Shown here: one piece after another, positions 1-64,000 of the stretch | Numbering within the stretch: position 1 is the stretch's first letter | Layout: each line of letters opens with the position of its first letter | Assembly: GCA_947624305.1 (NCBI GenBank) | Contig: CANQKC010000011.1 | Location: forward strand, 1 to 64,000 | Direction of reading: 5' to 3' | DNA: 64,000 nt | Source: an uncultured Monoglobus sp. | Lineage (GTDB): Bacteria; Bacillota; Clostridia; Monoglobales; Monoglobaceae | Translations under genes and position numbers: made by a program | The notes under the pieces: generated by a model | Seen by the model: only the letters and a program-made list of their open reading frames with translations | What the model was told of the DNA's origin: nothing | Database searches by the model: none

Positions 1-68
1 AAATCGCAATTTTCACTCTCCCTGTATACTACTTAATCATTATTAGTCTTTCTTAACTTAATGACATT

Positions 69-88
69 GCCCGCGGGGCGTTTTTTTT
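69..88 (+). terminator. Rho-independent terminator of an upstream gene
   Basis: A GCCC/GGGC stem (69-72 with 76-79) with a 3-nt loop is followed by eight T. It probably ends a + strand gene lying before the window. The stem is short, so confidence is moderate. Confidence 0.5.
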
Positions 89-151
89 ACGCATAAATTT
101 GAGCCGCCGCGCATATTATCAGACAGAATATTTCAGCGGGGAGGCGAAAAA

Positions 152-448
152 ATGAGCGGCGGAACGGAAAATAAGGAAACGGCGGCGAAGCACAGCGTGG
201 TGATCGAGGACAGGAGCCGCATAAAGATCAACTGCGTTGACGATGTTGAAAGCTTTAACGAGGAAAAGGCGGTGGTGTATACCTCGATGGGAGTTATGGT
301 CATCACGGGATACAATTTCAAGGTCAGCCGTCTTAACGTGGACGATGGCCGCCTTGAGATCGAGGGCGAGATCGACAAGCTCGAGTATACCGAGGCGCCC
401 GACAGCCGTGACGGCGGCGGAGGCTTTTTCGGCAGGCTTTTCAGATAG
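152..448 (+). CDS. yabP: Sporulation protein YabP
   Basis: This 98-residue protein has the YabP/YqfC pattern: an N-terminal HSVVIEDRSRIKINCVDDVE strand region, then a TSMGVMVITGYNFKVSRLNV core and a short Gly-rich tail. YabP is a small, mainly beta protein needed in the mother cell during spore formation, probably in coat/cortex assembly. A GGGGAGG ribosome site lies just upstream. It opens the order yabP-yabQ-divIC-S1 protein, the same order as near spoIIE in Bacillus subtilis, which strongly supports the call. Family membership is confident; the molecular role of YabP is poorly known in any organism. Confidence 0.93.
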   Translation: MSGGTENKETAAKHSVVIEDRSRIKINCVDDVESFNEEKAVVYTSMGVMVITGYNFKVSRLNVDDGRLEIEGEIDKLEYTEAPDSRDGGGGFFGRLFR

Positions 449-500
449 AGCAGAGAATTGCGGGATCGGATAAAATAATAAAGATACGGAGGACAAACAT

Positions 501-989
501 ATGGACAGATTTGCGCAGGTAAACGAGCTTAAATATTTTTTGCTGTCGGTGCTGTGCGGCGCGCTGGCCGCCGCGGCTTATGATTTTTTGAGGGCGCGGC
601 GGCGCGAGAAGGACGTGCGCGCCGTTTTCGTGTATATCGAGGATGTTTTGTGCCTGATCGTTCTGGGGCTTCTGGCATACGCGCTGGCTTTCAGCGAAAA
701 CGCCGGAGTGGTGAGGTGGTACAGCTTGTTCGGGATCGCGCTCGGCGCGCTTATCCTGAAGCTCGTTCTGGGAGACAGGCTCATGAATTTTTTCAGAAAG
801 CTTTACGGCGTGTTTGTGCGGGTCTTTTGCTTGATCGTCAAGATAATATCGGCGCCGCTTAGACTTTTTTCAAGACTGATAAAACGCCCGATAGGCGTGG
901 TTGTGTGGCATTCGAGGGAGGGGTCAAAGCAGATTGCCGATATATGGAAAACCTTTAAAATAAGGGTCTCAAACAGACTGCGCTCTTAG
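501..989 (+). CDS. yabQ: Spore cortex biosynthesis protein YabQ
   Basis: This 162-residue membrane protein has about four hydrophobic segments: residues 10-30, 42-65, 70-92 and 103-120. A basic tail with a WHSREGSKQIADIW stretch follows. YabQ is a polytopic forespore outer-membrane protein required for cortex formation. The start has a clear GGAGG site 11 bases upstream. It lies 52 bp after yabP, in the usual pair. The sequence diverges fast in this family, so the call rests on size, topology and the yabP-divIC context. Confidence 0.9.
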   Translation: MDRFAQVNELKYFLLSVLCGALAAAAYDFLRARRREKDVRAVFVYIEDVLCLIVLGLLAYALAFSENAGVVRWYSLFGIALGALILKLVLGDRLMNFFRKLYGVFVRVFCLIVKIISAPLRLFSRLIKRPIGVVVWHSREGSKQIADIWKTFKIRVSNRLRS

Positions 990-1031
990 CAAAAAACTGT
1001 TAAATTACAGCAAAATTTTTGTTAATTTTCA

Positions 1032-1060
1032 TTGACAAAGCTATGACGTTATTATATAAT
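1032..1060 (+). promoter_or_regulatory. Sigma-A promoter of divIC
   Basis: TTGACA (1032-1037), a 17-bp spacer and TATAAT (1055-1060) form a perfect vegetative promoter. It lies inside the longest possible reading frame of the next gene and so rules out that frame's first ATG at 1019. It separates divIC expression from the sporulation pair yabPQ. Confidence 0.85.
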
Positions 1061-1132
1061 ATAAGCTGTGATAATTTTGTACACATAAGTATAAATTGTA
1101 TCACGCAATTTTGTTGTGGCAGGTGTCTGATA

Positions 1133-1513
1133 ATGAGCGGAAGAAGTGACAGAAACGCGTATTCGCGCCGCAGAAGCGGATCGGGTGTCAGAGACAGAGC
1201 GGTGAGAACGATAAAAAAGACCGGCGGGGTTAAAATAAATATCAAGAGGCTGGCTGCGTGTCTGGCTGTTTTCCTGTTTGTCGTATATTTTATCTGCGCG
1301 GTCATAAGCCAGCAGGTCAAGCTGAACCGCAAAAACGACGAGATCGCCGGACTTAACGAAAGCATCGAGTCGGCGAACCGCGAGACCGAGAGGCTCAACA
1401 AGGAGCTTGAGAACGTTAACGATCCCGAGTACTTAGAGCGCATGGCCCGCGAGAAGCTCGGCATGGTCACGCCGAACGAGCGCGTTTATATCGACTTGAG
1501 CGGCAGCAATTGA
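1133..1513 (+). CDS. divIC: Septum formation initiator DivIC/FtsB family
   Basis: This 126-residue bitopic membrane protein has a basic cytoplasmic N-terminus (about 38 residues, many Arg). A single membrane segment follows (LAACLAVFLFVVYFICAVIS), then an outer coiled coil rich in Glu/Asn/Arg, and the FtsB/DivIC ending PEYLERMAREKLGMVTPNER. DivIC pairs with FtsL and DivIB in the divisome. I chose the ATG at 1133 because an upstream in-frame ATG at 1019 precedes the promoter at 1032-1060. Its position after yabPQ and before the S1-domain gene is the standard Firmicutes order. Confidence 0.93.
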   Translation: MSGRSDRNAYSRRRSGSGVRDRAVRTIKKTGGVKINIKRLAACLAVFLFVVYFICAVISQQVKLNRKNDEIAGLNESIESANRETERLNKELENVNDPEYLERMAREKLGMVTPNERVYIDLSGSN

Positions 1514-1577
1514 TTTCGCAAGTTATTAATTTATTATAAGCGGAGGCTGTGCGCCTCAGGAGGGAACTTTACAAAGT

Positions 1578-2033
1578 ATGCAGATTGAAGCGGGAACTGT
1601 GCTTGACGCGAAGATTACGGGGATAACATCCTTCGGCGCGTTTGCGGAACTCAAGGGAGGAAAAACGGGGCTTATACATATTTCCGAGATTGCCGAGGAA
1701 TATGTTGAGGATGTCAGCGCGCATCTGAAAAAAGGGCAAAAGGTCAAAGTCAAGGTCATATCCGTCCAGGGCGACAAGATCAGCCTTTCGATCAAGCGCG
1801 CGCTCCGCGAGGAAAAGAAACCCCGCGGCGGCAGAAACAGATCCGAGCCAAAGACGACTGCGAAAAAAGCCGGCCCGCCCGAGGAGTTTGAATTTGTCGG
1901 CAGGCGCGACCGCGGCGAGCTCAGCTTTGACGATATGCTGCAAAAATTCAAGCGCGACAGCGACGAGAAATTTCAGGACCTGAAGCGCAGCAACGACAAC
2001 AAGCGCAGCGGAGGCTACAAGAGGGCGTATTAA
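1578..2033 (+). CDS. yabR: S1-domain RNA-binding protein (YabR-like)
   Basis: Residues 1-70 form one S1 RNA-binding domain with the signature GTVLDAKITGITSFGAFAEL, then GLIHISEIAEEYVEDVSAHL and KVKVISVQGDKISLSIKRAL. The rest (70-151) is a basic, probably disordered tail with KKPRGGRNRS and a short amphipathic piece FDDMLQKFKRDSDEKF found in clostridial homologues. The family includes B. subtilis YabR, encoded after divIC, and is related to general stress protein 13. It probably binds ribosomes or RNA. The AGGAGGG site lies rather far (13-14 nt) from the ATG; no better start is visible. Confidence 0.88.
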   Translation: MQIEAGTVLDAKITGITSFGAFAELKGGKTGLIHISEIAEEYVEDVSAHLKKGQKVKVKVISVQGDKISLSIKRALREEKKPRGGRNRSEPKTTAKKAGPPEEFEFVGRRDRGELSFDDMLQKFKRDSDEKFQDLKRSNDNKRSGGYKRAY

Positions 2034-2050
2034 ATTTTTGTATCGGGACA

Positions 2051-2059
2051 TGCTATAAT
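2051..2059 (+). promoter_or_regulatory. Extended -10 element before the NfeD gene
   Basis: TGCTATAAT is an extended -10 box 22 bp before the NfeD start, just after the preceding stop. No good -35 box is seen, so this is tentative. Confidence 0.4.
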
Positions 2060-2080
2060 CAGCGGAATGAGGTTGATATT

Positions 2081-2521
2081 ATGACAAGCGCCTGTGTTTT
2101 CTGGATAATCGCGGCCGTGGTTTTCGGCGTTATCGAAGGCGCCACCGTGGCTCTTATCACGATCTGGTTCGCTCTCGGAGCGGTCGCGGCGGCTGTCGCG
2201 GCTCAGCTGGGAGCCTCGGTCCTGGCCCAGGTGGGAACCTTTGTGATTGTAGCGGCGGTGCTTTTGTGTCTGACAAGGCCCGCTGCACGGAAGATTGCCG
2301 TCAAAGACCCGCAGAGAACCAACGCCGACAGATTTATCGGCAGGGAAGGGATCGTCATCGAGGCTGTCGACGGCATAAACGCTGCGGGCAGCGTTAAGGT
2401 CGGCGGACAGGTCTGGTCTGCCGTTTCAAGCGACGGAAGCGCGATCGAAAAGGACGAGCGGGTCGAGGTCATTGAAATTTCCGGCGTGAAGCTTGTGGTA
2501 AAACCGATCAAAGCCGATTAG
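2081..2521 (+). CDS. NfeD family membrane protein
   Basis: This 146-residue protein has two to three hydrophobic segments at residues 5-75 and a C-terminal OB-fold domain: the IGREGIVIEAVDG start, a GSVKVGGQVWSAVS core and a VEVIEISGVKLVVKP end. This is the short NfeD form (NfeD1b type). Such proteins pair with stomatin/SPFH scaffolds in membrane microdomains, and the next gene, 25 bp on, encodes exactly such a partner. The pair is therefore probably one operon maintaining membrane organisation or stress resistance. Confidence 0.9.
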   Translation: MTSACVFWIIAAVVFGVIEGATVALITIWFALGAVAAAVAAQLGASVLAQVGTFVIVAAVLLCLTRPAARKIAVKDPQRTNADRFIGREGIVIEAVDGINAAGSVKVGGQVWSAVSSDGSAIEKDERVEVIEISGVKLVVKPIKAD

Positions 2522-2546
2522 ATCATATTTTGAAAGAAGGATCGTT

Positions 2547-3491
2547 ATGGAGTTGTTTTTGATAGTCCTGATCGCGATCATCGTTGTGCTTGTCGCGGCG
2601 AATATTAAGATCGTGCCGCAGGCGAAAGCGTATGTTATCGAGCGTTTGGGCGCGTACAGCGCCACATGGGGCACGGGTCTTCATATTAAAATACCGCTCA
2701 TTGAGAGGATCGCCAACCGCGTGACCCTAAAGGAGCAGGTCGTGGACTTCCCGCCGCAGCCGGTAATTACCAAGGACAACGTGACCATGCAGATCGACAC
2801 GGTGGTTTATTATCAGATCACCGACCCGAAGCTCTACACCTACGGGGTCGAGCTGCCTATGGCGGCGATAGAAAATCTGACCGCGACCACACTTAGAAAC
2901 ATCATCGGCGATATGGAGCTTGACGAAAGCCTGACGTCGCGCGATGTCATAAACACAAAAATGCGTTCTATTCTTGACGAGGCAACCGACCCCTGGGGAA
3001 TAAAGGTTAACCGCGTCGAGCTTAAGAATATAATTCCGCCCACGGGCATACGCGAGGCTATGGAGAAGCAGATGAAGGCGGAGCGCGAGCGCCGCGAGGC
3101 TATTCTTCGGGCCGAGGGCGAGAAAAAGTCGGCCATACTTGTCGCGGAGGGCGAGAAGGAGTCGAGAATACTTGAGGCCGAAGCCGAAAAAGCGTCTCAA
3201 ATTCTCCGCGCCGAGGCTGACAAGGAGGCGGCGATCCGCATCGCGGAAGGCGAGGCGGAGGCAATACGCAACGTTCAGCAGGCGACAGCGGACGGCATCA
3301 GAATGCTCAACGAGTCGGATCCCTCAAAGCAGGTTCTGACCATAAAGAGCCTTGAGGCATTTGCGAAAGCCGCGGACGGCAGGGCGACAAAGATAATTCT
3401 GCCCTCGGAGATCCAAGGCATAGCGGGTCTGGCGGTCTCGCTCAAAGAGCTGCTGACCGACGGCGAGGCGGACAAAACAAAAAAGAACTAA
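2547..3491 (+). CDS. SPFH/Band 7 (stomatin-like) protein
   Basis: This 314-residue protein has an N-terminal membrane anchor (residues 2-20). An SPFH domain spans about 23-190, with VPQAKAYVIERLGAYSATWG, TMQIDTVVYYQITDP and the WGIKVNRVELKNIIPP motif. A long charged coiled coil (about 165-245) has repeated AEGEKES/AEAEKA units and precedes a C-terminal tail. It matches the QmcA/paraslipin group that forms oligomeric rings in the membrane. A strong SD (GAAAGAAGG) precedes the ATG. The NfeD gene just upstream is its usual partner. Confidence 0.93.
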   Translation: MELFLIVLIAIIVVLVAANIKIVPQAKAYVIERLGAYSATWGTGLHIKIPLIERIANRVTLKEQVVDFPPQPVITKDNVTMQIDTVVYYQITDPKLYTYGVELPMAAIENLTATTLRNIIGDMELDESLTSRDVINTKMRSILDEATDPWGIKVNRVELKNIIPPTGIREAMEKQMKAERERREAILRAEGEKKSAILVAEGEKESRILEAEAEKASQILRAEADKEAAIRIAEGEAEAIRNVQQATADGIRMLNESDPSKQVLTIKSLEAFAKAADGRATKIILPSEIQGIAGLAVSLKELLTDGEADKTKKN

Positions 3492-3512
3492 AGAAACAGG
3501 AGGAAGCAATAA

Positions 3513-4250
3513 ATGTCGGGACATTCAAAATGGGCAACGATCAAAAGAAAGAAGGGCGCGATTGACGCCAAAAGAGGAAAGATATTCACCAAGATAGGCC
3601 GCGAGCTTATGGTGGCGGTTAAGGAGGGCGGCCCCGATCCGGCCACGAACTCCAAGCTGCGCGACGTTGTGGCAAAGGCGAAGGCCAACAATATGCCCAA
3701 CGACACCATTCAGCGAAGCATCAAAAAGGCCGCGGGCGAGGGCAACGGCGACAATTACATGAACATGATATACGAGGGCTACGGCCCGAGCGGTATCGCG
3801 GTAATGGTCGAGACCCTGAGCGACAACAAAAACAGAACGGCTGCCGACCTGCGGCATTACTTTGACAAGAACGGCGGAAACCTGGGTCAGAACGGCTGCG
3901 TAAGCTTTATGTTTGACCACAAGGGCCTGATCGTGATCGAAAAGGCGGACAATATCGACGAGGACGAGCTTATGATGGACGCGCTTGACGCGGGCGCCGA
4001 GGACTTCAACGTTGAGGACGAGTGCTATGAAATCCTCACGGCTCCCGAGGCTCTGGGCTCCACCCGCGAGGCGCTTGAGGAAAAGGGATACGCCTTCGCG
4101 CAGGCCGAGGTGAATTACATACCTCAGACAACAACCGAGCTTACAAATCCCGAGGATATTGCGAAGATGGAGAAGCTGATTGACATGCTTGAGGAAAACG
4201 ACGATGTTCAGAACGTGTACCACAACTGGGATATGCCCGACGAGGATTAG
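3513..4250 (+). CDS. YebC/PmpR family regulator
   Basis: This 245-residue protein opens with the family signature [20 protein letters not shown] and continues with [20 protein letters not shown] and the [19 protein letters not shown] core. It covers all three YebC domains and has the usual length. Members bind DNA as regulators; recent work also links the family to translation of difficult sequences such as proline runs. It stands 21 bp after the SPFH gene with a GGAGGAAG site. Confidence 0.96.
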
Positions 4251-4322
4251 TTGAATTAAGCGACCGCGGTTTGCAGGGAGACGGCTCTTTGTTTTCTGCG
4301 GTCTTGTTTTATGGAGGATCAA

Positions 4323-5429
4323 ATGGCGAGAATTCTGCATATTGCCGACCTGCATCTCGACGCGCCTCTCACCGCGAATTTGACGCTGAAGGAGGCGGCT
4401 GTCCGCAGGAGCGAGCAGCTCGAGACGTTTTCACGAATAATGGCGGCGGCCGCGGACAGAGCCGATGTCGTGCTGATCGCGGGCGATCTGTTCGACGGCG
4501 AAAACGTCCGCCGCGAGACGCTGAGCGTGATCAGGCGCGGGTTTGCCTCTCTTGGCGGAATTCCCATTTTCATAAGCCCGGGCAACCACGATCCGTATCC
4601 GGTGTACGAAAATCTGGAGCTCGGCGAAAACGTGCGGGTTTTCCCTCCGACCGGCGGGGTATTCGATATTGACGAATGTCGGCTTAGGATTTGCGGCGCG
4701 GGATTTGCGTCACGTCACGGCGCGCCGAGGATCACCCCGTCCGAATTTGAAAGGCATGAAGAATATGCAAATATCCTGCTGCTCCACGGCGATATAAGCG
4801 GCGCGCCGGGCAGCGAGAGATACAACCCCTTGAGCGTAAGTGACTTCCGTGGCTTTGATTACGCGGCTCTCGGACATATCCACTGCCACGGCGGCATAAA
4901 CGAGGGAAGCGGCTCAGTCTGGGCCTACCCCGGTATTCCCGAGCCCGGCGGCTTTGACGAGGGCGAGGGCGGCGGATATATTTTTGGCGACGTCACACGG
5001 GGCGCGGCAAGCCTTGAGCATGTTCCCACGGCGAAGAGGGGTTACCGCGTTTATGAACTGTCGCAGGACGAGCCCGCCGCCGACAACGAGAGCCTGATCA
5101 GCCTCGCCTCAAACCGCATTATGAGCGGCGGCGAGGGCGGAATTGTCAGAATAATTCTGAAGGGCAGGACAAAAAGCGGCTTTCATCCCGGTGTCGGATT
5201 GATAAAAGACAGACTGCGCGGCCTGTGCTTCAGCGTCGACGTGAGAGACGAGACCGAGCCCGAGCTTGACCTGACCGCTGACGAGAACGACGGAGGCCTT
5301 CGGGCGGTTTACATAAGAATAATGAGAAAAAAGGCGCTGGCCTTCCCCGCGGGCAGCCGCGAGAGGAAAACAGCCGAAAGAGCCCTGCGGCTCGGAGTTG
5401 AGGCCATGGAGGGCGGAAAAGGCGCATGA
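4323..5429 (+). CDS. yhaO: SbcD/YhaO-type metallophosphoesterase, DNA repair exonuclease
   Basis: This 368-residue calcineurin-like phosphoesterase shows all the metal-binding blocks: ILHIADLHLDAP (motif I), LIAGDLFDG (II), SPGNHDP (III), LLLHGDIS (IV) and ALGHIHCHG (V). This is the SbcD/Mre11-like YhaO family, which works with an SbcC/Rad50-like ATPase on DNA ends. The ATG at 4323 has GGAGG at 4313-4317; the ATG at 4311 includes that SD and is rejected. The stop overlaps the next gene by 4 nt (ATGA), so the two subunits are translationally coupled. Confidence 0.92.
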   Translation: MARILHIADLHLDAPLTANLTLKEAAVRRSEQLETFSRIMAAAADRADVVLIAGDLFDGENVRRETLSVIRRGFASLGGIPIFISPGNHDPYPVYENLELGENVRVFPPTGGVFDIDECRLRICGAGFASRHGAPRITPSEFERHEEYANILLLHGDISGAPGSERYNPLSVSDFRGFDYAALGHIHCHGGINEGSGSVWAYPGIPEPGGFDEGEGGGYIFGDVTRGAASLEHVPTAKRGYRVYELSQDEPAADNESLISLASNRIMSGGEGGIVRIILKGRTKSGFHPGVGLIKDRLRGLCFSVDVRDETEPELDLTADENDGGLRAVYIRIMRKKALAFPAGSRERKTAERALRLGVEAMEGGKGA

Positions 5430-7468
5430 TCAAAATAACAAAATTGGAGCTGATAAGCTTCGGAAAATTCAAAAACACGGTGATCGCGCCCGCTGACGGG
5501 CTCAATGTGGTTTACGGCCCTAACGAGGCGGGAAAGTCCACGATCCAGCTTTTTATAAAATCAATGCTGTACGGAGTTTCACCGTCCCGCGGCAAGGGCC
5601 CGCGGCCGAGAGAGCGGATCATTTCGTGGGGCGAGAGCCGCGCGGCGGGAAAACTGGAGCTTGTCAGAGACGGGATCGAAATTGAGATATACCGGGAGTT
5701 CGGCGCCCGCCCCGCGGACGATATAACAAAGGTAATGCGGGCGGCGGACGGCGAGGAGGTATTAAGCGGCCCGGGCAGCGTCGGCGAGAAGCTTTTGGGC
5801 ATGAGCGAGAGTTTGTTCGAGCGCACTGTCTGGATCGCGCAGGACGGCGCTGTGATAAGCGGCGGCGACGAGATCGCAGGGCGGCTGATGAACATTTTAA
5901 AAAGCGGCTCGCAAGACGTTTCCGCGGCGGCCGCCGAAGCGTCGCTCAAAAAACAGATCGCGGCCTTAAAAGCGAAAGACCGCAGGAGCGCGCCCGGAGA
6001 GATAGATCAGCTCGAGGCGGAAAAGGCCGAGCTGCTCGCCGAGCTCGAAAAGCAGAAAAGACTGCGTGCCGGGCTTGAGTCCGCCCGCCGCGAAACGGCG
6101 GAGCTTGAGGCGGAGGCGAAGGCCGCCGACAGCGAGAAAAAGCGGCTCCGCGCTCTTATGGCATCGGAGCGCGCAAAGGAAAAGACGGAGCGGCTCAAAC
6201 GGCTCGATGCTTGTCTGGCGAGGGAGATACAGCTTGGCAACAGCCGCATGTTTCAGCTGTTTAAGCATAAATTAAAGGACGGCGCCGCCGAACGCCTGCA
6301 CGGGCTTTCGGATGAGATAGACAGAACCGAGGTGGGCTCGTACCGCCTGAGCGATGAGAAATCGGGATATGAGCGGCAGGCCGAAAAGCTTGTCGGGCGA
6401 AAAAGACTATTTGTGATTGTCGGGATAGCATTGGCGGTGATCGGAATTTGCTGCGCGGTAATAGGCGCGGTATTTAAAACGGCGGATCTGTTCTCGGCGA
6501 TTGCGCTGATAATTATCGCGCCCGTCGGCGCTCTGGTCACGCGGCGCAAACAGAGGGAACTGCTCAGGCTGCTCGACGAAACCGACAAAAAGATCGGCGG
6601 CACCCGCGAATATGTCGCGGGGCTCGAGGCCGAGCTCAGCGCCGCGCTTGAGGAACTCGGCTGCGACACTCTTGGAGATTTTGACAAAAAATACGAGACG
6701 TACCGCGAAACCGAGGCCAAGATAGCCGCCGCGAGAGAGGCGTATGAAAATATGCTTGGCGGCGAAGATTATTCCGAGATAAAAAGAGAGGCCGACGAGG
6801 CGCGGAAGCATATAATAAACGAGGAGCCGCCCGAGGGCGTGGACCTTGAAGCCGCGGCCGAGGCCGCGGAACAGATGCGGAGCGCAGCACTGGAAAGGCT
6901 GGCGGAGCTCAAGGCGGCGGGAACCGCGGACATTGTCCCGATAAGCGATATTGAAAACGGCATAAGGCTGACCGACGAAAAACTTTCCGAGAGCCGCGCC
7001 GAGCTTGACGCGCTGCGGATGGCGCTTGAAGGGCTTGCGGAGGCGGAGGCCCGCGTCCGCTCGGATTACACGCCGATTTTGAACAAGCGCGCGGGCGGTA
7101 TTTTGCGCGGCCTGACCGCTGGAAAGCACGGCGATATGCGCGTGGCGGCGGACTTTTCGGTCAAGCTCAAAGACGACGCGGCGGCTGATCCGAAGCGAGC
7201 GGAGCTTTTCAGCTCGGGAACATACAGCCAGATGTATCTGGCCTTAAGGCTCGCCATAGCCGAGCTTATCCGCGAACCCGAGGACACGATAGTTTTCATG
7301 GACGACGCTCTGACAAGCTTTGACGACGAGCGCGCGGAAAACGCGGTGCGCCTGCTCAAGGAGCGCTGCGGCGAGGGCAGGCAGATCATTATGTTCACCT
7401 GCCACGGCAGAGAGGCGGAGACCGCCGCAAAAATCAGCGGAATTAACCTGATTGAAATTACAGATTAA
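5426..7468 (+). CDS. yhaN: YhaN-type AAA ATPase, SbcC-like partner of YhaO
   Basis: This 680-residue protein has an N-terminal Walker A (YGPNEAGKSTIQLF, residues 31-44), long coiled coils on either side of the middle, and a C-terminal ABC-type signature region (FSSGTYSQMYLALRLAI) with Walker B (DTIVFMDDALTSFDDERAE). Two hydrophobic stretches near residues 329-370 interrupt the coiled coil. This is typical of YhaN rather than SbcC and suggests a membrane contact. It starts inside the yhaO stop codon. The pair is expected to process DNA ends. Confidence 0.9.
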   Translation: MIKITKLELISFGKFKNTVIAPADGLNVVYGPNEAGKSTIQLFIKSMLYGVSPSRGKGPRPRERIISWGESRAAGKLELVRDGIEIEIYREFGARPADDITKVMRAADGEEVLSGPGSVGEKLLGMSESLFERTVWIAQDGAVISGGDEIAGRLMNILKSGSQDVSAAAAEASLKKQIAALKAKDRRSAPGEIDQLEAEKAELLAELEKQKRLRAGLESARRETAELEAEAKAADSEKKRLRALMASERAKEKTERLKRLDACLAREIQLGNSRMFQLFKHKLKDGAAERLHGLSDEIDRTEVGSYRLSDEKSGYERQAEKLVGRKRLFVIVGIALAVIGICCAVIGAVFKTADLFSAIALIIIAPVGALVTRRKQRELLRLLDETDKKIGGTREYVAGLEAELSAALEELGCDTLGDFDKKYETYRETEAKIAAAREAYENMLGGEDYSEIKREADEARKHIINEEPPEGVDLEAAAEAAEQMRSAALERLAELKAAGTADIVPISDIENGIRLTDEKLSESRAELDALRMALEGLAEAEARVRSDYTPILNKRAGGILRGLTAGKHGDMRVAADFSVKLKDDAAADPKRAELFSSGTYSQMYLALRLAIAELIREPEDTIVFMDDALTSFDDERAENAVRLLKERCGEGRQIIMFTCHGREAETAAKISGINLIEITD

Positions 7469-7488
7469 AATATTACGGAGGTAGAAAG

Positions 7489-7842
7489 ATGAGCGGAAAA
7501 TTTGACAGTTCAAAGGGAAGCGTAAGAATAGCCAACAACGTTATCGCGAAGATCGCGGGCTACGCCGCCACAAACTGTTACGGCGTTGTGGGAATGGCGG
7601 TCAGAAACAGCAAGGACGGAATTGCCCGTATGCTCAAGCGCGAGCAGATGGACAAGGGCGTTAAGGTCAGAGTTGCGGGTAAGGGCATCGAGATCTCGCT
7701 TTATATTATCGCGGAATACGGCACAAACATCGGCACAATAGGCGAGCTTATCAGAAACAGCGTGAAATATCATGTGGAGCAGATGACCGGCATCAACGTG
7801 ACCGCGGTGGACGTTAACGTTGAGGGAATTCGGGTCGAGTAG
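7489..7842 (+). CDS. Asp23/Gls24 family envelope protein (YloU-like)
   Basis: This 117-residue protein carries the Asp23 domain: GSVRIANNVIAKIAGYAATN near the start, then VRVAGKGIEISLYIIAEYG and a VEQMTGINVTAVDVNVEGI end. The family gathers at the cell membrane and is linked to envelope stress. In Firmicutes it is typically encoded directly before the fatty-acid kinase gene, as here (20 bp gap). A GGAGG site precedes the ATG. Confidence 0.93.
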   Translation: MSGKFDSSKGSVRIANNVIAKIAGYAATNCYGVVGMAVRNSKDGIARMLKREQMDKGVKVRVAGKGIEISLYIIAEYGTNIGTIGELIRNSVKYHVEQMTGINVTAVDVNVEGIRVE

Positions 7843-7862
7843 TCCCGCGTAAGGAGAGAACT

Positions 7863-9503
7863 ATGGATAATAAAAGCGTAATTAAAACAATCGGCGGCAA
7901 TGATTTAAAGCTTATGATACGTTCCGCCTCGAATAATATTCTGACCCGCGCGGGCGAGGTCAACGATATGAATGTGTTTCCGGTGCCCGACGGCGACACG
8001 GGAACAAACATGAGCCTGACCTTCAGCGCGGCAGCGGAAAGCGTTGTCGGACTTGACGACGACGCGTCCGAGGCGGATATTCTCGAGACCTTGGCGCGGA
8101 CCGCGCTCAGAAACGCGCGCGGCAACTCGGGCGTCATACTGTCGCAGATTTTAAGAGGAATAAAGGTCGGCCTTGGCGGAACCGACAGCATAGACGTTTC
8201 GGCGATAAAGCGCATGGCGTGCTCCGCCAGAGACACCGCCTATCGGGCGGTAATGAAGCCCACCGAGGGCACGATCCTGACCGTGATACGCGAGATGGCG
8301 GAGTTTGCCGAGCAGCGCTTCCCGGAATATGAGGACGTGAGAGAGTTCTTAAAAGCCATATTAAGCGAGGGCGAAAAGAGCCTTGAGCGCACTCCCGATA
8401 TACTCCCGGTGCTCAAACAGGCGGGAGTTGTTGACGCGGGCGGCTGCGGAGTTATAGTCCTGCTCAGCGGCGCGGTGACCGCGCTTGAAACCGGCGAGGC
8501 TGTGGCTCTTGATGAGAGCAAAAAAGCCGAGACGGCGAAGGGAACCGAGGTCGAGGACATTGACACCGCGAATATTAAATACAGCTACTGCACCGAGTTC
8601 ATTATCAACAAGAGCGCGGCGCGCAGCGTGACGCAGTTCAAAGCCTCGATCAAGCCCAAAGGCGACTGCATGCTTGTGATTGACGACGACGAGGTCGTGA
8701 AGGTGCACATTCACACCAATCATCCGGGCTTTGTGATCGAGCAGGCCTTAAAGCTCGGCGAGCTTACCAACCTCAAGATCGACAACATGAAATATCAGCA
8801 TAACGAGATAATCGGCGGCGCCGCGAAGCCCGAGGCGGAACCGCCCAAGAAATACGGCTTTGTGGCGGTCTGCAGCGGAAGCGGCATGAACGAGCTGTTC
8901 GAGAGCTTAAACTGCGACGTTATTGTGCAGGGCGGCCAGACAATGAACCCAAGCACCCAGGAGCTGCTTGACGCGGCCGAGACGATCAACGCGGAGAACA
9001 TATTCATTCTGCCAAACAACAAGAACATAATAATGGCCGCGGAGCATGTGGACGGACTGACGGACAAGCGTGTTATCGTTATTCCCACGCGCAACATTCC
9101 GCAGGGAATAACCGCGCTCGCGTCATTTGACGAGGGAAGCTCTCCCGAGGAAAATGAGGTGATCATGGCCGAGACCGCCGAAATGGTCAAGTGCGGCCAG
9201 ATAACCTACGCGGCCCGCGATTCCGAGGCCGACGGTCTTGACATTTCCGAGGGCGACATTATGGGCGTTATCGAGGGCAAGGTAAAGGTGTGCGGCTCGG
9301 ACATGGGCGATGTTTTTGAAAGCACCGCCGCCGAGCTTGTTGACGATGACTGCGGAGTGATCTCGGTGTATTACGGACTTGACGCCGATAAGGACGAGGC
9401 GGAACGTCTCGCGGCGGCGCTTGAGAAAAAATATCCCGATCTTGACGTGAACCTGAACTACGGCGGCCAGAGCGTGTACTTTTATATAATCTCCGCCGAG
9501 TAA
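7863..9503 (+). CDS. fakA: Fatty acid kinase FakA (YloV), DAK2 domain
   Basis: This 546-residue protein has an N-terminal DhaL/DAK2 nucleotide-binding domain with NVFPVPDGDTGTNM and NARGNSGVILSQILRG (about residues 35-105), a middle linker domain, and a C-terminal FakA-specific domain starting at KYGFVAVCSGSGMNELF. FakA phosphorylates exogenous fatty acids presented by DegV-type FakB proteins to give acyl-phosphate for phospholipid synthesis. No fakB is in the window. The Asp23-fakA-recG order is the classic Firmicutes arrangement. Confidence 0.94.
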   Translation: MDNKSVIKTIGGNDLKLMIRSASNNILTRAGEVNDMNVFPVPDGDTGTNMSLTFSAAAESVVGLDDDASEADILETLARTALRNARGNSGVILSQILRGIKVGLGGTDSIDVSAIKRMACSARDTAYRAVMKPTEGTILTVIREMAEFAEQRFPEYEDVREFLKAILSEGEKSLERTPDILPVLKQAGVVDAGGCGVIVLLSGAVTALETGEAVALDESKKAETAKGTEVEDIDTANIKYSYCTEFIINKSAARSVTQFKASIKPKGDCMLVIDDDEVVKVHIHTNHPGFVIEQALKLGELTNLKIDNMKYQHNEIIGGAAKPEAEPPKKYGFVAVCSGSGMNELFESLNCDVIVQGGQTMNPSTQELLDAAETINAENIFILPNNKNIIMAAEHVDGLTDKRVIVIPTRNIPQGITALASFDEGSSPEENEVIMAETAEMVKCGQITYAARDSEADGLDISEGDIMGVIEGKVKVCGSDMGDVFESTAAELVDDDCGVISVYYGLDADKDEAERLAAALEKKYPDLDVNLNYGGQSVYFYIISAE

Positions 9504-9525
9504 AGCATAAAGCACGCAAAATGTT

Positions 9526-11592
9526 ATGAAACTGAACGACAATATTCAATATTTAAAAGGAATAGGTGAAAAACGAGCCGAGTTATTTCATAAACTCGGC
9601 ATTTTCACGTTGGGCGATTTGCTCTATCACCTTCCGCGCGGCTTTGAGGACCGCACCAACACACGAAATATATCCGACCTGATCGACGGCGAGACCGTGT
9701 GCGTCAAGGGCTTTCTGGCATCGGCCCCGCGCAAGTTCCGCGCCCGCCGAGGAGGCGGCTGGGTTGTGCAGACAACGCTGTCTGACGGCACCGGAATAAT
9801 GCGCCTGACATGGTTCAACGCGTCGTATATCGACAAAAGCCTCTCCGACCCGGAGGCTGAATATATGTTCTACGGGAAGGTAGCGTACCGCAATATGGCG
9901 GCGGAAATGATAAATCCCGTGATCGAAAAGCTGGAGGCCGAGGGCGGCGGAGCCAAAAAAATGGGTATGATCGTGCCGATCTATCCGGCCACGGCGGGGC
10001 TTAACCAGCGCGGAATCCGCGACGCGGTAAAGCGGGCGCTTGAGAGCCTCACCGAGAGCATTCCTGAAATTCTGCCCGAGAGCGTGAGGGCGCGCAACGA
10101 TCTTGTCGGGATCAACGAGGCGATAAGGCGCGTCCACGAGCCCGAGGATTTTGACGAGTTCTACAAGGCGCGCCGCCGTCTGGTCTTTGAGGAATTTTTA
10201 AAGCTGCAGCTTGGCGTGTCCACCGTTAAAAGTGTCAAAAAGGCGCGGAAGGCCGCGGTGATAAAAGACGTGAAGTGTATTGCCGAGTTCGCCCGCGGGC
10301 TCAGCTTTGACCTGACCCGCGCCCAGAAAAAAGTGATAAACGAGATCGCCGCCGACTTAAAAAGCGGCGTGCCGATGAACCGCCTTGTGCAGGGCGACGT
10401 GGGCTCGGGAAAGACGATCGTTGCGGCGGCGGCCATGTTCGCCGTGTCCCGCGGCGGCTTTCAGTCGGCCATGATGGCGCCGACCGAGATATTGGCCGAG
10501 CAACATTATAAAACCCTAAAGGCCTGCTTTGACCCGTGGGGAATTAAGGTCGCTTTCCTCAGCGGTGGCCAGACCGCCAAGGAGCGAGCGGCGAATATCG
10601 AGCTTATCGAGAGCGGCGAGGCGGCGGTCACGGTCGGAACTCACGCTGTTATAACCGACAAGGTGAATTTCAAAAACCTTGTTTTGTCGATAACCGACGA
10701 GCAGCACCGCTTCGGCGTCGGCCAGCGCAGCAAGCTCATATCCAAAGGAATGAACGTTCACACGCTGGTAATGACCGCGACGCCCATTCCCAGAACCTTG
10801 TCGCTTGTGATTTACGGTGACCTTGATATCTCGATTATTGACGAGCTCCCGCCGGGAAGAAAGCCGGTCAGGACCCTCGCGCTGACCGAGGCGCAAAGGC
10901 CGAGGATTTATGACTTCGTGCTGCGCGAGCTTAATCGCGGCAGACAGGCGTATTTCGTGTGCGCATTGGTCGAGGACTCTGACACGGTCGAGGCGAAGGC
11001 CGCCTCGGAATATGTGAAAAAGCTGAGCCGCGGGGTGCTCGCGGGCAGATCGGTCGGCCTGCTCCACGGCAGAATGAAAACGAGCGAGAAAGAGGACGTG
11101 ATGCGCCGCTTCGCCGACGGCGAGATCGAGGCGCTCGTGGCGACCACGGTCATCGAGGTCGGGGTCGATGTGCCGAACGCGACGATCATGGTTATCGAGA
11201 ACGCCGAGCGTTTCGGCCTCTCGCAGCTTCATCAGCTTCGCGGCCGCGTGGGCCGCGGCGCCGATCAGGCGTACTGCGTGATGTTCGGCAACACCAAAAG
11301 CGGCGTTGCCAAGGAGCGCATGCAGGTCATGTGCGAGACAAACGACGGCTTTAAGATCTCGGAAAAGGATCTTGAGATCCGCGGCCCGGGCGAGTTCTTC
11401 GGCACGCGCCAGCACGGCCTGCCCGAAATGAAAATAGGCAACTTTTTCACGGATATGGAGATATTAAAAGAGACCCAAAGCGAGGCCGCCAAAATCCTAA
11501 AAAGCGACCCGTTCCTCTCCGCCCCCGAACACAAGCTTCTTCTTGACAGCATAACAAAAACCTTCGCCAAAGCCGGCGATATATTAAATTAA
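9526..11592 (+). CDS. recG: ATP-dependent DNA helicase RecG
   Basis: This 688-residue superfamily 2 helicase has an N-terminal wedge/OB domain (about residues 1-230) with LKGIGEKRAELFHKLGI. The helicase motifs follow: I (QGDVGSGKTIVAAAAM), II (ITDEQHRFGVGQRSK), III (MTATPIPRTLSL), V (VATTVIEVGVDVPNATIM) and VI (LHQLRGRVGRG). RecG remodels stalled forks and Holliday junctions. The length is normal. It lies 22 bp after fakA with no convincing SD, so it is probably expressed by read-through from the fakA transcript. Confidence 0.97.
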   Translation: MKLNDNIQYLKGIGEKRAELFHKLGIFTLGDLLYHLPRGFEDRTNTRNISDLIDGETVCVKGFLASAPRKFRARRGGGWVVQTTLSDGTGIMRLTWFNASYIDKSLSDPEAEYMFYGKVAYRNMAAEMINPVIEKLEAEGGGAKKMGMIVPIYPATAGLNQRGIRDAVKRALESLTESIPEILPESVRARNDLVGINEAIRRVHEPEDFDEFYKARRRLVFEEFLKLQLGVSTVKSVKKARKAAVIKDVKCIAEFARGLSFDLTRAQKKVINEIAADLKSGVPMNRLVQGDVGSGKTIVAAAAMFAVSRGGFQSAMMAPTEILAEQHYKTLKACFDPWGIKVAFLSGGQTAKERAANIELIESGEAAVTVGTHAVITDKVNFKNLVLSITDEQHRFGVGQRSKLISKGMNVHTLVMTATPIPRTLSLVIYGDLDISIIDELPPGRKPVRTLALTEAQRPRIYDFVLRELNRGRQAYFVCALVEDSDTVEAKAASEYVKKLSRGVLAGRSVGLLHGRMKTSEKEDVMRRFADGEIEALVATTVIEVGVDVPNATIMVIENAERFGLSQLHQLRGRVGRGADQAYCVMFGNTKSGVAKERMQVMCETNDGFKISEKDLEIRGPGEFFGTRQHGLPEMKIGNFFTDMEILKETQSEAAKILKSDPFLSAPEHKLLLDSITKTFAKAGDILN

Positions 11593-11617
11593 AAAACAGC
11601 GGGAAACCGCTGTTTTT
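11592..11617. terminator. Bidirectional terminator between recG and hicB
   Basis: AAAAACAGCGG and CCGCTGTTTTT form a perfect stem around a GAAA loop, with T-runs on both strands. It can end recG (+) and the converging HicB gene (-). Confidence 0.85.
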
Positions 11618-11621
11618 CAGA

Positions 11622-12041
11622 TTATTGACGTATTTTTTGCTTTAAGGCCTCCTGAAGGACTTGCGAAAAGTTTATATTCATTTCAAGCGCCGCGGTGTTG
11701 AGCCACGCCGGAATGGTCAATGTTTTCTTAACGGATTTTTCAAAGTGGTTTTTTGCGTATTCGTCAACGTCAACCGATACAGGGCAAACAAATAATTCGT
11801 TCGGTTTCGCGTCGAGTTCGGCGGCTATATCGGCCGCGTTTATGGATTTTATGTCGGACGGCTCGGGGATCGTCTCGCCATCAAGCTTCAAAGTGTAAAT
11901 ATATCCCGCGAGGCAGTCAACGGCCATATTCATTGCCTCTTCAAATGTTTCGCCGCAGGTGGCTGTTCCCTCAAGATCCGGAAAAACAACGGAGTAGCCT
12001 TCAGGTTCCTTAAAAAAGCATGCCGGATAAATTGATAGCAT
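11622..12041 (-). CDS. HicB-family antitoxin/regulator, apparently orphan
   Basis: This 139-residue protein has an N-terminal HicB fold (residues 1-65: YPACFFKEPEGYSVVFPDLE, GTATCGETFEEAMNMAVDCL). Its C-terminus reads as a DNA-binding helix module (KKTLTIPAWLNTAALEMNIN, then FSQVLQEALKQKI), as in HicB antitoxins with a ribbon-helix-helix tail. The ATG at 12041 has AAGGAG eight bases upstream; a GTG at 12050 sits on the SD and is rejected. No HicA toxin (about 60-80 residues with a dsRBD-like fold) is visible on either side. The promoter region carries palindromes that fit self-regulation. Confidence 0.85.
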   Translation of the reverse strand: MLSIYPACFFKEPEGYSVVFPDLEGTATCGETFEEAMNMAVDCLAGYIYTLKLDGETIPEPSDIKSINAADIAAELDAKPNELFVCPVSVDVDEYAKNHFEKSVKKTLTIPAWLNTAALEMNINFSQVLQEALKQKIRQ

Positions 12042-12062
12042 AATTAACACTCCTTTTTATTT

Positions 12063-12091
12063 ATTATACAATACAATACGTATTATGTCAA
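12063..12091 (-). promoter_or_regulatory. Promoter of the hicB-like gene
   Basis: On the minus strand TTGACA (12091-12086), a 17-bp spacer and TATAAT (12068-12063) form a perfect vegetative promoter. Confidence 0.85.
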
Positions 12092-12099
12092 TACGTATT
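12075..12099. promoter_or_regulatory. Twin operator palindromes at the hicB promoter
   Basis: AATACGTATT occurs twice, at 12075-12084 and 12090-12099. Each copy is a perfect 10-bp palindrome, with centres 15 bp apart, lying on the -35 box and spacer of the hicB-like promoter. This is the expected arrangement for autorepression by a ribbon-helix-helix protein; the binding protein is inferred. Confidence 0.6.
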
Positions 12100-12131
12100 G
12101 ATATAAGATGTTTAAAAATTGTAAAATTCTA

Positions 12132-12160
12132 TTGAAATTATTTTATAATTATGGTAGAAT
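12132..12160 (+). promoter_or_regulatory. Promoter of the first antitoxin-toxin pair
   Basis: TTGAAA (12132-12137), 17 bp, TAGAAT (12155-12160), ending 31 bp before the antitoxin start. Confidence 0.65.
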
Positions 12161-12191
12161 AATTTATAATAAAATCAAAGGAGTGATTTTT

Positions 12192-12455
12192 GTGATTATT
12201 AAGTCGTCTACGGCGCTGAGAAATGATTATTCGAGTATATCGAACCTGGCAAACGAGAGCAGTGAGCCGATTTATATCACCAAAAACGGCGACGGCGATA
12301 TTGTTGTTATGGGAATTGACGCTTTTGAGAGGCGGGAGCAGGTGTATAAGTTAAAGCTAAAGCTTGCGGAGGCGGAGCTTTCGCGGCTCAGAGGCGAGCC
12401 GACCATATCTTTGGAGGAAGCAAGGGCGCGTCTTGCGGAAAAATACAATGTGTGA
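12192..12455 (+). CDS. Phd/YefM-type antitoxin
   Basis: This 87-residue protein matches Phd/YefM antitoxins: an N-terminal DNA-binding half (STALRNDYSSISNLANESSE, PIYITKNGDGDIVVMGIDAF, ERREQVYKLK) and a charged C-terminal toxin-wrapping half. It starts at GTG 12192 with AAAGGAG eight bases upstream; a longer frame upstream overlaps the promoter. The toxin gene overlaps its stop by 8 nt. It is clearly paralogous to the antitoxin at 41486 (shared S-A-(I/L)-R-(N/D)-(D/N)-Y start and GDGD(I/L)VVM-type core). Confidence 0.88.
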   Translation: MIIKSSTALRNDYSSISNLANESSEPIYITKNGDGDIVVMGIDAFERREQVYKLKLKLAEAELSRLRGEPTISLEEARARLAEKYNV

Positions 12456-12771
12456 GATAAAAATACTGAAAACCGCATGGAACGATATTGAGAGAATAGC
12501 GGATCTTCATATGGCGCTGTCCGGCCCGAATTCCGCTCGGACTGTTACAGACGGGATTTTAAACAGCATAGAAAAGTTAAGAGAATTTCCGTCAGGGTTT
12601 CCGACGGTGCCGGAAGATGAAATGTCGGAGGCCGGATACAGGATGGTTATATATAAGCAGTATTTGTCAATTTACAGAATAATTGATGATATTGTTTACA
12701 TATATCGGGTTGTGGACGGCAGAAAAAACTATCCGAAGCTGTTTCGGGGATTTTCAGAGGAGGAAAGATGA
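12448..12771 (+). CDS. RelE/ParE-superfamily toxin
   Basis: This 107-residue protein has the RelE/ParE fold pattern: KTAWNDIERIADLHMALSGP N-terminal helices, then a beta sheet with GYRMVIYKQYLSIYRIIDDI and the YIYRVVDGRKNY ending. Family members either cut ribosomal mRNA (RelE) or poison gyrase (ParE); the sequence alone does not say which. It begins eight bases inside the antitoxin gene, as expected for a coupled type II pair, and its own stop overlaps the next gene (ATGA). Confidence 0.88.
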   Translation: MCEIKILKTAWNDIERIADLHMALSGPNSARTVTDGILNSIEKLREFPSGFPTVPEDEMSEAGYRMVIYKQYLSIYRIIDDIVYIYRVVDGRKNYPKLFRGFSEEER

Positions 12772-13433
12772 GCAGAGTTGAGATTATAAAACGTTATATT
12801 TTGCTGATTATCGGGCTGTTTCTGGCGGCTTTGGGAGTGGCGTTCACTCGGCACGGCGAATTGGGCGTTTCGCCTATCTCGTCGGTGCCGAACGTGCTCA
12901 GCTATAAGTTCACGTTTTTCACCATGGGCACATGGCTGATCATCTGGAACTGCGTTCTGATCGTGGGCCAGATAGTCATTCTCAGGCGGAACTTCAAGCC
13001 GATCGAGCTTTTGCAGGTGCCGCTCTCGTTTTTGTTCGGATATTTTACCGACTTCGGTCTGTGGTGCGTGTCGTATATCCCCGCCGAGGCTTACCCGATG
13101 CGGCTGCTTATGGTGGTGATCGGCGTGGCGGTTCTGGGGCTCGGCATCTCGCTGGCGTTTATCGCGGGCGTTATCATGAACTCGGGCGAGGCATTCGTCA
13201 AGGCGGTTGCCGATGTGACCGGCTTTGAGTTCGGAAACGTCAAGATAGGGTTTGACATATTCTGCGTGCTGAGCGCGGTGGCGCTGTCGCTTATATTTTT
13301 CGATTTCAGAATTGTCGGCGCGCGCGAGGGCACGGTGATTTCCGCCCTGTTCACGGGGGTCATGGTCAAGTTCTTTAACAAAAGACTGAAAGGCCCGCTG
13401 CAAAACATGCTTACGGGAGGAAATTCCGAATAA
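12768..13433 (+). CDS. YczE/YitT-like integral membrane protein
   Basis: This 221-residue protein has about five membrane helices (residues 8-30, 48-75, 80-100, 108-135 and 155-175). It shows the YczE-type features: an RHGELGVSPISSVPNVLS loop after helix 1 and GISLAFIAGVIMNSGEAFVK in the middle. No enzymatic motif is visible and the function of this family is unknown. The start codon overlaps the toxin stop, so it is translated with the toxin-antitoxin pair. This is unusual and may reflect chance insertion of the pair upstream. Confidence 0.82.
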   Translation: MSRVEIIKRYILLIIGLFLAALGVAFTRHGELGVSPISSVPNVLSYKFTFFTMGTWLIIWNCVLIVGQIVILRRNFKPIELLQVPLSFLFGYFTDFGLWCVSYIPAEAYPMRLLMVVIGVAVLGLGISLAFIAGVIMNSGEAFVKAVADVTGFEFGNVKIGFDIFCVLSAVALSLIFFDFRIVGAREGTVISALFTGVMVKFFNKRLKGPLQNMLTGGNSE

Positions 13434-13475
13434 GCGTCACGATCTTCGCGGGAACGCTGCGTTACATATTTTAAA

Positions 13476-15068
13476 TCAGTCCGAATGGTTGATGACAAGC
13501 ACGTCGTCAAGGCGTATAACGGTGTCGCCGTTGGGAATGAGTATCCTGCCGCCTCGGTTTATCATGATTATAAGGCGGTCGTCGGTGTTGGGCAGCTTGC
13601 GGATGGGCTTATCTATCCACTTGCTGCCTTCTCTTATTGTCTTTTCAGAAAGGCGTATGCCCTCAATGTCTCCGGGCGATTTGGCGCTGAGAACCACATA
13701 ATCTCCGGGCTCGACGCGGGTCGAGCCGTTTGGAACAATGCGTTCGTCTCCGCGCTCGATCAGCACCAGAATGGTTTCGGGCGGGTTGACTATGTCCTTG
13801 ACTTCTCTGCCTGTCCACGGGTGCTCCTCGGTCATTTTAAATCGGATAAACTGGACCGGGACCTCGTCTGAATAATCGCTGAAGGTTTTCATAACGTCCT
13901 CGTTCTCGTCGATCATGTTAAGCTTTTTGGCGAGAGGTGCCAAAAGGCCGCCCTGAATTAAGATCGAGAACAGGACAACGCAGAAAACTATGTGAAAAAC
14001 ATCGTATGTGCTGTTGCTCAGCATCACCATTACCGCGAACACGATCGACGCCGCGCCGCGCAGACCCGACCACGAGACCGTAAGCATCTGGTTGAGCTTG
14101 CTCTTAAACGGGGCCAGCAGCGCGAAAACGGCTGCGGGCCTCGCGATAAACGTCATAAACAGCGCTATCGCTATCGAGACGGGGAGCACCTGCGGTATTC
14201 TCGACGGGTGCGAGACAAGGCCGAGCAGGAAAAATATGCACATCTGCATAATGCTTGTTATGCCGTCAAAGAACGGCACGAGGCTGCGCTTGTTTTTTAT
14301 GCCCGCGCTGCCGAGCACTATGCCGACAATGTAGGCCGACAGAAATCCGTTGCCGTGAACGATCTCGGGCAGAGCGAACGAGAGGATAACCACTGCGAAC
14401 ATAAACACGTTGTCAAATCCGGGCGCGCTGAACTTCGTTCGGCGGAGCACCCACAAGGATGCCAGGGCGATGATAATTCCCGCCATGCCGCCGTAAAACA
14501 ATTGGGCGAAAATCGTGTAAAGCACGGTTCCCGCGCTGCCGCCGCCAGCCTTGACCGAAAGCAGAACGGCTGTCAGCATATAGGCGAAGGGATCGTTGCT
14601 GCCGCTCTCTATCTCAAGCAGCGACGCTGTGTTGTATTTAAGGTTGAGCCGCTTTGAGCGCAGCACAGAAAATACGGACGCCGCGTCGGTTGAACTGATC
14701 ACGGCGCCGATAAGCAGCGCGTCAATGACCGGCATATGAAGCGCGATCATGCAGAACAGACCCACAAGTCCGCACGTCATAATAACACCTACCGACGACA
14801 GCAGTACAGCTCGGACCGCGATAGGCTTTGCCGCTTCAAGGTTGGTTCCGAAACCGCCGTAAAACATAATAAACGCTAAGGCGGTGCTGCATAATTCCTC
14901 GGCAAATTCATAATTTTCAAAATGGATTTTAATTAGACCGTCGCTGCTGAACAGCATTCCGAGAGCTATAAAAGCCAGCAGTGCGGGGACGCCTAACCTT
15001 CCCGAAAGTCTGTGCAGGAAGATACTGGCGAACAGAACGATCGCCGCGAGCAAAAGATATGTATACAT
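13476..15068 (-). CDS. Potassium/proton antiporter, CvrA/NhaP2 type (CPA1) with TrkA-C domains
   Basis: This 530-residue protein has twelve or so membrane helices in residues 1-385, with the antiporter motifs STDAASVFSVL and LEIESGSNDPFAYML. Two cytoplasmic RCK-C (TrkA_C) repeats follow at about 400-465 and 470-530, each ending IVPNGSTRVEPGDYVV or LIPNGDTVIRLDDVL. It should exchange K+ (or Na+) for protons and sense a ligand through the RCK domains. It has its own promoter and stands alone. Exact ion choice cannot be read from the sequence. Confidence 0.93.
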   Translation of the reverse strand: MYTYLLLAAIVLFASIFLHRLSGRLGVPALLAFIALGMLFSSDGLIKIHFENYEFAEELCSTALAFIMFYGGFGTNLEAAKPIAVRAVLLSSVGVIMTCGLVGLFCMIALHMPVIDALLIGAVISSTDAASVFSVLRSKRLNLKYNTASLLEIESGSNDPFAYMLTAVLLSVKAGGGSAGTVLYTIFAQLFYGGMAGIIIALASLWVLRRTKFSAPGFDNVFMFAVVILSFALPEIVHGNGFLSAYIVGIVLGSAGIKNKRSLVPFFDGITSIMQMCIFFLLGLVSHPSRIPQVLPVSIAIALFMTFIARPAAVFALLAPFKSKLNQMLTVSWSGLRGAASIVFAVMVMLSNSTYDVFHIVFCVVLFSILIQGGLLAPLAKKLNMIDENEDVMKTFSDYSDEVPVQFIRFKMTEEHPWTGREVKDIVNPPETILVLIERGDERIVPNGSTRVEPGDYVVLSAKSPGDIEGIRLSEKTIREGSKWIDKPIRKLPNTDDRLIIMINRGGRILIPNGDTVIRLDDVLVINHSD

Positions 15069-15100
15069 AAATGTCTCCGTTTCTTTAATTCATTACTTAT

Positions 15101-15129
15101 ATAATATCATATTTTTGCCTTCGGGTCAA
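15101..15129 (-). promoter_or_regulatory. Promoter of the antiporter gene
   Basis: On the minus strand TTGACC (15129-15124), 17 bp, TATTAT (15106-15101), 33 bp before the start codon. Confidence 0.7.
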
Positions 15130-15147
15130 TCGCGTATTTGGTCGGAT

Positions 15148-15489
15148 TTACAAAATATATTCAAGAATACTCGGAAGAACCGCGTCTTTGGCTAACATTC
15201 TCATTTTAATGACGCATTCCGAAAGAGTCGAAAATTTTTTATGGACATATTTTCTGTCGATAATTTTTTGTCGGCTGTCGCGCATTACGGCGCATATTCC
15301 GAATGGAACGTCTTGGTCGTCACCGGCGATCAGATTATATTCGACAGTCATTGTTTCGTTGTTTTCCGTGATGAATTCGTATCTGCATCTCAAAAAGCCT
15401 TCTGTTACACAATTCTTTGATTTGCATTTCTCGGGAAGCTCTACGTCCCGTGAAATAATGTCAAACGTCTGTCTGCAATTGTAAACCAT
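15148..15489 (-). CDS. Small protein of unknown function
   Basis: I do not recognise this 113-residue protein with certainty. It lacks signal peptide and membrane segments, is rich in charged residues and has a patterned core (MTVEYNLIAGDDQDVPFGIC). The centre resembles small uncharacterised clostridial proteins of the DUF6514 kind, but I cannot confirm that. It has a good promoter, an AAAGGAG site ten bases before the ATG and normal codon structure, so it is very likely a real gene. It is transcribed alone. Confidence 0.72.
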   Translation of the reverse strand: MVYNCRQTFDIISRDVELPEKCKSKNCVTEGFLRCRYEFITENNETMTVEYNLIAGDDQDVPFGICAVMRDSRQKIIDRKYVHKKFSTLSECVIKMRMLAKDAVLPSILEYIL

Positions 15490-15528
15490 AACCGGACATC
15501 TCCTTTGTCAATTTTTTTAATCATAGAT

Positions 15529-15557
15529 AATTTAATATTTCATAACCGCGTTGTCAA
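15529..15557 (-). promoter_or_regulatory. Promoter of the small protein gene
   Basis: On the minus strand TTGACA (15557-15552), 17 bp, TAAATT (15534-15529), 40 bp before the start codon at 15489. Confidence 0.7.
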
Positions 15558-15574
15558 GAAAACTTCTGTAACAT

Positions 15575-15614
15575 AAAAAAATCGGCTAAAATCCGCGAGG
15601 ATACGCGGATTTTA
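15575..15614 (-). terminator. Terminator downstream of the MATE gene
   Basis: TAAAATCCGCG and CGCGGATTTTA pair across a 6-nt loop (15587-15614). On the minus strand the hairpin is followed by GCCGA and then T7. It lies about 220 bp past the MATE stop codon. Confidence 0.65.
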
Positions 15615-15832
15615 AATATGCCGACAAAATTTGAGTAATTTTTTTGTTACAATTCGCTTTTTCTTATAATACGTTTTGAGCCGAATTTAAAAATTCAATA
15701 AATTTTTTGATGTTATATTGAATAAAATTTTTTGCTATTTCAAATAATTGTAATATTATTTTAACAAAGCAATGAGTTTAAAACAAAAAACGCTTAGTCC
15801 TGTCCGAGTCAAAGCTGTTGCTGCGCGCCGAT

Positions 15833-17200
15833 TTATTCTTTAAACGGAATGTCAAGCTTTTTAAACGTGAGCCTTAAAAATACAATGCACAGTACAACCG
15901 AGGCGACCTCGGCTATAGGCAGCGACCACCAGATAATCTCAAGCCTGCCGAACAGCGACAGAATATACGCCGCGGGAACAAGTATAAGGAGCTGTCTTGA
16001 GGCTGAGGTTATCAATGAGTAAAGTCCCTGGCCGAGGGCCTGGAGCACAGACAGCGTGACTATGCAAAATCCGGCTGCGATAAAGCTTATGCTGATTATT
16101 CTGAGCGCCGGAACGCCGATCGCCAGCATGTCGGGCGACGCGTCAAACAGCCACAGGAGCTGTCTCGGAAGGAACTGGAATATCAGCAGGCCTAAGATCA
16201 TGACCGCCATGGCGTATGTAATGCTGAGGCGCATGGTCTTGATGATGCGCGGATATTTTTTCGCGCCGTAGTTGTAGGCGATTATCGGCACCATGCCGTT
16301 GTTGAGACCGAATATCGGCATGAATATAAAGCTGTTGAGCTTGAAGTAAACGCCGTAAACCGCTGTGGCAGTCGAGGTGAACACGATCAGTATCTTGTTC
16401 ATTATAAACGTTGTGACCGAGGATATTGCCATCATCAGTATCGACGGCGCGCCGACCTTGTATATATTGGCCAGAATGTCGAGTCTCGGCAGCATCTGCT
16501 TCAGTCTGAACTTGAGTTCTTTGTTGACTCTCGCGTTAAAGAACACGGCCAGAAGCATGGCGACGATCTGACCCATGACCGTGGCGATCGCGGCGCCTCT
16601 GACGCCCATCGCGGGCAGGCCGAACAAGCCGAAAATGAAAATCGGGTCAAAAATTATATTAATGACCGCGCCGATACCCTGAGTGACCATTGTGTAAATG
16701 GTTTTTCCGGTGGCCTGGAGCAGCCTCTCGCCCATGATCTGTCCGAATACTCCGAACGAGAACAGAGTGATTATGCTGAGATATTGGTACCCGTACTCGA
16801 CTATCTGCGCGTCACTCGTCTGTATCGTGAAGAATTTGCGCGACATCAGAAGCCCGAAAATCATGATCACGACCCAGTTCATGACCGCCAAAAATATGCT
16901 GACGCTCGCGGCCTTGTTTGCCGTCTTGAAATCCTTGGCGCCCAGCGATTTTGAAACGAACGAGTTTACGCCGACACCGGTGCCGCTCGCGATCGAGATC
17001 ATAAGGTTCTGAATGGGGAACGCCAGCGAGACCGCGGTCAGCGCGTTTTCGTTGATGCGGGCGACGAATATGCTGTCAACTATATTATAAAGCGCCTGGA
17101 CCAGCATTGAAATAATAATCGGCAGCGACATCGTGATAAGCAGTCGGTTGACCGGCATTATTCCCATTTTGTTTTCGCCGGCCGTGTTGTCTTTTGTCAT
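15833..17200 (-). CDS. MATE family efflux transporter
   Basis: This 455-residue protein has twelve predicted membrane helices in two pseudo-repeats. MATE landmarks include PIIISMLVQALYNIVDSIFV in helix 1-2, GTGVGVNSFVSKSLGAKD and a second-half NNGMVPIIAYNYGAKKYPR. MATE proteins export drugs or metabolites against Na+ or H+. I start it at 17200, where AGGAGAG sits nine bases upstream; a start at 17239 lies in the untranslated leader. The gene is alone under its own promoter, with no regulator beside it, so no substrate can be suggested. Confidence 0.95.
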   Translation of the reverse strand: MTKDNTAGENKMGIMPVNRLLITMSLPIIISMLVQALYNIVDSIFVARINENALTAVSLAFPIQNLMISIASGTGVGVNSFVSKSLGAKDFKTANKAASVSIFLAVMNWVVIMIFGLLMSRKFFTIQTSDAQIVEYGYQYLSIITLFSFGVFGQIMGERLLQATGKTIYTMVTQGIGAVINIIFDPIFIFGLFGLPAMGVRGAAIATVMGQIVAMLLAVFFNARVNKELKFRLKQMLPRLDILANIYKVGAPSILMMAISSVTTFIMNKILIVFTSTATAVYGVYFKLNSFIFMPIFGLNNGMVPIIAYNYGAKKYPRIIKTMRLSITYAMAVMILGLLIFQFLPRQLLWLFDASPDMLAIGVPALRIISISFIAAGFCIVTLSVLQALGQGLYSLITSASRQLLILVPAAYILSLFGRLEIIWWSLPIAEVASVVLCIVFLRLTFKKLDIPFKE

Positions 17201-17229
17201 AAAATCTCTCCTGTCTTTATTACTATATG

Positions 17230-17258
17230 TATATAACACAATATAAAATTTTTGTCAA
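17230..17258 (-). promoter_or_regulatory. Promoter of the MATE gene
   Basis: On the minus strand TTGACA (17258-17253), 17 bp, TATATA (17235-17230). Confidence 0.75.
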
Positions 17259-17334
17259 CCGTCACAAACAACAAATTTTGGCGTAAATCAGACAGGCGTT
17301 TGAGAAATAAAAATCCTTAAATTTTAAAAAAGTG

Positions 17335-17363
17335 TTGTAATATTTTTACAATTATGATACAAT
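17335..17363 (+). promoter_or_regulatory. Promoter of dapF-dapL
   Basis: TTGTAA (17335-17340), 17 bp, TACAAT (17358-17363), 25 bp before dapF. Part of it would be coding if dapF began at its first in-frame start (17368), so the start at 17389 is preferred. Confidence 0.6.
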
Positions 17364-17388
17364 AATCTTGTATGCGGAGGTGAGACAT

Positions 17389-18252
17389 ATGAAGTTTACG
17401 AAAATGCACGGAATAGGAAACTGCTATATATACGTCAACTGCTTTGAGGAGGAGGTCGAAAATCCCGCGGCTGTGTCCGAGTTTGTGTCCGACATTCATT
17501 TCGGCATAGGCAGCGACGGTCTTGTGCTCATAATGCCGTCCGAGACCGCGGATTTTAAAATGCGGATCTTCAACGCCGACGGCTCCGAGGCGCAGATGTG
17601 CGGCAACGCCACGCGCTGCGTCGGCAAATACGTTTACGAAAAGGGGCTTACCGACAAAACGCGGGTCACTCTTGAGACCTTGAGCGGCATCAAAACCCTT
17701 GATCTCAGCTTGGTCGGCGGCAAAATCGTCGAGTCTGTCACGGTCGATATGGGCAAAGCCGAGCTTGACCCGAAAAAAATACCGATAAGCATGGACGGCG
17801 AAAAAATTGTGAGCCGCCCGATCACGGTCGACGGACAGGAATACGAGATAACGGGCGTGTCAATGGGGAACCCCCACGTGGTTGTGTTTGTGGATGACGT
17901 TGACGGGCTTGATCTTGAGAATTTAGGCCCCAAGTTTGAAAATCACGAGCTGTTCCCCGAGCGGATCAACACCGAGTTCATCAAGGTGATCGATGACCAC
18001 ACGCTCAAGATGCGCGTCTGGGAGCGCGGCAGCGGCGAGACATGGGCCTGCGGCACCGGAGCGTGCGCGGCGGTCGTGGCGGCGGCGCTGAACGGCTATT
18101 GCAGGCAGGGCGAGGAAATTTTGATAAAATTAAGAGGCGGCGATCTCAATATCACCTACATGCCCGACGGCACGGTGATAAAGCGCGGTCCCGCGGAGTT
18201 TATATGCAGCGGCGAGGTTGAGCTTCCCGCCGCGATATACGCGAAAAAATAA
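17389..18252 (+). CDS. dapF: Diaminopimelate epimerase
   Basis: This 287-residue enzyme interconverts LL- and meso-diaminopimelate for lysine and peptidoglycan. Both catalytic cysteine blocks are present: DGSEAQMCGNATRCVGKY (about residues 64-82) and ETWACGTGACAAVVAA (about 218-233). The start MKFTKMHGIGN is canonical, with GGAGGTGA at 17376-17383. It lies 15 bp before dapL, so the two consecutive DAP-pathway enzymes form an operon. Confidence 0.98.
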   Translation: MKFTKMHGIGNCYIYVNCFEEEVENPAAVSEFVSDIHFGIGSDGLVLIMPSETADFKMRIFNADGSEAQMCGNATRCVGKYVYEKGLTDKTRVTLETLSGIKTLDLSLVGGKIVESVTVDMGKAELDPKKIPISMDGEKIVSRPITVDGQEYEITGVSMGNPHVVVFVDDVDGLDLENLGPKFENHELFPERINTEFIKVIDDHTLKMRVWERGSGETWACGTGACAAVVAAALNGYCRQGEEILIKLRGGDLNITYMPDGTVIKRGPAEFICSGEVELPAAIYAKK

Positions 18253-18267
18253 AAAGGAGTGTGTTTT

Positions 18268-19608
18268 ATGAGAATTAACGAAAATTATCTGAATGTCAAA
18301 GAAAGCTACCTGTTTTCCGAGATAGCGAGAAAGGTCAACGACTACGCCGAGAAAAATCCGGACAAGAAGATCATCCGCATGGGCATAGGCGACGTGACGC
18401 TGCCCCTGCCGCCGGTCGTTATCGACGCGCTTCACAAGGCGGTCGACGACATGGCAGCCAAGGAGACGTTTCACGGCTACGGCCCCGAGCAGGGCTATGA
18501 CTTCCTGCGCGAGAAGATTGTCGCGTATTATAAGGAGAACACCATCCGCGTTGACTTAAACGAGGTTTTCATAAGCGACGGAGCCAAGAGCGACGTCGGC
18601 AACATCACGGACCTGTTCGACAAGGACAATGTGGTTCTGGTTCCCGATCCGGTCTATCCGGTCTATGTTGACACCAACATAATGAACGGCAGAAAGATCG
18701 AGTATATGCAGGCCAAGGCCTCGAACGGCTTTTGCCCGCTGCCCGAGCCCGGCGTTAAGGCGGACATAATATATCTGTGCTCGCCCAACAACCCCACGGG
18801 CGCGGTTTACACCAGCGAGCAGCTCAAGGCGTGGGTCGATTATGCTTTAAAGAACGACGCGATAATACTGTTTGACGCGGCGTATGAGGCGTTTATCGGC
18901 GACGAGAAGCTGCCCCGCAGCATATACGAGATCGACGGCGCCAAGAGATGCGCGATAGAGTTCTGCTCGCTGTCAAAGACCGCGGGCTTCACAGGAACCC
19001 GCTGCGGATATACGATAGTCCCGAAGGACCTCAAGGTCGAGGTCACAAAGCTTAAGAAGCTGCTCAAGGTCGACAGCAACGTTGTGGAGCTTAACAAGCT
19101 GTGGCTGCGCCGCCAGACAACCAAGTTCAACGGTGTGTCATACATCATTCAAAGAGGCGCCGAGGCGGTGTTCACTCCCGAGGGCCGCGCCCAGATCAAG
19201 GAAAATATCGACTACTACAAGCAGAACGCCAAGATCATCGCCGAGACTCTCGACGAAGTCGGAATAAAATATTTCGGCGGCGAAAACTCGCCCTATATCT
19301 GGCTTGAATGCCCGGGCAGCATGCGCTCGTGGGAGTTCTTCGACTATCTGCTCGAGAGCATAAACGTTGTCGGAACGCCCGGCGCGGGATTTGGCGCGAA
19401 CGGCGAGGGCTATTTCCGCCTGACCGCGTTCAGCGACAAGGACAGCACGATCGAGGCTATGGAGAGGTTCAAAAAGCTCTTTACCCCTGTTCCCGAGCCC
19501 GAGGAACCCGAGGCCGATGAGACGGCGGAGCCCGCCGACGAGGCGCCAGAGGCGGAGCTGGTTATTGAGGAGCCCGAAACCACGGAGACACCCGAGGCCG
19601 AGGAATAG
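18268..19608 (+). CDS. dapL: LL-diaminopimelate aminotransferase with acidic tail
   Basis: This PLP enzyme makes LL-DAP directly from tetrahydrodipicolinate, bypassing the acylated DAP route. Recognisable pieces are MRINENYLNVKESYLFSEIA, CSPNNPTGAVY, DAAYEAFIGD and the PLP-lysine motif SLSKTAGFTGTRCGYT. The core ends near residue 405, the usual family length; about 40 extra residues rich in Glu, Pro, Thr and Ala follow. The ATG at 18268 has AAAGGAG upstream. It follows dapF, whose product uses its LL-DAP. Confidence 0.97.
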   Translation: MRINENYLNVKESYLFSEIARKVNDYAEKNPDKKIIRMGIGDVTLPLPPVVIDALHKAVDDMAAKETFHGYGPEQGYDFLREKIVAYYKENTIRVDLNEVFISDGAKSDVGNITDLFDKDNVVLVPDPVYPVYVDTNIMNGRKIEYMQAKASNGFCPLPEPGVKADIIYLCSPNNPTGAVYTSEQLKAWVDYALKNDAIILFDAAYEAFIGDEKLPRSIYEIDGAKRCAIEFCSLSKTAGFTGTRCGYTIVPKDLKVEVTKLKKLLKVDSNVVELNKLWLRRQTTKFNGVSYIIQRGAEAVFTPEGRAQIKENIDYYKQNAKIIAETLDEVGIKYFGGENSPYIWLECPGSMRSWEFFDYLLESINVVGTPGAGFGANGEGYFRLTAFSDKDSTIEAMERFKKLFTPVPEPEEPEADETAEPADEAPEAELVIEEPETTETPEAEE

Positions 19609-19636
19609 TCGTTTCCCAAATAAGTCATTAATAACA

Positions 19637-19673
19637 AAATCACTTCATACTATATAGTGTGAAGTGATTTTTT
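19637..19673 (+). terminator. Terminator of dapF-dapL
   Basis: AAATCACTTCA and TGAAGTGATTT form an 11-bp stem, extended towards a TATATA loop and followed by T6. It ends the operon just before the ylmC-like gene, whose first codons begin 18 bp later. Confidence 0.9.
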
Positions 19674-19690
19674 ATTTAGGCGGTGATATT

Positions 19691-19921
19691 ATGAAGTTCA
19701 GCGAGCTTAAGCTCAAGGAAGTGATTTGCGCGGCGGACGGTGAGAGGCTCGGATATGTGTCGGATATGGAGATCGACGAGGTAAGCGGCACGGTGCGCTC
19801 GCTTTTGGTGCCCGGCGCGTATCGGTTCCTCGGCGTGCTCGGCAGGGAGGACGATATAACGGTGCCATGGAACAAAATAACCAAAATAGGCGACGATCTG
19901 ATAATAATCAACAGATATTAA
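19691..19921 (+). CDS. YlmC/YmxH family sporulation protein (PRC-barrel)
   Basis: This 76-residue protein forms one PRC-barrel-like domain: MKFSELKLKEVICAADGERL, GYVSDMEIDEVSGTVRSLLV, ending in ITKIGDDLIIIN. The YlmC/YmxH family is common in endospore formers and its members are expressed in sporulation, but their job is unknown. It begins at the ATG 19691 behind a GGTGA site. It lies directly after the dapL terminator, so it may use a sporulation promoter I cannot identify. Confidence 0.9.
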   Translation: MKFSELKLKEVICAADGERLGYVSDMEIDEVSGTVRSLLVPGAYRFLGVLGREDDITVPWNKITKIGDDLIIINRY

Positions 19922-19953
19922 GATTTTTGTCGAAACTTTTGTCACGGTTCTTT

Positions 19954-19982
19954 TTGCATTGGCGTTGGGCTTAGGCTATAAT
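19954..19982 (+). promoter_or_regulatory. Promoter of the noc/parB-like gene
   Basis: TTGCAT (19954-19959), 17 bp, TATAAT (19977-19982), 47 bp before the start. The -35 box is weak. Confidence 0.55.
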
Positions 19983-20029
19983 TTTTTATAGGCAGGGAGT
20001 CACAAAAGCAAAAAGAAAGGATGAAAGCA

Positions 20030-20953
20030 ATGTTGTTTGATTACTTAAAGAAGGGCGCGGACAGCGCCGCCGGCAAAAACTTTGAGCCCGAGGTGCGCGA
20101 GATCGAGCGGGTCAGCATGGACATCGACCTCTCCGGCGTCAGCGGAACAAAAAAACGGGTGGTTCACGGGAATTCACAGTCCATTCCGATAAACTGCGTG
20201 AAGCCGAACCCAAATCAGCCGCGCCTTGAAATGGACGAGGACGCGCTGAACGAGCTTGCCGCCTCGATCGAGAATTACGGCCTTATGCAGCCCATAACCG
20301 TGCGTCAGACCATTCCGTTTGAATATGAGCTGGTCGCGGGCCACAGGCGGCTTGAGGCCTGCCGAATGCTGGGCATGGACTATATTCCCGCCACGGTCAT
20401 TCGGGCCAGCGGGACCGACAGCGCGATAATGGCCCTGGTTGAGAATATCCAGCGCGAGAACCTGAATTACATAGAGGAGGCGGAGGCGTATCAGACGCTG
20501 CTCGGCGAGCACGGCCTGACGCAGGAGGAGCTGGCGGCGAAGCTCGGCAAGAGCCAGTCAACGATCGCGAATAAGATACGAATTCTGCGGCTCCCGGTGA
20601 ACGTCCGCGCGGTGCTGTGCGAGTATGGACTGACCGAGCGCCACGCCCGCGCGCTGCTAAAGCTCCCGGACGAGGAGCGGCAGATGGAGGCGCTTGATAA
20701 AATAACCAAAAACGAGCTGAACGTGGCGAGGACCGAGGCGCTTATCGAGCGCATGCTGCGCCGGGACAAGGCGCGGCCCGAGGCCGAAAAACAGCCGACG
20801 CGGCTTCCGAAAACGCTTAAGGATATACGGATTTTTTCCAATACGATAAAAAAGGCGGTCGATCTTATGAACAAAAGCGGCGTGGGCGCCACCGCCAAGC
20901 GCCGCGAGGCGGAGGACTGCATAGAATATCTCATCACAATTCCGAAAGAATAA
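20030..20953 (+). CDS. ParB/Spo0J-family protein, Noc-like
   Basis: This 307-residue protein has an N-terminal ParB/Srx CTP-binding domain (about 50-145: PIPINCVKPNPNQPR-type start, ELVAGHRRLEACRMLG, ALVENIQRENLNYIEEAEAY), a helix-turn-helix (LTQEELAAKLGKSQSTIANK) and a C-terminal dimerisation part. No ParA lies beside it, so it is more probably a nucleoid occlusion (Noc)-type member than the chromosomal Spo0J. The usual GERR box is GHRR here. The ATG at 20030 is chosen because AAAGG lies nine bases upstream; the one at 20021 touches the SD. Confidence 0.88.
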   Translation: MLFDYLKKGADSAAGKNFEPEVREIERVSMDIDLSGVSGTKKRVVHGNSQSIPINCVKPNPNQPRLEMDEDALNELAASIENYGLMQPITVRQTIPFEYELVAGHRRLEACRMLGMDYIPATVIRASGTDSAIMALVENIQRENLNYIEEAEAYQTLLGEHGLTQEELAAKLGKSQSTIANKIRILRLPVNVRAVLCEYGLTERHARALLKLPDEERQMEALDKITKNELNVARTEALIERMLRRDKARPEAEKQPTRLPKTLKDIRIFSNTIKKAVDLMNKSGVGATAKRREAEDCIEYLITIPKE

Positions 20954-20984
20954 AAAACACGGGGCGCGAAATTCGCGCCCCGTG
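20952..20984 (-). terminator. Hairpin terminator between parB-like and protease genes
   Basis: CACGGGGCGCG and CGCGCCCCGTG pair around AAATT (20958-20984). On the minus strand the stem is followed by T6, so it serves the protease gene that ends at 20999; on the plus strand there is no T-run. Confidence 0.8.
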
Positions 20985-20998
20985 GCCTGTTACGCGTT

Positions 20999-23512
20999 TT
21001 ATTTCAGCTCAAGAACCGCGGGTTCGGTGTACGGCTCGATCGACTCAAGCCCCCAGACGAATATTTTTATATTTGCCGCGCGTTCGCTGTATTTCACATC
21101 TTGGTAGATCAGATCATTTCCTTTTTCGTCAAATTGCGTATCCGTGTCGCTCGCGTAACCGACCAGCATATTGTCGTCGTTATACATTCCGATAAACACG
21201 GTCGCGTCGTGTATGCTTTCGTCCAGACGCGTGATCGTAAAGTTAAAGGTGCCGTCGTCGTTTTTGATCGGCTGCACGTCAAATTTCGGCGTTATGGTCG
21301 GGGCGGGCGTTGACGGGGCCTTGCTCTCGATCGGCTCTGACGTGGGAGTTTCGGTTTCAATCGGCTCTGATGAGGGGGCTACGGTTTCGACCGGCTCTGA
21401 CGAGGGAGCGGTTGTCTCCGCGGGAGAGTCCGTCGCCGACGGTTCCGGAGTGTCCGCGGGTGTTTCGGTCGCCGCGGGAGCCTCCGTGTTTGTCGGATCC
21501 GACGTCGGAGCAATCGTCTCCTCCGGCTGCTTTTCGGGAGTCGGTGACGGAGTTGCCGACGGAGCCGCTGTCGCGGTGGGAGACGGCTTATCCGACGGCT
21601 TATCGCCGGTATAAGCTTTGAGTGCCCAATTGCTGTACGAAGTGCCTATAATTACACCGTTCATCGTAAGATTAGAGGCAGTGGCGCCTGTGTCGTTCCA
21701 AGCGTTAATCGTGTATGGTTTGGAATTCAGATCCAAACCTGACGGCGAGAAAGAGACGCCCTCTTTCACCTTAAAGTTTGAAGGATTTTTCACGTTGTCC
21801 GGCGTACCCGGAAGGTAAGTGATTTCCTGAGCGAGAGGAACGTTAAACGATTTCGCGTTGTCTGAGGCGTTGGAAACCTTGACAATAATATCAAATGTGC
21901 CGTTTAATTTGATCGGCTCCGCGAGCTTTACAACCGTGTATCCCGGTTCGGTAAAACTGATCTTCTCACTTGCGCTGCCGGTTTCAGGGTTTATAAGCTT
22001 GACGATGTTTTCGTCTTCGCCGAAGTTTACGATCGAGATATTGCCCGGGCCGGTTCCGCCCGCGCCGTTTCTGACAATAATTTCATAATCATCGGAGGCA
22101 TCGACCGCATAAAAGCCTATGGCGTTCAGATATTCATCCTCTGATCCGGCGGTATATCTGTTAGCGAAAATGTTGCAGCCGTATTGATCCGTGCCAATCG
22201 GAAGTTTAGTGCCGCCATTGGGGCCTACTTTAAAGTCGCGTCCAATATTAAACGGCGACGAGCCGTTTGTGCCGATCTGCTCATAAGAATAGATGTTTTT
22301 GGGTATCTCGTCGGTAAAGTCATATGTGTATGAGCTAAATCCGATCGCGGGGTCGAGGTATGAGATATATTGATATCCGCCGTCGCCCCAGTCTTTGCCC
22401 CAGCTGTTCCTGATGATCCACGCGCCGTTTACCGTTGTGCCGTCAAGCAGCATGGGGGTTGCGGCGAAACTGCTCGCGGGGAAATCATCGTCCCAGCCCA
22501 CGATCGTCACGCCGTGGTTCGAGGGATTTGTGAATTTGTAGCTGCCGTCTCCGTAATAATTTACCTTATTATAACCGCACGAGTCATCAGCCACTCCGTT
22601 GCCGAGCATATCGAACCAGTCAAGATAATACGCGTTGGTTTTATCATTAAAATATTCTTTTTGCTCCTGCGCGTTATCGGTCGTGTTGGAGTCATACGAA
22701 AGATATGATGTTCCGACCGCGCCGTGGCTCATTACAGCGGCCTTAATTTTGTTGATCACATTTTCGTCAAGACTTATTTTCGCGTTTTCAACGCTGCCGT
22801 TCACAATGTCAAAGGTCAGCTTGGAGCTGCCCTCGTATAAATCGGTTATATAGCTCGCCGCTTCGAGCCCCATCAAGCGGTTTTTGCCGCCCAAATTAAA
22901 TATGGGCTCATAATCCGAAAATCCGCCTTTTTTATATGTGCTGAATTCTTCGTCTCCGTATTCTCCGATAAGAACCGGGCCGGAGGCATTTTGACGGGAG
23001 AAATAAGCCGTCGCCATATCGCGGTTTCCGCCCGAGGGCTCGTCGCCCGAGCTGAAATCAAAATACCGCGTGTATTCCTTGTATGCTTCGTCTTTCGTGC
23101 CGTACATGGCCGCGGCCAGATGCGGTTCCGACCACAGATCAAGCGGGTTTGAGAAGCTTTTGCCGTTGTTCGCGATCGCCGAGTATTCGCCCGCGGCTAT
23201 CGCGGCGTATGCCCAGCAGTCGCCGTTCAGGCCCTGGTTCCTTATCTCGGGCTGCTTTCCGACGATCAACGGATCGTTCTTTTCGCTGTTGTATTTCGCG
23301 GGAAGAGCTTCCGCCGCGAAAGCGAGGCCGTAGTCCTGCGCGTAGTCTATCGCGTCGGGAATAATAGTGTATCCGTCGGGATTTTTCAGATAATCCGCGT
23401 ACGCGTCCGTGATCTCGATCGTCGGTTCCGACACTGCCGCTGTTTCCGCGAACGCGGCTGTGTTGAGCAGCATTCCCGAAACAAGCGCGGCAATAATAAG
23501 TTTTTTCTTCAT
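20999..23512 (-). CDS. Secreted papain-family (C1A) cysteine protease
   Basis: This 837-residue exported protein has a signal peptide (residues 1-22), a short propeptide and a C1A domain with the oxyanion Gln and catalytic Cys in EIRNQGLNGDCWAYAAIAAG (about residue 99), His in NHGVTIVGWDDDF and Asn in WIIRNSWGKDWGDGG. A beta-rich lectin-like region (about 400-600) follows, then a Pro/Thr/Glu-rich linker (about 610-740) and a final beta domain. The layout recalls clostridial cell-wall proteases of the Cwp84 group, which mature S-layer precursors, but no SLH or other anchor is seen. The ATG at 23512 has AGAGGTG upstream. Confidence 0.92.
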   Translation of the reverse strand: MKKKLIIAALVSGMLLNTAAFAETAAVSEPTIEITDAYADYLKNPDGYTIIPDAIDYAQDYGLAFAAEALPAKYNSEKNDPLIVGKQPEIRNQGLNGDCWAYAAIAAGEYSAIANNGKSFSNPLDLWSEPHLAAAMYGTKDEAYKEYTRYFDFSSGDEPSGGNRDMATAYFSRQNASGPVLIGEYGDEEFSTYKKGGFSDYEPIFNLGGKNRLMGLEAASYITDLYEGSSKLTFDIVNGSVENAKISLDENVINKIKAAVMSHGAVGTSYLSYDSNTTDNAQEQKEYFNDKTNAYYLDWFDMLGNGVADDSCGYNKVNYYGDGSYKFTNPSNHGVTIVGWDDDFPASSFAATPMLLDGTTVNGAWIIRNSWGKDWGDGGYQYISYLDPAIGFSSYTYDFTDEIPKNIYSYEQIGTNGSSPFNIGRDFKVGPNGGTKLPIGTDQYGCNIFANRYTAGSEDEYLNAIGFYAVDASDDYEIIVRNGAGGTGPGNISIVNFGEDENIVKLINPETGSASEKISFTEPGYTVVKLAEPIKLNGTFDIIVKVSNASDNAKSFNVPLAQEITYLPGTPDNVKNPSNFKVKEGVSFSPSGLDLNSKPYTINAWNDTGATASNLTMNGVIIGTSYSNWALKAYTGDKPSDKPSPTATAAPSATPSPTPEKQPEETIAPTSDPTNTEAPAATETPADTPEPSATDSPAETTAPSSEPVETVAPSSEPIETETPTSEPIESKAPSTPAPTITPKFDVQPIKNDDGTFNFTITRLDESIHDATVFIGMYNDDNMLVGYASDTDTQFDEKGNDLIYQDVKYSERAANIKIFVWGLESIEPYTEPAVLELK
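21310..21600 (-). repeat. Pro/Thr/Glu linker repeat in the protease gene
   Basis: Imperfect repeats encode units such as TSEPIE, SSEPVE and TAPSSEP within the linker. They are low-complexity, in frame and not a separate element. Confidence 0.7.
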
Positions 23513-23546
23513 AAGCTTACACCTCTGCAAGAATAGATTTTGAAAC

Positions 23547-23575
23547 ATTATATCATAACTTTACTAAAAATGCAA
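23547..23575 (-). promoter_or_regulatory. Promoter of the secreted protease gene
   Basis: On the minus strand TTGCAT (23575-23570), 17 bp, TATAAT (23552-23547) preceded by TGA, giving an extended -10. Confidence 0.7.
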
Positions 23576-23628
23576 TAAAACAGTTTAAAATTTATTAAAT
23601 ATCACGAAAAAATATTTATAATTCGGGG

Positions 23629-23657
23629 TTGACAAACGGAAAATATAGTGATATAAT
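23629..23657 (+). promoter_or_regulatory. Promoter of metY
   Basis: TTGACA (23629-23634), 17 bp, TATAAT (23652-23657): a perfect vegetative promoter. The leader to the start codon is only about 65 nt and shows no SAM riboswitch or T-box. Confidence 0.85.
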
Positions 23658-23728
23658 CTAAAACATACTAAACAGATATGAATTATCTGAATATAAAATT
23701 TTATTAAAAGAGACAGGAGGAAACAAAA

Positions 23729-25021
23729 ATGGCAGACAAAAAATACAGGTTTGAGACACTTCAGCTTCATGTAGGACAAGAACAGGCGGACGCGGTGACC
23801 GACGCGAGGGCGGTTCCGATCTACGCGAGCACGTCTTATGTTTTTCACAATTCTCAGCACGCGGCGGACCGCTTCGGTTTAAGAGACGCGGGCAATATCT
23901 ACGGCAGACTGACCAATCCCACGCAGGATGTTTTTGAGCAAAGGATAGCCGCCCTAGAGGGCGGTGTCGCGGCTCTCGGCGTTGCTTCGGGCGCGGCGGC
24001 TATAAGCTACGCGATCCAGGCCCTCGCCAAGTCGGGCGAGAACATAGTTTCGTCAAAGACGATCTACGGCGGCACATACAATCTTCTGGCGCACACGCTG
24101 CCGCTGACAAGCGGCGTGACCGCCGAGTTTGTCGATCCTTATGAGGACGGCGCGTTCGAGGCGGCGATCAACGACAAGACCAAGGCGATCTTCATCGAGA
24201 CTCTGGGCAACCCCAACTCGAACGCGATCGACATCGAGGCCGTGGCGAAGATCGCGCACGACCACGGGATCCCGCTTGTGATCGACAACACCTTCGCGAC
24301 CCCGTATCTGGTTCGTCCGATCGAGTACGGCGCCGACATAGTTGTTCACAGCGCCACGAAGTTTATCGGCGGCCACGGCACGGCGATCGGCGGCGTTATA
24401 GTTGACGGCGGCACCTTTGACTGGAAGGCCTCGGGAAGGTACCCGTGGATCTCCGAGCCGAACCCGTCGTATCACGGCGTAAGCTTCGCGGACGCCGCGG
24501 GCCCCGCCGCGTTCGCGACCTACATAAGAGCGATCCTGCTCCGCGACACGGGCGCGACCCAGTCGCCGTTCCACTCGTTCCTGTTCCTGCAGGGCCTTGA
24601 GACGCTGTCGCTGAGAGTGGAGCGCCATGTTTCAAACGCGCTTAAAATAGTGGAATACTTAAATAATCATCCGCAGGTCGAGGCCGTTCATCATCCCTCC
24701 CTTGAGAGCGAGCCGAGCCACGCGGTCTACGAAAAATATTTCCCGAACGGCGGCGGCTCGATCTTCACGTTCGAGATAAAGGGAACCGAGGACGACGCGA
24801 AAAAGTTCATAGACAACCTCGCGATATTCTCGCTGCTGGCAAACGTGGCGGACGTGAAGTCGCTGGTTATCCACCCGGCCTCCACGACCCACTCGCAGCT
24901 TGAGCCCGACGAGCTGCTCGACCAGGGCATAAAGCCCAACACGATAAGGCTCTCGATCGGCACCGAGAATGTTCAAGACCTGATCGACGCTCTCGACGAC
25001 GCCTTTAAGTCGGTAAAATAA
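23729..25021 (+). CDS. metY: O-acetylhomoserine sulfhydrylase (Cys/Met metabolism PLP enzyme)
   Basis: This 430-residue enzyme joins O-acetyl-L-homoserine with sulfide (or methanethiol) to give homocysteine (or methionine). Typical sequence: [20 protein letters not shown] at the start, [40 protein letters not shown] and the PLP-lysine motif [17 protein letters not shown]. The [12 protein letters not shown] motif near the end is diagnostic for this group. Length is normal. It is monocistronic between a strong promoter and a strong terminator. Confidence 0.96.
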
Positions 25022-25036
25022 ACAAAACGCAGCACA

Positions 25037-25066
25037 GAGGCGCGGTTCGTTCCGCGCCTCTTTTTT
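25037..25066 (+). terminator. Terminator of metY
   Basis: GAGGCGCGG and CCGCGCCTC pair around TTCGTT, followed by T6. Confidence 0.92.
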
Positions 25067-25156
25067 GTGCGCTTTTTTGGAGGAATAGCAAATTTATTCG
25101 GCTTTTTAAAAAATTTTTGTGTATTTGCGGAAAAACCTTTTATTTTTTGCCATTTA

Positions 25157-25165
25157 TGGTATAAT
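25157..25165 (+). promoter_or_regulatory. Extended -10 promoter of the AraC regulator
   Basis: TGGTATAAT is an extended -10 box 36 bp before the start codon; the -35 region is poor. Confidence 0.5.
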
Positions 25166-25200
25166 AAGAAAAATTATATTTTTCGGCGGAGGTGATTTGA

Positions 25201-26022
25201 TTGCTTGACGACAAGATCAGAATTTCCACTGTCAGGCGCGACAAAAGCCACAAAACCAGACCGCATTTCCATCGCGACAACGAGATATATTTTCTTGAGG
25301 AAGGAAAAAGCAAATTGTTTGTTGACACAAAGCTTTACAGCCTGACCGAGGGCAGTCTGGTTTTTATCAGAAGCGGAAGAATACACAAGACTTTGGCGGG
25401 AGATAATAACAGTCATGTGCGGACGGTGCTTATGTTCCCGGACAGCGTCATGCGCGAGCTTGCCGAGTGCGGCGACAGCGAGCTGAATTTTGAGAATTTT
25501 GACTCGATCATCGTCCATGTTCCGGAAATAATGCTGAGCCGCGTAAAGCAAATGTTCCGCGACATTGAAAGCGAGCTGTATTCTCCGGACTGCATGTCCG
25601 ACCTCATGATAAGGGGCATGGTGATAAACATGCTGATAAACATGCTGCGGCGTTACAGTCGCCAGTCATACGAGTACCGCTCGGAGCAGGACATGCTCGA
25701 CGACGTGATAAGAGGCGCGATCGACTATATCAGAATGAATTACAGCAGCGGCATAAGCCTCGGCGAGACGGCGAGCCATGTGAATATGAGCCCGACTTAT
25801 TTTTCAAAAAAATTTAAGCGCGAAACCGGAGTCGGCTTTAAAGAATATCTGTGCAAATACCGTTTGAGAAAGGCCGAGAAGCTGCTGCGCAGCGAGGACT
25901 TCGTTTCGATAACCGACGTGGCCGAAAAATGCGGCTTCGGCGACAGCAACTATTTCGCCACCGCGTTTAAATCGGAGTACGGCATGCCGCCAAACCGGTT
26001 CAGGCACCTGTCGGACGGATGA
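25201..26022 (+). CDS. AraC-family transcriptional regulator with cupin sensor
   Basis: This 273-residue protein has an N-terminal cupin-like sensor (about 15-90: RPHFHRDNEIYFLEEGKSKL, TEGSLVFIRSGRIHKT) and a C-terminal pair of helix-turn-helix motifs (SLGETASHVNMSPTYFSKKF, SITDVAEKCGFGDSNYFATA, FKSEYGMPPNRFR). It starts at TTG with GGAGGTGA five bases upstream. No sugar-use genes lie beside it, so its target and ligand are unknown. It converges with spoIIM with no gap at all: the two stop codons abut. Confidence 0.93.
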   Translation: MLDDKIRISTVRRDKSHKTRPHFHRDNEIYFLEEGKSKLFVDTKLYSLTEGSLVFIRSGRIHKTLAGDNNSHVRTVLMFPDSVMRELAECGDSELNFENFDSIIVHVPEIMLSRVKQMFRDIESELYSPDCMSDLMIRGMVINMLINMLRRYSRQSYEYRSEQDMLDDVIRGAIDYIRMNYSSGISLGETASHVNMSPTYFSKKFKRETGVGFKEYLCKYRLRKAEKLLRSEDFVSITDVAEKCGFGDSNYFATAFKSEYGMPPNRFRHLSDG

Positions 26023-26751
26023 TCACCCGAACGCGCTGAATATGCCGTAGAGGCTGCGCATCATTCCGTGGCCTATAACGCTTTCAAAGCCCGCGCCCGC
26101 GAGCGACGCCGCGAGATAGAACGCGAAACACATGAGAATTTCTGCGAGACCTTTGGGGCTTACGGCGATCAGGGGGATTTTAAAGCGGCGTTTTGACTTG
26201 CCTTTGTGCTTCGGAACGGCGCGGCTCTCAAGCCGAGTCTGCCGCGACGCCGCCAAAAACCATACCGAGGCTGTAAGCGTGGCAACGTTGCACAAAACGA
26301 CCGAAACCAGCGCGAACGCGGCGCCCTTTATGCCGTAGCGCGCGATGAAGAACGCGGCGGAAAAGCCCATGCTGAACCCTTTAAACACCAGCCTTGCCAA
26401 AGCGAACGGATAAAATATCGGAACAATCCCGGAGACCGCGATAATGATCCCGGTGACGATAAGGGGCGGAAGCGAGGCCTTGAAAATCTCGCCCGCGGAC
26501 GCGCCTATCAACATTGAGCCGCCGAAATAATTCTGCATGTACGCGAAAACCGCGTTTTTATCTTCAAGGCTCATGCTTATGTATGCGGCGGCGCCCATGA
26601 CCGCGCCGAGAGTGATCAAAACGGCGCAAAGCGCGATCGTTCCGCGGTTTTCAAACATAAACCTGCGAACCGCGCTTCCGAAACGTTTCGATGAGCGTTC
26701 TGCGGCGGGCGCGGCGGGATAAAGCGGCCCGCTTTTTACAAGATCGTTCAT
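26023..26751 (-). CDS. spoIIM: Stage II sporulation protein M family
   Basis: This 242-residue membrane protein has a cytoplasmic head, a first helix (TIALCAVLITLGAVMGAAAY) and the SpoIIM block ARLVFKGFSMGFSAAFFIAR, then YGIKGAAFALVSVVLCNVAT. Further helices follow around a basic loop (KHKGKSKRRFKIP). SpoIIM works with SpoIID and SpoIIP in peptidoglycan remodelling during engulfment. A GGGAGG site precedes the ATG. Neither spoIID nor spoIIP is in the window; other SpoIIM-fold proteins exist, so the role is likely but not certain. Confidence 0.83.
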   Translation of the reverse strand: MNDLVKSGPLYPAAPAAERSSKRFGSAVRRFMFENRGTIALCAVLITLGAVMGAAAYISMSLEDKNAVFAYMQNYFGGSMLIGASAGEIFKASLPPLIVTGIIIAVSGIVPIFYPFALARLVFKGFSMGFSAAFFIARYGIKGAAFALVSVVLCNVATLTASVWFLAASRQTRLESRAVPKHKGKSKRRFKIPLIAVSPKGLAEILMCFAFYLAASLAGAGFESVIGHGMMRSLYGIFSAFG

Positions 26752-26865
26752 GGATGACCTCCCGTGTTCAGAATATGCGGCGCCTCGTCGGCGCGCATTT
26801 AAGCTTATTCAAAAGCCGCGCCGAATATGATTATTACATTAAATTAAACGAAAGAAGGAAAATAT

Positions 26866-27888
26866 ATGGACACAATCGAACTGCTTAAAAGACTGACAGA
26901 GCCGCGCGGCGTGAGCGGAAACGAAAAGCCCGCCGCCGAGGCGGCTGCCGAACTGCTGAGCGAATACTGCGGCGAGACGAGCCGCGACAGCATGGGGAAT
27001 CTGCTCGGGATTGTCCGCGGAACAAACCCCGATAAAAGGATAATGCTCGAGGCACATTTGGATCAGGTGGGCTTTATAGTCACGGAAATTCAGGAGGGCG
27101 GATTTTTGAAGTTCGCGGCCGTGGGCGGCGTGGACGCCAGAATTTTGCCAGGACTTAAGGTGAAGATTTTCGGGAAGCGAGAGATCTTCGGCGTTGTTGA
27201 CGCGCCCGACGAGCCGCCCGAAAAGACTCCCGAGATCAAGGATATGAGGATATTCACGGGATATGAGGAAGAAGAGCTTAAAAAAATTGTGAAAATAGGC
27301 GATCACATAGCCTATGACTATGAGCTGACCGAGCTGCTTGACGGAAATCTCTGCTCGGGCGCTATGGACAACCGCGCGGGCATGGCGGTCATGCTGTCGG
27401 CACTGGAGCGGCTTAAAGGAAAATCCCTCGCCGCCGATATATACACCATGTTTTCCACTCAGGAGGAGGTCGGTCTGCGCGGCTCCCGAACGGGCGCGTT
27501 CGCGGCAAGGCCCGATCTCGCGATCGTGGTCGACGTGACGCACGGCACCACGGTGGACTCCGAAAAGGATACGGGCGTGTTTGACCTCGGCAGCGGAGCG
27601 GTGATACTCCGCGGTCCGAGCGTTGACTATGACAAAAGTCTCGAGCTGATCGAGGTTGCGGAAAACAACAATATTCCGTATAAGATCGAGGCCGCGGGCG
27701 GAGCGTCCGGAACCACGGCCTGGGCTATCCAGATCGCGGGCGGGGGCGTGCCGACGCTGCTTATCTCGATACCGCTGCGGTACATGCACACCAATGTCGA
27801 GGTTCTGAAAACCGCCGACGTCGAGGCAGCCGCCGCTTTGACCGCCGCGGCAGTCGAGCATTTTTCAAAAGCATGGGAGGCGAAATGA
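26866..27888 (+). CDS. M42 family metallo-aminopeptidase
   Basis: This 340-residue di-zinc aminopeptidase has every ligand block in place: MLEAHLDQVGF (His), GAMDNRAGMAV (bridging Asp), STQEEVGLRGS (catalytic and ligand Glu), VVDVTHG (Asp) and LRYMHTNVE (His). M42 enzymes form dodecameric tetrahedral shells and trim peptides from the N-terminus. The ATG has GAAGGAA upstream. Its stop overlaps the start of a second, altered M42 gene. Confidence 0.95.
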   Translation: MDTIELLKRLTEPRGVSGNEKPAAEAAAELLSEYCGETSRDSMGNLLGIVRGTNPDKRIMLEAHLDQVGFIVTEIQEGGFLKFAAVGGVDARILPGLKVKIFGKREIFGVVDAPDEPPEKTPEIKDMRIFTGYEEEELKKIVKIGDHIAYDYELTELLDGNLCSGAMDNRAGMAVMLSALERLKGKSLAADIYTMFSTQEEVGLRGSRTGAFAARPDLAIVVDVTHGTTVDSEKDTGVFDLGSGAVILRGPSVDYDKSLELIEVAENNNIPYKIEAAGGASGTTAWAIQIAGGGVPTLLISIPLRYMHTNVEVLKTADVEAAAALTAAAVEHFSKAWEAK

Positions 27889-28874
27889 TGAGCGGAGTTA
27901 ATTTTGAGTTTATGAAAAAGCTGTCGGAGGCGTTCGGCGTGTCGGGCAGAGAGAACGAGGTTCGAGATTTGATAAAAAACGAGATCGAGCCGTACTGCGA
28001 GTCGGTCACGACCGACGGGCTCGGCAATCTTATCGCCGAAAAAGGCGGAGAGGGCGAAAGGCTCCTGCTGACCGCGGCGATGGACGAGCCCGGATTTATA
28101 ATAACCAATATTAAAGAGGGCGGCGGCGCGTTTCTGGACTTTGCTGCGGTGGGCGCGGTGAAGCCCCACACGGTGATCTCGGAATCGGTGACTGTGGGCG
28201 ACAGAAAGCTGCCCGGAATAATTTCCCTCAAGGCGGTTCATTTGACCACCAAGGAGGAGCGCGAAAAGCCGCCCGCGCTCAAGGACTTGTTTATTGACAT
28301 TGGCGCGGACTCGAAGGCGGCGGCGGAGGCCGCCGTGACCCTCGGCGATTACGCGGCGTTTAAGAGCCGCTATGTTGAGCTCGGCGAAAACCGCGTGAGC
28401 GGAAAGGCAATCGCGCGGAGCGCCTGCTGCGCCGTTCTCGCGGCGCTGATAAGGGACGAGGCGGATCGGCCCTTGACCTGCGTTTTCACGGCGCAGAAGC
28501 AGACGGGTGTCCGCGGCGCGAGGCTGAGCTTCGGCGAAAATTTCAAAGAGGCCGTGATAATCGACACTCTCGAGGACGAGCGGGCAAAGCTCGGAGACGG
28601 CGTTTCGGTTCCGCGAATAGTCGGCGAGACCTGCGTTGACGCGGATGTCGCCGAAAGGCTTGAGGCGGCAGCCGAGGACGCGGGAAAGCTCTGCTGCTTC
28701 GCCAAAAAGAACAGCGTCAGCGACATTGAGGGAATAAGCGTCAGCGGCGGCGGAATACGCTGCGCCGAGCTTGATATTCCCATGCGCAACAAGAACACCG
28801 CCTCGGAGATCGCCGACAAGCGCGACATCGCGGCGGCCTATGAGGTTTTGAAAAAATATATTAAAGACGCGTAA
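27885..28874 (+). CDS. M42 peptidase-like protein, predicted inactive
   Basis: This 329-residue protein is collinear with M42 peptidases: FMKKLSEAFGVSGRENEVRD at the start, a VKPHTVISES domain and TGVRGARLSF. The metal and catalytic residues are mostly replaced: AHxD is AAMD, DNR is ARS, QEE is QKQ, and the late RYxH is RNKN. Only the Asp of VIIDTLED remains. It is in frame, full length and coupled (ATGA overlap) to the intact enzyme, so it is kept by selection, probably as a partner or regulatory subunit. A GGGAGG site supports the start at 27885. Confidence 0.88.
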   Translation: MMSGVNFEFMKKLSEAFGVSGRENEVRDLIKNEIEPYCESVTTDGLGNLIAEKGGEGERLLLTAAMDEPGFIITNIKEGGGAFLDFAAVGAVKPHTVISESVTVGDRKLPGIISLKAVHLTTKEEREKPPALKDLFIDIGADSKAAAEAAVTLGDYAAFKSRYVELGENRVSGKAIARSACCAVLAALIRDEADRPLTCVFTAQKQTGVRGARLSFGENFKEAVIIDTLEDERAKLGDGVSVPRIVGETCVDADVAERLEAAAEDAGKLCCFAKKNSVSDIEGISVSGGGIRCAELDIPMRNKNTASEIADKRDIAAAYEVLKKYIKDA

Positions 28875-28891
28875 GCGTGAAAGGAACGATC

Positions 28892-31510
28892 ATGGACAGA
28901 AAAAAATTATTGATTATAGACGGCAACAGCATTTTAAACAGGGCGTACTACGGAATAAGGCCGCTCACCGCGCCCGACGGCACACCGACCAACGCCGTTT
29001 ACGGATTTTTAAACATTATGCTGAAATACCTCGACGAGGAGACCCCGGACTATCTGGGAGTGGCCTTTGATCTTAAGGCCCCGACCTTCCGCCATAAGAT
29101 GTATGACGCGTACAAAGCCCAGCGCAAGCCGCCCGAGCCCGACTTTCTGGCGCAGATTCCGCTTATAAAGGAGGTCCTTGCGGCCATGGACTGCAAATGC
29201 GTGGAGCTTGAGGGCTTTGAGGCGGATGATATTATCGGCACGATCTCCCGCGTGTGCGACGAGAGCGGCATAGACTGCTCGATTTTGACGGGCGATAAGG
29301 ACGATCTGCAGCTCGCGTCAGACAGCACCGTGATAAAGCTGGTCGTGACCCGGCGCGGCAGCACCGACACAACGCCCTATGACAGGGCGGCGGTCATTGA
29401 GGAATACGGCGTGACCCCGACGGAGTTCATCGACGTAAAGGCGCTGATGGGCGACCCCAGCGACAATATCCCCGGCATTAAGGGCGTTGGCCCGAAAACC
29501 GCGTTCGCGCTTGTTCAAGAGTATAAGAGCCTTGACAATATTTATGACAAGATCGACGAGTTAGAGGTGACGGCCGCGGTCAGGAACAAGCTCAAGGGCG
29601 GGAAAGAGGAGGCTTATCTCAGCAAAACGCTCGCGACGATCGTGCGCGACGTGCCAATTGATTTCGCGCTTGAGGATTATGCCTACAAGACCCCCGACGG
29701 CCAAAAGCTCAAGGAACTGTTCACGCGCCTCAACTTCAAGTCGTTTATGAAGCGTTTCAACTTCTCTCCCGCCGCCGAGAAGGAGCCCGAAAAGATCAGC
29801 GCCGAGAGCAGCCCGATCACGCCCGACAAGGCGGTGGAGCTTATCAAAAGCGCCGGAAGCGTGTGCTATATTTTAAACCATGACACGGGGCGTATGACCT
29901 TCTCAGCGGGCGGCGATGACGCGGCGCATGTGTTTGAGCCCGACAAAACGGCGCTTGAAAAAATATTCGCCGACGGCGACATAAAAAAGACGGGCTATGA
30001 CTTAAAGCGCGATATACTTTACTTAAATTCAAAAGGCGTCGGATACGAGGGGCTCGGCTTTGACGCGCTTATTGCCGCGTATATCGATGATCCTGTCAGA
30101 AGCAAGTATGACATTGACCTTTTGTGCCTTGACTATCTGGGCATGACCCTGAGCGGTTCGGGCACAGAAAACGAGGGCCAGATCTCGATGGACAGCGGGT
30201 TTGATGACGAGGACAAGCTTGATGCCTGCGTCCTCGCGGCGGTGCGAGGGCTGAGCCGCGTGTTTTCCGAAAGGCTCGGGAAACACGGTCAGGAGAGCCT
30301 TTACTATGACATAGAGCTGCCGCTTATCAAGGTTCTGGCCGATATGCAGATAACGGGAATGTACGTTGACAAAAACGAGCTTTCGGCCTTCGGCGAAAAG
30401 CTGAAGTCGAGGATCGAGGTCCTGACCGAGAAGATATATGAATACGCGGGCGAGGAGTTTAACATAAAATCCCCGTTCCAGCTGGGCGATATTTTGTTTG
30501 AAAAGCTTGCCCTGCCCCACGGCAAAAAGACAAAGCGCGGCTATTCCACCAACATAGAGGTGCTTAAAAAGCTCTCGGGCTCGCACCCGATAATCGACGC
30601 GGTGATAGAGTACCGCTCGCTTACCAAGCTTGACTCGACCTATGTCGACGGGCTTATAGCGGTCATCAACAAAAAGACGGGCCGCATCCATTCGAGCTTT
30701 AACCAGACCGTGACAGCCACCGGACGAATAAGCAGCACTGAGCCGAATTTGCAGAACATTCCGGTGCGCACCGAGCTGGGCCGCGAGATACGGAAAATGT
30801 TCGCCGCCGAGGGCGAAAAGGTTCTGGTCGACGCCGACTATTCGCAGATCGAGCTGAGAGTTCTGGCCGACATATCGGGCGACAAAAACATGCGCGCCGC
30901 CTTCCTTGACGGAGCCGACATACACACCCGCACCGCGGCGCAGGTTTTCGGCGTGCCGATAAACGAGGTGACGACCACCATGCGCTTCAGGGCCAAGGCG
31001 GTAAATTTCGGAATAGTTTACGGCATCGGCGCGTTTTCCCTGGCGCAGGACCTGAAGGTCACTCGCAAGGAAGCCGACAAATATATCAACGATTATTTGA
31101 ATTATTATAAGGGTGTTGACGAGTACATGAAAAATATTGTCGAAAAGGCCAAGGAGGACGGCTATGTCAGCACCAAATACGGACGCCGCCGCTACATGCC
31201 CGAGCTTAAGGCGAGCAACGGCATAACCCGCGCCTTCGGCGAGAGAGTCGCGCGCAACGCGCCCATTCAGGGAACCGCGGCGGATATTATAAAGATCGCC
31301 ATGGTTAACGTCTATCGGCGGCTCAAGGCCGAAGGGCTCAAATCCAAGCTCATTCTTCAGGTCCATGACGAGCTCATTGTCGAGGCCGAGCCCGAGGAGC
31401 GCGAAAAGGTCGAGGTCATCCTGCGCGAGGAGATGCAGAACGCCGCAAAGCTCAAGGTGCCGCTGACGGTTGACCTTAACTCGGGCAAGCGCTGGTACGA
31501 TACAAAATAA
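28892..31510 (+). CDS. polA: DNA polymerase I
   Basis: This 872-residue protein has a 5' nuclease domain (residues 1-290: LLIIDGNSILNRAYYG, GFEADDIIGT, GVGPKTAFALV). The following 3'-5' exonuclease-like domain lacks the DxE motif and so is probably not proofreading. The polymerase domain carries motif A (VDADYSQIELRVLA), motif B (RFRAKAVNFGIVYGIG) and motif C (LQVHDELIVEAE). I start it at ATG 28892 with AAAGGA upstream. It repairs gaps and removes RNA primers. Loss of proofreading residues is common in Firmicutes. Confidence 0.98.
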   Translation: MDRKKLLIIDGNSILNRAYYGIRPLTAPDGTPTNAVYGFLNIMLKYLDEETPDYLGVAFDLKAPTFRHKMYDAYKAQRKPPEPDFLAQIPLIKEVLAAMDCKCVELEGFEADDIIGTISRVCDESGIDCSILTGDKDDLQLASDSTVIKLVVTRRGSTDTTPYDRAAVIEEYGVTPTEFIDVKALMGDPSDNIPGIKGVGPKTAFALVQEYKSLDNIYDKIDELEVTAAVRNKLKGGKEEAYLSKTLATIVRDVPIDFALEDYAYKTPDGQKLKELFTRLNFKSFMKRFNFSPAAEKEPEKISAESSPITPDKAVELIKSAGSVCYILNHDTGRMTFSAGGDDAAHVFEPDKTALEKIFADGDIKKTGYDLKRDILYLNSKGVGYEGLGFDALIAAYIDDPVRSKYDIDLLCLDYLGMTLSGSGTENEGQISMDSGFDDEDKLDACVLAAVRGLSRVFSERLGKHGQESLYYDIELPLIKVLADMQITGMYVDKNELSAFGEKLKSRIEVLTEKIYEYAGEEFNIKSPFQLGDILFEKLALPHGKKTKRGYSTNIEVLKKLSGSHPIIDAVIEYRSLTKLDSTYVDGLIAVINKKTGRIHSSFNQTVTATGRISSTEPNLQNIPVRTELGREIRKMFAAEGEKVLVDADYSQIELRVLADISGDKNMRAAFLDGADIHTRTAAQVFGVPINEVTTTMRFRAKAVNFGIVYGIGAFSLAQDLKVTRKEADKYINDYLNYYKGVDEYMKNIVEKAKEDGYVSTKYGRRRYMPELKASNGITRAFGERVARNAPIQGTAADIIKIAMVNVYRRLKAEGLKSKLILQVHDELIVEAEPEEREKVEVILREEMQNAAKLKVPLTVDLNSGKRWYDTK

Positions 31511-31568
31511 CAATTTGGTTACATTATGCTAATTATTGGGTTATTTTCATAATCACGGACATATTATG

Positions 31569-31577
31569 TGATATAAT
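31569..31577 (+). promoter_or_regulatory. Extended -10 promoter of coaE
   Basis: TGATATAAT lies 38 bp before the coaE start; no clear -35 box is present. Confidence 0.5.
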
Positions 31578-31615
31578 ACAATCGGATTATTTTTGAAACA
31601 AAGGAGTGACGGCGT

Positions 31616-32215
31616 TTGATCCTTGGGCTGACCGGCGGCACGGGTGCGGGAAAGAGCGCGGCGGCGGAAATGTTTCGCGGCCTCGGCGCTTATGTCTGGG
31701 ACGCCGACAAAATATCGCGCGGTATTCTGGAAAAGGGCAATCCCGCTTATTGCGAGACCGTGCGGCGGTTCGGAAAAGGCGTTTTAAACGCCGACGGGAC
31801 CGTTAACAGAAAGGCTCTCGCGGCGATCGTGTTTAACGACAAAAAAGAGCTTGAGGCCTTAAATCAGATCACTCACAAATATATTTTTGAGGAAGCGGAG
31901 CGGGAGATAGGCGCCGCCGTGAAAAGCGGCAAATACCCCGTTGTCGTGATCGACGCGCCGCTGCTGTTTTCCGACGATTTTAAGATCAGATACGACAGGT
32001 CCGCCGCGGTCATCGCGGATGACGAGATACGGATAAAACGGATAATGAGACGCGACGGCATGACGAGGGGTGAGGCGGAGGCGCGCATGAAGAACCAGCT
32101 CTCAAACGCCGAGCTTATCGCCCGCGCGGATTATGTCATAGAGAACAACCGCGGCGTCCGCGAGCTTGAGCAAGAGGTCAAAAACCTTTATGAAAGGCTG
32201 ATTAAACAAATATGA
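31616..32215 (+). CDS. coaE: Dephospho-CoA kinase
   Basis: This 199-residue enzyme performs the last step of coenzyme A synthesis, phosphorylating dephospho-CoA. The P-loop GLTGGTGAGKSAAAEMFRGL is at residues 4-23, then VWDADKISR, VVVIDAPLLFSD, and the lid IKRIMRRDGMTRGEAEARM. It begins with TTG, which places M-ILGLTGG at the family start, and AAGGAG lies nine bases upstream. The stop overlaps the next gene by 4 nt. coaE often neighbours polA, as here. Confidence 0.96.
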   Translation: MILGLTGGTGAGKSAAAEMFRGLGAYVWDADKISRGILEKGNPAYCETVRRFGKGVLNADGTVNRKALAAIVFNDKKELEALNQITHKYIFEEAEREIGAAVKSGKYPVVVIDAPLLFSDDFKIRYDRSAAVIADDEIRIKRIMRRDGMTRGEAEARMKNQLSNAELIARADYVIENNRGVRELEQEVKNLYERLIKQI

Positions 32216-32868
32216 GACAATCAACACGCGGCAGACCGGTCGGCCGCAGACCATATGCCCGCAGACGAAAAAAAAACCGCGGCTGTGTGACGGCGGTATT
32301 CATAATCACCATTATCGCGCTTATAATATACGGCGGGTTCCGCCTTTACGGAATGATCGACGACCGTCTGGCGGCTTGGGGGAACGAGCTTATGCAGCGC
32401 CAGTACCCGGTCAAATACGAGAGCGTCGTGGAAAAATACGCCGACAAATACGATGTGGACAAGTACCTGATATACGCGGTGATAAGAACCGAGAGCAAAT
32501 TCGACCAATACGCGGTGTCGGACGCGGGCGCCTACGGGCTCATGCAAATTCAGGAGGAAACCGCCTCGGACTGCGCCAAAAAGCTTGATATGAGGCTTGA
32601 CCTGCCAGACGATCTGTATCAGCCGGATATTAACATACATATCGGAACATATTATCTGTCATGGCTGCTTGAGCGTTACGACGGCAGCATAAGCGTGGCG
32701 GTCGCGGCCTACAACGGAGGCATAGGAAACGTTGACGAGTGGCTGAAAAGCGAGGAATATTCCGACGGCAGCGGAGGACTTGACAACATTCCGTTTTCCC
32801 AGACTGCGGGCTACGTCGAGGGAGTCAACAGCTCATACGAAAAATATAAAGAATTATATAATAAATAG
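32212..32868 (+). CDS. SLT-family lytic transglycosylase
   Basis: This 218-residue membrane-anchored enzyme has a basic N-terminus, one membrane segment (residues 24-48) and a goose-lysozyme-like SLT domain with the catalytic Glu in YAVIRTESKFDQYAVSDAGA, then YGLMQIQEETA and VAVAAYNGGIGNVDEWL. It cleaves peptidoglycan glycan strands outside the membrane. It is coupled to coaE by an ATGA overlap, a linkage often seen in Clostridia. Confidence 0.94.
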   Translation: MRQSTRGRPVGRRPYARRRKKNRGCVTAVFIITIIALIIYGGFRLYGMIDDRLAAWGNELMQRQYPVKYESVVEKYADKYDVDKYLIYAVIRTESKFDQYAVSDAGAYGLMQIQEETASDCAKKLDMRLDLPDDLYQPDINIHIGTYYLSWLLERYDGSISVAVAAYNGGIGNVDEWLKSEEYSDGSGGLDNIPFSQTAGYVEGVNSSYEKYKELYNK

Positions 32869-32875
32869 CGAATAC

Positions 32876-32937
32876 GCGGATATTATCCGCCCGAAACACA
32901 ATCTTTCAGCAAACCGCGGAGCGGAATTATCCGTCCG
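32876..32937. repeat. GCGGATATTATCCGC palindromic repeat, two units
   Basis: A 15-bp palindrome GCGGATATTATCCGC (32876-32890) is followed by a degenerate unit GCGGAATTATCCGTCCG (32921-32937). Related units occur at 48662, 50277 and 56534. They sit in intergenic space only. Confidence 0.7.
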
Positions 32938-32974
32938 AAAATAATATTCTATAAACCGAAAGGAGCAAAAAACC

Positions 32975-34387
32975 ATGTCAAAAACACTGCTTAATAAAAA
33001 CAACAATAACAAATTTTCCGAACTGACCGCGGCAGAGGCCAAGAGCATGAACGCCTACTGCGAGGATTACAAAGCTTTTCTTGACAAGGCCAAGACCGAG
33101 CGCGAGTTCGCTCACGAGGCGGGAAAATATCTCGAGGACAACGGCTTTAAGCCGCTTGAGTCAAAGGACAAGCTGAAGCCCGGCGACCGCGTTTATACCA
33201 TAAACCGCGGCAAGGGCGTGCTGGCCGCGGTGATCGGCGCGCGGCCTATAACCGAAGGCGTCACGATCGTGGGTGCGCACATTGACTCGCCCCGTCTTGA
33301 CTTAAAGCCCAACCCGCTGTATGAGGACGGCCACTTCGCCTTTTTTAAGACCCATTACTACGGAGGAATAAAAAAATACCAGTGGACGACCGTTCCTCTG
33401 GCGCTCCACGGCGTGGCGACGCTCGAGGACGGGACCCAGATCAAGATAAGCGTCGGCGAGAAAGACGGCGACCCGACATTTATGGTGACCGATCTTCTTA
33501 TCCACTTTGCCAAGGACCAGATGCAGAAAAAGCTTATTGAGGCAATTCCCGGCGAGAGCCTGAACATAATTCTCGGAAACGCCGAGTATGACGGCAAGGA
33601 CGATGAGGGCGAGGAAATAAAGGAAAAGGTAAAATACAACATATTAAAGCTGCTCAGCGACAAATACGATATTTGCGAGGAGGACTTCATCAGCGCCGAG
33701 ATAGAGGCGGTTCCCGCGTACAAGGCAAAGGATCTTGGTCTTGACCGCAGCATGGTCGCTGCCTACGGCCATGACGACCGCGTTTGCGCGTACGGCGCTT
33801 TAAGGGCGGTGGCCGATCTGAACAGACCGACCCACACCGCCGTGTGCCTGCTGGTTGACAAAGAGGAGATCGGCAGCGTGGGCAATACGGGCATGCGCTC
33901 GAGATATTTTGAAAACACGCTGGCAAAGATAATCGACAAGCGCGAGGACGGTTACAGCGATCTCAAGCTGCGCGAGACCATGTCAAACTCGGTATGCATT
34001 TCGGCTGACGTGTGCGCTGCCTTCGATCCGGGCTGGCCCGAGGCGGCAGAGAAGCACAACATTCCCGTTATCAACGGCGGCCTCGGCGTTATGAAATACA
34101 GCGGCTCGGGCGGCAAAAGCGGCGCCAGCGACGCGGGCGCGGAGCTCATGGCCAAGCTGAGAAAGATATTTAACGAAGGCGGCATAAAATGGCAGGCGGG
34201 AGAGCTCGGCAAGGTTGACGGCGGAGGTGGCGGCACGATCGCGGGCTTTGTCGCGAACCTTGACATTGAGGTCGTCGATGTCGGCGTTCCTCTGCTTTCG
34301 ATGCATTCGCCGTATGAAAGCGCCGGAAAGCTTGATATTTACATGGCCTATAAGGGCTACAAAGCGTTTTTTGACAGAAAGGATTAA
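32975..34387 (+). CDS. M18 family aminopeptidase
   Basis: This 470-residue zinc aminopeptidase has the M18 blocks VGAHIDSPRLDLKPNPLYED (His and nearby residues), AAYGHDDRVCAYGAL (bridging Asp), LLVDKEEIGSVGNTGM (catalytic Glu pair) and a final PLLSMHSPYE (His). M18 enzymes release N-terminal acidic or neutral residues from peptides. The GAAAGGAG site is good. It stands alone, 106 bp after the transglycosylase gene. Confidence 0.95.
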   Translation: MSKTLLNKNNNNKFSELTAAEAKSMNAYCEDYKAFLDKAKTEREFAHEAGKYLEDNGFKPLESKDKLKPGDRVYTINRGKGVLAAVIGARPITEGVTIVGAHIDSPRLDLKPNPLYEDGHFAFFKTHYYGGIKKYQWTTVPLALHGVATLEDGTQIKISVGEKDGDPTFMVTDLLIHFAKDQMQKKLIEAIPGESLNIILGNAEYDGKDDEGEEIKEKVKYNILKLLSDKYDICEEDFISAEIEAVPAYKAKDLGLDRSMVAAYGHDDRVCAYGALRAVADLNRPTHTAVCLLVDKEEIGSVGNTGMRSRYFENTLAKIIDKREDGYSDLKLRETMSNSVCISADVCAAFDPGWPEAAEKHNIPVINGGLGVMKYSGSGGKSGASDAGAELMAKLRKIFNEGGIKWQAGELGKVDGGGGGTIAGFVANLDIEVVDVGVPLLSMHSPYESAGKLDIYMAYKGYKAFFDRKD

Positions 34388-34446
34388 AGGCGGGGCGGAA
34401 ATATTCCGCCTTGCCCGAAAATATACATGAAAGGTGAGGCAAACTT

Positions 34447-36897
34447 ATGAAAAACGGAATTTTAAAAAGAACATTAGCGGCGGCGCTGTCGGCGGCGCTG
34501 CTGTTTTCGTGCGCGTCGGCTGCGGAGGCGGACAAGCCTCAAGCGGCTGAGATAAACGTGAAGATGGCGGTATCAAACCCGGTCGCGGGCATAACCGCGG
34601 GCGACGAGGCTTATGTCAGAGTGGAGCTGAGCTCGCCCGATAACGAGATCTACGCCTATGAGCTGGGCCTTGAATACGACGAGGGCTATCTTACATATTC
34701 GGGCGCCGAGGGAGGCCTCGGCGAAGGCGCGGTGAGCGCCAGGGCAGAGGAGAGCGGCAGGGTCAAGGTCGCTTTCAGCAACACGGGCGGCGGGAGCGGA
34801 TCAACCACCGTCCGCGCCACGCTCAGGTTCAGAACAAGCCGAAACGGAACCGCCAATGTCACGTTAAAAGAGGCGGCAGTTGTGACGCCCGACATGAGCT
34901 ATAAGGAATACGAAGGCTTAAACGAGAGCCTAAATCTCACGATAAAATCAAAGTCGGCATCCGGCCCGTCCGGCGGAGGAGGCGGCGGATTTTCCGGCGG
35001 CTATACCGGGGGCGGCGGCACGTTTTCTGTCAGCGGCCCCGGCAACACCGTGACCTCGGTTTCACAGCCGATGGAATTTGTTGACCCGGGATCAGGCGCC
35101 GAGCCGATGCTGATCTTCAACGACCTTGACGGCTTTGAGTGGGCGGTCCCCGCCATAACCGATCTGCATGCGCGGGGCGTGGCAAACGGCTATGACGACG
35201 GCGGTTTCCACCCGGGCAGCGGCGTTACGCGCGCGGAGTTCTGCAAGTTCATCACGGCGGGCCTCGGCATCGCGCTTCCCGAAACGCCCGAGACGGCGTT
35301 CGGCGACGTGGCGGCTGATGAATGGTACGCGCCGTATATCGCTGCCGCGGCGGAGCTTAAGATAGTGAACGGCTATGACGGCGGCGAGTTCAGACCGGAC
35401 AATGACATAACCCGCGAGGAGGCCGCGGCGATGATCTGCCGCGCGGCGGACTCTCTCGGCATTGCGCTCGCCGAGACGAGGCTTAACATAAATTTTGAGG
35501 ATGAAAGCGAAATACAGGATATATTCGTGGGCTATGTCGACAAGCTCTACACCGCGGGCATAATCAGCGGCGACGATGACGGATATTTCCGTCCGTCCGA
35601 CAGCCTGAGCCGCGCCGAGACTGCGCAGATGATCGACAATCTGATCAAAGCCCTTGAGCCCGAGCCGACCGAGATGCCCGAAATCGAGCCGAGCGAGAGC
35701 GGCGCGCCCGAAATTGCCGATGAGGAGGTTTCCCCGAAAGGCGCGAGAATGGTTAAGGCCGCCGATGACTCGGAGACCGCGGGCGGCGCGAAAGAGACCG
35801 CGGGACCCGAAATGACGTCGGAACCGAGCGGGACGAGCGGGCCCGAAGCGACGGCCACTGAAGAACCGACGGCTACGGAAGAACCGGATGCAACAAATGA
35901 GCCTGTGGCAACGGAAAATCCCGATGCAACCGAGGAGCCGTCCGCCACGGAAGAGCCCGCGTCCACCGAAGAGCCGAGCGCAACCGACGGGCCGTTTAAG
36001 GCGGATATCGTTTTCGACTGCGCAAGCACCGACGAGCTTTACTCGTTCTCAAATATTTACGCTTACAATATTCCGGACGACGGCAGCCGAAGCGCGTTTT
36101 ATGACGACTTCACGACCTTCCAGAGGCCGGCTGCGGGCGAGGCCGAGGCGGTTTATAAAATACCGTACGCCGAAAATGTCCGCGTGACCGCGTATTTTTA
36201 CGCGGGCGAGCCTCTCAAGGACTTTGCATTTGAGTCGTCGGCGGACGGCGAGGTATGGAACGCGCGGGAGTTTTCCGCCGATTATCTCGAGGCCGAGGGC
36301 AAATGGACGCGCGCGGTCTATTCGATCCGCGTTCCCGACAGCGAGCCGTACATAAAGATGATATTCCCCGAGACGGTCAACTGGTGGACGCCGCTCATAT
36401 CCGAGGTTTTGGCCGAGGTTGGCGCCGCGCGGCCCGAGAAAATAATTATCGACGGCTCGAGCGAGCTTATTATTCCGAACTATGACAACGCGGAATACAA
36501 ATTCTCCGCCCGCCTTGCGGATCAGATCGGAGAGACGGTCGATGAGCCCGTGAAGCTTTCGATCAGGGACAGCGATATTTCCGACCTTTCTATTTCGGAC
36601 GACGGCGTTGTCGTGATAGAAAGCGGATTTCCCGACGGGGCAAAATTCACGATTTTGGCCGAGGCGGGCGAATTTTCCGCCGAGCTTCCGGTCACGCTCA
36701 AGGCGGCCCTCGCGGGCGACTTAAACGGCGACGGCAAGGTGAGCGGCGCTGACACCGAGATCGCGCTCAAAAACTATGACAGGCGCGATACCGACGCGTC
36801 GTGGGCGGAGTATCGCGACGGAGACATAAACCGCGACGGCAAAATAAGCGTCATTGACATAGCGTATATTTCAAAAAAAGGCGGCGATCAATTTTGA
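34447..36897 (+). CDS. Surface protein with cohesin-like, SLH and dockerin-like modules
   Basis: This 816-residue exported protein has several modules. In order: signal peptide (1-26); cohesin-like beta sandwich (about 35-165; AGDEAYVRVELSSPDNEIYA, YELGLEYDEGYLTYSG); Gly-rich linker; three SLH repeats (about 225-405; NGYDDGGFHPGSGVTRAEF, NGYDGGEFRPDNDITREEA, SGDDDGYFRPSDSLSRAET); acidic Pro/Thr/Glu linker (about 410-515); beta-rich region; and a C-terminal dockerin-like pair of EF-hand loops (GDLNGDGKVSGADT and GDINRDGKISVIDIAY). SLH repeats bind pyruvylated secondary wall polymer. Having both cohesin and dockerin modules in one chain is uncommon. Ligands are unknown. Confidence 0.87.
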   Translation: MKNGILKRTLAAALSAALLFSCASAAEADKPQAAEINVKMAVSNPVAGITAGDEAYVRVELSSPDNEIYAYELGLEYDEGYLTYSGAEGGLGEGAVSARAEESGRVKVAFSNTGGGSGSTTVRATLRFRTSRNGTANVTLKEAAVVTPDMSYKEYEGLNESLNLTIKSKSASGPSGGGGGGFSGGYTGGGGTFSVSGPGNTVTSVSQPMEFVDPGSGAEPMLIFNDLDGFEWAVPAITDLHARGVANGYDDGGFHPGSGVTRAEFCKFITAGLGIALPETPETAFGDVAADEWYAPYIAAAAELKIVNGYDGGEFRPDNDITREEAAAMICRAADSLGIALAETRLNINFEDESEIQDIFVGYVDKLYTAGIISGDDDGYFRPSDSLSRAETAQMIDNLIKALEPEPTEMPEIEPSESGAPEIADEEVSPKGARMVKAADDSETAGGAKETAGPEMTSEPSGTSGPEATATEEPTATEEPDATNEPVATENPDATEEPSATEEPASTEEPSATDGPFKADIVFDCASTDELYSFSNIYAYNIPDDGSRSAFYDDFTTFQRPAAGEAEAVYKIPYAENVRVTAYFYAGEPLKDFAFESSADGEVWNAREFSADYLEAEGKWTRAVYSIRVPDSEPYIKMIFPETVNWWTPLISEVLAEVGAARPEKIIIDGSSELIIPNYDNAEYKFSARLADQIGETVDEPVKLSIRDSDISDLSISDDGVVVIESGFPDGAKFTILAEAGEFSAELPVTLKAALAGDLNGDGKVSGADTEIALKNYDRRDTDASWAEYRDGDINRDGKISVIDIAYISKKGGDQF
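35830..36000 (+). repeat. Thr/Glu/Pro linker repeat
   Basis: Imperfect repeats encode ATEEPT/ATEEPD/ATEEPS-type units inside the surface protein. This is a low-complexity spacer between the SLH repeats and the C-terminal modules. Confidence 0.7.
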
Positions 36898-37403
36898 GTA
36901 AGCTGAATGTGGCGGGCGTCGTTCCCGAGTCAATAACCGACGGCGAGGGCATAAGGTATGTGCTTTTCGTGCAGGGCTGCCCGCATCACTGTCCGGGCTG
37001 CCACAACCCCGAGACCCACAGCTTTGAGGGCGGGACCGAGACCGATATTGAGGACATATATCGGGAGTTTAAAAAAAATCCGCTGCTCAGCGGCATAACC
37101 TTCTCGGGCGGCGAGCCGTTCTGCCAGCCGGGACCTTTGGCTGATTTGGGTGAAATGGTGGTCGGCGGAGGAAAGAACGTGACGGTTTTTTCGGGCTACA
37201 CGATCGAGCAGCTGCTTGAGATGGGGAAGGAAAACCCCGATATTACGCGGCTTTTAAATATTGCCGACGTGCTGATCGACGGCAGGTTCGTGCTCGCCGA
37301 AAAGAGCCTGACCTTAAGGTTCCGCGGCAGCAGGAACCAGAGAATGATAGACCTTAAAAAGACGCTTAAAGACGGCGGAAAAACAATATACACTTTTGAA
37401 TAA
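36894..37403 (+). CDS. nrdG: Anaerobic ribonucleotide reductase activating protein
   Basis: This 169-residue radical-SAM enzyme generates the glycyl radical on the anaerobic class III reductase NrdD. The iron-sulfur motif CPHHCPGCHNP (CxxxCxxC) is at residues 29-39, followed by GITFSGGEPFCQPGPLADL. It starts at TTG, overlapping the stop of the surface protein gene by TTGA. No nrdD is in the window, although nrdG normally follows it, so it has been separated from its partner. It identifies an anaerobic lifestyle. Confidence 0.93.
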   Translation: MSKLNVAGVVPESITDGEGIRYVLFVQGCPHHCPGCHNPETHSFEGGTETDIEDIYREFKKNPLLSGITFSGGEPFCQPGPLADLGEMVVGGGKNVTVFSGYTIEQLLEMGKENPDITRLLNIADVLIDGRFVLAEKSLTLRFRGSRNQRMIDLKKTLKDGGKTIYTFE

Positions 37404-37418
37404 CGGGAGAATGGAACT

Positions 37419-40400
37419 ATGAGAGAGTTTTTGAAAAAATTTTTATCGGCGGCATTGACCGCGGCGCTTATGGTGAGCGCGCCGCTTCCCGCGCGGCTCT
37501 GTCTCGCGGCGGAGGAAAGCGCGGCGGAAAGTGTAAGCGATACGGTCATATTTGACGATCTGGCGGATTTCTCTGTCGCCGCCGCTCACAGCGAGGGGCT
37601 TGAGATCGACGTTGTGACCGAGGAAAACAAATACGCCTTCAGCGGCGACGACACCCACCTGATCCGCGTCACTTCGGATGCGGAGTGGATCGAATACGAC
37701 GTGCCGTCCGGCGGCTATCTTGTTTTCCACACGGCGTATTCGCCGAATGAGGAGATCTCGCATTTCACGTTTGAGTACACGGCAGACGGCGAAACATACG
37801 AAAAATTCAGTCCGATAATCACGACCGACTCGGCTCCGGGTAAATGGATCCCGGTGCATTACAGCTTAAAAAAGCTGCCCGAGGAGGCGAAAAAAATCAA
37901 AATCACGTTCGGGAACGTCGGCGGAACTCCGTGGTCGCCCTGCATTGAGAGCGTGGAGCTCAAAACCCGCGGGACAAACGAGATCGGCTTCGCGGACTGC
38001 GTCGGCACCAAATATTACGGCGCAACGGCAAAGCTTAAGAATTTGGGCCTTGTCAGCGGTTACAGCGCGACGGAATTTAACCCCGAGGGCACGATAACGC
38101 GCGCGGAATTTTGCTCAATGACCGCGCGGCTGCTGAATATAAACGGCACGGTCGATCCCGCTTCGTTTAAGCGCGTGTTCGGCGACGTTGACAGCGGTTA
38201 TTGGGGCGCGGGGGCAATATACGCCCTGTATTCAATGGGAGTCGTAAACGGCGACGAGAACGGAAATTTTAATCCAGAGGACAACATCACCGTCCAGGAC
38301 GCGGTGAAAATTTTGGTATCATCTCTTGGATATACCGCCATGGCGCTTGACCGCGGCGGCTATCCCGCGGGCTTTATCGGCGAGGCGTCGAGGCTTTCAA
38401 TTCTGGACGGACTGCGAGATACGGGCTATTCCGAAATGCTCAAAAGGGGCGACGCGGCAATGCTTATGAGCAATTCGCTCAACGTGCCGATCGTGACCCA
38501 GACGGTCTACGGCGAAAGCTCGCAGGTCTATGAATACGGGACCGAAACGATACTCAGCCGTTACCACGGCATAACAACGGTGCGCGGTGAGATAACCGAC
38601 GTCGGCCACGCGGGAGTTTACGCTGAAAGCGTTGTTCCCGAGGGCAGATTTACGATCGGCGGCGAGAGCTGTTCCGCGGGCGGCTTTGATTTGCTGCCCT
38701 TCCTCGGCATGCGCGGCACCGCGTATCTTAAAGAGGAAAAGGGCTCGGAGCCCGAGGCGGTCTACTTTGAGGCTGACAGCTCGATCTCGGTAACGGAGCT
38801 GAGCTTTAACGATTATGACCGTTTCGAGGGCGGCGCGGTGTATTATCTTGACAACGGAGCCGAGCGCAGGATCAATCTGAATGACGAGGCGAAGATAATA
38901 TATAATTACCGCTATCTCACCCGCGCGGGACTTATCGAAAACGGCGAACTGCCGTTTAAGTGCGGGTTTATGAAAATAATTAAAAATTCCGCGGACTCGG
39001 AGTATATCATGATCCGCGATTACGATACATATGTGTTAAGCGGCGAGGCCAAGCTGGGCGGTGCGATAACCGACAAAAGCTCGGGTGCGGTCAGCTTAGA
39101 TCTTGAGAACGCGGAGCTTGTGACGCTTTATAATGACGGCGAGAGGGTAGAATACGACCCGGAGTACCGCCTTAACAAAAACGAGGTGCTGAACGTGGCG
39201 AAAAGCCTTGACGGAACCGTGGCCGAGCTGCGCGTTTCGATAGACACGGCGGTCGGCGAGGTGACGCGCGCGGATCAGGCGGGCAACGAATACATGATCG
39301 GCGGCAGGCCGTACTCTGCGTCCGAATACTTTTTAAACAGCGGCAGAACGCTTGAACCGGGCGCAGCCGAGATAACGGCTTATCTTGACATAAACGGAAA
39401 CATCGCCTTCGCCGACGGCGCGGGCCGTGCGGAGCGTTACGGCTATCTGACAGCCGCGGCGTCGGGAGCGGACGCGTTTTCGAGCGCGGTCCTGCTTCAG
39501 GTGGTAACCGGAAACGGAACGGCCGAGACCCTGCGGGCGGTCAACTCTTCGCGGCTGAACGGCGAGAGGGACGCGCTTGACAGGTTCGGCGCGCTCGGGC
39601 CGCAGCTTGTGAGGTTCACCTCAAAGGACGACGGCACGGTGATCGCGATGCGCACCGCCACGGACGTGAACGCGCCCTCCGACGATGATATTTTCACGCG
39701 CAGCTATGTTTCGGAGTCCGCCAAGTATTACGACACCTTGAGCGTGTTCGCCTCGAAATACCAGCTTGACGCGTCCACAAAGGTGTTTATCGTTCCCGCC
39801 GACAGGGAGGAGATCGAAAAATATAAGGTCACCGACAGGTCCGCGCTGCTGACCGATACCGCGTATGACGTGCAGATCTTCGATCTGAGCGGCGAATACA
39901 AGGCGGGCGCGGTCGTGATAACCCGCGGCGAGGACGGCGGATCGATTTATAATTACAGCCCGGTCTGCGTTGTCGAAAGCTCGGGAATTTATCTTGACGA
40001 GAGCGGAACCGAGTGTCTCAGCCTGACGGTTTTTGAAAACGGAGAGCGCAGGGAGCTCAAATTCGGCGCCGACGGAGCGGCCGACAGGACGGGCTCATGG
40101 ATCTCCGGTTATTCCGAGCGCGCGACGCGCGGCGGCGCAAATCCGTTCAGCGCTGGCGAGGTGCTGCAGTTCGCTGAGAGCGACGGAGTCTGCTCCGCGT
40201 TCAGAATGCTGCTGACCAGAGACGTTATCGAAAACGGAAAATATTATGAAAACAATCTGGCCGACTACGGCCAGCTGACTGCGGATCAGTATTACAGCGA
40301 GCTTTACACCGCTTTCGGAGTTGTCGGCAACAAGTTCAGCGACAAGATCATGATCGCGCCGAACGACGAATATCTGCGCACAGTACCGCTCGGCGGCGCG

Positions 40401-40526
40401 GTTTATGTGTTCAGCAGGAGCACTCATAAGCTTACCGCGGGCACCGCCGCGGACATCGAGCAGAGCGGACAGATTTTTGTACAGCTCCGTCTTGGAACGC
40501 CGAATATGACGGTAGTGATAAGATAA
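37419..40526 (+). CDS. Large SLH-domain surface protein
   Basis: This 1035-residue exported protein has a signal peptide (about 1-30). A discoidin-like beta domain (about 40-185) resembles one in the neighbouring surface protein (a WIEYDVPSGGYLVFHTAYS to PWSPCIESVEL span). SLH repeats follow at about 187-355 (SGYSATEFNPEGTITRAEF, NGDENGNFNPEDNITVQDA), then about 680 residues of beta-rich sequence with no motif I know. It lies 16 bp after nrdG. A role in surface structure or polysaccharide contact is likely from the SLH repeats; no enzyme signature is seen. Confidence 0.85.
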   Translation: MREFLKKFLSAALTAALMVSAPLPARLCLAAEESAAESVSDTVIFDDLADFSVAAAHSEGLEIDVVTEENKYAFSGDDTHLIRVTSDAEWIEYDVPSGGYLVFHTAYSPNEEISHFTFEYTADGETYEKFSPIITTDSAPGKWIPVHYSLKKLPEEAKKIKITFGNVGGTPWSPCIESVELKTRGTNEIGFADCVGTKYYGATAKLKNLGLVSGYSATEFNPEGTITRAEFCSMTARLLNINGTVDPASFKRVFGDVDSGYWGAGAIYALYSMGVVNGDENGNFNPEDNITVQDAVKILVSSLGYTAMALDRGGYPAGFIGEASRLSILDGLRDTGYSEMLKRGDAAMLMSNSLNVPIVTQTVYGESSQVYEYGTETILSRYHGITTVRGEITDVGHAGVYAESVVPEGRFTIGGESCSAGGFDLLPFLGMRGTAYLKEEKGSEPEAVYFEADSSISVTELSFNDYDRFEGGAVYYLDNGAERRINLNDEAKIIYNYRYLTRAGLIENGELPFKCGFMKIIKNSADSEYIMIRDYDTYVLSGEAKLGGAITDKSSGAVSLDLENAELVTLYNDGERVEYDPEYRLNKNEVLNVAKSLDGTVAELRVSIDTAVGEVTRADQAGNEYMIGGRPYSASEYFLNSGRTLEPGAAEITAYLDINGNIAFADGAGRAERYGYLTAAASGADAFSSAVLLQVVTGNGTAETLRAVNSSRLNGERDALDRFGALGPQLVRFTSKDDGTVIAMRTATDVNAPSDDDIFTRSYVSESAKYYDTLSVFASKYQLDASTKVFIVPADREEIEKYKVTDRSALLTDTAYDVQIFDLSGEYKAGAVVITRGEDGGSIYNYSPVCVVESSGIYLDESGTECLSLTVFENGERRELKFGADGAADRTGSWISGYSERATRGGANPFSAGEVLQFAESDGVCSAFRMLLTRDVIENGKYYENNLADYGQLTADQYYSELYTAFGVVGNKFSDKIMIAPNDEYLRTVPLGGAVYVFSRSTHKLTAGTAADIEQSGQIFVQLRLGTPNMTVVIR

Positions 40527-40539
40527 TTTTAAAAAAGGC

Positions 40540-40567
40540 TTGCAATTTCATAAAAATCTGTTATAAT
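40540..40567 (+). promoter_or_regulatory. Promoter of the stalk-domain gene
   Basis: TTGCAA (40540-40545), 16 bp, TATAAT (40562-40567), about 130 bp before the start codon. The leader of roughly 120 nt shows no recognisable aptamer. Confidence 0.55.
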
Positions 40568-40697
40568 ATATTATGATTGGAATTTTTAAAGAAATTGAAA
40601 AATAACTGCAACTTTTTTGAAAAATTGTCGTCTAATAATATAGGAAGCATAAAAGGCGATACGTCTTTCATATAAAAACTGAAAGGAGATGCGTTAT

Positions 40698-41468
40698 ATG
40701 AAAAAGATAGTATCATTATGTCTGGCCGTTATTCTGCTTGTTTCGGTATTCTCCGTTCCCGTCTCGGCGGATTACAAGGCCATTCAGAAGCCGGGCGAGT
40801 ATGTCGGCCGGGCGCAGTATACAGACATTGTGACATACATAAATCATTACGCCATTCCCTCGTGGATAGTAAACGGCTATCCCATGGTGGCGGTCGAGGA
40901 TTTGAACAAATACGGATTTGACGTGCTGTGGGACAATGCGAACCGAACCTTGAGGATTTTCAGGAATACGAGCAAGACATATCCAAACCCCATTCCGGTT
41001 TACCTGCCGAAGGATAATCAGCTCGGCACGACCCAGTTCGAGGTCCGCGCCTCGGACGTTAAGGTTTACATCAACGATTACGAGTATCAAATTCAGGGCT
41101 TTTCGGGACTTTCGGGCTACACGCTGATGTATGTCGGCGATCTTACCGCGCTCGGCGCGACAATGTATTATGTCGGCGATAACAAGGCGGTCAACATCTG
41201 GATCAACGGCATGAGCATCGCCGAGTACCAGCGCCCCACGGCCACAAAGGCTCCGGTTTACAACATTCCGGTCCAGACGGTGAACAGCGGCGAGACGGTC
41301 TATTATGACTATATAGATGAGAACATGCCCGATTGGGCGCGTCCGACCGTCACCAAGCTGTTTAACAAGGGCTATATCAAAGGCGACGCCTACGGCAGGC
41401 TCCGTCTGACCGAAGAGGATTTGAGATACTTCGTGATAAACGACCGCGCCGGCATCTACGGAAATTAA
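40698..41468 (+). CDS. Secreted protein with copper-amine-oxidase-like stalk domains
   Basis: This 256-residue exported protein has a signal peptide (1-23) and two stalk-type units of the 'copper amine oxidase N-terminal-like' kind (WIVNGYPMVAVEDLNKYGFD with NRTLRIFR, and VYINDYEYQIQGFSGLSG with LMYVGDLTALGATM). The C-terminus (DWARPTVTKLFNKGYIKGDA) looks like one degenerate SLH-type repeat. The domain name is historical; no oxidase activity is implied. The start at 40698 has GAAAGGAG nine bases upstream. Confidence 0.8.
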   Translation: MKKIVSLCLAVILLVSVFSVPVSADYKAIQKPGEYVGRAQYTDIVTYINHYAIPSWIVNGYPMVAVEDLNKYGFDVLWDNANRTLRIFRNTSKTYPNPIPVYLPKDNQLGTTQFEVRASDVKVYINDYEYQIQGFSGLSGYTLMYVGDLTALGATMYYVGDNKAVNIWINGMSIAEYQRPTATKAPVYNIPVQTVNSGETVYYDYIDENMPDWARPTVTKLFNKGYIKGDAYGRLRLTEEDLRYFVINDRAGIYGN

Positions 41469-41485
41469 TTATTGGAGTTGTTAGT

Positions 41486-41767
41486 ATGAATATAAGGCCC
41501 TCAGCCGCAATTCGCGACAATTATAACGATATTTCTAATTATTGTAAAAGCACAGGCGAGCCCATATGCCTCACAAAGGACGGCGAGGGGGATCTCGTTG
41601 TTATGAGTATGGACGCGTTTTCAAGGCGTGAAATGATGCTCAAGCTGCGCGAGGAGCTGATAGCGGCTGAAGAGGACAGAGTTTCCGGCAAATCCGGATG
41701 CACCGTTGACGAGCTTGATAATATATTAAGTGATGTTATTTCGGAGGCAAGCAATGCCCAAGGATGA
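41486..41767 (+). CDS. Phd/YefM-type antitoxin (second copy)
   Basis: This 93-residue antitoxin shows the Phd/YefM pattern (RPSAAIRDNYNDISNYCKST, GEPICLTKDGEGDLVVMSMD, AFSRREMMLKLREEL). It is similar along its DNA-binding half to the antitoxin at 12192, so the two are paralogues. The toxin gene overlaps it by 14 nt. A GGAG-type site precedes the ATG. It probably wraps the toxin and represses its own promoter. Confidence 0.88.
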   Translation: MNIRPSAAIRDNYNDISNYCKSTGEPICLTKDGEGDLVVMSMDAFSRREMMLKLREELIAAEEDRVSGKSGCTVDELDNILSDVISEASNAQG

Positions 41768-42080
41768 AACTTCGCGTAATGAGTACAATGTTATTGTTTC
41801 GGACAAATCCGCGGCAATGCTTAAAAACCATGTTGGTTTTATGGCGCGCGTATCTCCGAATGCAGCCGAGAAACTGCGGCGCAGAATGATAGATGAGATC
41901 AAATCATTGTCATTTATGCCTCAAAGCTGTCCTTGGTTCAATCACGCGGAAATTCCAAAGAACAAATATCGCAAAAAACTTGTTGCAAAGCGCTATTTGC
42001 TTATATTTCAAATCAAGGGTGATACAGTGTTTCTTGATTATATCCTTGATTGCAGACAAAATTATTCGTGGCTTATATAA
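41754..42080 (+). CDS. RelE/ParE-superfamily toxin (second copy)
   Basis: This 108-residue protein reads as a RelE/ParE-like toxin: VIVSDKSAAMLKNHVGFMAR, an internal helix pair and the KYRKKLVAKRYLLIFQIKGD strand pair. It ends in VFLDYILDCRQNYSWL, as in the RelE/StbE group. It starts at ATG 41754 with GGAGG six bases upstream, inside the antitoxin gene. It differs strongly from the toxin at 12448 although the antitoxins are related. Confidence 0.85.
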   Translation: MPKDETSRNEYNVIVSDKSAAMLKNHVGFMARVSPNAAEKLRRRMIDEIKSLSFMPQSCPWFNHAEIPKNKYRKKLVAKRYLLIFQIKGDTVFLDYILDCRQNYSWLI

Positions 42081-42116
42081 AACTCTCTCCGCCCGTGAAG
42101 GGCGGAGAGAGTTTTT
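42081..42116. terminator. Strong terminator between toxin and S-layer protein genes
   Basis: AACTCTCTCCGCCC and GGGCGGAGAGAGTT form a 14-bp stem around GTGAA, with T-runs on both strands. It serves the toxin (+) and the riboswitch-controlled surface protein (-). Confidence 0.92.
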
Positions 42117-42118
42117 CT

Positions 42119-45100
42119 TTATATCATTTTGGAGATCATCTTGCAGACCTCGGCCCGCGTGGCGGGCGCTTTGGGGTCGAATCTGTTGTTTTCCTTTCCG
42201 TTTATTATTCCCATGCTCCGCATAAGTCCCACGCCAAAGACCGCGTAATCCGAGATCTCCGCGCTGTCGGCGAAATCGGGCGCGGGCGCGTCCTGCGTTT
42301 TAGCGGTTCTCGCCAATATAACGCAGATGTCCTCGCGGGTGATGTTCTCGTCGGGTAAAAAGGTTCCGTCCGGATAACCCGTCACATATCCCGCGCCGCT
42401 CGCCCACGCGATATAGGGCGAATACCACTCGCCCGCCCGAACGTCGGCGAATACCGCCGCTGACGGAGCGTCGGGTTCGGCCGGCCCCATGGCTCGGCAG
42501 ATCACCGCGGTCAGCTCTGCGCGCGTGATATTGCTTTCGGGTCTGAATGTGCCGTCGCCGTAACCGTTTATGATGCCCTTGCCGCTGAGCTCCATTATAT
42601 AATCATACGCCCAGTAATCGGCCTCGACGTCGTTGAACACGGCAGTATCTGCGGAGCTGTCGGGCGCGGGGGAGGCTGTCGGAGCGGCTGTCGGCGACGG
42701 TGAAGCCGCGGAACTTGTGCCAAATCCGCCGCCCGATCCGCCGAAACTTCCCGATGAAACGTGGCTGTCTTTGGTATAGTCGTCGCTGTAATAAAGCAGC
42801 AGTTCGTCTCCGTCTTTAAGCGTGTAGGAGCCTATTCCAACCGAGGGGCTGACGCCGTTCACGGTATAGAGCCAGCCGCTGTTTTTGCCGTTGTCGAACT
42901 CGCTGAGCGTCAGGCCGTCGGGCGTGGTGACCGATTTTATATATCCGCTGTCAATGCCGTCTGCCGAGTATCCTTTGTCGCTCAGAACCGACTTGAGCGC
43001 CGCCGCCGCGCGGGTCCCGTTCGGGAACGTCTTTTTTGCCGCGGATATCCATTCGGGATAAGCGCCGCTGTGCTTTCCCTCGCCGTGCGGCGTGTCGCCC
43101 CTGACCGTGACCGTGACGGATATGCTTCCGCCTGATCCGCCGCCCGAGCCCGAACCGGAGCCGCCCGAAACGCTTCCGCCTTCGCCGGGCTTCTGCGTCT
43201 CACCGATATAAACGTTATAGGCCTTGTTGCCCGCGCTTTCAAAGCCCTTGAGGGCGATAAGCGCGCGGAAGCCCTGCTCGGTCGCGAGAGCGTTAAGCTC
43301 GGAACCGTCGGTATAGCCGAAGCCGCTGTTGTCCGCGAGCGCGAAGCCGATCAGATCGTCCGCCGCGCTTTTGCCGTTTTTGACGAACCGCTCGTCCTTC
43401 GAGGGGTCAATGCCTATCGCCGCGAGGCCGATCACAACCATCGCGTCGGTGTTTGAGCTGAAGAACGTTCCGCCCTCGCCCTGAACCGAGGACAAAATTT
43501 CAACAATGCCGTCAACGGCCTTTTTTATGTCGTTTTGCTGCGCCTCGGTTATTCCCGCGCCGCCGGATGACGCGGCGTTATAATACTTCGCGAGAGCGGC
43601 GAGGACCATCGCGGTCGAGTCATAATCCGGAAAGCTCTGTCCGCCCCATTCATAGCCCCATATTCCGTCCGCGCCGCGGCTTGTCAGTATGTAATCAAGC
43701 AGGGCCTCGCGCGTCAGATTGCCGCCCGAGGTGTAATTCCCCGAGTCATACGTAAGAAGCGCGAACACCGCGTCGGTGACATAGGTTATGTCGGAGGGGT
43801 CAAACGCCGACAGCTTTTGAATTAAATCAAACTCGGAGCCGTCCGAGGTTTTGAGCTTGTCAAGACTGCCGCCCAGGGCGCTGATCGCCAGCGCGTCCTT
43901 TGAAAGCTCGCCTATACCTTCGGCGGAGTATGCCGCGTCAACAAGGCTTTGGAGCGACGCGGTTTTGTCTTTGAGCAGACCGCCGTATCCGCCGCGCGCC
44001 ATGTCAAGCAGCGTCCACGAGTCATTGGTGTCCGCGTATGATCTTGAGATATTATCAAGCAAAATCGCGGCGCGGTCGGAAGTCTGAATATCGGTTGAAG
44101 GCCCGGCGCTCGCCGAAGGCTCGGGAACAGCCGAGGGAGCTCCCGTCGGTGCAGCCGTTGGCACCACGGTCGGAGCCGTTGTGGGGATTTCCGTGGGCGA
44201 GGCAGTAGGCGTCTCTGTCGGAGTTATTGTAGGTGCATCTGTGGGAACGGCTGTCGGAGCTTCCGTTGGCACCTCGGTCGGAGCTGTTGTCGGCGCATCG
44301 GTAGGCGTAATTGTAGGCGCTGCCGTCGGAACCTTCGTCGGAGCCGTTGTGGGGATTTCCGTGGGCGCGGCAGTAGGCGCCGTCGTGGGCATTTCCGTAG
44401 GCGCAATTGCAGGCGTTTCCGTTGGTGCGGCAGTAGATACCTCTGTCGGAGTTATTGTCGGAACTTCCGTGGGAACCGCCGTTGGTGCTTCCGTAGGAGT
44501 CATTGTAGGAGCTTCCGTAGGAGCCATTGTTGGAGTCTCCGTGGGCGCCTCTGTCGGAATTTCTGTGGGAACTGCTGTCGGAACTGTCGTAGGAGCCTCC
44601 GTCGGAGCGGCGGCGGACACTTTTACCTCGCACCAGGGCTGCACAAAATATGTAAAATCGTCCGACGCGCTTTCCGCCGAGATATAATATGTTCCCGGCG
44701 CGTCAAAGCTTATCGTGAACCCGCCGTTGTCGTCGGTGACGATCCCGCTGTCTGTAAGCTCGTTCGGGTCGGTACCTGAAAGAATGACGATATCGGATAT
44801 GGGCTCGGTGTATTCCTCGATCATGTCGGCGGGATAGGAACCCCACATTGTCATATATCCGCTGAGCGTCAGGGCGATCTCCTCGCCGGGAGCGGCGGCG
44901 ACCTGCGAGCGGTCAAAGAAGGCGTAATAATCGCTGTAAAAGTCTCCGTCCTGATAGAAGAAGAGGTTCACTTTTTCTCCGCCGCTTAAGATCGACTTGT
45001 CCGCGCTATAGGCCCCGTATGAGCCGTAAAGCGGGTTCAGCACTCCGTCATTCGGCTGAACGCCGTCAACAAGAAAGCCCGAGGCGCGGCTGTCGCCGAA

Positions 45101-45433
45101 CATCAGGTCAACAAAGCCGCTCTCGGTTATGTTGAGGTACTGCGGGGCGGTTTCGGGCGTGAACATGTCGCCGAGCATCAGCTCGTGCGCCGCGGCTATC
45201 GCGTCGAACACGCTGACGGTGCTCTCGTCGTCGCTGAAGCCGTATTTTTTCGCCGTGTCGGGCGCGACGGTCAGCTCGGTCGGCGGCATTATGATCGTCT
45301 CGTCCGAGATCATCATAGTGATTTGCGCCGGAGCCTGATCGGCGGATACCGCGCCGCAGAAAAGCTGCGGCACGATCATCGCGGCGATAAGCAGGATCGC
45401 GGTAAGTTTTCGGGTCAGTTTTTTTGTTGTCAT
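42119..45433 (-). CDS. S-layer-anchored transcobalamin-like protein (toroid + DUF4430 + SLH)
   Basis: This 1104-residue exported protein starts with a signal peptide (1-31). Next comes a DUF4430-like beta domain (about 36-165: STVSVFDAIAAAHELMLGD, GFLVDGVQPND), then an Ig-like domain. A Pro-Thr linker follows (about 285-450), then an alpha/alpha toroid of the prenyltransferase/terpene-cyclase fold (about 455-743: GIWGYEWGGQSFPDYDSTAM, NALATEQGFRALIALKGF). A Gly/Ser linker leads to a canonical DUF4430 (770-889: GWLYTVNGVSPSVGIGSYTL, KDGDELLLYYSDD), and three SLH repeats close the chain (931-1104). Toroid plus DUF4430 is the architecture of vertebrate intrinsic factor and transcobalamin. A cobalamin riboswitch precedes the gene. 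I infer a surface corrinoid-binding protein. The ATG at 45433 has AAGGAGGAG upstream. Confidence 0.88.
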   Translation of the reverse strand: MTTKKLTRKLTAILLIAAMIVPQLFCGAVSADQAPAQITMMISDETIIMPPTELTVAPDTAKKYGFSDDESTVSVFDAIAAAHELMLGDMFTPETAPQYLNITESGFVDLMFGDSRASGFLVDGVQPNDGVLNPLYGSYGAYSADKSILSGGEKVNLFFYQDGDFYSDYYAFFDRSQVAAAPGEEIALTLSGYMTMWGSYPADMIEEYTEPISDIVILSGTDPNELTDSGIVTDDNGGFTISFDAPGTYYISAESASDDFTYFVQPWCEVKVSAAAPTEAPTTVPTAVPTEIPTEAPTETPTMAPTEAPTMTPTEAPTAVPTEVPTITPTEVSTAAPTETPAIAPTEMPTTAPTAAPTEIPTTAPTKVPTAAPTITPTDAPTTAPTEVPTEAPTAVPTDAPTITPTETPTASPTEIPTTAPTVVPTAAPTGAPSAVPEPSASAGPSTDIQTSDRAAILLDNISRSYADTNDSWTLLDMARGGYGGLLKDKTASLQSLVDAAYSAEGIGELSKDALAISALGGSLDKLKTSDGSEFDLIQKLSAFDPSDITYVTDAVFALLTYDSGNYTSGGNLTREALLDYILTSRGADGIWGYEWGGQSFPDYDSTAMVLAALAKYYNAASSGGAGITEAQQNDIKKAVDGIVEILSSVQGEGGTFFSSNTDAMVVIGLAAIGIDPSKDERFVKNGKSAADDLIGFALADNSGFGYTDGSELNALATEQGFRALIALKGFESAGNKAYNVYIGETQKPGEGGSVSGGSGSGSGGGSGGSISVTVTVRGDTPHGEGKHSGAYPEWISAAKKTFPNGTRAAAALKSVLSDKGYSADGIDSGYIKSVTTPDGLTLSEFDNGKNSGWLYTVNGVSPSVGIGSYTLKDGDELLLYYSDDYTKDSHVSSGSFGGSGGGFGTSSAASPSPTAAPTASPAPDSSADTAVFNDVEADYWAYDYIMELSGKGIINGYGDGTFRPESNITRAELTAVICRAMGPAEPDAPSAAVFADVRAGEWYSPYIAWASGAGYVTGYPDGTFLPDENITREDICVILARTAKTQDAPAPDFADSAEISDYAVFGVGLMRSMGIINGKENNRFDPKAPATRAEVCKMISKMI
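44110..44620 (-). repeat. Pro-Thr-Glu-Ala linker repeat
   Basis: About 28 imperfect units of PTEAPT/PTVPTA/PTITPTE type form a long extended spacer between the N-terminal domains and the toroid. The antisense strand looks like a Val/Gly-rich frame, which is an artefact. Confidence 0.85.
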
Positions 45434-45488
45434 AGGTCTCCTCCTTGTAAGTTTAATAAAATAAAAAACCCGCGCAGGGCGCAGGCGC

Positions 45489-45518
45489 AAAAACACTTCC
45501 GCAAAGGCGCGGCGAGTG
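45489..45518 (-). terminator. Likely terminator in the riboswitch expression platform
   Basis: On the minus strand CACT-CG-CCGC pairs with GCGG-A-AGTG around GCCTTT and is followed by T5. It lies between the cobalamin aptamer and the start codon, so B12 binding could cause early termination. Confidence 0.6.
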
Positions 45519-45556
45519 CGGTTGCCTAATTCAAGTCCCTGTGAATTGTACTCGGC

Positions 45557-45724
45557 TGATCAAAGGCAGGTCTTCCGGCTCAGGTTCATCGCGCTTCGGC
45601 GCCTTCCCGACAAAAGTCAGTGGCGTGAAGCCGTCGCACTCCCCATTACGGCAGCAAGGACTGCTCGGGATTTTCACCCGCATTCCCTATTATCGGACGC
45701 CGCGGCGCCCGCACCGTTTGATCA
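45557..45724 (-). promoter_or_regulatory. Cobalamin (AdoCbl) riboswitch
   Basis: Read on the minus strand this has the B12-aptamer landmarks in order: GGGAATGCGGGTGAAAATCC (from 45687), GCAGTCC, GCTGCCGTAATGGGGA, GCCACTG, GGGAAGGCG, and AGCCGGAAGACCTGCC ending at 45565. Closing stem P1 is TGATCAAA paired with TTTGATCA (45717-45724 with 45557-45564). It sits about 120 nt before the toroid/DUF4430/SLH gene, with a terminator-like hairpin in between. I see no clear promoter between the preceding DtxR-type gene and the aptamer. Confidence 0.95.
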
Positions 45725-45756
45725 TATTCAATTGTCATGCCCGTTTGGCGGGCGGT

Positions 45757-46128
45757 CTATTCCTCAAATGTCTTAACAAACTCCTTAAGGCGCGAGAAGC
45801 TCTCCTCGCTGATAACGTGCTCGATCCTGCACGCGTCCTCAAGCGCGGTCTCTTCCGACACGCCGATCTTCATAAGGTAACGGCTCAAAAACCGGTGCCG
45901 CTCATAGATCTTTTCGGCGATCTCCCTGCCCGAATCGGTCAGCTCAATGTGGCCGTGCTCGCCCACGGTGATATAGCCGTTCTCTCTGAGGTGCTTCATG
46001 GCGCGGCTGATGCTGGGCTTGGTGAAGCCTGTTTCCGCCACAATATCAATAGAGCGCACAATGTCGCCCTTATTGCTCAGAATAAGTATGGTTTCAAGAT
46101 AGTTTTCAGCCGATTCCATTATTTTCAT
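45757..46128 (-). CDS. DtxR/MntR-type metal-dependent regulator
   Basis: This 123-residue protein has an N-terminal winged helix (ENYLETILILSNKGDIVRSI, AETGFTKPSISRAMKHLREN) and a metal-binding dimerisation domain (HIELTDSGREIAEKIYERHR, EDACRIEHVISEESF). It lacks the SH3-like third domain, like MntR. Against MntR the ligands Asp8 and Glu99 are Asn and Cys here, while the two His and other Glu are kept; the Cys matches DtxR-type iron regulators. GGAG lies eight bases before ATG 46128. It lies directly upstream of the riboswitch on the same strand and may share its transcript. Confidence 0.9.
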   Translation of the reverse strand: MKIMESAENYLETILILSNKGDIVRSIDIVAETGFTKPSISRAMKHLRENGYITVGEHGHIELTDSGREIAEKIYERHRFLSRYLMKIGVSEETALEDACRIEHVISEESFSRLKEFVKTFEE

Positions 46129-46178
46129 TTCATCTACTCCCAAAGTGATCATTGATCGGATATGTTATACCAATACTG

Positions 46179-46207
46179 ATTTTATCATATCGCGAAAAAC
46201 ATGTCAA
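46179..46207 (-). promoter_or_regulatory. Promoter of the DtxR-type regulator
   Basis: On the minus strand TTGACA (46207-46202), 17 bp, TAAAAT (46184-46179) with a TGA extension. It may also drive the riboswitch and the surface protein gene downstream. Confidence 0.75.
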
Positions 46208-46264
46208 GGAATATTTAACCGCGCCGATATATGTTAAAAATATCTTAAATTTGGCCGAAACGCA

Positions 46265-46293
46265 TTGACAAAATTTTGCCGCTGTATTATGAT
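46265..46293 (+). promoter_or_regulatory. Promoter of the GtrA gene
   Basis: TTGACA (46265-46270), 17 bp, TATGAT (46288-46293), followed by TTAGGAGA and the ATG at 46322. Confidence 0.8.
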
Positions 46294-46321
46294 AATTCTA
46301 TTATTGATTAGGAGAATTGCT

Positions 46322-46789
46322 ATGATCAAAAAGCTGTACAAAAAGTATGAGGAAGTTATCCTGTACCTGTTTTTCGGGGTGCTGACGACGATCGTTTCGG
46401 TCGGGCTTTACGCGCTTTTAGTGTTCGTGTTTGACAAGATCGCGCTCGCCGCGGATAACCAGAATTTGCGCCTCGCAAACAATCTGGTGCTCCAGAACGC
46501 GTGCCTGATTTTCAAAAACGTCGTGGCCATTCTGTTCGCCTATGTGACCAACCGCATATTCGTGTTCAAAAGCAAGGTTCACGGCTTTAAGGCGGTTTTC
46601 GCGGAGATGGTTCGGTTTTTCGCCGCCCGTCTCTCAACGCTGGTGTTTGAGCTTGTCTTTATGTCGGTGACGGTGAACGGCCTGCACTACCCCGAGCTTG
46701 TGATGAACATAATTGCGCAGTTCGTTATCGTTGTGCTCAACTATGTGTTCAGCAAGCTGTGGATCTTCAGAAAGAAAAAATCGGAGTGA
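46322..46789 (+). CDS. GtrA family membrane protein
   Basis: This 155-residue protein has four membrane helices and GtrA features: YLFFGVLTTIVSVGLYALLV in helix 1, FAYVTNRIFVFKSK after helix 2 and a C-terminal VLNYVFSKLWIFRKKK. GtrA-like proteins are thought to flip lipid-linked sugars used to decorate wall polymers. No glycosyltransferase is adjacent, so the partner is unknown. The promoter at 46265 places the start at 46322, not further upstream. Confidence 0.93.
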   Translation: MIKKLYKKYEEVILYLFFGVLTTIVSVGLYALLVFVFDKIALAADNQNLRLANNLVLQNACLIFKNVVAILFAYVTNRIFVFKSKVHGFKAVFAEMVRFFAARLSTLVFELVFMSVTVNGLHYPELVMNIIAQFVIVVLNYVFSKLWIFRKKKSE

Positions 46790-46793
46790 TATT

Positions 46794-47900
46794 ATGAAGA
46801 GATCGCATATTATAATTCTGGCGCTGGCGCTGGTTCTGGTCATCGGGGTCGGCGGTCTCGCGCTTTACGCCGAAAAATCGGGGATATTGATCTCCGAAAC
46901 GGAAGGGGGCCCGTCGGGTGAAAAAGATCAGGAAGAAAATCAAGCGGGCGCTTCGGATACGGAAGGTGATGGCGAGCAAGCCGATGGGAGTGGCGAGGGA
47001 GATAGCCTCGGAACTGATACTGCGGTATCTGAGAACGAGGTAGTTCCGTTCACGTTCCTCGCCGAAAAGAACGGCGTTTTATACGCCGCGCGCAAGACTG
47101 CGGATGAGAGAGACATTGACGGCGCGGAGATCATTCCGATCAATTCCGATCTCTTCGCCATACTCGGCGAGGATGTGTACTATGTGACGCCGGGAAACGA
47201 CGAGTTCGCGCCCGAGCTGCGCCGCTGCGGGACCGACGGCAACAACGACGTTTCGGTAACCGAGTTCGTGTCGCCCCTGGGCTCGCCCGCGTTTGTGAAC
47301 GGAGCGATATATTCGGCCTATTACACCGACGCCGACGGCGGAATCAACAACGGGATTTACAGATACGACATAGGCGCCGGGACCACGGTCAAGGCGATCG
47401 AGGGCGAGTATATAATTTTCGGCTACGACGACGCGCATATATATTATAGCGAGGCCCAAAGCGCGGACAGCGGCACCGAGCTTTACAGAATGGACTATGA
47501 CGGCGGAAACAAGACAAAGATATTGGATTTCAGCGTTCCCGCCGACAGTATTGTCGTTGACGGCAGCTATGTGTTCTTCACCGCGTTCAGCGACAAGGAT
47601 CAGTGCTACAAGCTCTATCGTTCCCCCAAGGACGGCAACGGCAATATCGACGAATACGCCTTTGAGTGCATGAGCGGCAAGTTCGACGTGATCGACGGCA
47701 GGATTTATTTCCAGGCCGACAACTCGGTCTATTGCGCCATGATAAACGGCGACGCGGAGTCAAAGCTGTTTGACCTTGACGAGGGCTCGCGCTGCGCGTT
47801 CGGATTTTTGAGCCGCGGCGGACTTCTGTATTTTTCCGAGCAGTCCGACTCCGGCGTCAAAAACTATAAATACGACGAGTCGACCGGAGAAAAAAGTTGA
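46794..47900 (+). CDS. Membrane-anchored beta-propeller-like protein (DUF5050 type)
   Basis: This 368-residue protein has an N-terminal membrane anchor (residues 4-24), an acidic Gly/Glu/Asp linker (25-75) and a repeat domain with recurring short strands such as GIYRYDIGAG, HIYYSEAQSADSGTELYRMD, YVFFTAFSDKDQCYKLYRSP and RIYFQADNSVYCAM. This pattern matches the DUF5050 beta-propeller-like domain of clostridial surface proteins. Function unknown. It starts five bases after gtrA with a GGAGTGAT site, so the two form an operon. Confidence 0.82.
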   Translation: MKRSHIIILALALVLVIGVGGLALYAEKSGILISETEGGPSGEKDQEENQAGASDTEGDGEQADGSGEGDSLGTDTAVSENEVVPFTFLAEKNGVLYAARKTADERDIDGAEIIPINSDLFAILGEDVYYVTPGNDEFAPELRRCGTDGNNDVSVTEFVSPLGSPAFVNGAIYSAYYTDADGGINNGIYRYDIGAGTTVKAIEGEYIIFGYDDAHIYYSEAQSADSGTELYRMDYDGGNKTKILDFSVPADSIVVDGSYVFFTAFSDKDQCYKLYRSPKDGNGNIDEYAFECMSGKFDVIDGRIYFQADNSVYCAMINGDAESKLFDLDEGSRCAFGFLSRGGLLYFSEQSDSGVKNYKYDESTGEKS

Positions 47901-47903
47901 ATG

Positions 47904-47927
47904 AAAAGCCGCAAACGCGGCTTTTTT
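47904..47927 (+). terminator. Terminator of the gtrA operon
   Basis: AAAAGCCGC and GCGGCTTTT pair around AAAC and are followed by further T. Confidence 0.92.
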
Positions 47928-47958
47928 GTTATATGTAAAAATTTTTTATAAAAAACCG

Positions 47959-47987
47959 TTGACAAACATTTCATGCTATGTTAAAAT
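47959..47987 (+). promoter_or_regulatory. Strong promoter of an unassigned transcript
   Basis: TTGACA (47959-47964), 17 bp, TAAAAT (47982-47987). No convincing gene follows until 48801; a hairpin at 48241-48276 could end the transcript at about 285 nt. Confidence 0.7.
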
Positions 47988-48101
47988 ATCAGTGGTTGAA
48001 AATGTTGATTAGCTATTGTATCAAATTTCTTATCCGCGTCATGGGCGGGTAGGTTGCTTTGGTACTTTTTTATTATTTTGGTGCAGAGAAGGTAAATCAA
48101 A

Positions 48102-48188
48102 ATGAAAAGACGGCAGAACTGCGAATTTTATACGCAAAAAGTGCCTTTCTCCGACATTTGTCGGGGGGGGGTAATTTTAATAATTTAA
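48102..48188 (+). CDS. Possible 28-residue peptide with a G9 tract
   Basis: A short frame MKRRQNCEFYTQKVPFSDIC... begins ten bases after GAAGGT, inside the transcript from the 47959 promoter. It runs through nine consecutive G (48163-48171), a tract that could slip and shift the frame. A second frame in the same stretch (48059-48250) encodes a 63-residue product. Neither matches a family I know, so this may equally be a non-coding RNA. Confidence 0.25.
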   Translation: MKRRQNCEFYTQKVPFSDICRGGVILII

Positions 48189-48240
48189 AAAACGCGGCCG
48201 ACGCGGCCCGCGCTTTGACCGCGCGCGAAAATAAAACGAC

Positions 48241-48276
48241 AACGGCATAGGGACAATTGCGTCCCTATGCCGTTTT
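48241..48276 (+). terminator. Hairpin ending the unassigned transcript
   Basis: AACGGCATAGGGAC and GTCCCTATGCCGTT form a perfect 14-bp stem around AATTGC, followed by only four T. Confidence 0.65.
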
Positions 48277-48285
48277 GCTGTTTTA

Positions 48286-48540
48286 GGCTTCCCCTTGAGG
48301 GATAATCAGCGCGCGCAGCGTGCGGGTTCAAAGCTATCTTTCAAAATCGCTTGCGATTTTGACTAAGAGCTTCCTTAATGCTGTCTGCGGAGCAGACTGA
48401 TGAGGTGTAAGGCTCCCCTTGGGGATAATCAGCGCGCGGAGCGTGCGGGTTCAAAGCGACCTTTCAAAATCGCTTGCGATTTTGACCAAGCGCTTCATTA
48501 GAGCTGGATTTCCGCCGTAAGGCGGAAAGACTGAGAGGGG
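48286..48540. repeat. Two tandem copies of a ~125-bp intergenic repeat
   Basis: Copy 1 (48286-48410) and copy 2 (48411-48540) share GGATAATCAGCGCGCG, GAGCGTGCGGGTTCAAAGC-like and CTTTCAAAATCGCTTGCGAT blocks. They diverge at the ends: copy 1 has GCGGAGCAGACTGATGAGG and copy 2 has GGCGGAAAGACTGAGAGGGG. Related ends recur at 50161-50343 and, inverted, at 50383-50435. Confidence 0.8.
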
Positions 48541-48542
48541 TA

Positions 48543-48580
48543 CTTAATCGCTATTACCTAATCGCTAACCACTATGTTCG
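48543..48580. repeat. CTAATCGCTAACCACTATGTT-type repeat
   Basis: A run of TTAATCGCTATTACCTAATC and CTAACCACTATGTT units, related to repeats at 50344-50381 and 58044-58106. Confidence 0.6.
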
Positions 48581-48661
48581 TAGGGCCGGATGCCCACATC
48601 CGGCCGGCGGGACGTCGAGGGCGCCGTCCCCTACAACCAAAGTGCACAAAACGCCGTAGGG

Positions 48662-48676
48662 GCGGATATTATCCGC
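48662..48676. repeat. GCGGATATTATCCGC palindrome
   Basis: Exact copy of the unit at 32876-32890, here again followed by CCG. Confidence 0.7.
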
Positions 48677-48800
48677 CCGCGAAACACCTCATCCGACTTT
48701 TTGCCCGTCCGGGCAAAAACCCACCTTCCCCTCAAGGGGAAGGCACACAACGAAAAAATAAATTAATATAAAAAATCTTAAAGAAAGAAAGGGAATTACA

Positions 48801-49931
48801 ATGAGGAAAAGAAGAATTTTATCGCTGTTGCTGGCAGTGGCAGTAATGGCAACAATGTTAATCGCGGTACCACTGACCGCAAGCGCGGCGGAGGAAATAA
48901 CATTTGGTGCGTATGCAAAACCGTTCAAATCAACAAATCAAAATTATGTGGATTGGACTTACCATCAAACAACGTCAATTGATCAAAGCGATCCTGACAA
49001 ACCCAAACAAACGAGTGATTCTATGATGAGTTATAAAGATTCCGTTAAAATAAGTTTTGGTGATTTTACGTCAAATGAAATTAAGCAAAATTCAGGTGGT
49101 GATTTTGTAGTCATAAATGATGATTTTGACTTACCGCATAATGAGCATGTTGCCCATCCAGGAACATCGGGTTATGTGGCAAAATCTAATTCGAGCTCAT
49201 ATTTAGAAATAACAAATGCAATTCCGGATGGATGTGATTTTAAAAGTTATGATTTGATTTTAGTATATAATCGTGACAGCAATAGCAGCGGAACAACTAA
49301 ATTTACTATAAGTGATTCGCAAGGCAGTTTTAGCAAACAATTTTCTGATGAATCTAGTAATAATTTTGGAGATGACGGAAATAGTAAAAAGACAGATCCC
49401 GATGAAGTTATTTTTAAAAACATAACTTCTAATAGTGTTAAGCTCTCATGGAATGTTAATGTTGACATCTACAGCGTGTCGCTTGATTATCACGAAAAGG
49501 ATCGGCAGGAAGTTGATCTTATAAGAGGCGAAAAAGACTATGTTTCGGGTATATACTATGAAAATGATGTTGAAACCGAAGGTGAAGCGAGAGGCGTGAT
49601 CAGATTTTTCCAGGATTACAGCGGCGAAGCGGACGGTTACGGATTTGTGTTTATTGACGGAAATGGTGATTTTGTTGAAGGCACAACAACTATAAATGAC
49701 GGCAGAATTGTTAAAAGCAACGATGGCGACGGCACGCTGAGCGGAAAAAGCGGTTTTTACGGTGATGTTTATAATATTTTAGAAACAAATTTTGAGCCGG
49801 GAGTTATCGCCGTGCCTTATGTATCGGTTGACGGATATATTATTTTCGCAAAAGAATCAATAAAAGGAACGGTTGATGAGACAAACAAGGTTATACACGA
49901 GCCGGAATGGGAATGGACGATTACCGAATAA
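48801..49931 (+). CDS. Secreted protein of unknown function, AT-rich
   Basis: This 376-residue protein has a clear signal peptide (RKRRILSLLLAVAVMATMLI, cleavage near AASA/AEE at about residue 30). I recognise no domain. The body is rich in Ser, Asn, Asp and Lys and poor in Arg, with beta-type patterning and no Cys pairs beyond one. DNA from about 48,900 to 49,480 is far more AT-rich than neighbouring genes, with T/A-ending codons, which suggests recent transfer. It is flanked by repeats and followed after 24 bp by a small peptide gene. Confidence 0.82.
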   Translation: MRKRRILSLLLAVAVMATMLIAVPLTASAAEEITFGAYAKPFKSTNQNYVDWTYHQTTSIDQSDPDKPKQTSDSMMSYKDSVKISFGDFTSNEIKQNSGGDFVVINDDFDLPHNEHVAHPGTSGYVAKSNSSSYLEITNAIPDGCDFKSYDLILVYNRDSNSSGTTKFTISDSQGSFSKQFSDESSNNFGDDGNSKKTDPDEVIFKNITSNSVKLSWNVNVDIYSVSLDYHEKDRQEVDLIRGEKDYVSGIYYENDVETEGEARGVIRFFQDYSGEADGYGFVFIDGNGDFVEGTTTINDGRIVKSNDGDGTLSGKSGFYGDVYNILETNFEPGVIAVPYVSVDGYIIFAKESIKGTVDETNKVIHEPEWEWTITE

Positions 49932-49955
49932 ATAGAGAGAGGAGATATAAGTATA

Positions 49956-50126
49956 ATGAGAAGTTTAAAAGAATATAAAGCGCCTAAAGCTGCGGTAACC
50001 GAGTTCGAGTGCGCTGACGTGATAACAGTAAGCGGTACGCTTGACAAAACCAACGGTTATGGCGACTCGAGCCACACTTATGTAAACGCCGGCAGCAGAA
50101 GCTGGAGCGACATTTACGGCAATTAA
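49956..50126 (+). CDS. 56-residue peptide with DVITVSG motif
   Basis: A short gene encodes MRSLKEYKAPKAAVTEFECA followed by DVITVSGTLDKTNGYGD and a Ser/Tyr/Asn/Gly-rich tail ending SWSDIYGN. The (K)xYxxPxxxxxEFE..DVITxSG layout is one I recognise from many small, unannotated peptides of gut Firmicutes, where a charged leader-like head precedes a DVIT(x)SG step. GGAG lies eleven bases upstream, and the gene follows the AT-rich secreted protein by 24 bp. Function unknown; a precursor peptide is one possibility. Confidence 0.75.
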   Translation: MRSLKEYKAPKAAVTEFECADVITVSGTLDKTNGYGDSSHTYVNAGSRSWSDIYGN

Positions 50127-50276
50127 TTTGGTGAGTTTTGGAACAGGCCCGAACGAATGCAGGCTCCCCTTCCGAAGGAGGGGGAGCTGGCAGCGGCTCG
50201 TCCGCTGACTGAAGGGGTGGCCCCTACCACCGCAAGCGGCCCCTCCCCCCACCTTACGGCAGGAGAGGCATAGCGG

Positions 50277-50291
50277 GCGGATAATATCCGC
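50277..50291. repeat. GCGGATAATATCCGC palindrome
   Basis: A 15-bp unit of the family seen at 32876, 48662 and 56534, with central TAATA instead of TATTA. Confidence 0.7.
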
Positions 50292-50343
50292 CCGATAGGC
50301 TCTCCCCTTGGAGAGAGCTGTCTGCGGAGCAGACTGAGAGGGG

Positions 50344-50381
50344 TTACTAATCACTAATCGCTAATCGCTAATAACTACGTT
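50344..50381. repeat. CTAATCGCTAATAACTACGTT repeat
   Basis: A run of ACTAATCACTAATCGCTAAT units ends in AACTACGTT. The same ending closes the two units at 58044-58106. Confidence 0.65.
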
Positions 50382-50572
50382 AACCCCTCTCCGTCTTTCC
50401 GCCGATGGCGGAAATCCACCTCTCCCCAAGGGGCGAGGCAGGGGCGCCGCAAGGCGCGCAGGGCTCCCGCAAAGCGCCAACGGAGTGCACTTTGCGGGAA
50501 AGAGGAGCCAACCCGGAGTGGGCGCAGCTTTTGCCGCTTTGCGGCAAAACAAGCAAGCGTAGGGATTGGCGA

Positions 50573-50715
50573 CGTGATCTTTCGGATCAGCGCGGGGTTG
50601 AATCCCTTCTCGGTTTCGGAACTCATCCATGATAGAGACGTGTCAACTAATCAACGAACCAACCACGACACTTCCGATTTCGATTTTTTTGCCCGCGCTG
50701 ATCCGAAAGATCACG
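50573..50715. repeat. 24-bp perfect inverted repeat, 95 bp apart
   Basis: CGTGATCTTTCGGATCAGCG followed by CGGG (50573-50596) is repeated in exact inverted form at 50692-50715. The 95 bp between hold no gene. It may be a remnant or miniature mobile element; no target duplication was evident by eye. Confidence 0.75.
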
Positions 50716-50717
50716 AC

Positions 50718-50749
50718 AAAACACGGCTCGGAAAAGAGCCGTGTTTTTT
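50718..50749. terminator. Terminator downstream of spoIVA
   Basis: AAAACACGGCTC and GAGCCGTGTTTT pair around GGAAAA, with T-runs on both strands. It lies 23 bp beyond the spoIVA stop. Confidence 0.85.
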
Positions 50750-50771
50750 GCGCTTCATTTTTGAATATGTA

Positions 50772-52235
50772 TTACAGGATAATGCATATCAGGCCGCCGC
50801 TGCCCTCGTTGATTATGCGCTCCAGAGTCTCGCGCAGCTTGCGGCGGGCGTCGTCGGGCATTTTGGCGAGCTTGTTGTGAAGTCCCTCGTTGACCAGCTC
50901 ATGCAGGGACTTGCCGAATATGTTGGACTCCCAGATCTTTTTCGGATCGTCCTCAAAGCCGCGCATAAGATACTCGACAAGCTCCTCGGACTGCCGCTCG
51001 GTGCCGACGAGCGGGCTGACCTCGGTCTTTATGTCCGCCTTGATCATATGTATCGACGCGGCTCCGGCCTTGAGGCGCACTCCGAAGCGGCTGCCCTGCT
51101 TGATGATCTCGGGTTCCTCCAGGGTGAGCTCGTCGATCGACGGATAGACAATTCCGTAGCCGCAGCGCTCGACTTCGCCGAGTGCGAACGCGACTTTCTC
51201 GTACTTCCTGCGCATCTCGGCAAGCTCCTCAAGCTCGCGCATAAGCGCCTGACGGTCGTTAATGTTAAGGCCCGAACGCTCGTTCAGCGTCTTGAAGAAC
51301 AGGTTTTCGGGCACGGTTATTTCGATCCTCGCCTCGCCGTAGCCCGGGTTTATATCGGTTATCTCGGCTCCCTGCACAAAGCCGCACTCCTCGGCCAAAA
51401 GCTTCGGCAGGGCTTCCACATCGGATATTTTTTCCGCGTTTTCGATAACGCCGTAAATATCCCCGGCGACGTCGCCGTTTTGCGCGTCGCTGAGCCACGA
51501 GGGCACGGTGACTCTGAGCTCCATGAGCGGAAACTCGTAGAGGATTTTTTCCATTATATTGTTCACGTCGCTCTCGGTCATGTCGGAACAGCTCACGGGT
51601 ATAACGGCCGCGCCGTATTTTCCGCTCATCTCCGCCGCCAGCTTTTTCGCGCCGTCGGATTTGGGGTCGGTCGTGTTCAGCAAAATCACAAACGGCTTTT
51701 TAAGCGCCGACAGCTCGTTTATCACGCGCTCCTCCGCTTTGACGTAATCCTCGCGCGGGATCTCGGTGATCGTGCCGTCGGTGGTGACAACGACGCCCAC
51801 GGTGGAATGCTCGGAAATCACCTTGCGTGTGCCTATCTCGGCGGCCTGCTCAAACTCCATGGGCGTCTGCGACCACGGAGTCATCACCATCCGCGGCAGC
51901 TCGTTCTCGATATGGCCGAGGGCGCTGGGCACGATGTAGCCCACGCAGTCGATCATGCGGACTTTGAGGTTCGCGCGGCCGCCCACGGTTATCTGCGCCG
52001 CCTCGTTGGGAATGAACTTGGGCTCGGTGGTCATTATCATTTTGCCCGCGGCGGACTGTGGCAGTTCGTCCATCGCCCGCTCGCGCTTATAGTCGTTGGC
52101 TATGTTGGGCAGCACAAGCAAATCCATGAACCGCTTTATAAAGGTTGATTTTCCGGTTCTCACGGGGCCGACGACGCCGATATAGATGTCGCCCTGCGTC
52201 CTTAGCGCAATGTCGTTATACAAATTATCTCGCAT
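50772..52235 (-). CDS. spoIVA: Stage IV sporulation protein A
   Basis: This 487-residue coat-morphogenesis ATPase has an N-terminal P-loop domain (DIYIGVVGPVRTGKSTFIKR, residues 17-36), a TTEPKFIPNEAAQ switch region, VRMIDCVGYIVPSA and a conserved middle/C-terminal part ending in a short hydrophobic GGLICIIL. SpoIVA polymerises on the forespore surface with ATP and forms the coat basement layer; its C-terminus contacts SpoVM. Length matches the family (about 490). A GGAGG site precedes the ATG. The window also holds spoVM, divergently oriented about 360 bp away. Confidence 0.98.
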   Translation of the reverse strand: MRDNLYNDIALRTQGDIYIGVVGPVRTGKSTFIKRFMDLLVLPNIANDYKRERAMDELPQSAAGKMIMTTEPKFIPNEAAQITVGGRANLKVRMIDCVGYIVPSALGHIENELPRMVMTPWSQTPMEFEQAAEIGTRKVISEHSTVGVVVTTDGTITEIPREDYVKAEERVINELSALKKPFVILLNTTDPKSDGAKKLAAEMSGKYGAAVIPVSCSDMTESDVNNIMEKILYEFPLMELRVTVPSWLSDAQNGDVAGDIYGVIENAEKISDVEALPKLLAEECGFVQGAEITDINPGYGEARIEITVPENLFFKTLNERSGLNINDRQALMRELEELAEMRRKYEKVAFALGEVERCGYGIVYPSIDELTLEEPEIIKQGSRFGVRLKAGAASIHMIKADIKTEVSPLVGTERQSEELVEYLMRGFEDDPKKIWESNIFGKSLHELVNEGLHNKLAKMPDDARRKLRETLERIINEGSGGLICIIL

Positions 52236-52384
52236 TATGTTTCCTCCTTAAAACTTTAGTACAACGGTATAAATCATTTGTTAGAGCATATGCGGATAAC
52301 CCCTCAAATATGAATGCCGATCCGTAACAAAATCCGAAAAAATGAATATATTATATTAAGCTTTACAAAAGGGCGGTGAGCGCG

Positions 52385-52567
52385 TTGTTTAAGAAAAAGC
52401 CGAAAAAGCCCTGCCCAGGCAAGAAGGACTGCGTGAAAATCTTAGGGCCGGTGCTCGTGGCGCTGGGCGCGGGAGTGTTTCTGGCAAACATAATCCCGCC
52501 CTATATGCTGATCATTATTTTCGGAACGGCGCTTATCGGCGCGGGAATTTGGGTCATAATAAAATAA
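52385..52567 (+). CDS. Small membrane protein, unknown function
   Basis: This 60-residue protein has a basic, Cys-containing head (KKKPKKPCPGKKDCVKILG) and two hydrophobic segments (ILGPVLVALGAGVFLANII, YMLIIIFGTALIGAGIWVII). I start it at TTG 52385, five bases after GGCGGTGA; a GTG at 52376 lies within that site. Similar two-helix clostridial proteins exist without known role. It lies 26 bp before spoVM and probably shares its transcript, so a sporulation link is possible. Confidence 0.7.
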   Translation: MFKKKPKKPCPGKKDCVKILGPVLVALGAGVFLANIIPPYMLIIIFGTALIGAGIWVIIK

Positions 52568-52593
52568 ATAATATATTAAAGGAGCGATTACAT

Positions 52594-52683
52594 ATGCAAA
52601 TTGTTGTTATCCGCCCTCCGAGGGCGATCCGCGGGCTGCTTAAGCTCATGTTCGGGATAAAGACCATAAAGGACGAGGAATAG
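52594..52683 (+). CDS. spoVM: Stage V sporulation protein M (spore coat anchor)
   Basis: A 29-codon gene encodes MQIVVIRPPRAIRGLLKLMF followed by GIKTIKDEE. It matches SpoVM, the 26-residue amphipathic helix that binds the curved forespore membrane and recruits SpoIVA. Shared features are the Ile at position 6, a basic residue at 7, the key Pro at 9, Gly at 14, a basic residue at 17, Met at 19, Gly at 21 and a charged tail. AAAGGAG lies upstream and a strong terminator follows. spoIVA stands nearby on the other strand. Confidence 0.88.
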   Translation: MQIVVIRPPRAIRGLLKLMFGIKTIKDEE

Positions 52684-52694
52684 CGGCGGGAAGC

Positions 52695-52725
52695 GGCGGC
52701 GGACACGTGTCCGCCGCCCTTTTTT
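52695..52725 (+). terminator. Terminator of spoVM
   Basis: GGCGGCGGACAC and GTGTCCGCCGCC form a 12-bp palindrome, followed by CT and a T-run. Confidence 0.88.
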
Positions 52726-52743
52726 AAATTATGTTTACATCTC

Positions 52744-52772
52744 TTGACTTATCACGCAAAAAATAGTAGAAT
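52744..52772 (+). promoter_or_regulatory. Promoter of gltX
   Basis: TTGACT (52744-52749), 17 bp, TAGAAT (52767-52772), 37 bp before the start. No T-box leader fits in this space. Confidence 0.7.
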
Positions 52773-52809
52773 TATATAATGTATAAAATATTGTCAAGGA
52801 GAGCATATA

Positions 52810-54447
52810 ATGAATAAAAACAAAGAGCTTGCCGAGCTGCTTTTCGGCCACATAACAAAGCAGCCCGAATATTATGAAGAGAAATACCCGAAGCGCAGTC
52901 TGCCCGAGGGCGCGGCGGTCACAAGAATAGGCCCGAGCCCCACAGGCTTTGTGCATCTGGGTAACCTTTACAACGCCATAATCGGCGAGCGTCTGGCGCA
53001 CCAGAGCGGCGGCACCTTCTTTTTGAGGATCGAGGACACCGACGCGAAGCGCGAGGTAGAGGGCGCGGCGCAGCTTGTCATTTCGGCGATGGACTTTTTC
53101 GGTATACGCTTTGACGAGGGCGCGACGGCCGACAGCGACAACGGGGAATACGGCCCCTACCGCCAGCGGCTGCGCAAGGAAATATATCAGTGCTACGCGA
53201 AAAAGCTCGTTGAGGAAGGCATGGCCTATCCCTGCTTCTGCACGGAGGACGAGCTTGCCGCCATGCGCGAGGAGCAGATGTCCAAAAAACTGAACTTCGG
53301 CTATTACGGGGAGTGGGCAAAATGCCGCGGACTCTCCTTTGACGAGATAAAAGCAAAAATCGAAAACGGCGACCCCTATGTGCTGCGCTTCCGCTCGCGG
53401 GGGGACGAGAAAAACCATGTCGAGGTGTTTGACGGAATTCGCGGCACGCTCAAGGTCTCGGAAAATTATCAGGACTTTGTGCTGCTCAAATCGGACGGGA
53501 TCCCGACCTATCACTTCGCCCATGTCATAGACGACCACCTTATGCGCACGACCCATGTCGTTCGCGGCGAGGAATGGCTGGCCACGCTGCCGATACACGT
53601 TCAGCTTTTTGACACGCTGGGCTTTGAGCGGCCGATATACTGCCACACCGCGGTGCTGATGAAGATGGACGGCGGCACCAAGCGCAAGCTTTCAAAGCGC
53701 AAGGATCCCGAGCTGGGCCTTGACTATTACCGCAAAGAGGGCTACGCGCCCCGCGCCGTCTGGGAATATCTGCTGACGGTGCTCAACTCCAACTTTGAGG
53801 AGTGGCGGGCCGAGAATCCCGACGCGTCGATCGACGACTTTAAGTTCACTCTGGAAAAGATGAGCAATTCGGGCGCGCTGTTTGATATTATGAAGTTTGA
53901 GGATGTGAGCCGCGAGGTGCTGCTGCGCACCCCGGCAAGCGAGATATATGACGAGTTCGCGGAGTGGCTCCGCGAGTATGACCCGGAGTTCTGCGAGATC
54001 TTCACGCGCGACAGGGAGTATTCCGAGAAAATTCTGGATGTCGGCCGCCATGCCGCCAGACCGCGCAAGGATCTGACGAGCTGGAAGCAGGCGCGGCAGT
54101 TCCTGTCGTTTTACTTCCCCGAGACATTTAAGATCGAGGACGCCTATCCGGAGCGGGTCTCGGAAAGCGACAGAAAAGAGATCTTCCGCCGCTATCTCGA
54201 CACGTTCGACATGGGCGACGACAGCTCCGAATGGTTCCAGAAAATACGGGACATCACCGCCGATCTCGGCTACGCCGTGAAGCCGAAGGACTTTAAGAAA
54301 AATCCCGACTTATACAAGGGCAGCGTCAGCGACGTGAGCGCGGCCATAAGAGTCGCGCTGACCGGACGCGCCAACTCCCCCGATCTTTGGGAGATATGCC
54401 AAATCATAGGCGAGGACGAGATGAGAGCGAGAATTGAGCGCGCGTAG
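52810..54447 (+). CDS. gltX: Glutamate--tRNA ligase
   Basis: This 545-residue class I synthetase charges tRNA-Glu (or, where GatCAB is used, also tRNA-Gln). The HIGH region is RIGPSPTGFVHLGNLYNAII, the second signature is FLRIEDTDAKREVEGA, and the KMSKS loop is KRKLSKRKDP. The all-helical anticodon-binding part follows from about residue 370. It is somewhat longer than the typical 480-490 residues. AAGGAG precedes the ATG; metG follows after 27 bp. Confidence 0.96.
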   Translation: MNKNKELAELLFGHITKQPEYYEEKYPKRSLPEGAAVTRIGPSPTGFVHLGNLYNAIIGERLAHQSGGTFFLRIEDTDAKREVEGAAQLVISAMDFFGIRFDEGATADSDNGEYGPYRQRLRKEIYQCYAKKLVEEGMAYPCFCTEDELAAMREEQMSKKLNFGYYGEWAKCRGLSFDEIKAKIENGDPYVLRFRSRGDEKNHVEVFDGIRGTLKVSENYQDFVLLKSDGIPTYHFAHVIDDHLMRTTHVVRGEEWLATLPIHVQLFDTLGFERPIYCHTAVLMKMDGGTKRKLSKRKDPELGLDYYRKEGYAPRAVWEYLLTVLNSNFEEWRAENPDASIDDFKFTLEKMSNSGALFDIMKFEDVSREVLLRTPASEIYDEFAEWLREYDPEFCEIFTRDREYSEKILDVGRHAARPRKDLTSWKQARQFLSFYFPETFKIEDAYPERVSESDRKEIFRRYLDTFDMGDDSSEWFQKIRDITADLGYAVKPKDFKKNPDLYKGSVSDVSAAIRVALTGRANSPDLWEICQIIGEDEMRARIERA

Positions 54448-54474
54448 CGCAAGCGGAATATCAGGAGGATAAAA

Positions 54475-56511
54475 ATGGCTAAACGGGACAAGAAAAATCA
54501 GAACAACGAGCAGTACAGGCCGAAAAAGATCAACATATTCGATCTGCCGAGGCCCGAGTTCCCCAAGCGGGCGGTCATAACCGGCGGAATGCCGTACGGA
54601 AACAAGCAGCTACATTTCGGCCATGTGGGCGGAGTGTTCGTTCAGGCCGACTGTCTGGCGCGGTTCCTGCGCGACAGGATAGGCGGTGACAACGTGATAT
54701 TCGTTTCGGGCACCGACTGCTACGGCTCTCCGATCGTCGAGAGCTACCGCAAGCTCATCGAGGCGGGCGAGTTTGACGGCACGATCGAGGACTTTGTGCG
54801 CGAAAACCACGAGAGCCAGAAAGACACATTGAGCAAATACGGCATAAGCCTTAACCTTTTCGGCGCTTCGGGCCTTGACGAGGCCAAGGAGATTCACGCC
54901 GAGGTCAGTCGCGAGCTCATGGAGGACTGGTACAAAAACGGACACCTTGAAAAAATGGTGACGTCACAGTTCTATGACGCCAAGGCGGGCCAGTTCTTAA
55001 ACGGCAGACAGGTCGTCGGCAAATGCCCGGTGGACAAGTGCCAGAGCGACAAGGCCTATGCCGACGAGTGCAGCCTCGGCCACCAATACATGCCCGCGGA
55101 CCTGATCGACCCCAAAAGCACTATAACCGGCGAAACGCCCGAAATGCGCGACGTCACCAACTGGTACATCGACCTGACCAAGTTCACGGAGCTTATGCGG
55201 GAATACGCAGAGGGCCTAAAAGCCAAAGAAAACTCGCGTCCGCTGGTTTACAACACGATAAGCGAGTTCATGCAGCCCCCGATGATCTACGTCAAAAACG
55301 ATTTTCTTGACGCGTTTGAGGCGCTGAGCGGCAGTATGCCCGAGCATGAGCTTATCCGGGACGAGAAAAAAACGTCGTTCACGTTAGTATTTAAAAACCT
55401 CAGTGACCGTGACAAGGCCAAGGACCTGCTGAACGAGAACGGTATCCGCTTCCGCGCGGGTAAAACTCTGGTTCCGTTCCGTCTGACGGGCAATATTGAG
55501 TGGGGAGTTCCCGCACCGGTGCTTGACGGCGAGGAAGGCCTCACCATATGGGTCTGGCCCGAGTCGCTCTGGGCGCCCATATCGTTCACCAAAACTTATC
55601 TGAAGCAAAAGGGCATGCCCGATAACGAATGGGAAAAATACTGGCTGAGCCGCGACGCGGAGGTTTATCAGTTCATCGGCCAGGACAACATATATTTCTA
55701 CGGCATAGCCGAAATGGCAATGTTTATGGCGCTTCAGGGCAAAGACGGTATCACCGCCGACCCCAAGGACGGACAGATGATCCTGCCGACGCTGGTCGCC
55801 AACAACCATATTTTGTTCTTAAACAAAAAGGCCAGCAGCAGCGGCGACGTCAAGCCGCCGATGGCCGCCGACCTGCTTGAATATTACACCGCCGAGCAGT
55901 TAAGGGCGCACTTTCTGGGCCTCGGCTTGAGCCTCAAGAGCGTCAGCTTCAGGCCTAAGCCGCTGAACCCCGACGCGAACGAGCGCGATCCCGATCCCGT
56001 CGAGCGCGAGGGCAAGATGCTCTCGGGCGTGTTTAACCGCGTGGCCCGCTCCTGCTTCTATACCATACAGAAATACGGCGAGTCAAAGCTGCCCATGGGC
56101 AAAGTGTCGAACGAGGTCCTTCGTTACGCCAAGGAAACCATACTGAAATATGAGCGCATGATGTATAAGTTTGAGTTCCACTCTATCATGAGCCTTATGG
56201 ACACATATATCAGAGACGCCAACAAGTTTTGGGCAAAAAACATCAAAGAGGCCGAGAGCGACGATGAGGCGCGCAGCCAGGTCATCACCGACACGCTGCA
56301 CATGGTCAGAACGGCCATGTCGCTCATGCACCCGATTGCTCCCGAGGGAACCGAGCTTTTGAGGGAATATCTGAACCTTGACGAGGACATCTGGAGCTGG
56401 GATCACATCTTTGAGACGCTGACCGAGTTCTGCGAGGCGAAGGGCGAGACCGAGCATCCTATCAAATTTCTTGAGCCGCGGTTTGACTTCTTCCCGATGC
56501 GCAGCCGCTGA
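54475..56511 (+). CDS. metG: Methionine--tRNA ligase with altered KMSKS loop
   Basis: This 678-residue class I synthetase has the HIGH-type motif ITGGMPYGNKQLHFGHVGGV at residues 35-54. A Cys-rich knuckle follows (KCPVDKCQSDKAYADECSLG), then FIGQDNIYFYGIAEM. An inserted alpha/beta stretch of about 60 residues sits near 285-345 (KTSFTLVFKNLSDRDKAKDL). At the usual KMSKS position the sequence is NKKASSSGDVKPP, so the second Lys is Ser. It lacks an obvious C-terminal tRNA-binding OB domain. It may be the main MetRS of a divergent clade or a paralogue. GGAGG precedes the ATG. Confidence 0.85.
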   Translation: MAKRDKKNQNNEQYRPKKINIFDLPRPEFPKRAVITGGMPYGNKQLHFGHVGGVFVQADCLARFLRDRIGGDNVIFVSGTDCYGSPIVESYRKLIEAGEFDGTIEDFVRENHESQKDTLSKYGISLNLFGASGLDEAKEIHAEVSRELMEDWYKNGHLEKMVTSQFYDAKAGQFLNGRQVVGKCPVDKCQSDKAYADECSLGHQYMPADLIDPKSTITGETPEMRDVTNWYIDLTKFTELMREYAEGLKAKENSRPLVYNTISEFMQPPMIYVKNDFLDAFEALSGSMPEHELIRDEKKTSFTLVFKNLSDRDKAKDLLNENGIRFRAGKTLVPFRLTGNIEWGVPAPVLDGEEGLTIWVWPESLWAPISFTKTYLKQKGMPDNEWEKYWLSRDAEVYQFIGQDNIYFYGIAEMAMFMALQGKDGITADPKDGQMILPTLVANNHILFLNKKASSSGDVKPPMAADLLEYYTAEQLRAHFLGLGLSLKSVSFRPKPLNPDANERDPDPVEREGKMLSGVFNRVARSCFYTIQKYGESKLPMGKVSNEVLRYAKETILKYERMMYKFEFHSIMSLMDTYIRDANKFWAKNIKEAESDDEARSQVITDTLHMVRTAMSLMHPIAPEGTELLREYLNLDEDIWSWDHIFETLTEFCEAKGETEHPIKFLEPRFDFFPMRSR

Positions 56512-56533
56512 TTTATCTCGGATACACGGACGG

Positions 56534-56548
56534 GCGGATAATATCCGT
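56534..56548. repeat. GCGGATAATATCCGT palindromic repeat
   Basis: A near-perfect unit of the GCGGATAATATCCGC family in the metG-dgt gap, preceded by CGG and followed by CCT. Confidence 0.65.
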
Positions 56549-56625
56549 CCTACGGCATGATCAAAGCTTGCAGCTTTCAAAAACGCAGGGGCAAAGGCTT
56601 TCACCCGAACTAACGGAGGAAAATT

Positions 56626-58035
56626 ATGAACTGGAAAAAACTGCTGTCCGACAGGAGAAAGGGCAGCGTCGCGAAAAAACAGTCGGACGATCTGCGCACC
56701 GAGTTTGAGCGGGATTACCACCGCATTATCGGCAGCGCGTCGTTCCGCAGACTGCAGGACAAGACGCAGGTCTTTCCGCTTGACAAGAGCGACTTTGTCC
56801 GCACGAGGCTGACGCACTCGCTTGAGGTGTCGTCGTTCGCGAAGTCGCTGGGGCAGTCGTGCTTTACTTATATTATAAACAACGGTCTCGATCCCGAGGT
56901 TGACGAGAGCGTGCGCGGCGCGGTGTGCAGCATACTTGAGTGCGCCGGCCTGCTGCACGATATTGGCAACCCGCCGTTCGGGCATTTCGGCGAGACCGCG
57001 ATCCGCGACTGGTTCGGGGAAAATCTTGAGAGGCTTGACGACGACTGCCTGCTCACCGAGCAGATGCAAAACGATCTGCTGCATTTTGAGGGCAACGCGC
57101 AGGCGCTGCGGCTTTTGACCAAGCTCCATTATCTGGTTGATGAAAACGGAATGCACCTGACCTACGCGCTGCTCAACACGATAATCAAATATCCGGTGCC
57201 CTCGGTCGGCATAAACAAAAAGAGCGGCAACATAAAAGATAAAAAAATGGGCTATTACTTGGCCGAAAGCGATATATTTGAGGAAATAACGACCGCGACG
57301 GGCGCGGGCCGCAACCGCTATCCGCTGACGTATCTTTTAGAGGCGGCGGACGACATAGCGTACAAGACCGCCGACATTGAGGACGCGGTCAAAAAAGGCC
57401 TGATAAGCTTTGACGAGCTTATGGGCGACCTGACGTCGGGGCGGCACATGCTCAAAGCCCGGAACGAGGCCGAGAAAAAGGAGTACCTAAAGCTTATCAA
57501 ACGCCTTGAGACGCTGCGCGGCCGCGCACTTGAGCGCGGGATCGCAAATCCGGACGTGAACGCGGTGCAGAACTGGATAATCTCGGTCCAGACCCATATG
57601 CTGCGCGAGGCGACAAAGAGCTTTTGCGAAAATTATAAGACAATTATGAACGGTGAGATGAAAACCGATCTGCTCAGCGCGTCGGCGGCTTTCCCCATAT
57701 CGGAAGCCTTGGGTGAGATCGCCTATCAGCGGGCGTTTTTGTCGGCTCCGATCGTTCGGCTTGAGATCGCCGCGGGAACCATGCTGAATTTCCTGCTTGA
57801 CAAATTCGCGGGCGCGGCGGTGAATTACGATACGGAAAAAGCCCTTTCGTCGATCGACCAAAAGCTTATGAGCATAATCTCTGACAACTATATCCAAAGC
57901 TACAAATTCTGCTCAAAGGGCAGACAGGAGCACGAAAAGCTGTATCTGAGGCTGCTGCTTGTGACCGATTTCATCTGCGGCATGACCGACAGCTACGCCA
58001 AAATGCTCTACCAGGAACTGAGCGGCATCACCTGA
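56626..58035 (+). CDS. dgt: dGTP triphosphohydrolase
   Basis: This 469-residue HD-domain enzyme hydrolyses dGTP to deoxyguanosine and triphosphate. Family blocks include DYHRIIGSASFRRLQDKTQV, FVRTRLTHSLEVSSFAKSLG (first metal His) and CAGLLHDIGNPPFGHFGE (HD pair), then LTYLLEAADDIAYKTADIED (late Asp). Length fits the family. GGAGG precedes the ATG. It is preceded by a palindromic repeat and followed by another repeat. Confidence 0.95.
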   Translation: MNWKKLLSDRRKGSVAKKQSDDLRTEFERDYHRIIGSASFRRLQDKTQVFPLDKSDFVRTRLTHSLEVSSFAKSLGQSCFTYIINNGLDPEVDESVRGAVCSILECAGLLHDIGNPPFGHFGETAIRDWFGENLERLDDDCLLTEQMQNDLLHFEGNAQALRLLTKLHYLVDENGMHLTYALLNTIIKYPVPSVGINKKSGNIKDKKMGYYLAESDIFEEITTATGAGRNRYPLTYLLEAADDIAYKTADIEDAVKKGLISFDELMGDLTSGRHMLKARNEAEKKEYLKLIKRLETLRGRALERGIANPDVNAVQNWIISVQTHMLREATKSFCENYKTIMNGEMKTDLLSASAAFPISEALGEIAYQRAFLSAPIVRLEIAAGTMLNFLLDKFAGAAVNYDTEKALSSIDQKLMSIISDNYIQSYKFCSKGRQEHEKLYLRLLLVTDFICGMTDSYAKMLYQELSGIT

Positions 58036-58043
58036 TCAAACAA

Positions 58044-58106
58044 GTTCACTATTCGCTATTCACTAATCACTACGTTCACTATTCGCTAATAGCTAATCAC
58101 TACGTT
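58044..58106. repeat. Two units of an ATTCGCTA...AATCACTACGTT repeat
   Basis: Two adjacent ~31-bp units both end in CTAATCACTACGTT, the second directly before the ribosome site of the Lrp gene. Related runs occur at 48543 and 50344. Confidence 0.75.
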
Positions 58107-58119
58107 GGGAGGTATTTTT

Positions 58120-58617
58120 ATGGCAAACACATTAAAAAGCAAAATTCTTGACATTCTTCACAAGGACTGCAGAATTTCAAACGAGGAGATCGCGAAAATG
58201 ATCGGCTCCACGACCGAGGAGGTCGCGGCGCTTATCGCCGAGCTTGAGAGCGATGGCGTTATATTGGGCTATGGCGCCAAGGTCAACTGGGACAAGGCTT
58301 ACGGCCCCGACTCGGTGACAGCCTATATTGAGCTCCGCGTGACGCCGATGGAAAGTCTCGGCTTTGACCGGATAGCTGAGCGGATATACCAGTACCCCGA
58401 GGTCAAGTCGATCAACCTGATGAGCGGAAGCTACGACTTCGGCATCACGATCGAGGGCTCCAACATCCGCGAAATCTCGTCGTTTATCTCTGAGCATCTG
58501 GCCACGATGAACTCGGTTGTCGGAACCGCCACCCACTTTGTTTTAAAGCGCTATAAGTTTGACGGCGTTGTGTGTGACCTTCCGGAGAATGACGACAGGG
58601 AGGTAATTTCCTTATGA
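58120..58617 (+). CDS. Lrp/AsnC family transcriptional regulator
   Basis: This 165-residue protein has an N-terminal helix-turn-helix (LKSKILDILHKDCRISNEEI, MIGSTTEEVAALIAELESDG) and a C-terminal RAM domain with the amino-acid sensing fold (VTAYIELRVTPMESLGFDRI, SGSYDFGITIEGSNIREISS). It starts at ATG 58120 with GGGAGGT upstream. The aminotransferase gene overlaps its stop by ATGA, a pairing repeated across Clostridia, so it probably regulates that enzyme in answer to an amino acid. Confidence 0.94.
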   Translation: MANTLKSKILDILHKDCRISNEEIAKMIGSTTEEVAALIAELESDGVILGYGAKVNWDKAYGPDSVTAYIELRVTPMESLGFDRIAERIYQYPEVKSINLMSGSYDFGITIEGSNIREISSFISEHLATMNSVVGTATHFVLKRYKFDGVVCDLPENDDREVISL

Positions 58618-59798
58618 GCTCAAGCTTCAACCCCGAGAGCATGATAAACAGCGTTGTGTCAAACATGCCTCCCTCGGGCATACGCCGATTTTTCGACATC
58701 GCCGCCGAGATGAAGGACTGCATCTCGCTCGGCGTGGGCGAGCCGGATTTTGTGACCCCGTGGCATATCAGGGACAAGGGTATATATTCTCTCGAAAAAG
58801 GGCACACTCATTATACCTCAAATTCCGGCCTTAAAGAACTCAGAATTGAAATAAGCAAATACATGGAACGCCGCTTTGATCTGAAATATGACCCGCTTAC
58901 CCAGTCGGTCGTGACCGTGGGCGGCAGCGAGGCCATTGACCTGTTTTTAAGGGCGGTACTAAACCCCGGCGACGAGGTCCTTGTCTGCGAGCCGAGCTTT
59001 GTGTGCTACAAGCCATTGGTTCAGCTCGCGGGCGGCGTGCCGATCGCCATTGAGACCAAAGCCGAAAACGACTTCCGCCTGACCCCGGATGAGCTAAGAA
59101 CCGCCATAACGCCGAAAACGCGCGTGCTGGTGCTGCCTTATCCCAACAACCCCACGGGCGCGATCATGACCCGCGCCGACCTTGAGGGGATAGCCGAGGT
59201 CCTGCGGAACACAAACATCATGGTGCTTTCAGACGAGATATACGCCGAGCTGACCTACACCGACGAGCGCCACGTCTCGATCGCGGAGCTTGACGGAATG
59301 TATGAGCGCACGGTTATCGTCAGCGGATTTTCAAAAAGCTACGCGATGACGGGCTGGCGCCTCGGCTACGCGCTGGGCCACCCGTCGATCATAAAGGCCA
59401 TGACCAAGGTACATCAGTACGCGATAATGTCGGCACCCACAACGGCCCAATACGCGGCAATTGAGGCGCTGCGGAACGGCGACGCGGACATCAGCGCCAT
59501 GCGCGAGGATTATAACTACCGCAGGCAGGTTATCGTCGGAGGCTTCAACGCCATCGGCCTCGACTGCTTTGAGCCCAAGGGCGCGTTCTACTGCTTCCCC
59601 TGCATCAAAAGCTCGGGAATGGACTCAAACACGTTCTGCGAGACTCTGCTCCACAGCAAAAAGCTGGCGGTCGTGCCGGGCAACGCGTTCGGCGAGAGCG
59701 GCGAGGGCTTTATACGCTGCTCATACGCCTACTCCATAAAAAACATAAACGAGGCGCTTAACCGTGTTGAGGCCTTTATGCGGGAAATAAGAAAATAG
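58614..59798 (+). CDS. Class I/II PLP-dependent aminotransferase
   Basis: This 394-residue fold-type I aminotransferase (subgroup I-gamma) has ISLGVGEPDFVTPWHIRDKG, LPYPNNPTGAIMTRADLEGI, MVLSDEIYAELTY and the PLP-lysine motif SGFSKSYAMTGWRLGY, with late FIRCSYAYS (substrate Arg). Aromatic amino acids or aspartate are likely substrates, but the exact one cannot be read. It is coupled to the Lrp-type gene before it. Confidence 0.94.
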   Translation: MSSSFNPESMINSVVSNMPPSGIRRFFDIAAEMKDCISLGVGEPDFVTPWHIRDKGIYSLEKGHTHYTSNSGLKELRIEISKYMERRFDLKYDPLTQSVVTVGGSEAIDLFLRAVLNPGDEVLVCEPSFVCYKPLVQLAGGVPIAIETKAENDFRLTPDELRTAITPKTRVLVLPYPNNPTGAIMTRADLEGIAEVLRNTNIMVLSDEIYAELTYTDERHVSIAELDGMYERTVIVSGFSKSYAMTGWRLGYALGHPSIIKAMTKVHQYAIMSAPTTAQYAAIEALRNGDADISAMREDYNYRRQVIVGGFNAIGLDCFEPKGAFYCFPCIKSSGMDSNTFCETLLHSKKLAVVPGNAFGESGEGFIRCSYAYSIKNINEALNRVEAFMREIRK

Positions 59799-59833
59799 CA
59801 TTATTACAAAACGATTAAAAATCATGATTTTTA

Positions 59834-59862
59834 TTGAAATCTTTCATATTTTATGGTATAAT
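59834..59862 (+). promoter_or_regulatory. Promoter of a small membrane protein gene
   Basis: TTGAAA (59834-59839), 17 bp, TATAAT (59857-59862) with an added TGG extension. Confidence 0.8.
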
Positions 59863-59902
59863 TTACATATAAAAATCAAAAAATATGAAAGGAGACAGAA
59901 TT

Positions 59903-60385
59903 ATGACAAGCTCACAAAAAGGACTTAGAGTTATTTCGATAATTCTGATCATTCTTGCGATCGTCGCGATACTCGGCTCCGTAATTATGCTGGCCGGCGG
60001 CGCGGGTTCGGCCTATTTAAGCGAGACCGACATCAGCGACCTGACCACCGATACCGGTGACCCCATTACCGCCGACGAGGTTCAGGAGCTGAGCTCAATG
60101 ATGATCGTTCTCGGCATTATATCTCTTATTTCCTCGATAATTATGCTCATCACCGGAATATTCGGCCTTAAAGCTGCGAAGGATCAGACAAAGATCGGCA
60201 AAGCGTACGTTATGGGATTTATCCTGTTCTTTATCGAGTTGTTCTCTTCATGCTTCTCAACCGCTCAATCGGCGTCAACCGGCACGGGCGGCAGTATGGC
60301 GTCGAACATAATAAGCTCACTGGTATCGCTTCTGATTCCCGCGACCTATCTGTTCTTCGCGATAAAAGTTAAAAAAGAGCAATAA
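59903..60385 (+). CDS. Four-helix membrane protein, unknown function
   Basis: This 160-residue protein has four hydrophobic segments (ISIILIILAIVAILGSVIML, MMIVLGIISLISSIIMLITG, AYVMGFILFFIELFSSCF, IISSLVSLLIPATYLFFAIK). A polar loop of about 30 residues rich in Asp and Thr follows the first helix. It has no motif I know; short four-helix proteins of this kind are frequent in Clostridia. GAAAGGAG precedes ATG 59903. It is transcribed alone between a strong promoter and a terminator. Confidence 0.82.
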   Translation: MTSSQKGLRVISIILIILAIVAILGSVIMLAGGAGSAYLSETDISDLTTDTGDPITADEVQELSSMMIVLGIISLISSIIMLITGIFGLKAAKDQTKIGKAYVMGFILFFIELFSSCFSTAQSASTGTGGSMASNIISSLVSLLIPATYLFFAIKVKKEQ

Positions 60386-60390
60386 CAGCC

Positions 60391-60415
60391 AAAGCCCGGC
60401 TCGGCCGGGCTTTTT
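60391..60415 (+). terminator. Terminator of the membrane protein gene
   Basis: AAAGCCCGGC and GCCGGGCTTT pair around TCG, followed by T. Confidence 0.9.
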
Positions 60416-60440
60416 ATTTTAAAGCAAAGCGAGTGAGAGT

Positions 60441-61478
60441 ATGAGTTTGATAACCCGCCTTGAGGCGGATAAAAATTTGAGCGACAGCGAGCTGCGCGCC
60501 CTGCTTGAGACGGACGAATATGACGGCGGGCTGCGCGAGGCGGCGGACAGGGTCCGCAGAAGCGTTTACGGCACGGACGTGTATATTCGCGGCCTGATCG
60601 AGTTTACCAACTGCTGCAAAAACGACTGCTATTACTGCGGAATACGGCGCTCCAACAAAAACGCGGAGCGGTACCGCCTGAGCCGCGAGGAAATTCTTGA
60701 ATGCTGCGCAGAGGGATATGATCTCGGGTTCCGCACCTTTGTGCTGCAGGGCGGCGAGGACCCGTATTACAGCGACGACCTTATCTGCGGAATAGTGTCG
60801 GATATAAGAAAAAATTATCCCGACTGCGCCATAACCCTGTCGATCGGCGAGAAGCCGCGGGAGGGCTATAAGGCCTATTTTGACGCGGGCGCCGACCGCT
60901 ACCTGCTGCGGCACGAGACGGCGGACGCGGAACATTACTCGCGTTTGCACCCCGCATCCATGAGCCTTGACAACCGAAAACGCTGCCTGCTTAATCTCAA
61001 AGAGATAGGCTATCAGGTCGGCTCGGGTTTTATGGTCGGCTCGCCGTACCAGACTACGGACAACCTGATCTCGGACTTGAGATTTCTAAAAAAGCTCGGC
61101 CCGCACATGATCGGAATAGGCCCGTACATCACTCACGCGGACACTCCTTTTAAAAAATTCAAAAGCGGCAGCCTTGAACTCTGCTTAAGGCTGATCTCGA
61201 TCCTGCGTCTGATGTTCCCCGAGGCGCTCATACCCGCCACCACCGCGCTCGGTACGATACATCCGCTCGGCCGCGAAATGGGCCTTAAGGCCGGCGCCAA
61301 CGTGGTCATGCCCAATCTGTCGCCCGTCTCGGTGCGCAAAAAATACGAGCTTTACGAAAATAAGATATGCACAGGCGAGGAGGCGGCCGAGTGCCGCGGC
61401 TGTCTTGAAAGACGGGTCGAGGCGGCAGGCTACCGCGTGGTAACGGACAGGGGCGACAATATCGCCTTTCGGAAATAA
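60441..61478 (+). CDS. hydE: [FeFe]-hydrogenase maturase HydE
   Basis: This 345-residue radical-SAM enzyme helps build the dithiolate bridge of the [FeFe]-hydrogenase H-cluster. The cluster motif CCKNDCYYCGIRRSN (CxxxCxxC) follows IEFTNCC; GFRTFVLQGGEDPYYSDDLI and LLRHETADAEHYSRLHPASM are family-typical, as is the ending PNLSPVSVRKKYELYENKIC. BioB-like relatives exist, but length and motifs fit HydE. The start has only a weak site (GTGAGAG). Neither hydF nor hydG is in the window. It implies hydrogen metabolism. Confidence 0.93.
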   Translation: MSLITRLEADKNLSDSELRALLETDEYDGGLREAADRVRRSVYGTDVYIRGLIEFTNCCKNDCYYCGIRRSNKNAERYRLSREEILECCAEGYDLGFRTFVLQGGEDPYYSDDLICGIVSDIRKNYPDCAITLSIGEKPREGYKAYFDAGADRYLLRHETADAEHYSRLHPASMSLDNRKRCLLNLKEIGYQVGSGFMVGSPYQTTDNLISDLRFLKKLGPHMIGIGPYITHADTPFKKFKSGSLELCLRLISILRLMFPEALIPATTALGTIHPLGREMGLKAGANVVMPNLSPVSVRKKYELYENKICTGEEAAECRGCLERRVEAAGYRVVTDRGDNIAFRK

Positions 61479-61484
61479 TCTTTG

Positions 61485-61513
61485 TTGACACAAGGCTCCA
61501 AAAATGTTAATAT
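61485..61513 (+). promoter_or_regulatory. Promoter of the toroid/DUF4430/ECF operon
   Basis: TTGACA (61485-61490), 17 bp, TAATAT (61508-61513), 31 bp before the toroid gene. The leader is too short to hold a cobalamin riboswitch. Confidence 0.65.
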
Positions 61514-61543
61514 AAACATATCAGACAAAACGGAGATAATGCT

Positions 61544-62488
61544 ATGAAACTCAAAAACGCTTTAATAATTTTTATCGCGCTGCTGACAGTGCCGTTTGGC
61601 TGCTTCGCGGCGGATACGGACTTCAAAACTACCGAGACCGCGAACTATGTTCGGACGGCAGCCATGTCGCCCGCGCCGGGTTCGATCGGCGGCGAATGGG
61701 CGGTGATCGGCGTAAAGCGCTCGGGCATCACGGCGGACGCGTATTTTGACGGCTATCTGCGCAGGCTCGGCGATTTTATGAAAGAAAACGGCGCGAGCGT
61801 CAATCGCTATACCGACTATTCAAGAATTGCCCTCGCGCTGCGCGAACTGGGCCAGAAGGATACATATGGGCTCAGCGCCTATGTGAACGATTATGACAAA
61901 GTGACAAACCAGGGCATTAACGGCCCTATATTCGCTCTTGAGGCCAAACACGCCCTCGGCGACCAGGACACCGTGACAAGAGACAGATATATCGAATATA
62001 TTTTGAGCCGCCAGAGCGCGGACGGCTCCTTCGCTTTGAGCGAGGATATGCCCGACACCGACATAACGGCTATGGCGGTCGCGGCCCTGTCGCTTTATAA
62101 CACGAATATCGAGATCGACCGCGCAATCAACCGCGGATTTCTGTATCTTTCATCCGTGCAGGCGGGCGACGGCAGTTTCGCGCCGACAAGCGGCGAGGAG
62201 GCGAGCTGCGAAAGCACCGCGCAGGTGATCATCGCCATGAAGCGGCACGGTCTAAGACCCGACAACAGATTTTTTGTGAAAAACGGCAATACCCCGTCCG
62301 ACGGCTTAGACCTCTTCCGCAAGAGCGGCGGGGGCTATGCGCACCTCGCCTCGGACTCCGCGCCCGATCAAATGGCGTCGGAGCAAGCCCTGCTCGCCTT
62401 GACCGCGCCCGAGGGAACGCCGAAGACGCTGGTTTACGACTCGATATGGTTCGATGCGTCGCAGGCGTATCTTGAGAGCCAAAGATAA
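61544..62488 (+). CDS. Exported alpha/alpha-toroid protein (transcobalamin alpha-domain-like)
   Basis: This 314-residue exported protein has a signal sequence (residues 1-23) and then an alpha-helical toroid of the prenyltransferase/terpene-cyclase type: ALALRELGQKDTYGLSAYVN, ILSRQSADGSFALSEDMPDT, DITAMAVAALSLY and YLSSVQAGDGSFAPTSGEEA. The end, DNRFFVKNGNTPSDGLDLFR with ASEQALLAL, closely follows the toroid of the SLH protein (DERFVKNGKSAADDLIGF, ATEQGFRALIAL). It lacks a DUF4430 domain; that domain is in the next gene. I infer a corrinoid-binding partner. Confidence 0.83.
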   Translation: MKLKNALIIFIALLTVPFGCFAADTDFKTTETANYVRTAAMSPAPGSIGGEWAVIGVKRSGITADAYFDGYLRRLGDFMKENGASVNRYTDYSRIALALRELGQKDTYGLSAYVNDYDKVTNQGINGPIFALEAKHALGDQDTVTRDRYIEYILSRQSADGSFALSEDMPDTDITAMAVAALSLYNTNIEIDRAINRGFLYLSSVQAGDGSFAPTSGEEASCESTAQVIIAMKRHGLRPDNRFFVKNGNTPSDGLDLFRKSGGGYAHLASDSAPDQMASEQALLALTAPEGTPKTLVYDSIWFDASQAYLESQR

Positions 62489-62518
62489 AAATATAACAGA
62501 CAGAAAGCGTAACACGGA

Positions 62519-63322
62519 ATGAAAAAACGATTAATTATCCCGCTTGCCGCCATGCTTTGCCTGTCTCTCGCCGGGTGCGGCGGAGACAGCCCCGCCCCCG
62601 AGCCTTCGGCCACGAATGAGACATACGCGGGAATAAGAACCGAAAGCAGGTTCTCGCCGGACGGCGAAAGCTCGGAAGCGCCGCAGCCCGCGGCAAGCGC
62701 CGAACCGAACGCGGCACCTGCGCCCTCCGCCGCTGCGAAAAACGCGGGCGGCAGTTCAAGCGTCGCGGCGCGAACCGAAAATGACGTAACAGTTGCGGCG
62801 CAAAACGCCGTAACAAGCGAAAACGCGGCTCCGGACATAAGCTCCGCGTCAAGCTCCGAAAATTCCGCGGAAAACGCGGCCCCGAACGGCGAAAGCGCGC
62901 CTCTGCCCGAGCAGCAGCCCGCCGCTCCCGAAAACAGCAAAAGCACCTGCGCGTTTTTGATCGACTGCTCAAAGGCGCTTGAATACCCGGGCCTGAGCGG
63001 CAGCCTCCGCTCCGCCCTGCCGCAGAACGGCGTGCTCTACGGCGGCAGCCCCGAGGTCAAAGACGGCGACAGCGTTTTTGACCTGCTGCAGCGTATCACG
63101 CGGGAAAACGGAATACCTATGGAGTTTTCGTCCTCTCCGGGCTTCGGCTCAAAGTATATCGAGGGCATAAACTCGCTGTATGAGTTTGACTGCGGCCCAA
63201 ACTCGGGCTGGGTGTATTTTGTGAACGGCGAGAAGCCTGGAGTGGGCTGCGATAAATATGAAATAAAGCCCGGCGACGATGTGCGCTGGTACTACACACT
63301 GGACTTAGGCAACGATATATAG
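62519..63322 (+). CDS. DUF4430 lipoprotein (transcobalamin beta-domain-like)
   Basis: This 267-residue lipoprotein has a lipobox LSLAGC (Cys at residue 20), a long low-complexity Ala/Glu/Ser/Pro linker (20-140) and a C-terminal DUF4430 domain (about 145-267): DSVFDLLQRITRENGIP, YIEGINSLYEFDCGPNSGWV, YFVNGEKPGVGCDKYEIKPG, DDVRWYYTLD. DUF4430 is also called transcobalamin-like C-terminal. It sits 30 bp after the toroid gene and 9 bp before the ECF T-component gene. The SD is weak, so coupling from upstream is likely. I infer that it completes the toroid as the second half of a binding site. Confidence 0.87.
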   Translation: MKKRLIIPLAAMLCLSLAGCGGDSPAPEPSATNETYAGIRTESRFSPDGESSEAPQPAASAEPNAAPAPSAAAKNAGGSSSVAARTENDVTVAAQNAVTSENAAPDISSASSSENSAENAAPNGESAPLPEQQPAAPENSKSTCAFLIDCSKALEYPGLSGSLRSALPQNGVLYGGSPEVKDGDSVFDLLQRITRENGIPMEFSSSPGFGSKYIEGINSLYEFDCGPNSGWVYFVNGEKPGVGCDKYEIKPGDDVRWYYTLDLGNDI

Positions 63323-63331
63323 GAGAAAATT

Positions 63332-64000
63332 ATGCGTGATGAATTTTCACGGTTCCATCCGACGGTAAACTTTTTATACTTCGCCGCTGTGATCGTATTC
63401 GCGGCGATATATATGAGCCCGCCCCTGGTCGCGATCTCGCTGGCCGCGGCGCTCATATACTCGATTTACATGGGCGGCGCGCGGTCGCTCAAATTCAGCA
63501 TGCTCATAATACTTCCGATAGGGCTGTTCGCCGCGCTTATAAACATAGCGTTCAACCACAACGGCATGACGGTCCTGACCTATCTGCCAACCGGCAACCC
63601 GATAACTCTTGAGTCGATAGTCTACGGCCTGTGCGCCGCGGCGCTTCTGGCCGATGTGATACTCTGGTTTTTCTGCTTCAACAAGGTCATCACGTCCGAC
63701 AAGTTCATATATCTGTTCGGTCGGATAATCCCGTCGCTGTCGCTTGTGCTTTCAATGGTCCTGCGCTTTATCCCGCGTTTCCGCCATCAGCACCATTCGG
63801 TCGTGACCGCGCAGAAGAGCCTTGTCAAGGCGGGCGGCAAAAACGGCTTTATATCAAAGATTAAGCACGGCGCCAATGTGTTCTCGATCATGCTCACATG
63901 GTCGCTTGAGAACTCGATAATCACGGCGGACTCAATGAATTCGCGCGGCTACGGCTTAAAGGGCAGAACAGCCTTTTCGCGCTATCGCTTCTATTCGAGG
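63332..64000 (+). CDS. ecfT: ECF transporter T component (partial, cut by window end)
   Basis: The first 223 codons of a polytopic membrane protein (at least five hydrophobic segments) with EcfT features: SLSLVLSMVLRFIPRFRHQH and the coupling-helix signature DSMNSRGYGLKGRTAF, which matches the Ala-Arg-Gly box of EcfT/CbiQ. EcfT links a substrate-binding S component to the EcfA ATPases. AGGAGA lies seven bases before the ATG. The gene runs off the window without a stop, so S and A components are expected beyond the edge. It is operonic with the toroid and DUF4430 genes. Confidence 0.9.
   Translation, partial: MRDEFSRFHPTVNFLYFAAVIVFAAIYMSPPLVAISLAAALIYSIYMGGARSLKFSMLIILPIGLFAALINIAFNHNGMTVLTYLPTGNPITLESIVYGLCAAALLADVILWFFCFNKVITSDKFIYLFGRIIPSLSLVLSMVLRFIPRFRHQHHSVVTAQKSLVKAGGKNGFISKIKHGANVFSIMLTWSLENSIITADSMNSRGYGLKGRTAFSRYRFYSR

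Follow-up and report, generated by a model that had tools for sequence, protein, structure and literature searches.

An SLH-bearing surface protein with an intrinsic factor-like fold behind a cobalamin riboswitch in an uncultured Monoglobus sp., predicted to capture corrinoids

The window analysed here is the whole 64,000-nucleotide stretch at positions 1-64,000 of contig CANQKC010000011.1 (assembly GCA_947624305.1; uncultured Monoglobus sp.). It carries a cobalamin riboswitch followed by the gene for a surface protein, P0001. A split set of genes for a toroid protein, an ECF transporter and a DUF4430 lipoprotein lies 16 kb from P0001 in the same genome (61544-66615) and runs past the end of the window. 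The features are as follows:

45548..45734, minus strand: cobalamin riboswitch aptamer RF00174 (cmscan, 108.1 bits, E 4.1e-26)
45457..45512, minus strand: expression platform (terminator scan, RNA fold, comparison with relatives)
42119..45433, minus strand: surface protein P0001, 1104 aa, with signal peptide (translation, Pfam)
44609..45328, minus strand: N-terminal beta-rich domain of P0001, residues about 36-275 (alignment, AF2 model)
44084..44608, minus strand: Pro/Thr-rich linker (PF04886)
43199..44038, minus strand: alpha/alpha toroid, residues about 466-745 (AF2 model, fold matches, profile comparison)
42776..43126, minus strand: DUF4430/transcobalamin-like SLBB beta domain, residues about 770-886 (PF14478, structure match)
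42128..42637, minus strand: three SLH repeats, residues 933-1102 (PF00395, 128.6 bits, three stretches)
61544..62488, plus strand: P0003, a free-standing secreted toroid protein of 314 aa (PF00432, 29.8 bits)
62519..63322, plus strand: DUF4430 lipoprotein P0004, 267 aa, lipobox LAGC (PF14478, 72.7 bits)
63332..64000, plus strand: ECF T component, continuing to contig position 64219 (PF02361)
contig 64135-66615, past the window: fused A-A-S subunit, 826 aa, the S part matching CbrT

The interval 45557-45724 (minus strand), previously read as a complete cobalamin aptamer, sits inside an RF00174 match at 45734-45548 that covers the full length of the model (1-189) and scores 108.1 bits (gathering score 31.5); this search, set beforehand as a possible refutation of the original prediction, came out in its favour. 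The terminator-like hairpin predicted downstream of the aptamer was likewise recovered by terminator scan and folding: an intrinsic terminator hairpin (45486-45468) is followed by TTTTTATTTT, with the U-tract reaching to about 45457, and the fold has an MFE of -13.2 kcal/mol (z -2.5). Terminator-like hairpins also follow the riboswitches of 18 relatives and the second riboswitch copy in this genome, and with its hairpin and U-tract, similar in relatives, the expression platform is of a kind able to terminate. Upstream, a CCGCGC arm (45512-45507) could base-pair with the terminator's GCGCGG, and we infer a putative antiterminator pairing.

The P0001 gene starts at ATG 45433, preceded by an AAGGAGG ribosome-binding site, and ends at 42119. 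Translation, Pfam and the AF2 model agree with the 1104-residue protein first described, with toroid, DUF4430 domain and three SLH repeats, and the secreted product begins with the N-terminal beta domain, continues through the Pro/Thr linker and the alpha/alpha toroid to DUF4430, and ends with the SLH repeats. The N-terminal domain is conserved in relatives and its second half is Ig-like (AF2 pLDDT 80), but the structure matches of its model are generic Ig-like and non-specific, and we therefore claim no function for it. The SLH region resembles the S-layer protein Sap and its repeats are, judging from sequence, the predicted wall anchor of P0001; the host genome encodes a CsaB-type pyruvyl transferase, which together with the three SLH repeats places P0001 among SLH surface proteins.

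By sequence the toroid gave just a sub-threshold cyclase match (Pfam), while in the AlphaFold2 model it is evident as helices across fragment residues 7-268, the fold matches of which are toroids. For the toroid plus DUF4430 model (pLDDT 88), the top 15 Foldseek matches in the whole PDB were all transcobalamin (TC), haptocorrin (HC) or intrinsic factor (IF), with E between 1.7e-9 and 1.6e-7; VIA Z scores were 20.6-22.7 for these proteins (2PMV 22.7) and at most 18.3 for other toroids, the structure matches of which cover the toroid alone. The DUF4430 domain (PF14478 at residues 812-883, 50.5 bits) matches the beta domain of human TC (5np4, TMt 0.71), and P0001 thus has the toroid followed by an SLBB/DUF4430 beta domain that marks the TC/IF/HC fold family. 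Sequence homology with these proteins is also detectable by profile comparison, where hhalign of our profile against an IF/HC/TC alignment gave a probability of 96.3, E 1.6e-9 and a score of 75.7 (as controls, 30 column shuffles scored 18.8 or lower and reversal gave 23.3), although against intrinsic factor alone the probability was an unconvincing 2.1. The alignability of toroid and DUF4430 to transcobalamin and intrinsic factor, named in advance as a check, thus holds for both fold and profile, and the P0001 toroid appears, from model and sequence comparison, to be the counterpart of the TC/IF alpha domain.

A single-sequence search of the PDB with P0001 returned SLH and low-complexity or weak matches and nothing else, and a 13-sequence profile returned cyclases as sole matches. 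A cyclase identity first suggested by sequence alone was overturned by structure and profile-to-profile comparison. The toroid might still be seen as a secreted enzyme resembling terpene/polyprenyl cyclases, or as a protein acting on sugars, with an incidental riboswitch link, given that squalene-hopene cyclases are the nearest sequence matches for the toroid alone and that its fold also matches cyclases and epimerases. However, both domains in order match B12 binders only, the DxDD motif reads D-Y-D-S in P0001 with a last Asp that is not conserved across relatives, and the riboswitch linkage is repeated (59 of 80 loci, see below), which makes this reading barely credible.

Compared with animal IF, TC and HC (2PMV, 2BB5, 4KKI), P0001 is alike in fold and two-domain order, and the animal-invariant residues D153, N246 and Q252 (IF) align with its D605 (conserved in 43 of 46 sequences), N714 (39 of 46) and Q720 (44 of 46); judged solely from this alignment, the three residues may line the pocket. 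The model superimposes on TC with an rmsd of 5-6 A across both domains, so that the domain orientation is not tightly fixed. P0001 differs in sharing only about 14-18% identity with the animal proteins, in its predicted SLH wall anchor, extra N-terminal domain and long Pro/Thr linker, and in its riboswitch control. It also has no cysteine in residues 466-892, i.e. in both domains, and because the conserved animal disulfides are absent we class P0001 as a homologue that stands outside the animal family.

The arrangement recurs in other genomes. Among 41 B12 riboswitches in 38 genomes of the host's family, 32 have a same-strand DUF4430 gene downstream, and most of the remaining ones lead to a toroid or ECF gene or run into the end of a contig. 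Across Bacillota, 80 related loci were picked by protein similarity and searched for the riboswitch with nhmmer on the loci themselves (0 matches in shuffled DNA); in 58 of the 59 that carry it, the riboswitch lies upstream on the same strand. The riboswitch is also present at the locus of Aneurinibacillus thermoaerophilus. In several sister genera, the surface protein shares one riboswitch-led operon with ECF T-A-A-S and a DUF4430 lipoprotein, and in many cases a toroid gene of its own is included; this combination of riboswitch and CbrT-type ECF operon adds gene-context support to corrinoid capture by P0001.

In the present genome no riboswitch was found at the ECF set. Toroid HMMs built from P0001 and P0003 retrieve overlapping sets, and the system to which P0001 belongs is larger than one protein. 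The S part of the fused subunit has CbrT (6FNP, chain A) as its sole PDB match (E 1.1e-12), and a CbrT-related S-component, a T component and two ATPases are all present, as in ECF-CbrT (Santos et al. 2018), with the difference that A, A and S are fused here into one 826-aa protein and that the operon adds the toroid and DUF4430 lipoprotein, unmentioned in the passages of Santos et al. 2018 drawn on here. CbrT has been shown to import B12 (PMC5997447). Import of another nutrient (e.g. cobalt or a different vitamin) by the DUF4430/toroid proteins and ECF, merely under B12 control, would agree with the cobalt-transporter annotation of ECF T components (PF02361/TIGR02454) and with the DUF4430-type domains of B12-making archaea (PMC1796856), but is very unlikely in view of CbrT as the sole match of the S-component and of a fold match specific to B12 binders.

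The gut bacterium carrying P0001 probably does not synthesise vitamin B12. In its 99.8% complete genome no CbiC was found, and, judged on CbiC, the host lacks key B12 biosynthesis enzymes. No FecCD/BtuC match above the cut-off was present in the genome, and B12-dependent proteins are encoded, with two proteins having B12-binding domains. A search of the genome for two adenosyltransferase families, BtuR and PduO, found neither, and the riboswitch ligand may therefore differ from self-made AdoCbl. Gut habitats contain many cobamides, and the main ligands of P0001 could be corrinoids that are incomplete or are not cobalamins (cobinamide, other cobamides), shed by other microbes and bound for salvage, not for cobalamin uptake. 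Cobinamide is also imported by CbrT-type and BtuFCD transporters (PMC6593275) and bound by the TC beta domain (PMC5599065), but the adenosyltransferase usually needed for cobinamide salvage is the one not found here, and we regard salvage as the main role as unlikely.

Taken as a cell-surface capture protein for corrinoids (B12) with a riboswitch off-switch and hand-off to a CbrT-type ECF transporter, P0001 is very probably read correctly, its binding being predicted. This reading draws on the computed riboswitch, terminator, architecture, fold, gene linkage and CbrT relationship, and we infer binding, the direction of switching and hand-off. With abundant B12 the terminator would form and the gene would be off; with scarce B12, read-through would allow P0001 to be made. 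Anchored by its SLH repeats, P0001 would catch corrinoid at the wall and hand it over, probably via the split binder (secreted toroid and DUF4430 lipoprotein) encoded beside the transporter. Separate TC alpha and beta domains assemble in a Cbl-dependent manner (PMC5599065), and the split transcobalamin may similarly assemble at the membrane, enclosing the ligand, and deliver it to the ECF transporter, the CbrT-type system then taking the captured B12 into the cell. Only tentatively do we extend this to a two-tier Gram-positive B12 relay (SLH-anchored binder, split transcobalamin, CbrT-type ECF) that is also the source of animal intrinsic factor and transcobalamin, a proposal that is somewhat doubtful.

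The Bacteroides BtuG surface lipoproteins are not known to share a related fold with P0001. BtuG captures B12 at the surface and feeds a transporter, as P0001 would, but in an outer-membrane setting unlike that of P0001, and the likeness is one of working only (PMC6143338). A Gram-positive B12 binder of animal-like architecture, proposed originally as a notable system, is supported by our data; the idea itself is less novel than supposed, since a role of bacterial toroid-SLBB proteins in scavenging B12 had been predicted by Burroughs et al. 2007 (PMC1796856). Their low-GC Gram-positive proteins are, as P0001 is, predicted surface proteins in which a toroid is joined to a secreted DUF4430/SLBB domain, with a nearby SLBB paralogue, CbiO/CbiQ-like transporter operons and hosts without B12 synthesis (PMC1796856), and an operon with such a transporter and a second SLBB protein is found in the sister genera. 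They named LPXTG-type and other anchors and mentioned neither S-layer nor riboswitch (PMC1796856), and CbrT-type S-components were identified later; what is new here is the connection with the riboswitch and with CbrT, the predicted anchoring by SLH repeats and the support from structure. A literature search covering few subscription papers found no experimental report on such proteins.

The recurring linkage of riboswitch, surface binder and CbrT bears on how Gram-positive gut bacteria that lack BtuFCD obtain scarce B12 at their surface, and it turns the 2007 prediction into a specific system with named genes. If true, bacteria in competition with their animal hosts for B12 would carry an intrinsic factor-like binder, and the bacterial sequences can be used for asking whether animal B12 binders derive from Bacillota. 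Relatives of P0001 also occur in cultured hosts, i.e. Anaerovorax odorimutans, Aneurinibacillus thermoaerophilus and Paenibacillus.

The surface protein P0001 (1104 aa) consists of, in order, a signal peptide, an N-terminal beta domain, a Pro/Thr linker, a toroid, a DUF4430 domain (PF14478, 50.5 bits) and three SLH repeats, in agreement with the original prediction of a toroid, DUF4430 and three SLH repeats; the toroid was assigned from a structure model and the other two by Pfam. Residues 466-892 were modelled with a pLDDT of 88.4 (AlphaFold2, alignment of 46 sequences). When this model was compared with 350,542 PDB chains using Foldseek, 15 transcobalamin (TC), haptocorrin (HC) and intrinsic factor (IF) chains ranked at the top (E 1.7e-9 to 1.6e-7), and besides these none was below 1e-3. 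Using VIA-align, TC, HC and IF aligned over both domains (Z 20.6-22.7, rmsd 4.8-5.9 Å) with human IF (2PMV), the structure proposed for comparison, as the best; terpene cyclases gave Z 18.3 and lower, with the toroid alone aligned. The human TC beta domain with CNCbl bound (5np4) also matched (Foldseek, TMt 0.71). Another match was 3u7z (RUMGNA_00854, Ruminococcus gnavus; TMt 0.63, 97 residues), presumably through its DUF4430 part; it is annotated as 'putative metal binding protein' and may represent an unrecognised B12-binding beta domain.

The relation was also detected at the sequence level. A profile of the bacterial proteins was compared with one of aligned IF, HC and two TC sequences, the letters of which were verified against PDB entries; this gave E 1.6e-9 and a score of 75.7, compared to ≤18.8 for column shuffles and 23.3 for the reversed profile. 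P0001 D605, N714 and Q720 (conserved in 43, 39 and 44 of the 46 bacterial sequences, respectively) align with IF Asp153, Asn246 and Gln252, which are invariant in the animal set; the final Asp of the cyclase DxDD motif is not conserved among the bacterial sequences.

The complete cobalamin aptamer predicted on the minus strand was recovered with cmscan as a full length RF00174 match (45734-45548, 108.1 bits), the single RNA match in the whole window, and the hairpin predicted 3' of it is an intrinsic terminator (45486-45468 followed by a U-tract) that closes the leader. Its 3' arm, GCGCGG, could by sequence also pair with the upstream CCGCGC (45512-45507), which would result in a terminator/antiterminator choice. 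Terminator-like hairpins are present 3' of the riboswitches in 18 relatives and of the second copy in the window genome. The P0001 gene starts with ATG at 45433, preceded by AAGGAGG. The riboswitch is preceded on its own strand, with a gap of 22 nt, by a gene for a DtxR/MntR-type metal regulator (45757-46152; PF02742, PF01325), and a gene of the same size (131 aa) occupies this place in sister genomes (L034, L036, L039, L041). Convergent with the P0001 gene is a Phd/YefM-like antitoxin and ParE-like toxin pair (41486-42080), both slightly below Pfam cut-offs.

Among 38 Monoglobaceae genomes, RF00174 is present in 34 and DUF4430 in 37, and for 32 of 41 riboswitches the same strand carries a DUF4430 gene 0.3-5 kb further downstream, where we estimate ~0.1 such pairs by chance (~two DUF4430 loci per 2-Mb genome). 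Of the remaining nine, two precede toroid proteins, two directly precede ECF T and A-A-S genes, one precedes an S-component-like gene and one the beginning of a P0002-like gene, where the contig ends; two run into contig ends, and the last is followed by a short remnant-like gene with the same C-terminal domain. Scanning 84,980 species genomes yielded 420 relatives, and 80 loci, selected by protein similarity and not by RNA, were retained; the riboswitch profile matched 59 of these (58 with a same-strand match) and gave no matches in shuffled DNA. The usual architecture is signal peptide, (beta domain), toroid, DUF4430 and SLH, often 60-260 nt after the aptamer, and hosts include Monoglobus, Anaerovorax, Cellulosilyticum, Aneurinibacillus thermoaerophilus, Paenibacillus, Fusibacter and Urinicoccus; the riboswitch is not found at every such locus. 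The riboswitch-binder-transporter system is stripped down in two small family genomes, where weak RF00174 matches (28-32 bits; L071 3112-4063 and L072 956-1534) are followed just by an ECF S-component-like gene and/or one for a DUF4430 lipoprotein.

In sister genera, one riboswitch-led operon encodes the surface protein, (a toroid with or without SLH), a DUF4430 lipoprotein, ECF-T and an ECF A-A-S fusion (L037, L047, L051, L052, L053, L062, L064, L067, L068). In the window genome the toroid-lipoprotein-ECF part is separate from the P0001 locus and has no RF00174 match of its own:

61544-62488, secreted toroid
62519-63322, DUF4430 lipoprotein
63332-64219, ECF-T
64135-66615, A-A-S

In the PDB, the S part of A-A-S matches a single chain, CbrT of 6FNP (E 1.1e-12); CbrT is described as a demonstrated B12 importer, earlier predicted from gene context and the absence of BtuCDF (PMC5997447). 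The stand-alone toroid gene is preceded, at a distance of 65 nt and on its own strand, by a radical SAM gene (PF04055; 60441-61478) that by sequence resembles the HydE/BioB type.

The window genome (99.8% complete) encodes a MetH-like protein and a small corrinoid protein. Neither CbiC nor, above cut-off, a FecCD permease was found, and hence it probably can neither make B12 nor import it by a BtuC-type importer. Since a search covering the PduO and BtuR families found no cobalamin adenosyltransferase, the riboswitch may respond to methyl-, hydroxo- or scavenged adenosylcobalamin. The CsaB-family pyruvyl transferase required for SLH anchoring is present. Dozens of SLH-bearing proteins are encoded on many contigs, making SLH display a general surface strategy there, and several proteins have similar Pro/Thr linkers.

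Bacterial toroid-SLBB surface proteins and CbiO/CbiQ-type operons, in hosts without B12 synthesis, were described by Burroughs et al. 2007, who proposed that animals acquired transcobalamin from low-GC Gram-positives (PMC1796856). We found no mention of S-layers or riboswitches there, nor any experimental test of such binders in the literature searched; the P0001 system is thus a riboswitch-controlled, SLH-anchored form of the predicted kind, and the structural, regulatory and transporter evidence is new. Most likely it serves riboswitch-controlled surface capture of corrinoid followed by ECF import. At low B12 the leader would be read through and P0001 produced; P0001 would capture corrinoid at the wall, with the toroid on one side of the ligand and DUF4430 on the other, before passing it on to the membrane-side split pair (toroid and DUF4430 lipoprotein) and the ECF transporter. 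Such a split pair is plausible, as TC alpha and beta domains that are separate from each other can bind cobalamin, and they assemble only in its presence (PMC5599065; PMC11107200).

The only other RF00174 of the window genome (contig C7, 83480-83702) also heads a large secreted protein:

L003 8779-13335, 1518-aa secreted protein with Glug repeats, DUF4430, toroid and Pro/Thr linker, without SLH

It is followed by a 1328-aa Glug/Pro-Thr protein, and L055 possibly holds a remnant of this unit downstream of a riboswitch. Finally, the secreted proteins at 48801-49931 and C11 67521-69503 (L004 7522-9504) have near-identical signal peptides (MRKRRILSLLLAVAV-ATMLIAVPLTASA) and unequal lengths, and constitute a repeated secreted family.

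Follow-up and report, generated by a model that had tools for sequence, protein, structure and literature searches.

An operon pairing two transcobalamin-like chains with a CbrT-like ECF transporter in a gut Clostridia bacterium

What are two exported proteins doing beside a membrane pump in a gut Clostridia bacterium, and what does the pump carry? At the end of a 64,000-nucleotide window, the whole stretch of DNA analysed here, three consecutive plus-strand genes separated by gaps of 30 bp (TOR–LIPO) and 9 bp (LIPO–EcfT) encode an exported toroid protein lacking DUF4430 (TOR), a DUF4430 lipoprotein (LIPO) and the transporter component EcfT (Table 1). This gene order, described in a first-pass annotation, is borne out by the open reading frames (ORFs) and Pfam searches. 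Judging from sequence, the operon very probably imports corrinoids (vitamin B12 and its relatives). Because the exported pair resembles the two halves of the human B12 carrier and is encoded beside a CbrT-like pump, the bacterium probably captures extracellular B12 and then passes it inwards.

Table 1 Features of the window and of the contig beyond it
Feature	Position	Strand	Description
BIG	42119–45433	−	Exported, wall-anchored; toroid, DUF4430 and three SLH domains; one-chain transcobalamin-like
Cobalamin riboswitch RF00174	45548–45734	−	108.1 bits; directly upstream of BIG
Sigma-70-like promoter match	61485–61513	+	TTGACA-17-TAATAT, TG ahead of second hexamer; just upstream of TOR
TOR	61544–62488	+	ORF of 314 aa; exported α/α toroid; no anchor domain in this species
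LIPO	62519–63322	+	ORF of 267 aa; DUF4430 lipoprotein; lipobox, low-complexity linker of ~120 residues, DUF4430 at 63065–63298
EcfT	63332–64000	+	CbiQ-like transmembrane coupling protein; ORF open at window end, runs to contig 64219
EcfA–EcfA′–S fusion	contig 64135–66615, beyond window		ORF of 826 aa, last of operon; S domain CbrT-like

Taken together, TOR and LIPO contain both an α/α toroid and an SLBB/DUF4430 domain by Pfam. The toroid of TOR belongs to the Prenyltrans family (PF00432; E = 5.4 × 10−7, 29.8 bits, cut-off 26.5), and LIPO carries DUF4430 (PF14478; E = 3.5 × 10−20, residues 183–260). Since the Pfam search found no DUF4430 in TOR, this protein alone would be half of the known fold. 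The two are separate ORFs with two in-frame stops between them, not the single chain of the transcobalamin family. At their N-termini are a signal-peptide-like stretch in TOR and a lipobox-like LSLAGC in LIPO, both judged by eye and not by a predictor. Preceding TOR is a promoter match agreeing at 10 of 12 consensus positions (L004 1486–1514), a match to the consensus only; sites of this type number 24 in L004, against 10.3 expected in shuffles. In NCBIfam, SCO2321_fam matches TOR at 41.2 bits, far under its cut-off of 300, and the Cobalamin_bind family PF01122 gave no match to TOR at E ≤ 10. Relatives from other genera approach the PF01122 cut-off of 25 from below (L052, 21.4 bits; L053, 22.5 bits), a cut-out of L053 reaching 25.5 bits. 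In searches of the PDB by phmmer and by profile, neither TOR nor LIPO nor BIG matched transcobalamin at the sequence level; what the full LIPO profile A1 matched there was dismissed as low-complexity noise.

The AlphaFold2 (AF2) model of TOR is a toroid. Modelled with LIPO as a read-through pseudo-fusion (pTM 0.60), it has rat transcobalamin as its best Foldseek match (PDB 8ixt, E = 8.1 × 10−7), with 590 aligned columns running through both domains. The r.m.s.d. of the pseudo-fusion from transcobalamin is 26–29 Å, so that in this model the TOR and LIPO domains are not arranged as in the transcobalamin complex; a read-through helix (275–319) links TOR to the LIPO signal peptide. By VIA, the folds nearest to TOR alone are terpene cyclases (Z about 24; drimenyl diphosphate synthase and squalene-hopene cyclase), and transcobalamin is not among the best 50 VIA matches listed for the TOR–LIPO model.

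Both domains are found in one chain in BIG, DUF4430 by Pfam and the toroid by fold. Its ORF is open back to 45496, and the start was set at MTTKKL, as in L150. Foldseek matched the AF2-predicted fold to 15 PDB structures at E ≤ 0.001, every one of them a transcobalamin, haptocorrin or intrinsic factor, and VIA superimposes the model on 2pmv with a Z-score of 21.9 over 348 residues (r.m.s.d. of 6.5).

The pump is made up of EcfT, 295 residues at full length (contig 63332–64219), and a fusion ORF that overlaps its gene by 85 bp. Two ABC_tran stretches in the fusion (Pfam) correspond to two EcfA-type ATPases, for which ECF_ATPase models score best in NCBIfam, yet under the equivalog cut-offs (295.6 of 330). 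The first-pass annotation had allowed that an S component beyond position 64000 might serve another ligand; the one encoded there is CbrT-like, resembling that of a proven B12 importer. Its sole sequence match in the PDB at E ≤ 10 is CbrT of the ECF-CbrT complex (6FNP chain A; E = 1.1 × 10−12, 51.4 bits, residues 57–226 against 10–177). According to the consulted part of the ECF-CbrT report (PMC5997447), this complex has been proven to import both cobalamin and cobinamide.

Among relatives, the arrangement recurs too widely to be due to chance, since LIPO is present in 30 of 38 family genomes and in 79 of 293 genomes sampled within its class (about a quarter of the sampled Clostridia-level genomes), and EcfT adjoins it in 73 of 80 named loci. 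In the same 80 loci, ATPases are found in 72, S in 65 and a toroid upstream in 62, and S is fused to both ATPases in 50. Where flanks are sufficient, EcfT, ATPases and S are all encoded in 41 of 44 loci, with TOR as well in 36; six of these 44 have no toroid just upstream. Elsewhere, toroids bearing SLH or dockerin domains occupy the place of TOR, and the operons of L079 and L095 encode a small cohesin.

Cobalamin riboswitches head the homologous loci, which the first-pass annotation had wanted checked for other riboswitch types: an upstream same-strand match occurs in 44 of 73 loci searched, Rfam's own model backs it in seven of eight loci tested, and an Rfam scan of 27 named loci at gathering score yielded no riboswitch for any other metabolite. 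The 38 family genomes hold 39 RF00174 elements above cut-off, and 32 of the 36 readable ones precede EcfT or a toroid, DUF4430 or SLH gene of this system. In the window, none precedes the TOR–LIPO–ECF genes at gathering score, nor at E ≤ 1 on L004 1200–1700, and RF00174 directly ahead of the TOR–LIPO operon was found in 0 of 12 cases in the window's genus, the upstream side of L029 being cut off. The Rfam scan also placed one T-box in L081, ~6 kb past the operon.

Lack of de novo B12 synthesis was judged on one marker gene, CbiD, which is absent from all 38 family genomes, this one included, and present in 6 of 14 control genomes. B12-binding domains are found in 35 of the 38. FecCD (BtuC family) scores above cut-off in five, this genome not being one of them.

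A CbiMNQO-type importer of cobalt ions, to which the surface proteins would be unrelated, might account for the weak match of EcfT to the CbiQ/EcfT model PF02361 (27.7 bits for the part in the window, 25.7 for the full protein, cut-off 25). We regard this as very improbable: it was rejected on the score of the cobalt-specific CbiQ model of NCBIfam (27.2 of 111.8 bits), on the CbrT match of S and on the absence of CbiD from 38 genomes, owing to which no cobalt is expected to be needed for corrin synthesis; CbiM is also not among the best 25 of 26 Pfam families. Import of another vitamin, with the riboswitch link a regulatory coincidence, deserves scarcely more than a mention: the top Pfam family for the S domain, PF07155, is named for riboflavin, but the riboflavin reading was dropped because CbrT is the only PDB sequence match of that domain at E ≤ 10, and the riboswitches that recur are those for cobalamin. 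The terpene cyclases nearest to TOR by VIA would fit a role for TOR as an exported terpene cyclase- or prenyltransferase-like enzyme; against this, TOR is exported from within a corrinoid operon and is replaced elsewhere by SLH and dockerin toroids, making an enzymatic role highly unlikely. A dedicated corrinoid ECF importer with its own extracellular capture parts is the reading that we consider probable as a whole.

How the capture parts cooperate is a finer question. We put the chances that TOR and LIPO each contribute half of a single site at about even. They may instead be separate binders working as a relay for a corrinoid importer, LIPO binding alone and TOR, BIG and other surface proteins acting as interchangeable feeders, which we see as plausible rather than probable. 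PDB 5np4, by its title the isolated β domain of human transcobalamin with cyanocobalamin bound, offers a precedent for such binding by LIPO; AF2 left the TOR–LIPO pair unclosed, and LIPO and ECF genes occur without an adjoining upstream toroid in L067, L071, L086, L090 (a β-propeller-like PQQ_2 protein under the riboswitch in its place) and L118 (where a dockerin protein is encoded in which no toroid was recognised). In two cases, L145 and L146, EcfT directly follows the riboswitch with no LIPO between. Speaking against separate binders are the adjacency of TOR and LIPO in 62 of the 80 named loci and the lack of a DUF4430 in the window's own TOR. The two-part binder feeding an ECF importer, as first proposed, is accordingly upheld for corrinoid import, by the CbrT-like S component and the riboswitches, and stays tentative for the shared binder, given the AF2 placement and the six of 44 loci without an adjacent toroid.

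In the two-half arrangement, corrinoid would be captured first by BIG, which has both halves in one wall-anchored chain, and/or by LIPO, whose transcobalamin β-type (SLBB/DUF4430) domain would extend on its flexible linker from the membrane's outer face. TOR would supply the α-type toroid, closing over the LIPO-bound ligand as the α domain does in transcobalamin, before transfer to the CbrT-like S component and ATP-driven import by EcfT and the EcfA–EcfA′–CbrT-like fusion. When B12 is scarce, the cobalamin riboswitch would allow stronger expression, which in this species concerns BIG alone. More tentatively, at somewhat under even chances, the receptor may be multi-chain throughout, a membrane-tethered β half clasping corrinoid only once a separate toroid half arrives, free here, SLH-anchored to the wall in others and plugged in by dockerin and cohesin in Ruminococcus-like relatives.

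Transcobalamin, intrinsic factor and haptocorrin are soluble single chains in animals. They have in common with the present proteins the toroid and SLBB β domain, BIG matching across both; unlike them, TOR and LIPO are two chains, with LIPO tethered to the membrane. A search of published papers across transcobalamin-like proteins, ECF transporters and corrinoids found none, and the DUF4430 papers listed include none on ECF uptake by title; Rodionov 2009, which reportedly predicted CbrT, may discuss extracellular parts. ECF-CbrT (CbrTUV) of Lactobacillus delbrueckii (PMC5997447, 6FNP) likewise combines EcfT, two EcfA-type ATPases and a CbrT-homologous S component; there, as far as the consulted part of the report goes, CbrT works with a shared ECF module, whereas here S is fused to both ATPases and extracellular binders are co-encoded. 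In Bacteroides, BtuG is also a surface protein, capturing B12 for a transporter; in the portion of its description consulted (PMC6143338) it is a seven-bladed β-propeller partnering BtuB, without toroid, DUF4430 or ECF.

In calling such a receptor unusual, the first-pass annotation overstated the case, as the association itself had been anticipated. B12 scavenging by operons joining SLBB/toroid proteins with CbiO and CbiQ was already foreseen by Burroughs et al. (2007), who, in the sections consulted (PMC1796856), predicted it for bacterial transcobalamin-like SLBB proteins. Those operons combine secreted SLBB (DUF4430-type) and α/α toroid domains with a CbiO-like ATPase and CbiQ, and many also encode another extracellular SLBB paralogue; their hosts usually do without B12 synthesis; the window's operon likewise has exported SLBB proteins with CbiO- and CbiQ-like genes in a CbiD-less host. 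Toroid and SLBB share one chain in the sections consulted and are separate here, and those sections describe no CbrT S component, cobalamin riboswitch, or SLH or dockerin/cohesin anchoring. New here are the two-chain form, the links to CbrT and to the riboswitch, and the dockerin/cohesin-anchored versions.

If an ECF pump can have an extracellular receptor dedicated to it, a caveat is needed to the rule by which such pumps depend on the S component alone. For the question of how animal B12 carriers arose, the operon provides bacterial counterparts in both split and fused form that can be tested. Should the multi-chain receptor prove true, it would be a vitamin receptor put together like part of a cellulosome, and would resemble an ancestor of animal transcobalamin in which the halves are not yet fused.

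At the end of the window lie three plus-strand genes that the first-pass annotation had placed 30 and 9 bp apart, and ORF calling bears out both positions and spacing: an exported α/α toroid of 314 residues (TOR), a 267-residue DUF4430 lipoprotein (LIPO) and EcfT. The contig extends 7.7 kb past the window, and beyond nucleotide 64,000, where S and A components were to be sought, is an ORF joining two ABC ATPases to an S component. Its start overlaps EcfT, and the annotated start may be too early. Located 65 bp upstream of the operon is hydE (NCBIfam, 576 bits), which looks unrelated, with a sigma-70-like promoter match between hydE and TOR. Two different exported proteins (window 48801–49931 and contig 67521–69503) carry a near-identical leader, MRKRRILSLLLAVAV.ATMLIAVPLTASA, also present on one protein each in the relatives' stretches L026 and L027.

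Features of the operon and of the riboswitch in the window; the last two rows use contig positions
Feature	Position	Strand	Description
RF00174	45548–45734	-	cobalamin riboswitch, 108.1 bits, just ahead of BIG (Rfam)
TOR	61544–62488	+	α/α toroid PF00432 (Pfam)
LIPO	62519–63322	+	lipobox and DUF4430 PF14478 (Pfam)
EcfT	third gene, end at 64219	+	PF02361 (Pfam)
ATPase–ATPase–S ORF, 826 aa	64135–66615	+	two ABC ATPases, S component (Pfam, NCBIfam)

The best Pfam families for the S domain are generic ECF families, PF07155 (37.5 bits; it carries a riboflavin name) followed by PF12822 and PF20221. Its sole PDB sequence match at E ≤ 10 is 6fnp_A (E = 1.1e-12). We take 6FNP to be the structure of ECF-CbrT from L. 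delbrueckii, and the presence of EcfA1 in the same entry fits this. Import of cobalamin and cobinamide by L. delbrueckii ECF-CbrT is presented as demonstrated in PMC5997447. On genomic grounds, the operon very probably functions in corrinoid import.

CbiD, for de novo corrin synthesis, was found in none of the 38 family genomes. B12-binding domains (PF02310) occur in 35 of them, including the window's genome (G000), in which a 799-residue ORF, one of several, is by its size presumably methionine synthase. FecCD (BtuC family) exceeds the cut-off in 5 of the 38, G000 not among them. This pattern fits a B12-dependent auxotroph without BtuCD. Ruminococcus bromii, reported to be incapable of B12 synthesis (PMC6231298), has the operon (L114).

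LIPO is present in 30 of 38 genomes of the family, 40 of 51 of the order and 79 of 293 of a class sample (genomes ≥90% complete, E ≤ 1e-25). Against named genomes its profile matched at least 598 stretches, of which the best 80 loci, including seven window-genus relatives already seen (L057–L063), were retained; their hosts include Monoglobus, R. bromii, Clostridium tagluense, Enterococcus pingfangensis, Paenibacillus lignilyticus, Lutispora, Formimonas and many MAGs. Among these best 80, EcfT accompanies LIPO in 73, ATPases in 72 and S in 65, with a toroid just upstream in 62 and an ATPase–S fusion in 50; these counts are corrected ones, replacing those of a stricter non-overlap rule (EcfT 66, ATPases 70, S 63, toroid at a lower threshold 64). 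Forty-four loci are well flanked (upstream sequence >4 kb, downstream >4.5 kb). EcfT, ATPases and S all occur in 41 of them, and a toroid is present as well in 36. Of the eight exceptions, five have no toroid next upstream (named below); within the limits used, L097 and L124 have toroid and LIPO without ECF genes, and L126 has ATPases and S with neither EcfT nor toroid. In L097 an S/ATPase ORF is ~9 kb away on the opposite strand, and just past the last operon gene of L078, also on the opposite strand, is a Gut-1 RNA (9669–9764; RF01706, 67.8 bits).

RF00174 exceeds the cut-off 39 times in the 38 family genomes, and 41 matches in ~73 Mb correspond to ~0.6 per Mb. The downstream gene was read for 38 of the 39 (G035:C106 was left out), and with two cut by contig ends (L142, L143), 36 were readable. 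In 32, the riboswitch precedes EcfT or a protein belonging to the system and carrying a toroid, DUF4430 or SLH; EcfT follows after 33 nt in L145 and 118 nt in L146; in L038, L049 and L050 the first gene shows SLH alone to Pfam and LIPO comes directly after. The remaining four are uncertain (L141, truncated; L144, weak) or precede other genes (L139, L147). A LIPO-containing run is headed by the riboswitch in twelve loci from eleven genomes (L038–L041, L044, L045, L047, L049, L050, L052, L053 and L156; for L039 and L040 this combines two separate scans). That cobalamin riboswitches recur at homologous loci, as the first-pass annotation had proposed to check, was also found further afield: a covariance model built from 17 family riboswitches gave 54 matches at E ≤ 1 across 73 named loci (1.05 Mb), upstream and on the same strand in 44, and the Rfam model supports 7 of 8 loci tested, the R. 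bromii match (L114) scoring 27.0, below the 31.5 cut-off. An Rfam scan of 19 of the 29 loci lacking a match detected no riboswitch of any type; several others are cut by contig ends.

Counting against the riboswitch link is the window genus, in which none of 12 TOR–LIPO operons has a riboswitch directly ahead (the upstream side of L029 is cut off). There the cobalamin riboswitch instead precedes BIG, a single exported chain of toroid, DUF4430 and three SLH domains. Just upstream of the window's riboswitch is a 131-residue winged-helix-like protein (45757–46152, minus), presumably DtxR/MntR-like; a similar protein start, MKIMESAENYLETIL, adjoins BIG in L031, L032, L033 and L034. The only other cobalamin riboswitch of G000 (C7:83480–83702; L046 11481–11703, minus) is followed by an exported protein of 1518 residues that combines DUF4430 with GLUG repeats and then a 1328-residue GLUG/PT-repeat protein, so that both precede surface DUF4430 proteins.

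The toroid and DUF4430 part of BIG (23-row alignment) was modelled with pLDDT 89.2 and pTM 0.68, and its Foldseek matches in the PDB, 15 at E ≤ 0.001, consist entirely of transcobalamin, haptocorrin and intrinsic factor entries. By VIA, intrinsic factor (2pmv, 3kq4) ranks top over both domains (Z 21.9, 348–353 residues), followed by drimenyl diphosphate synthases over the toroid alone (Z ~19.9); the r.m.s.d. of 6.5 Å indicates a similar, not identical, domain orientation. TOR and LIPO, joined by read-through (74 rows, 17 paired and 57 unpaired), gave pLDDT near 95 in both domains and pTM 0.60. Foldseek ranks rat transcobalamin first (8ixt, E = 8.1e-7), but r.m.s.d. values of 26–29 Å to transcobalamin-family entries show that the individual domain folds agree, in the same order, without agreeing in how they are placed relative to each other. 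TOR alone is closest to terpene cyclases (VIA, Z ~24). In the LIPO domain, 20 of 146 columns are invariant in 24 homologues, including C11, D85, G87, SGW 90–92 and VN 96–97.

Transcobalamin is described as sandwiching one B12 between toroid and β domain (PMC1796856), and the human β domain was solved in isolation with cyanocobalamin (5np4, by entry title). Two arrangements are thus conceivable. TOR and LIPO may be the halves of one site, a reading we hold at roughly even chances: LIPO would bind the corrinoid first and TOR would close over it. Persistent TOR–LIPO adjacency favours this. Loci with LIPO and no adjacent upstream toroid, among them the well-flanked L067, L071, L086, L090 and L118, speak for LIPO, TOR and BIG as separate stations, which we consider possible though somewhat doubtful. 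In L090 (6618–9600), a cobalamin riboswitch is followed by an exported PQQ_2/β-propeller-like protein replacing the toroid, then LIPO and ECF genes; this protein may recall the BtuG propeller.

Anchoring of TOR varies. No anchor domain is attached to it in the window genus; SLH is present on TOR in L041, L042, L044, L045, L055 and L129. Inserted between TOR and LIPO in six loci (L047, L073, L079, L089, L095, L104) is a ~210-residue gene product starting with a hydrophobic stretch; all six TOR proteins have a C-terminal Dockerin_1 match above the cut-off, and the inserted protein matches Cohesin over cut-off in four and just below it in L073 and L104. DUF4430 with dockerin and weak toroid matches occurs in L114, L082 and L115. 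Literature searches found no description of dockerin/cohesin-anchored versions.

Burroughs et al. (2007; PMC1796856) describe such SLBB proteins, their fusions to toroids, a second SLBB paralogue and CbiO/CbiQ operons, in hosts without B12 synthesis; they infer B12 scavenging and probable complexes at the cell surface, and propose that animal transcobalamin was acquired from Gram-positive bacteria; CbrUVT is listed among known B12 uptake systems in PMC6593275. New here are toroid and DUF4430 on separate chains, the assignment of the S component to CbrT, the riboswitch regulon, and versions with dockerin and cohesin.
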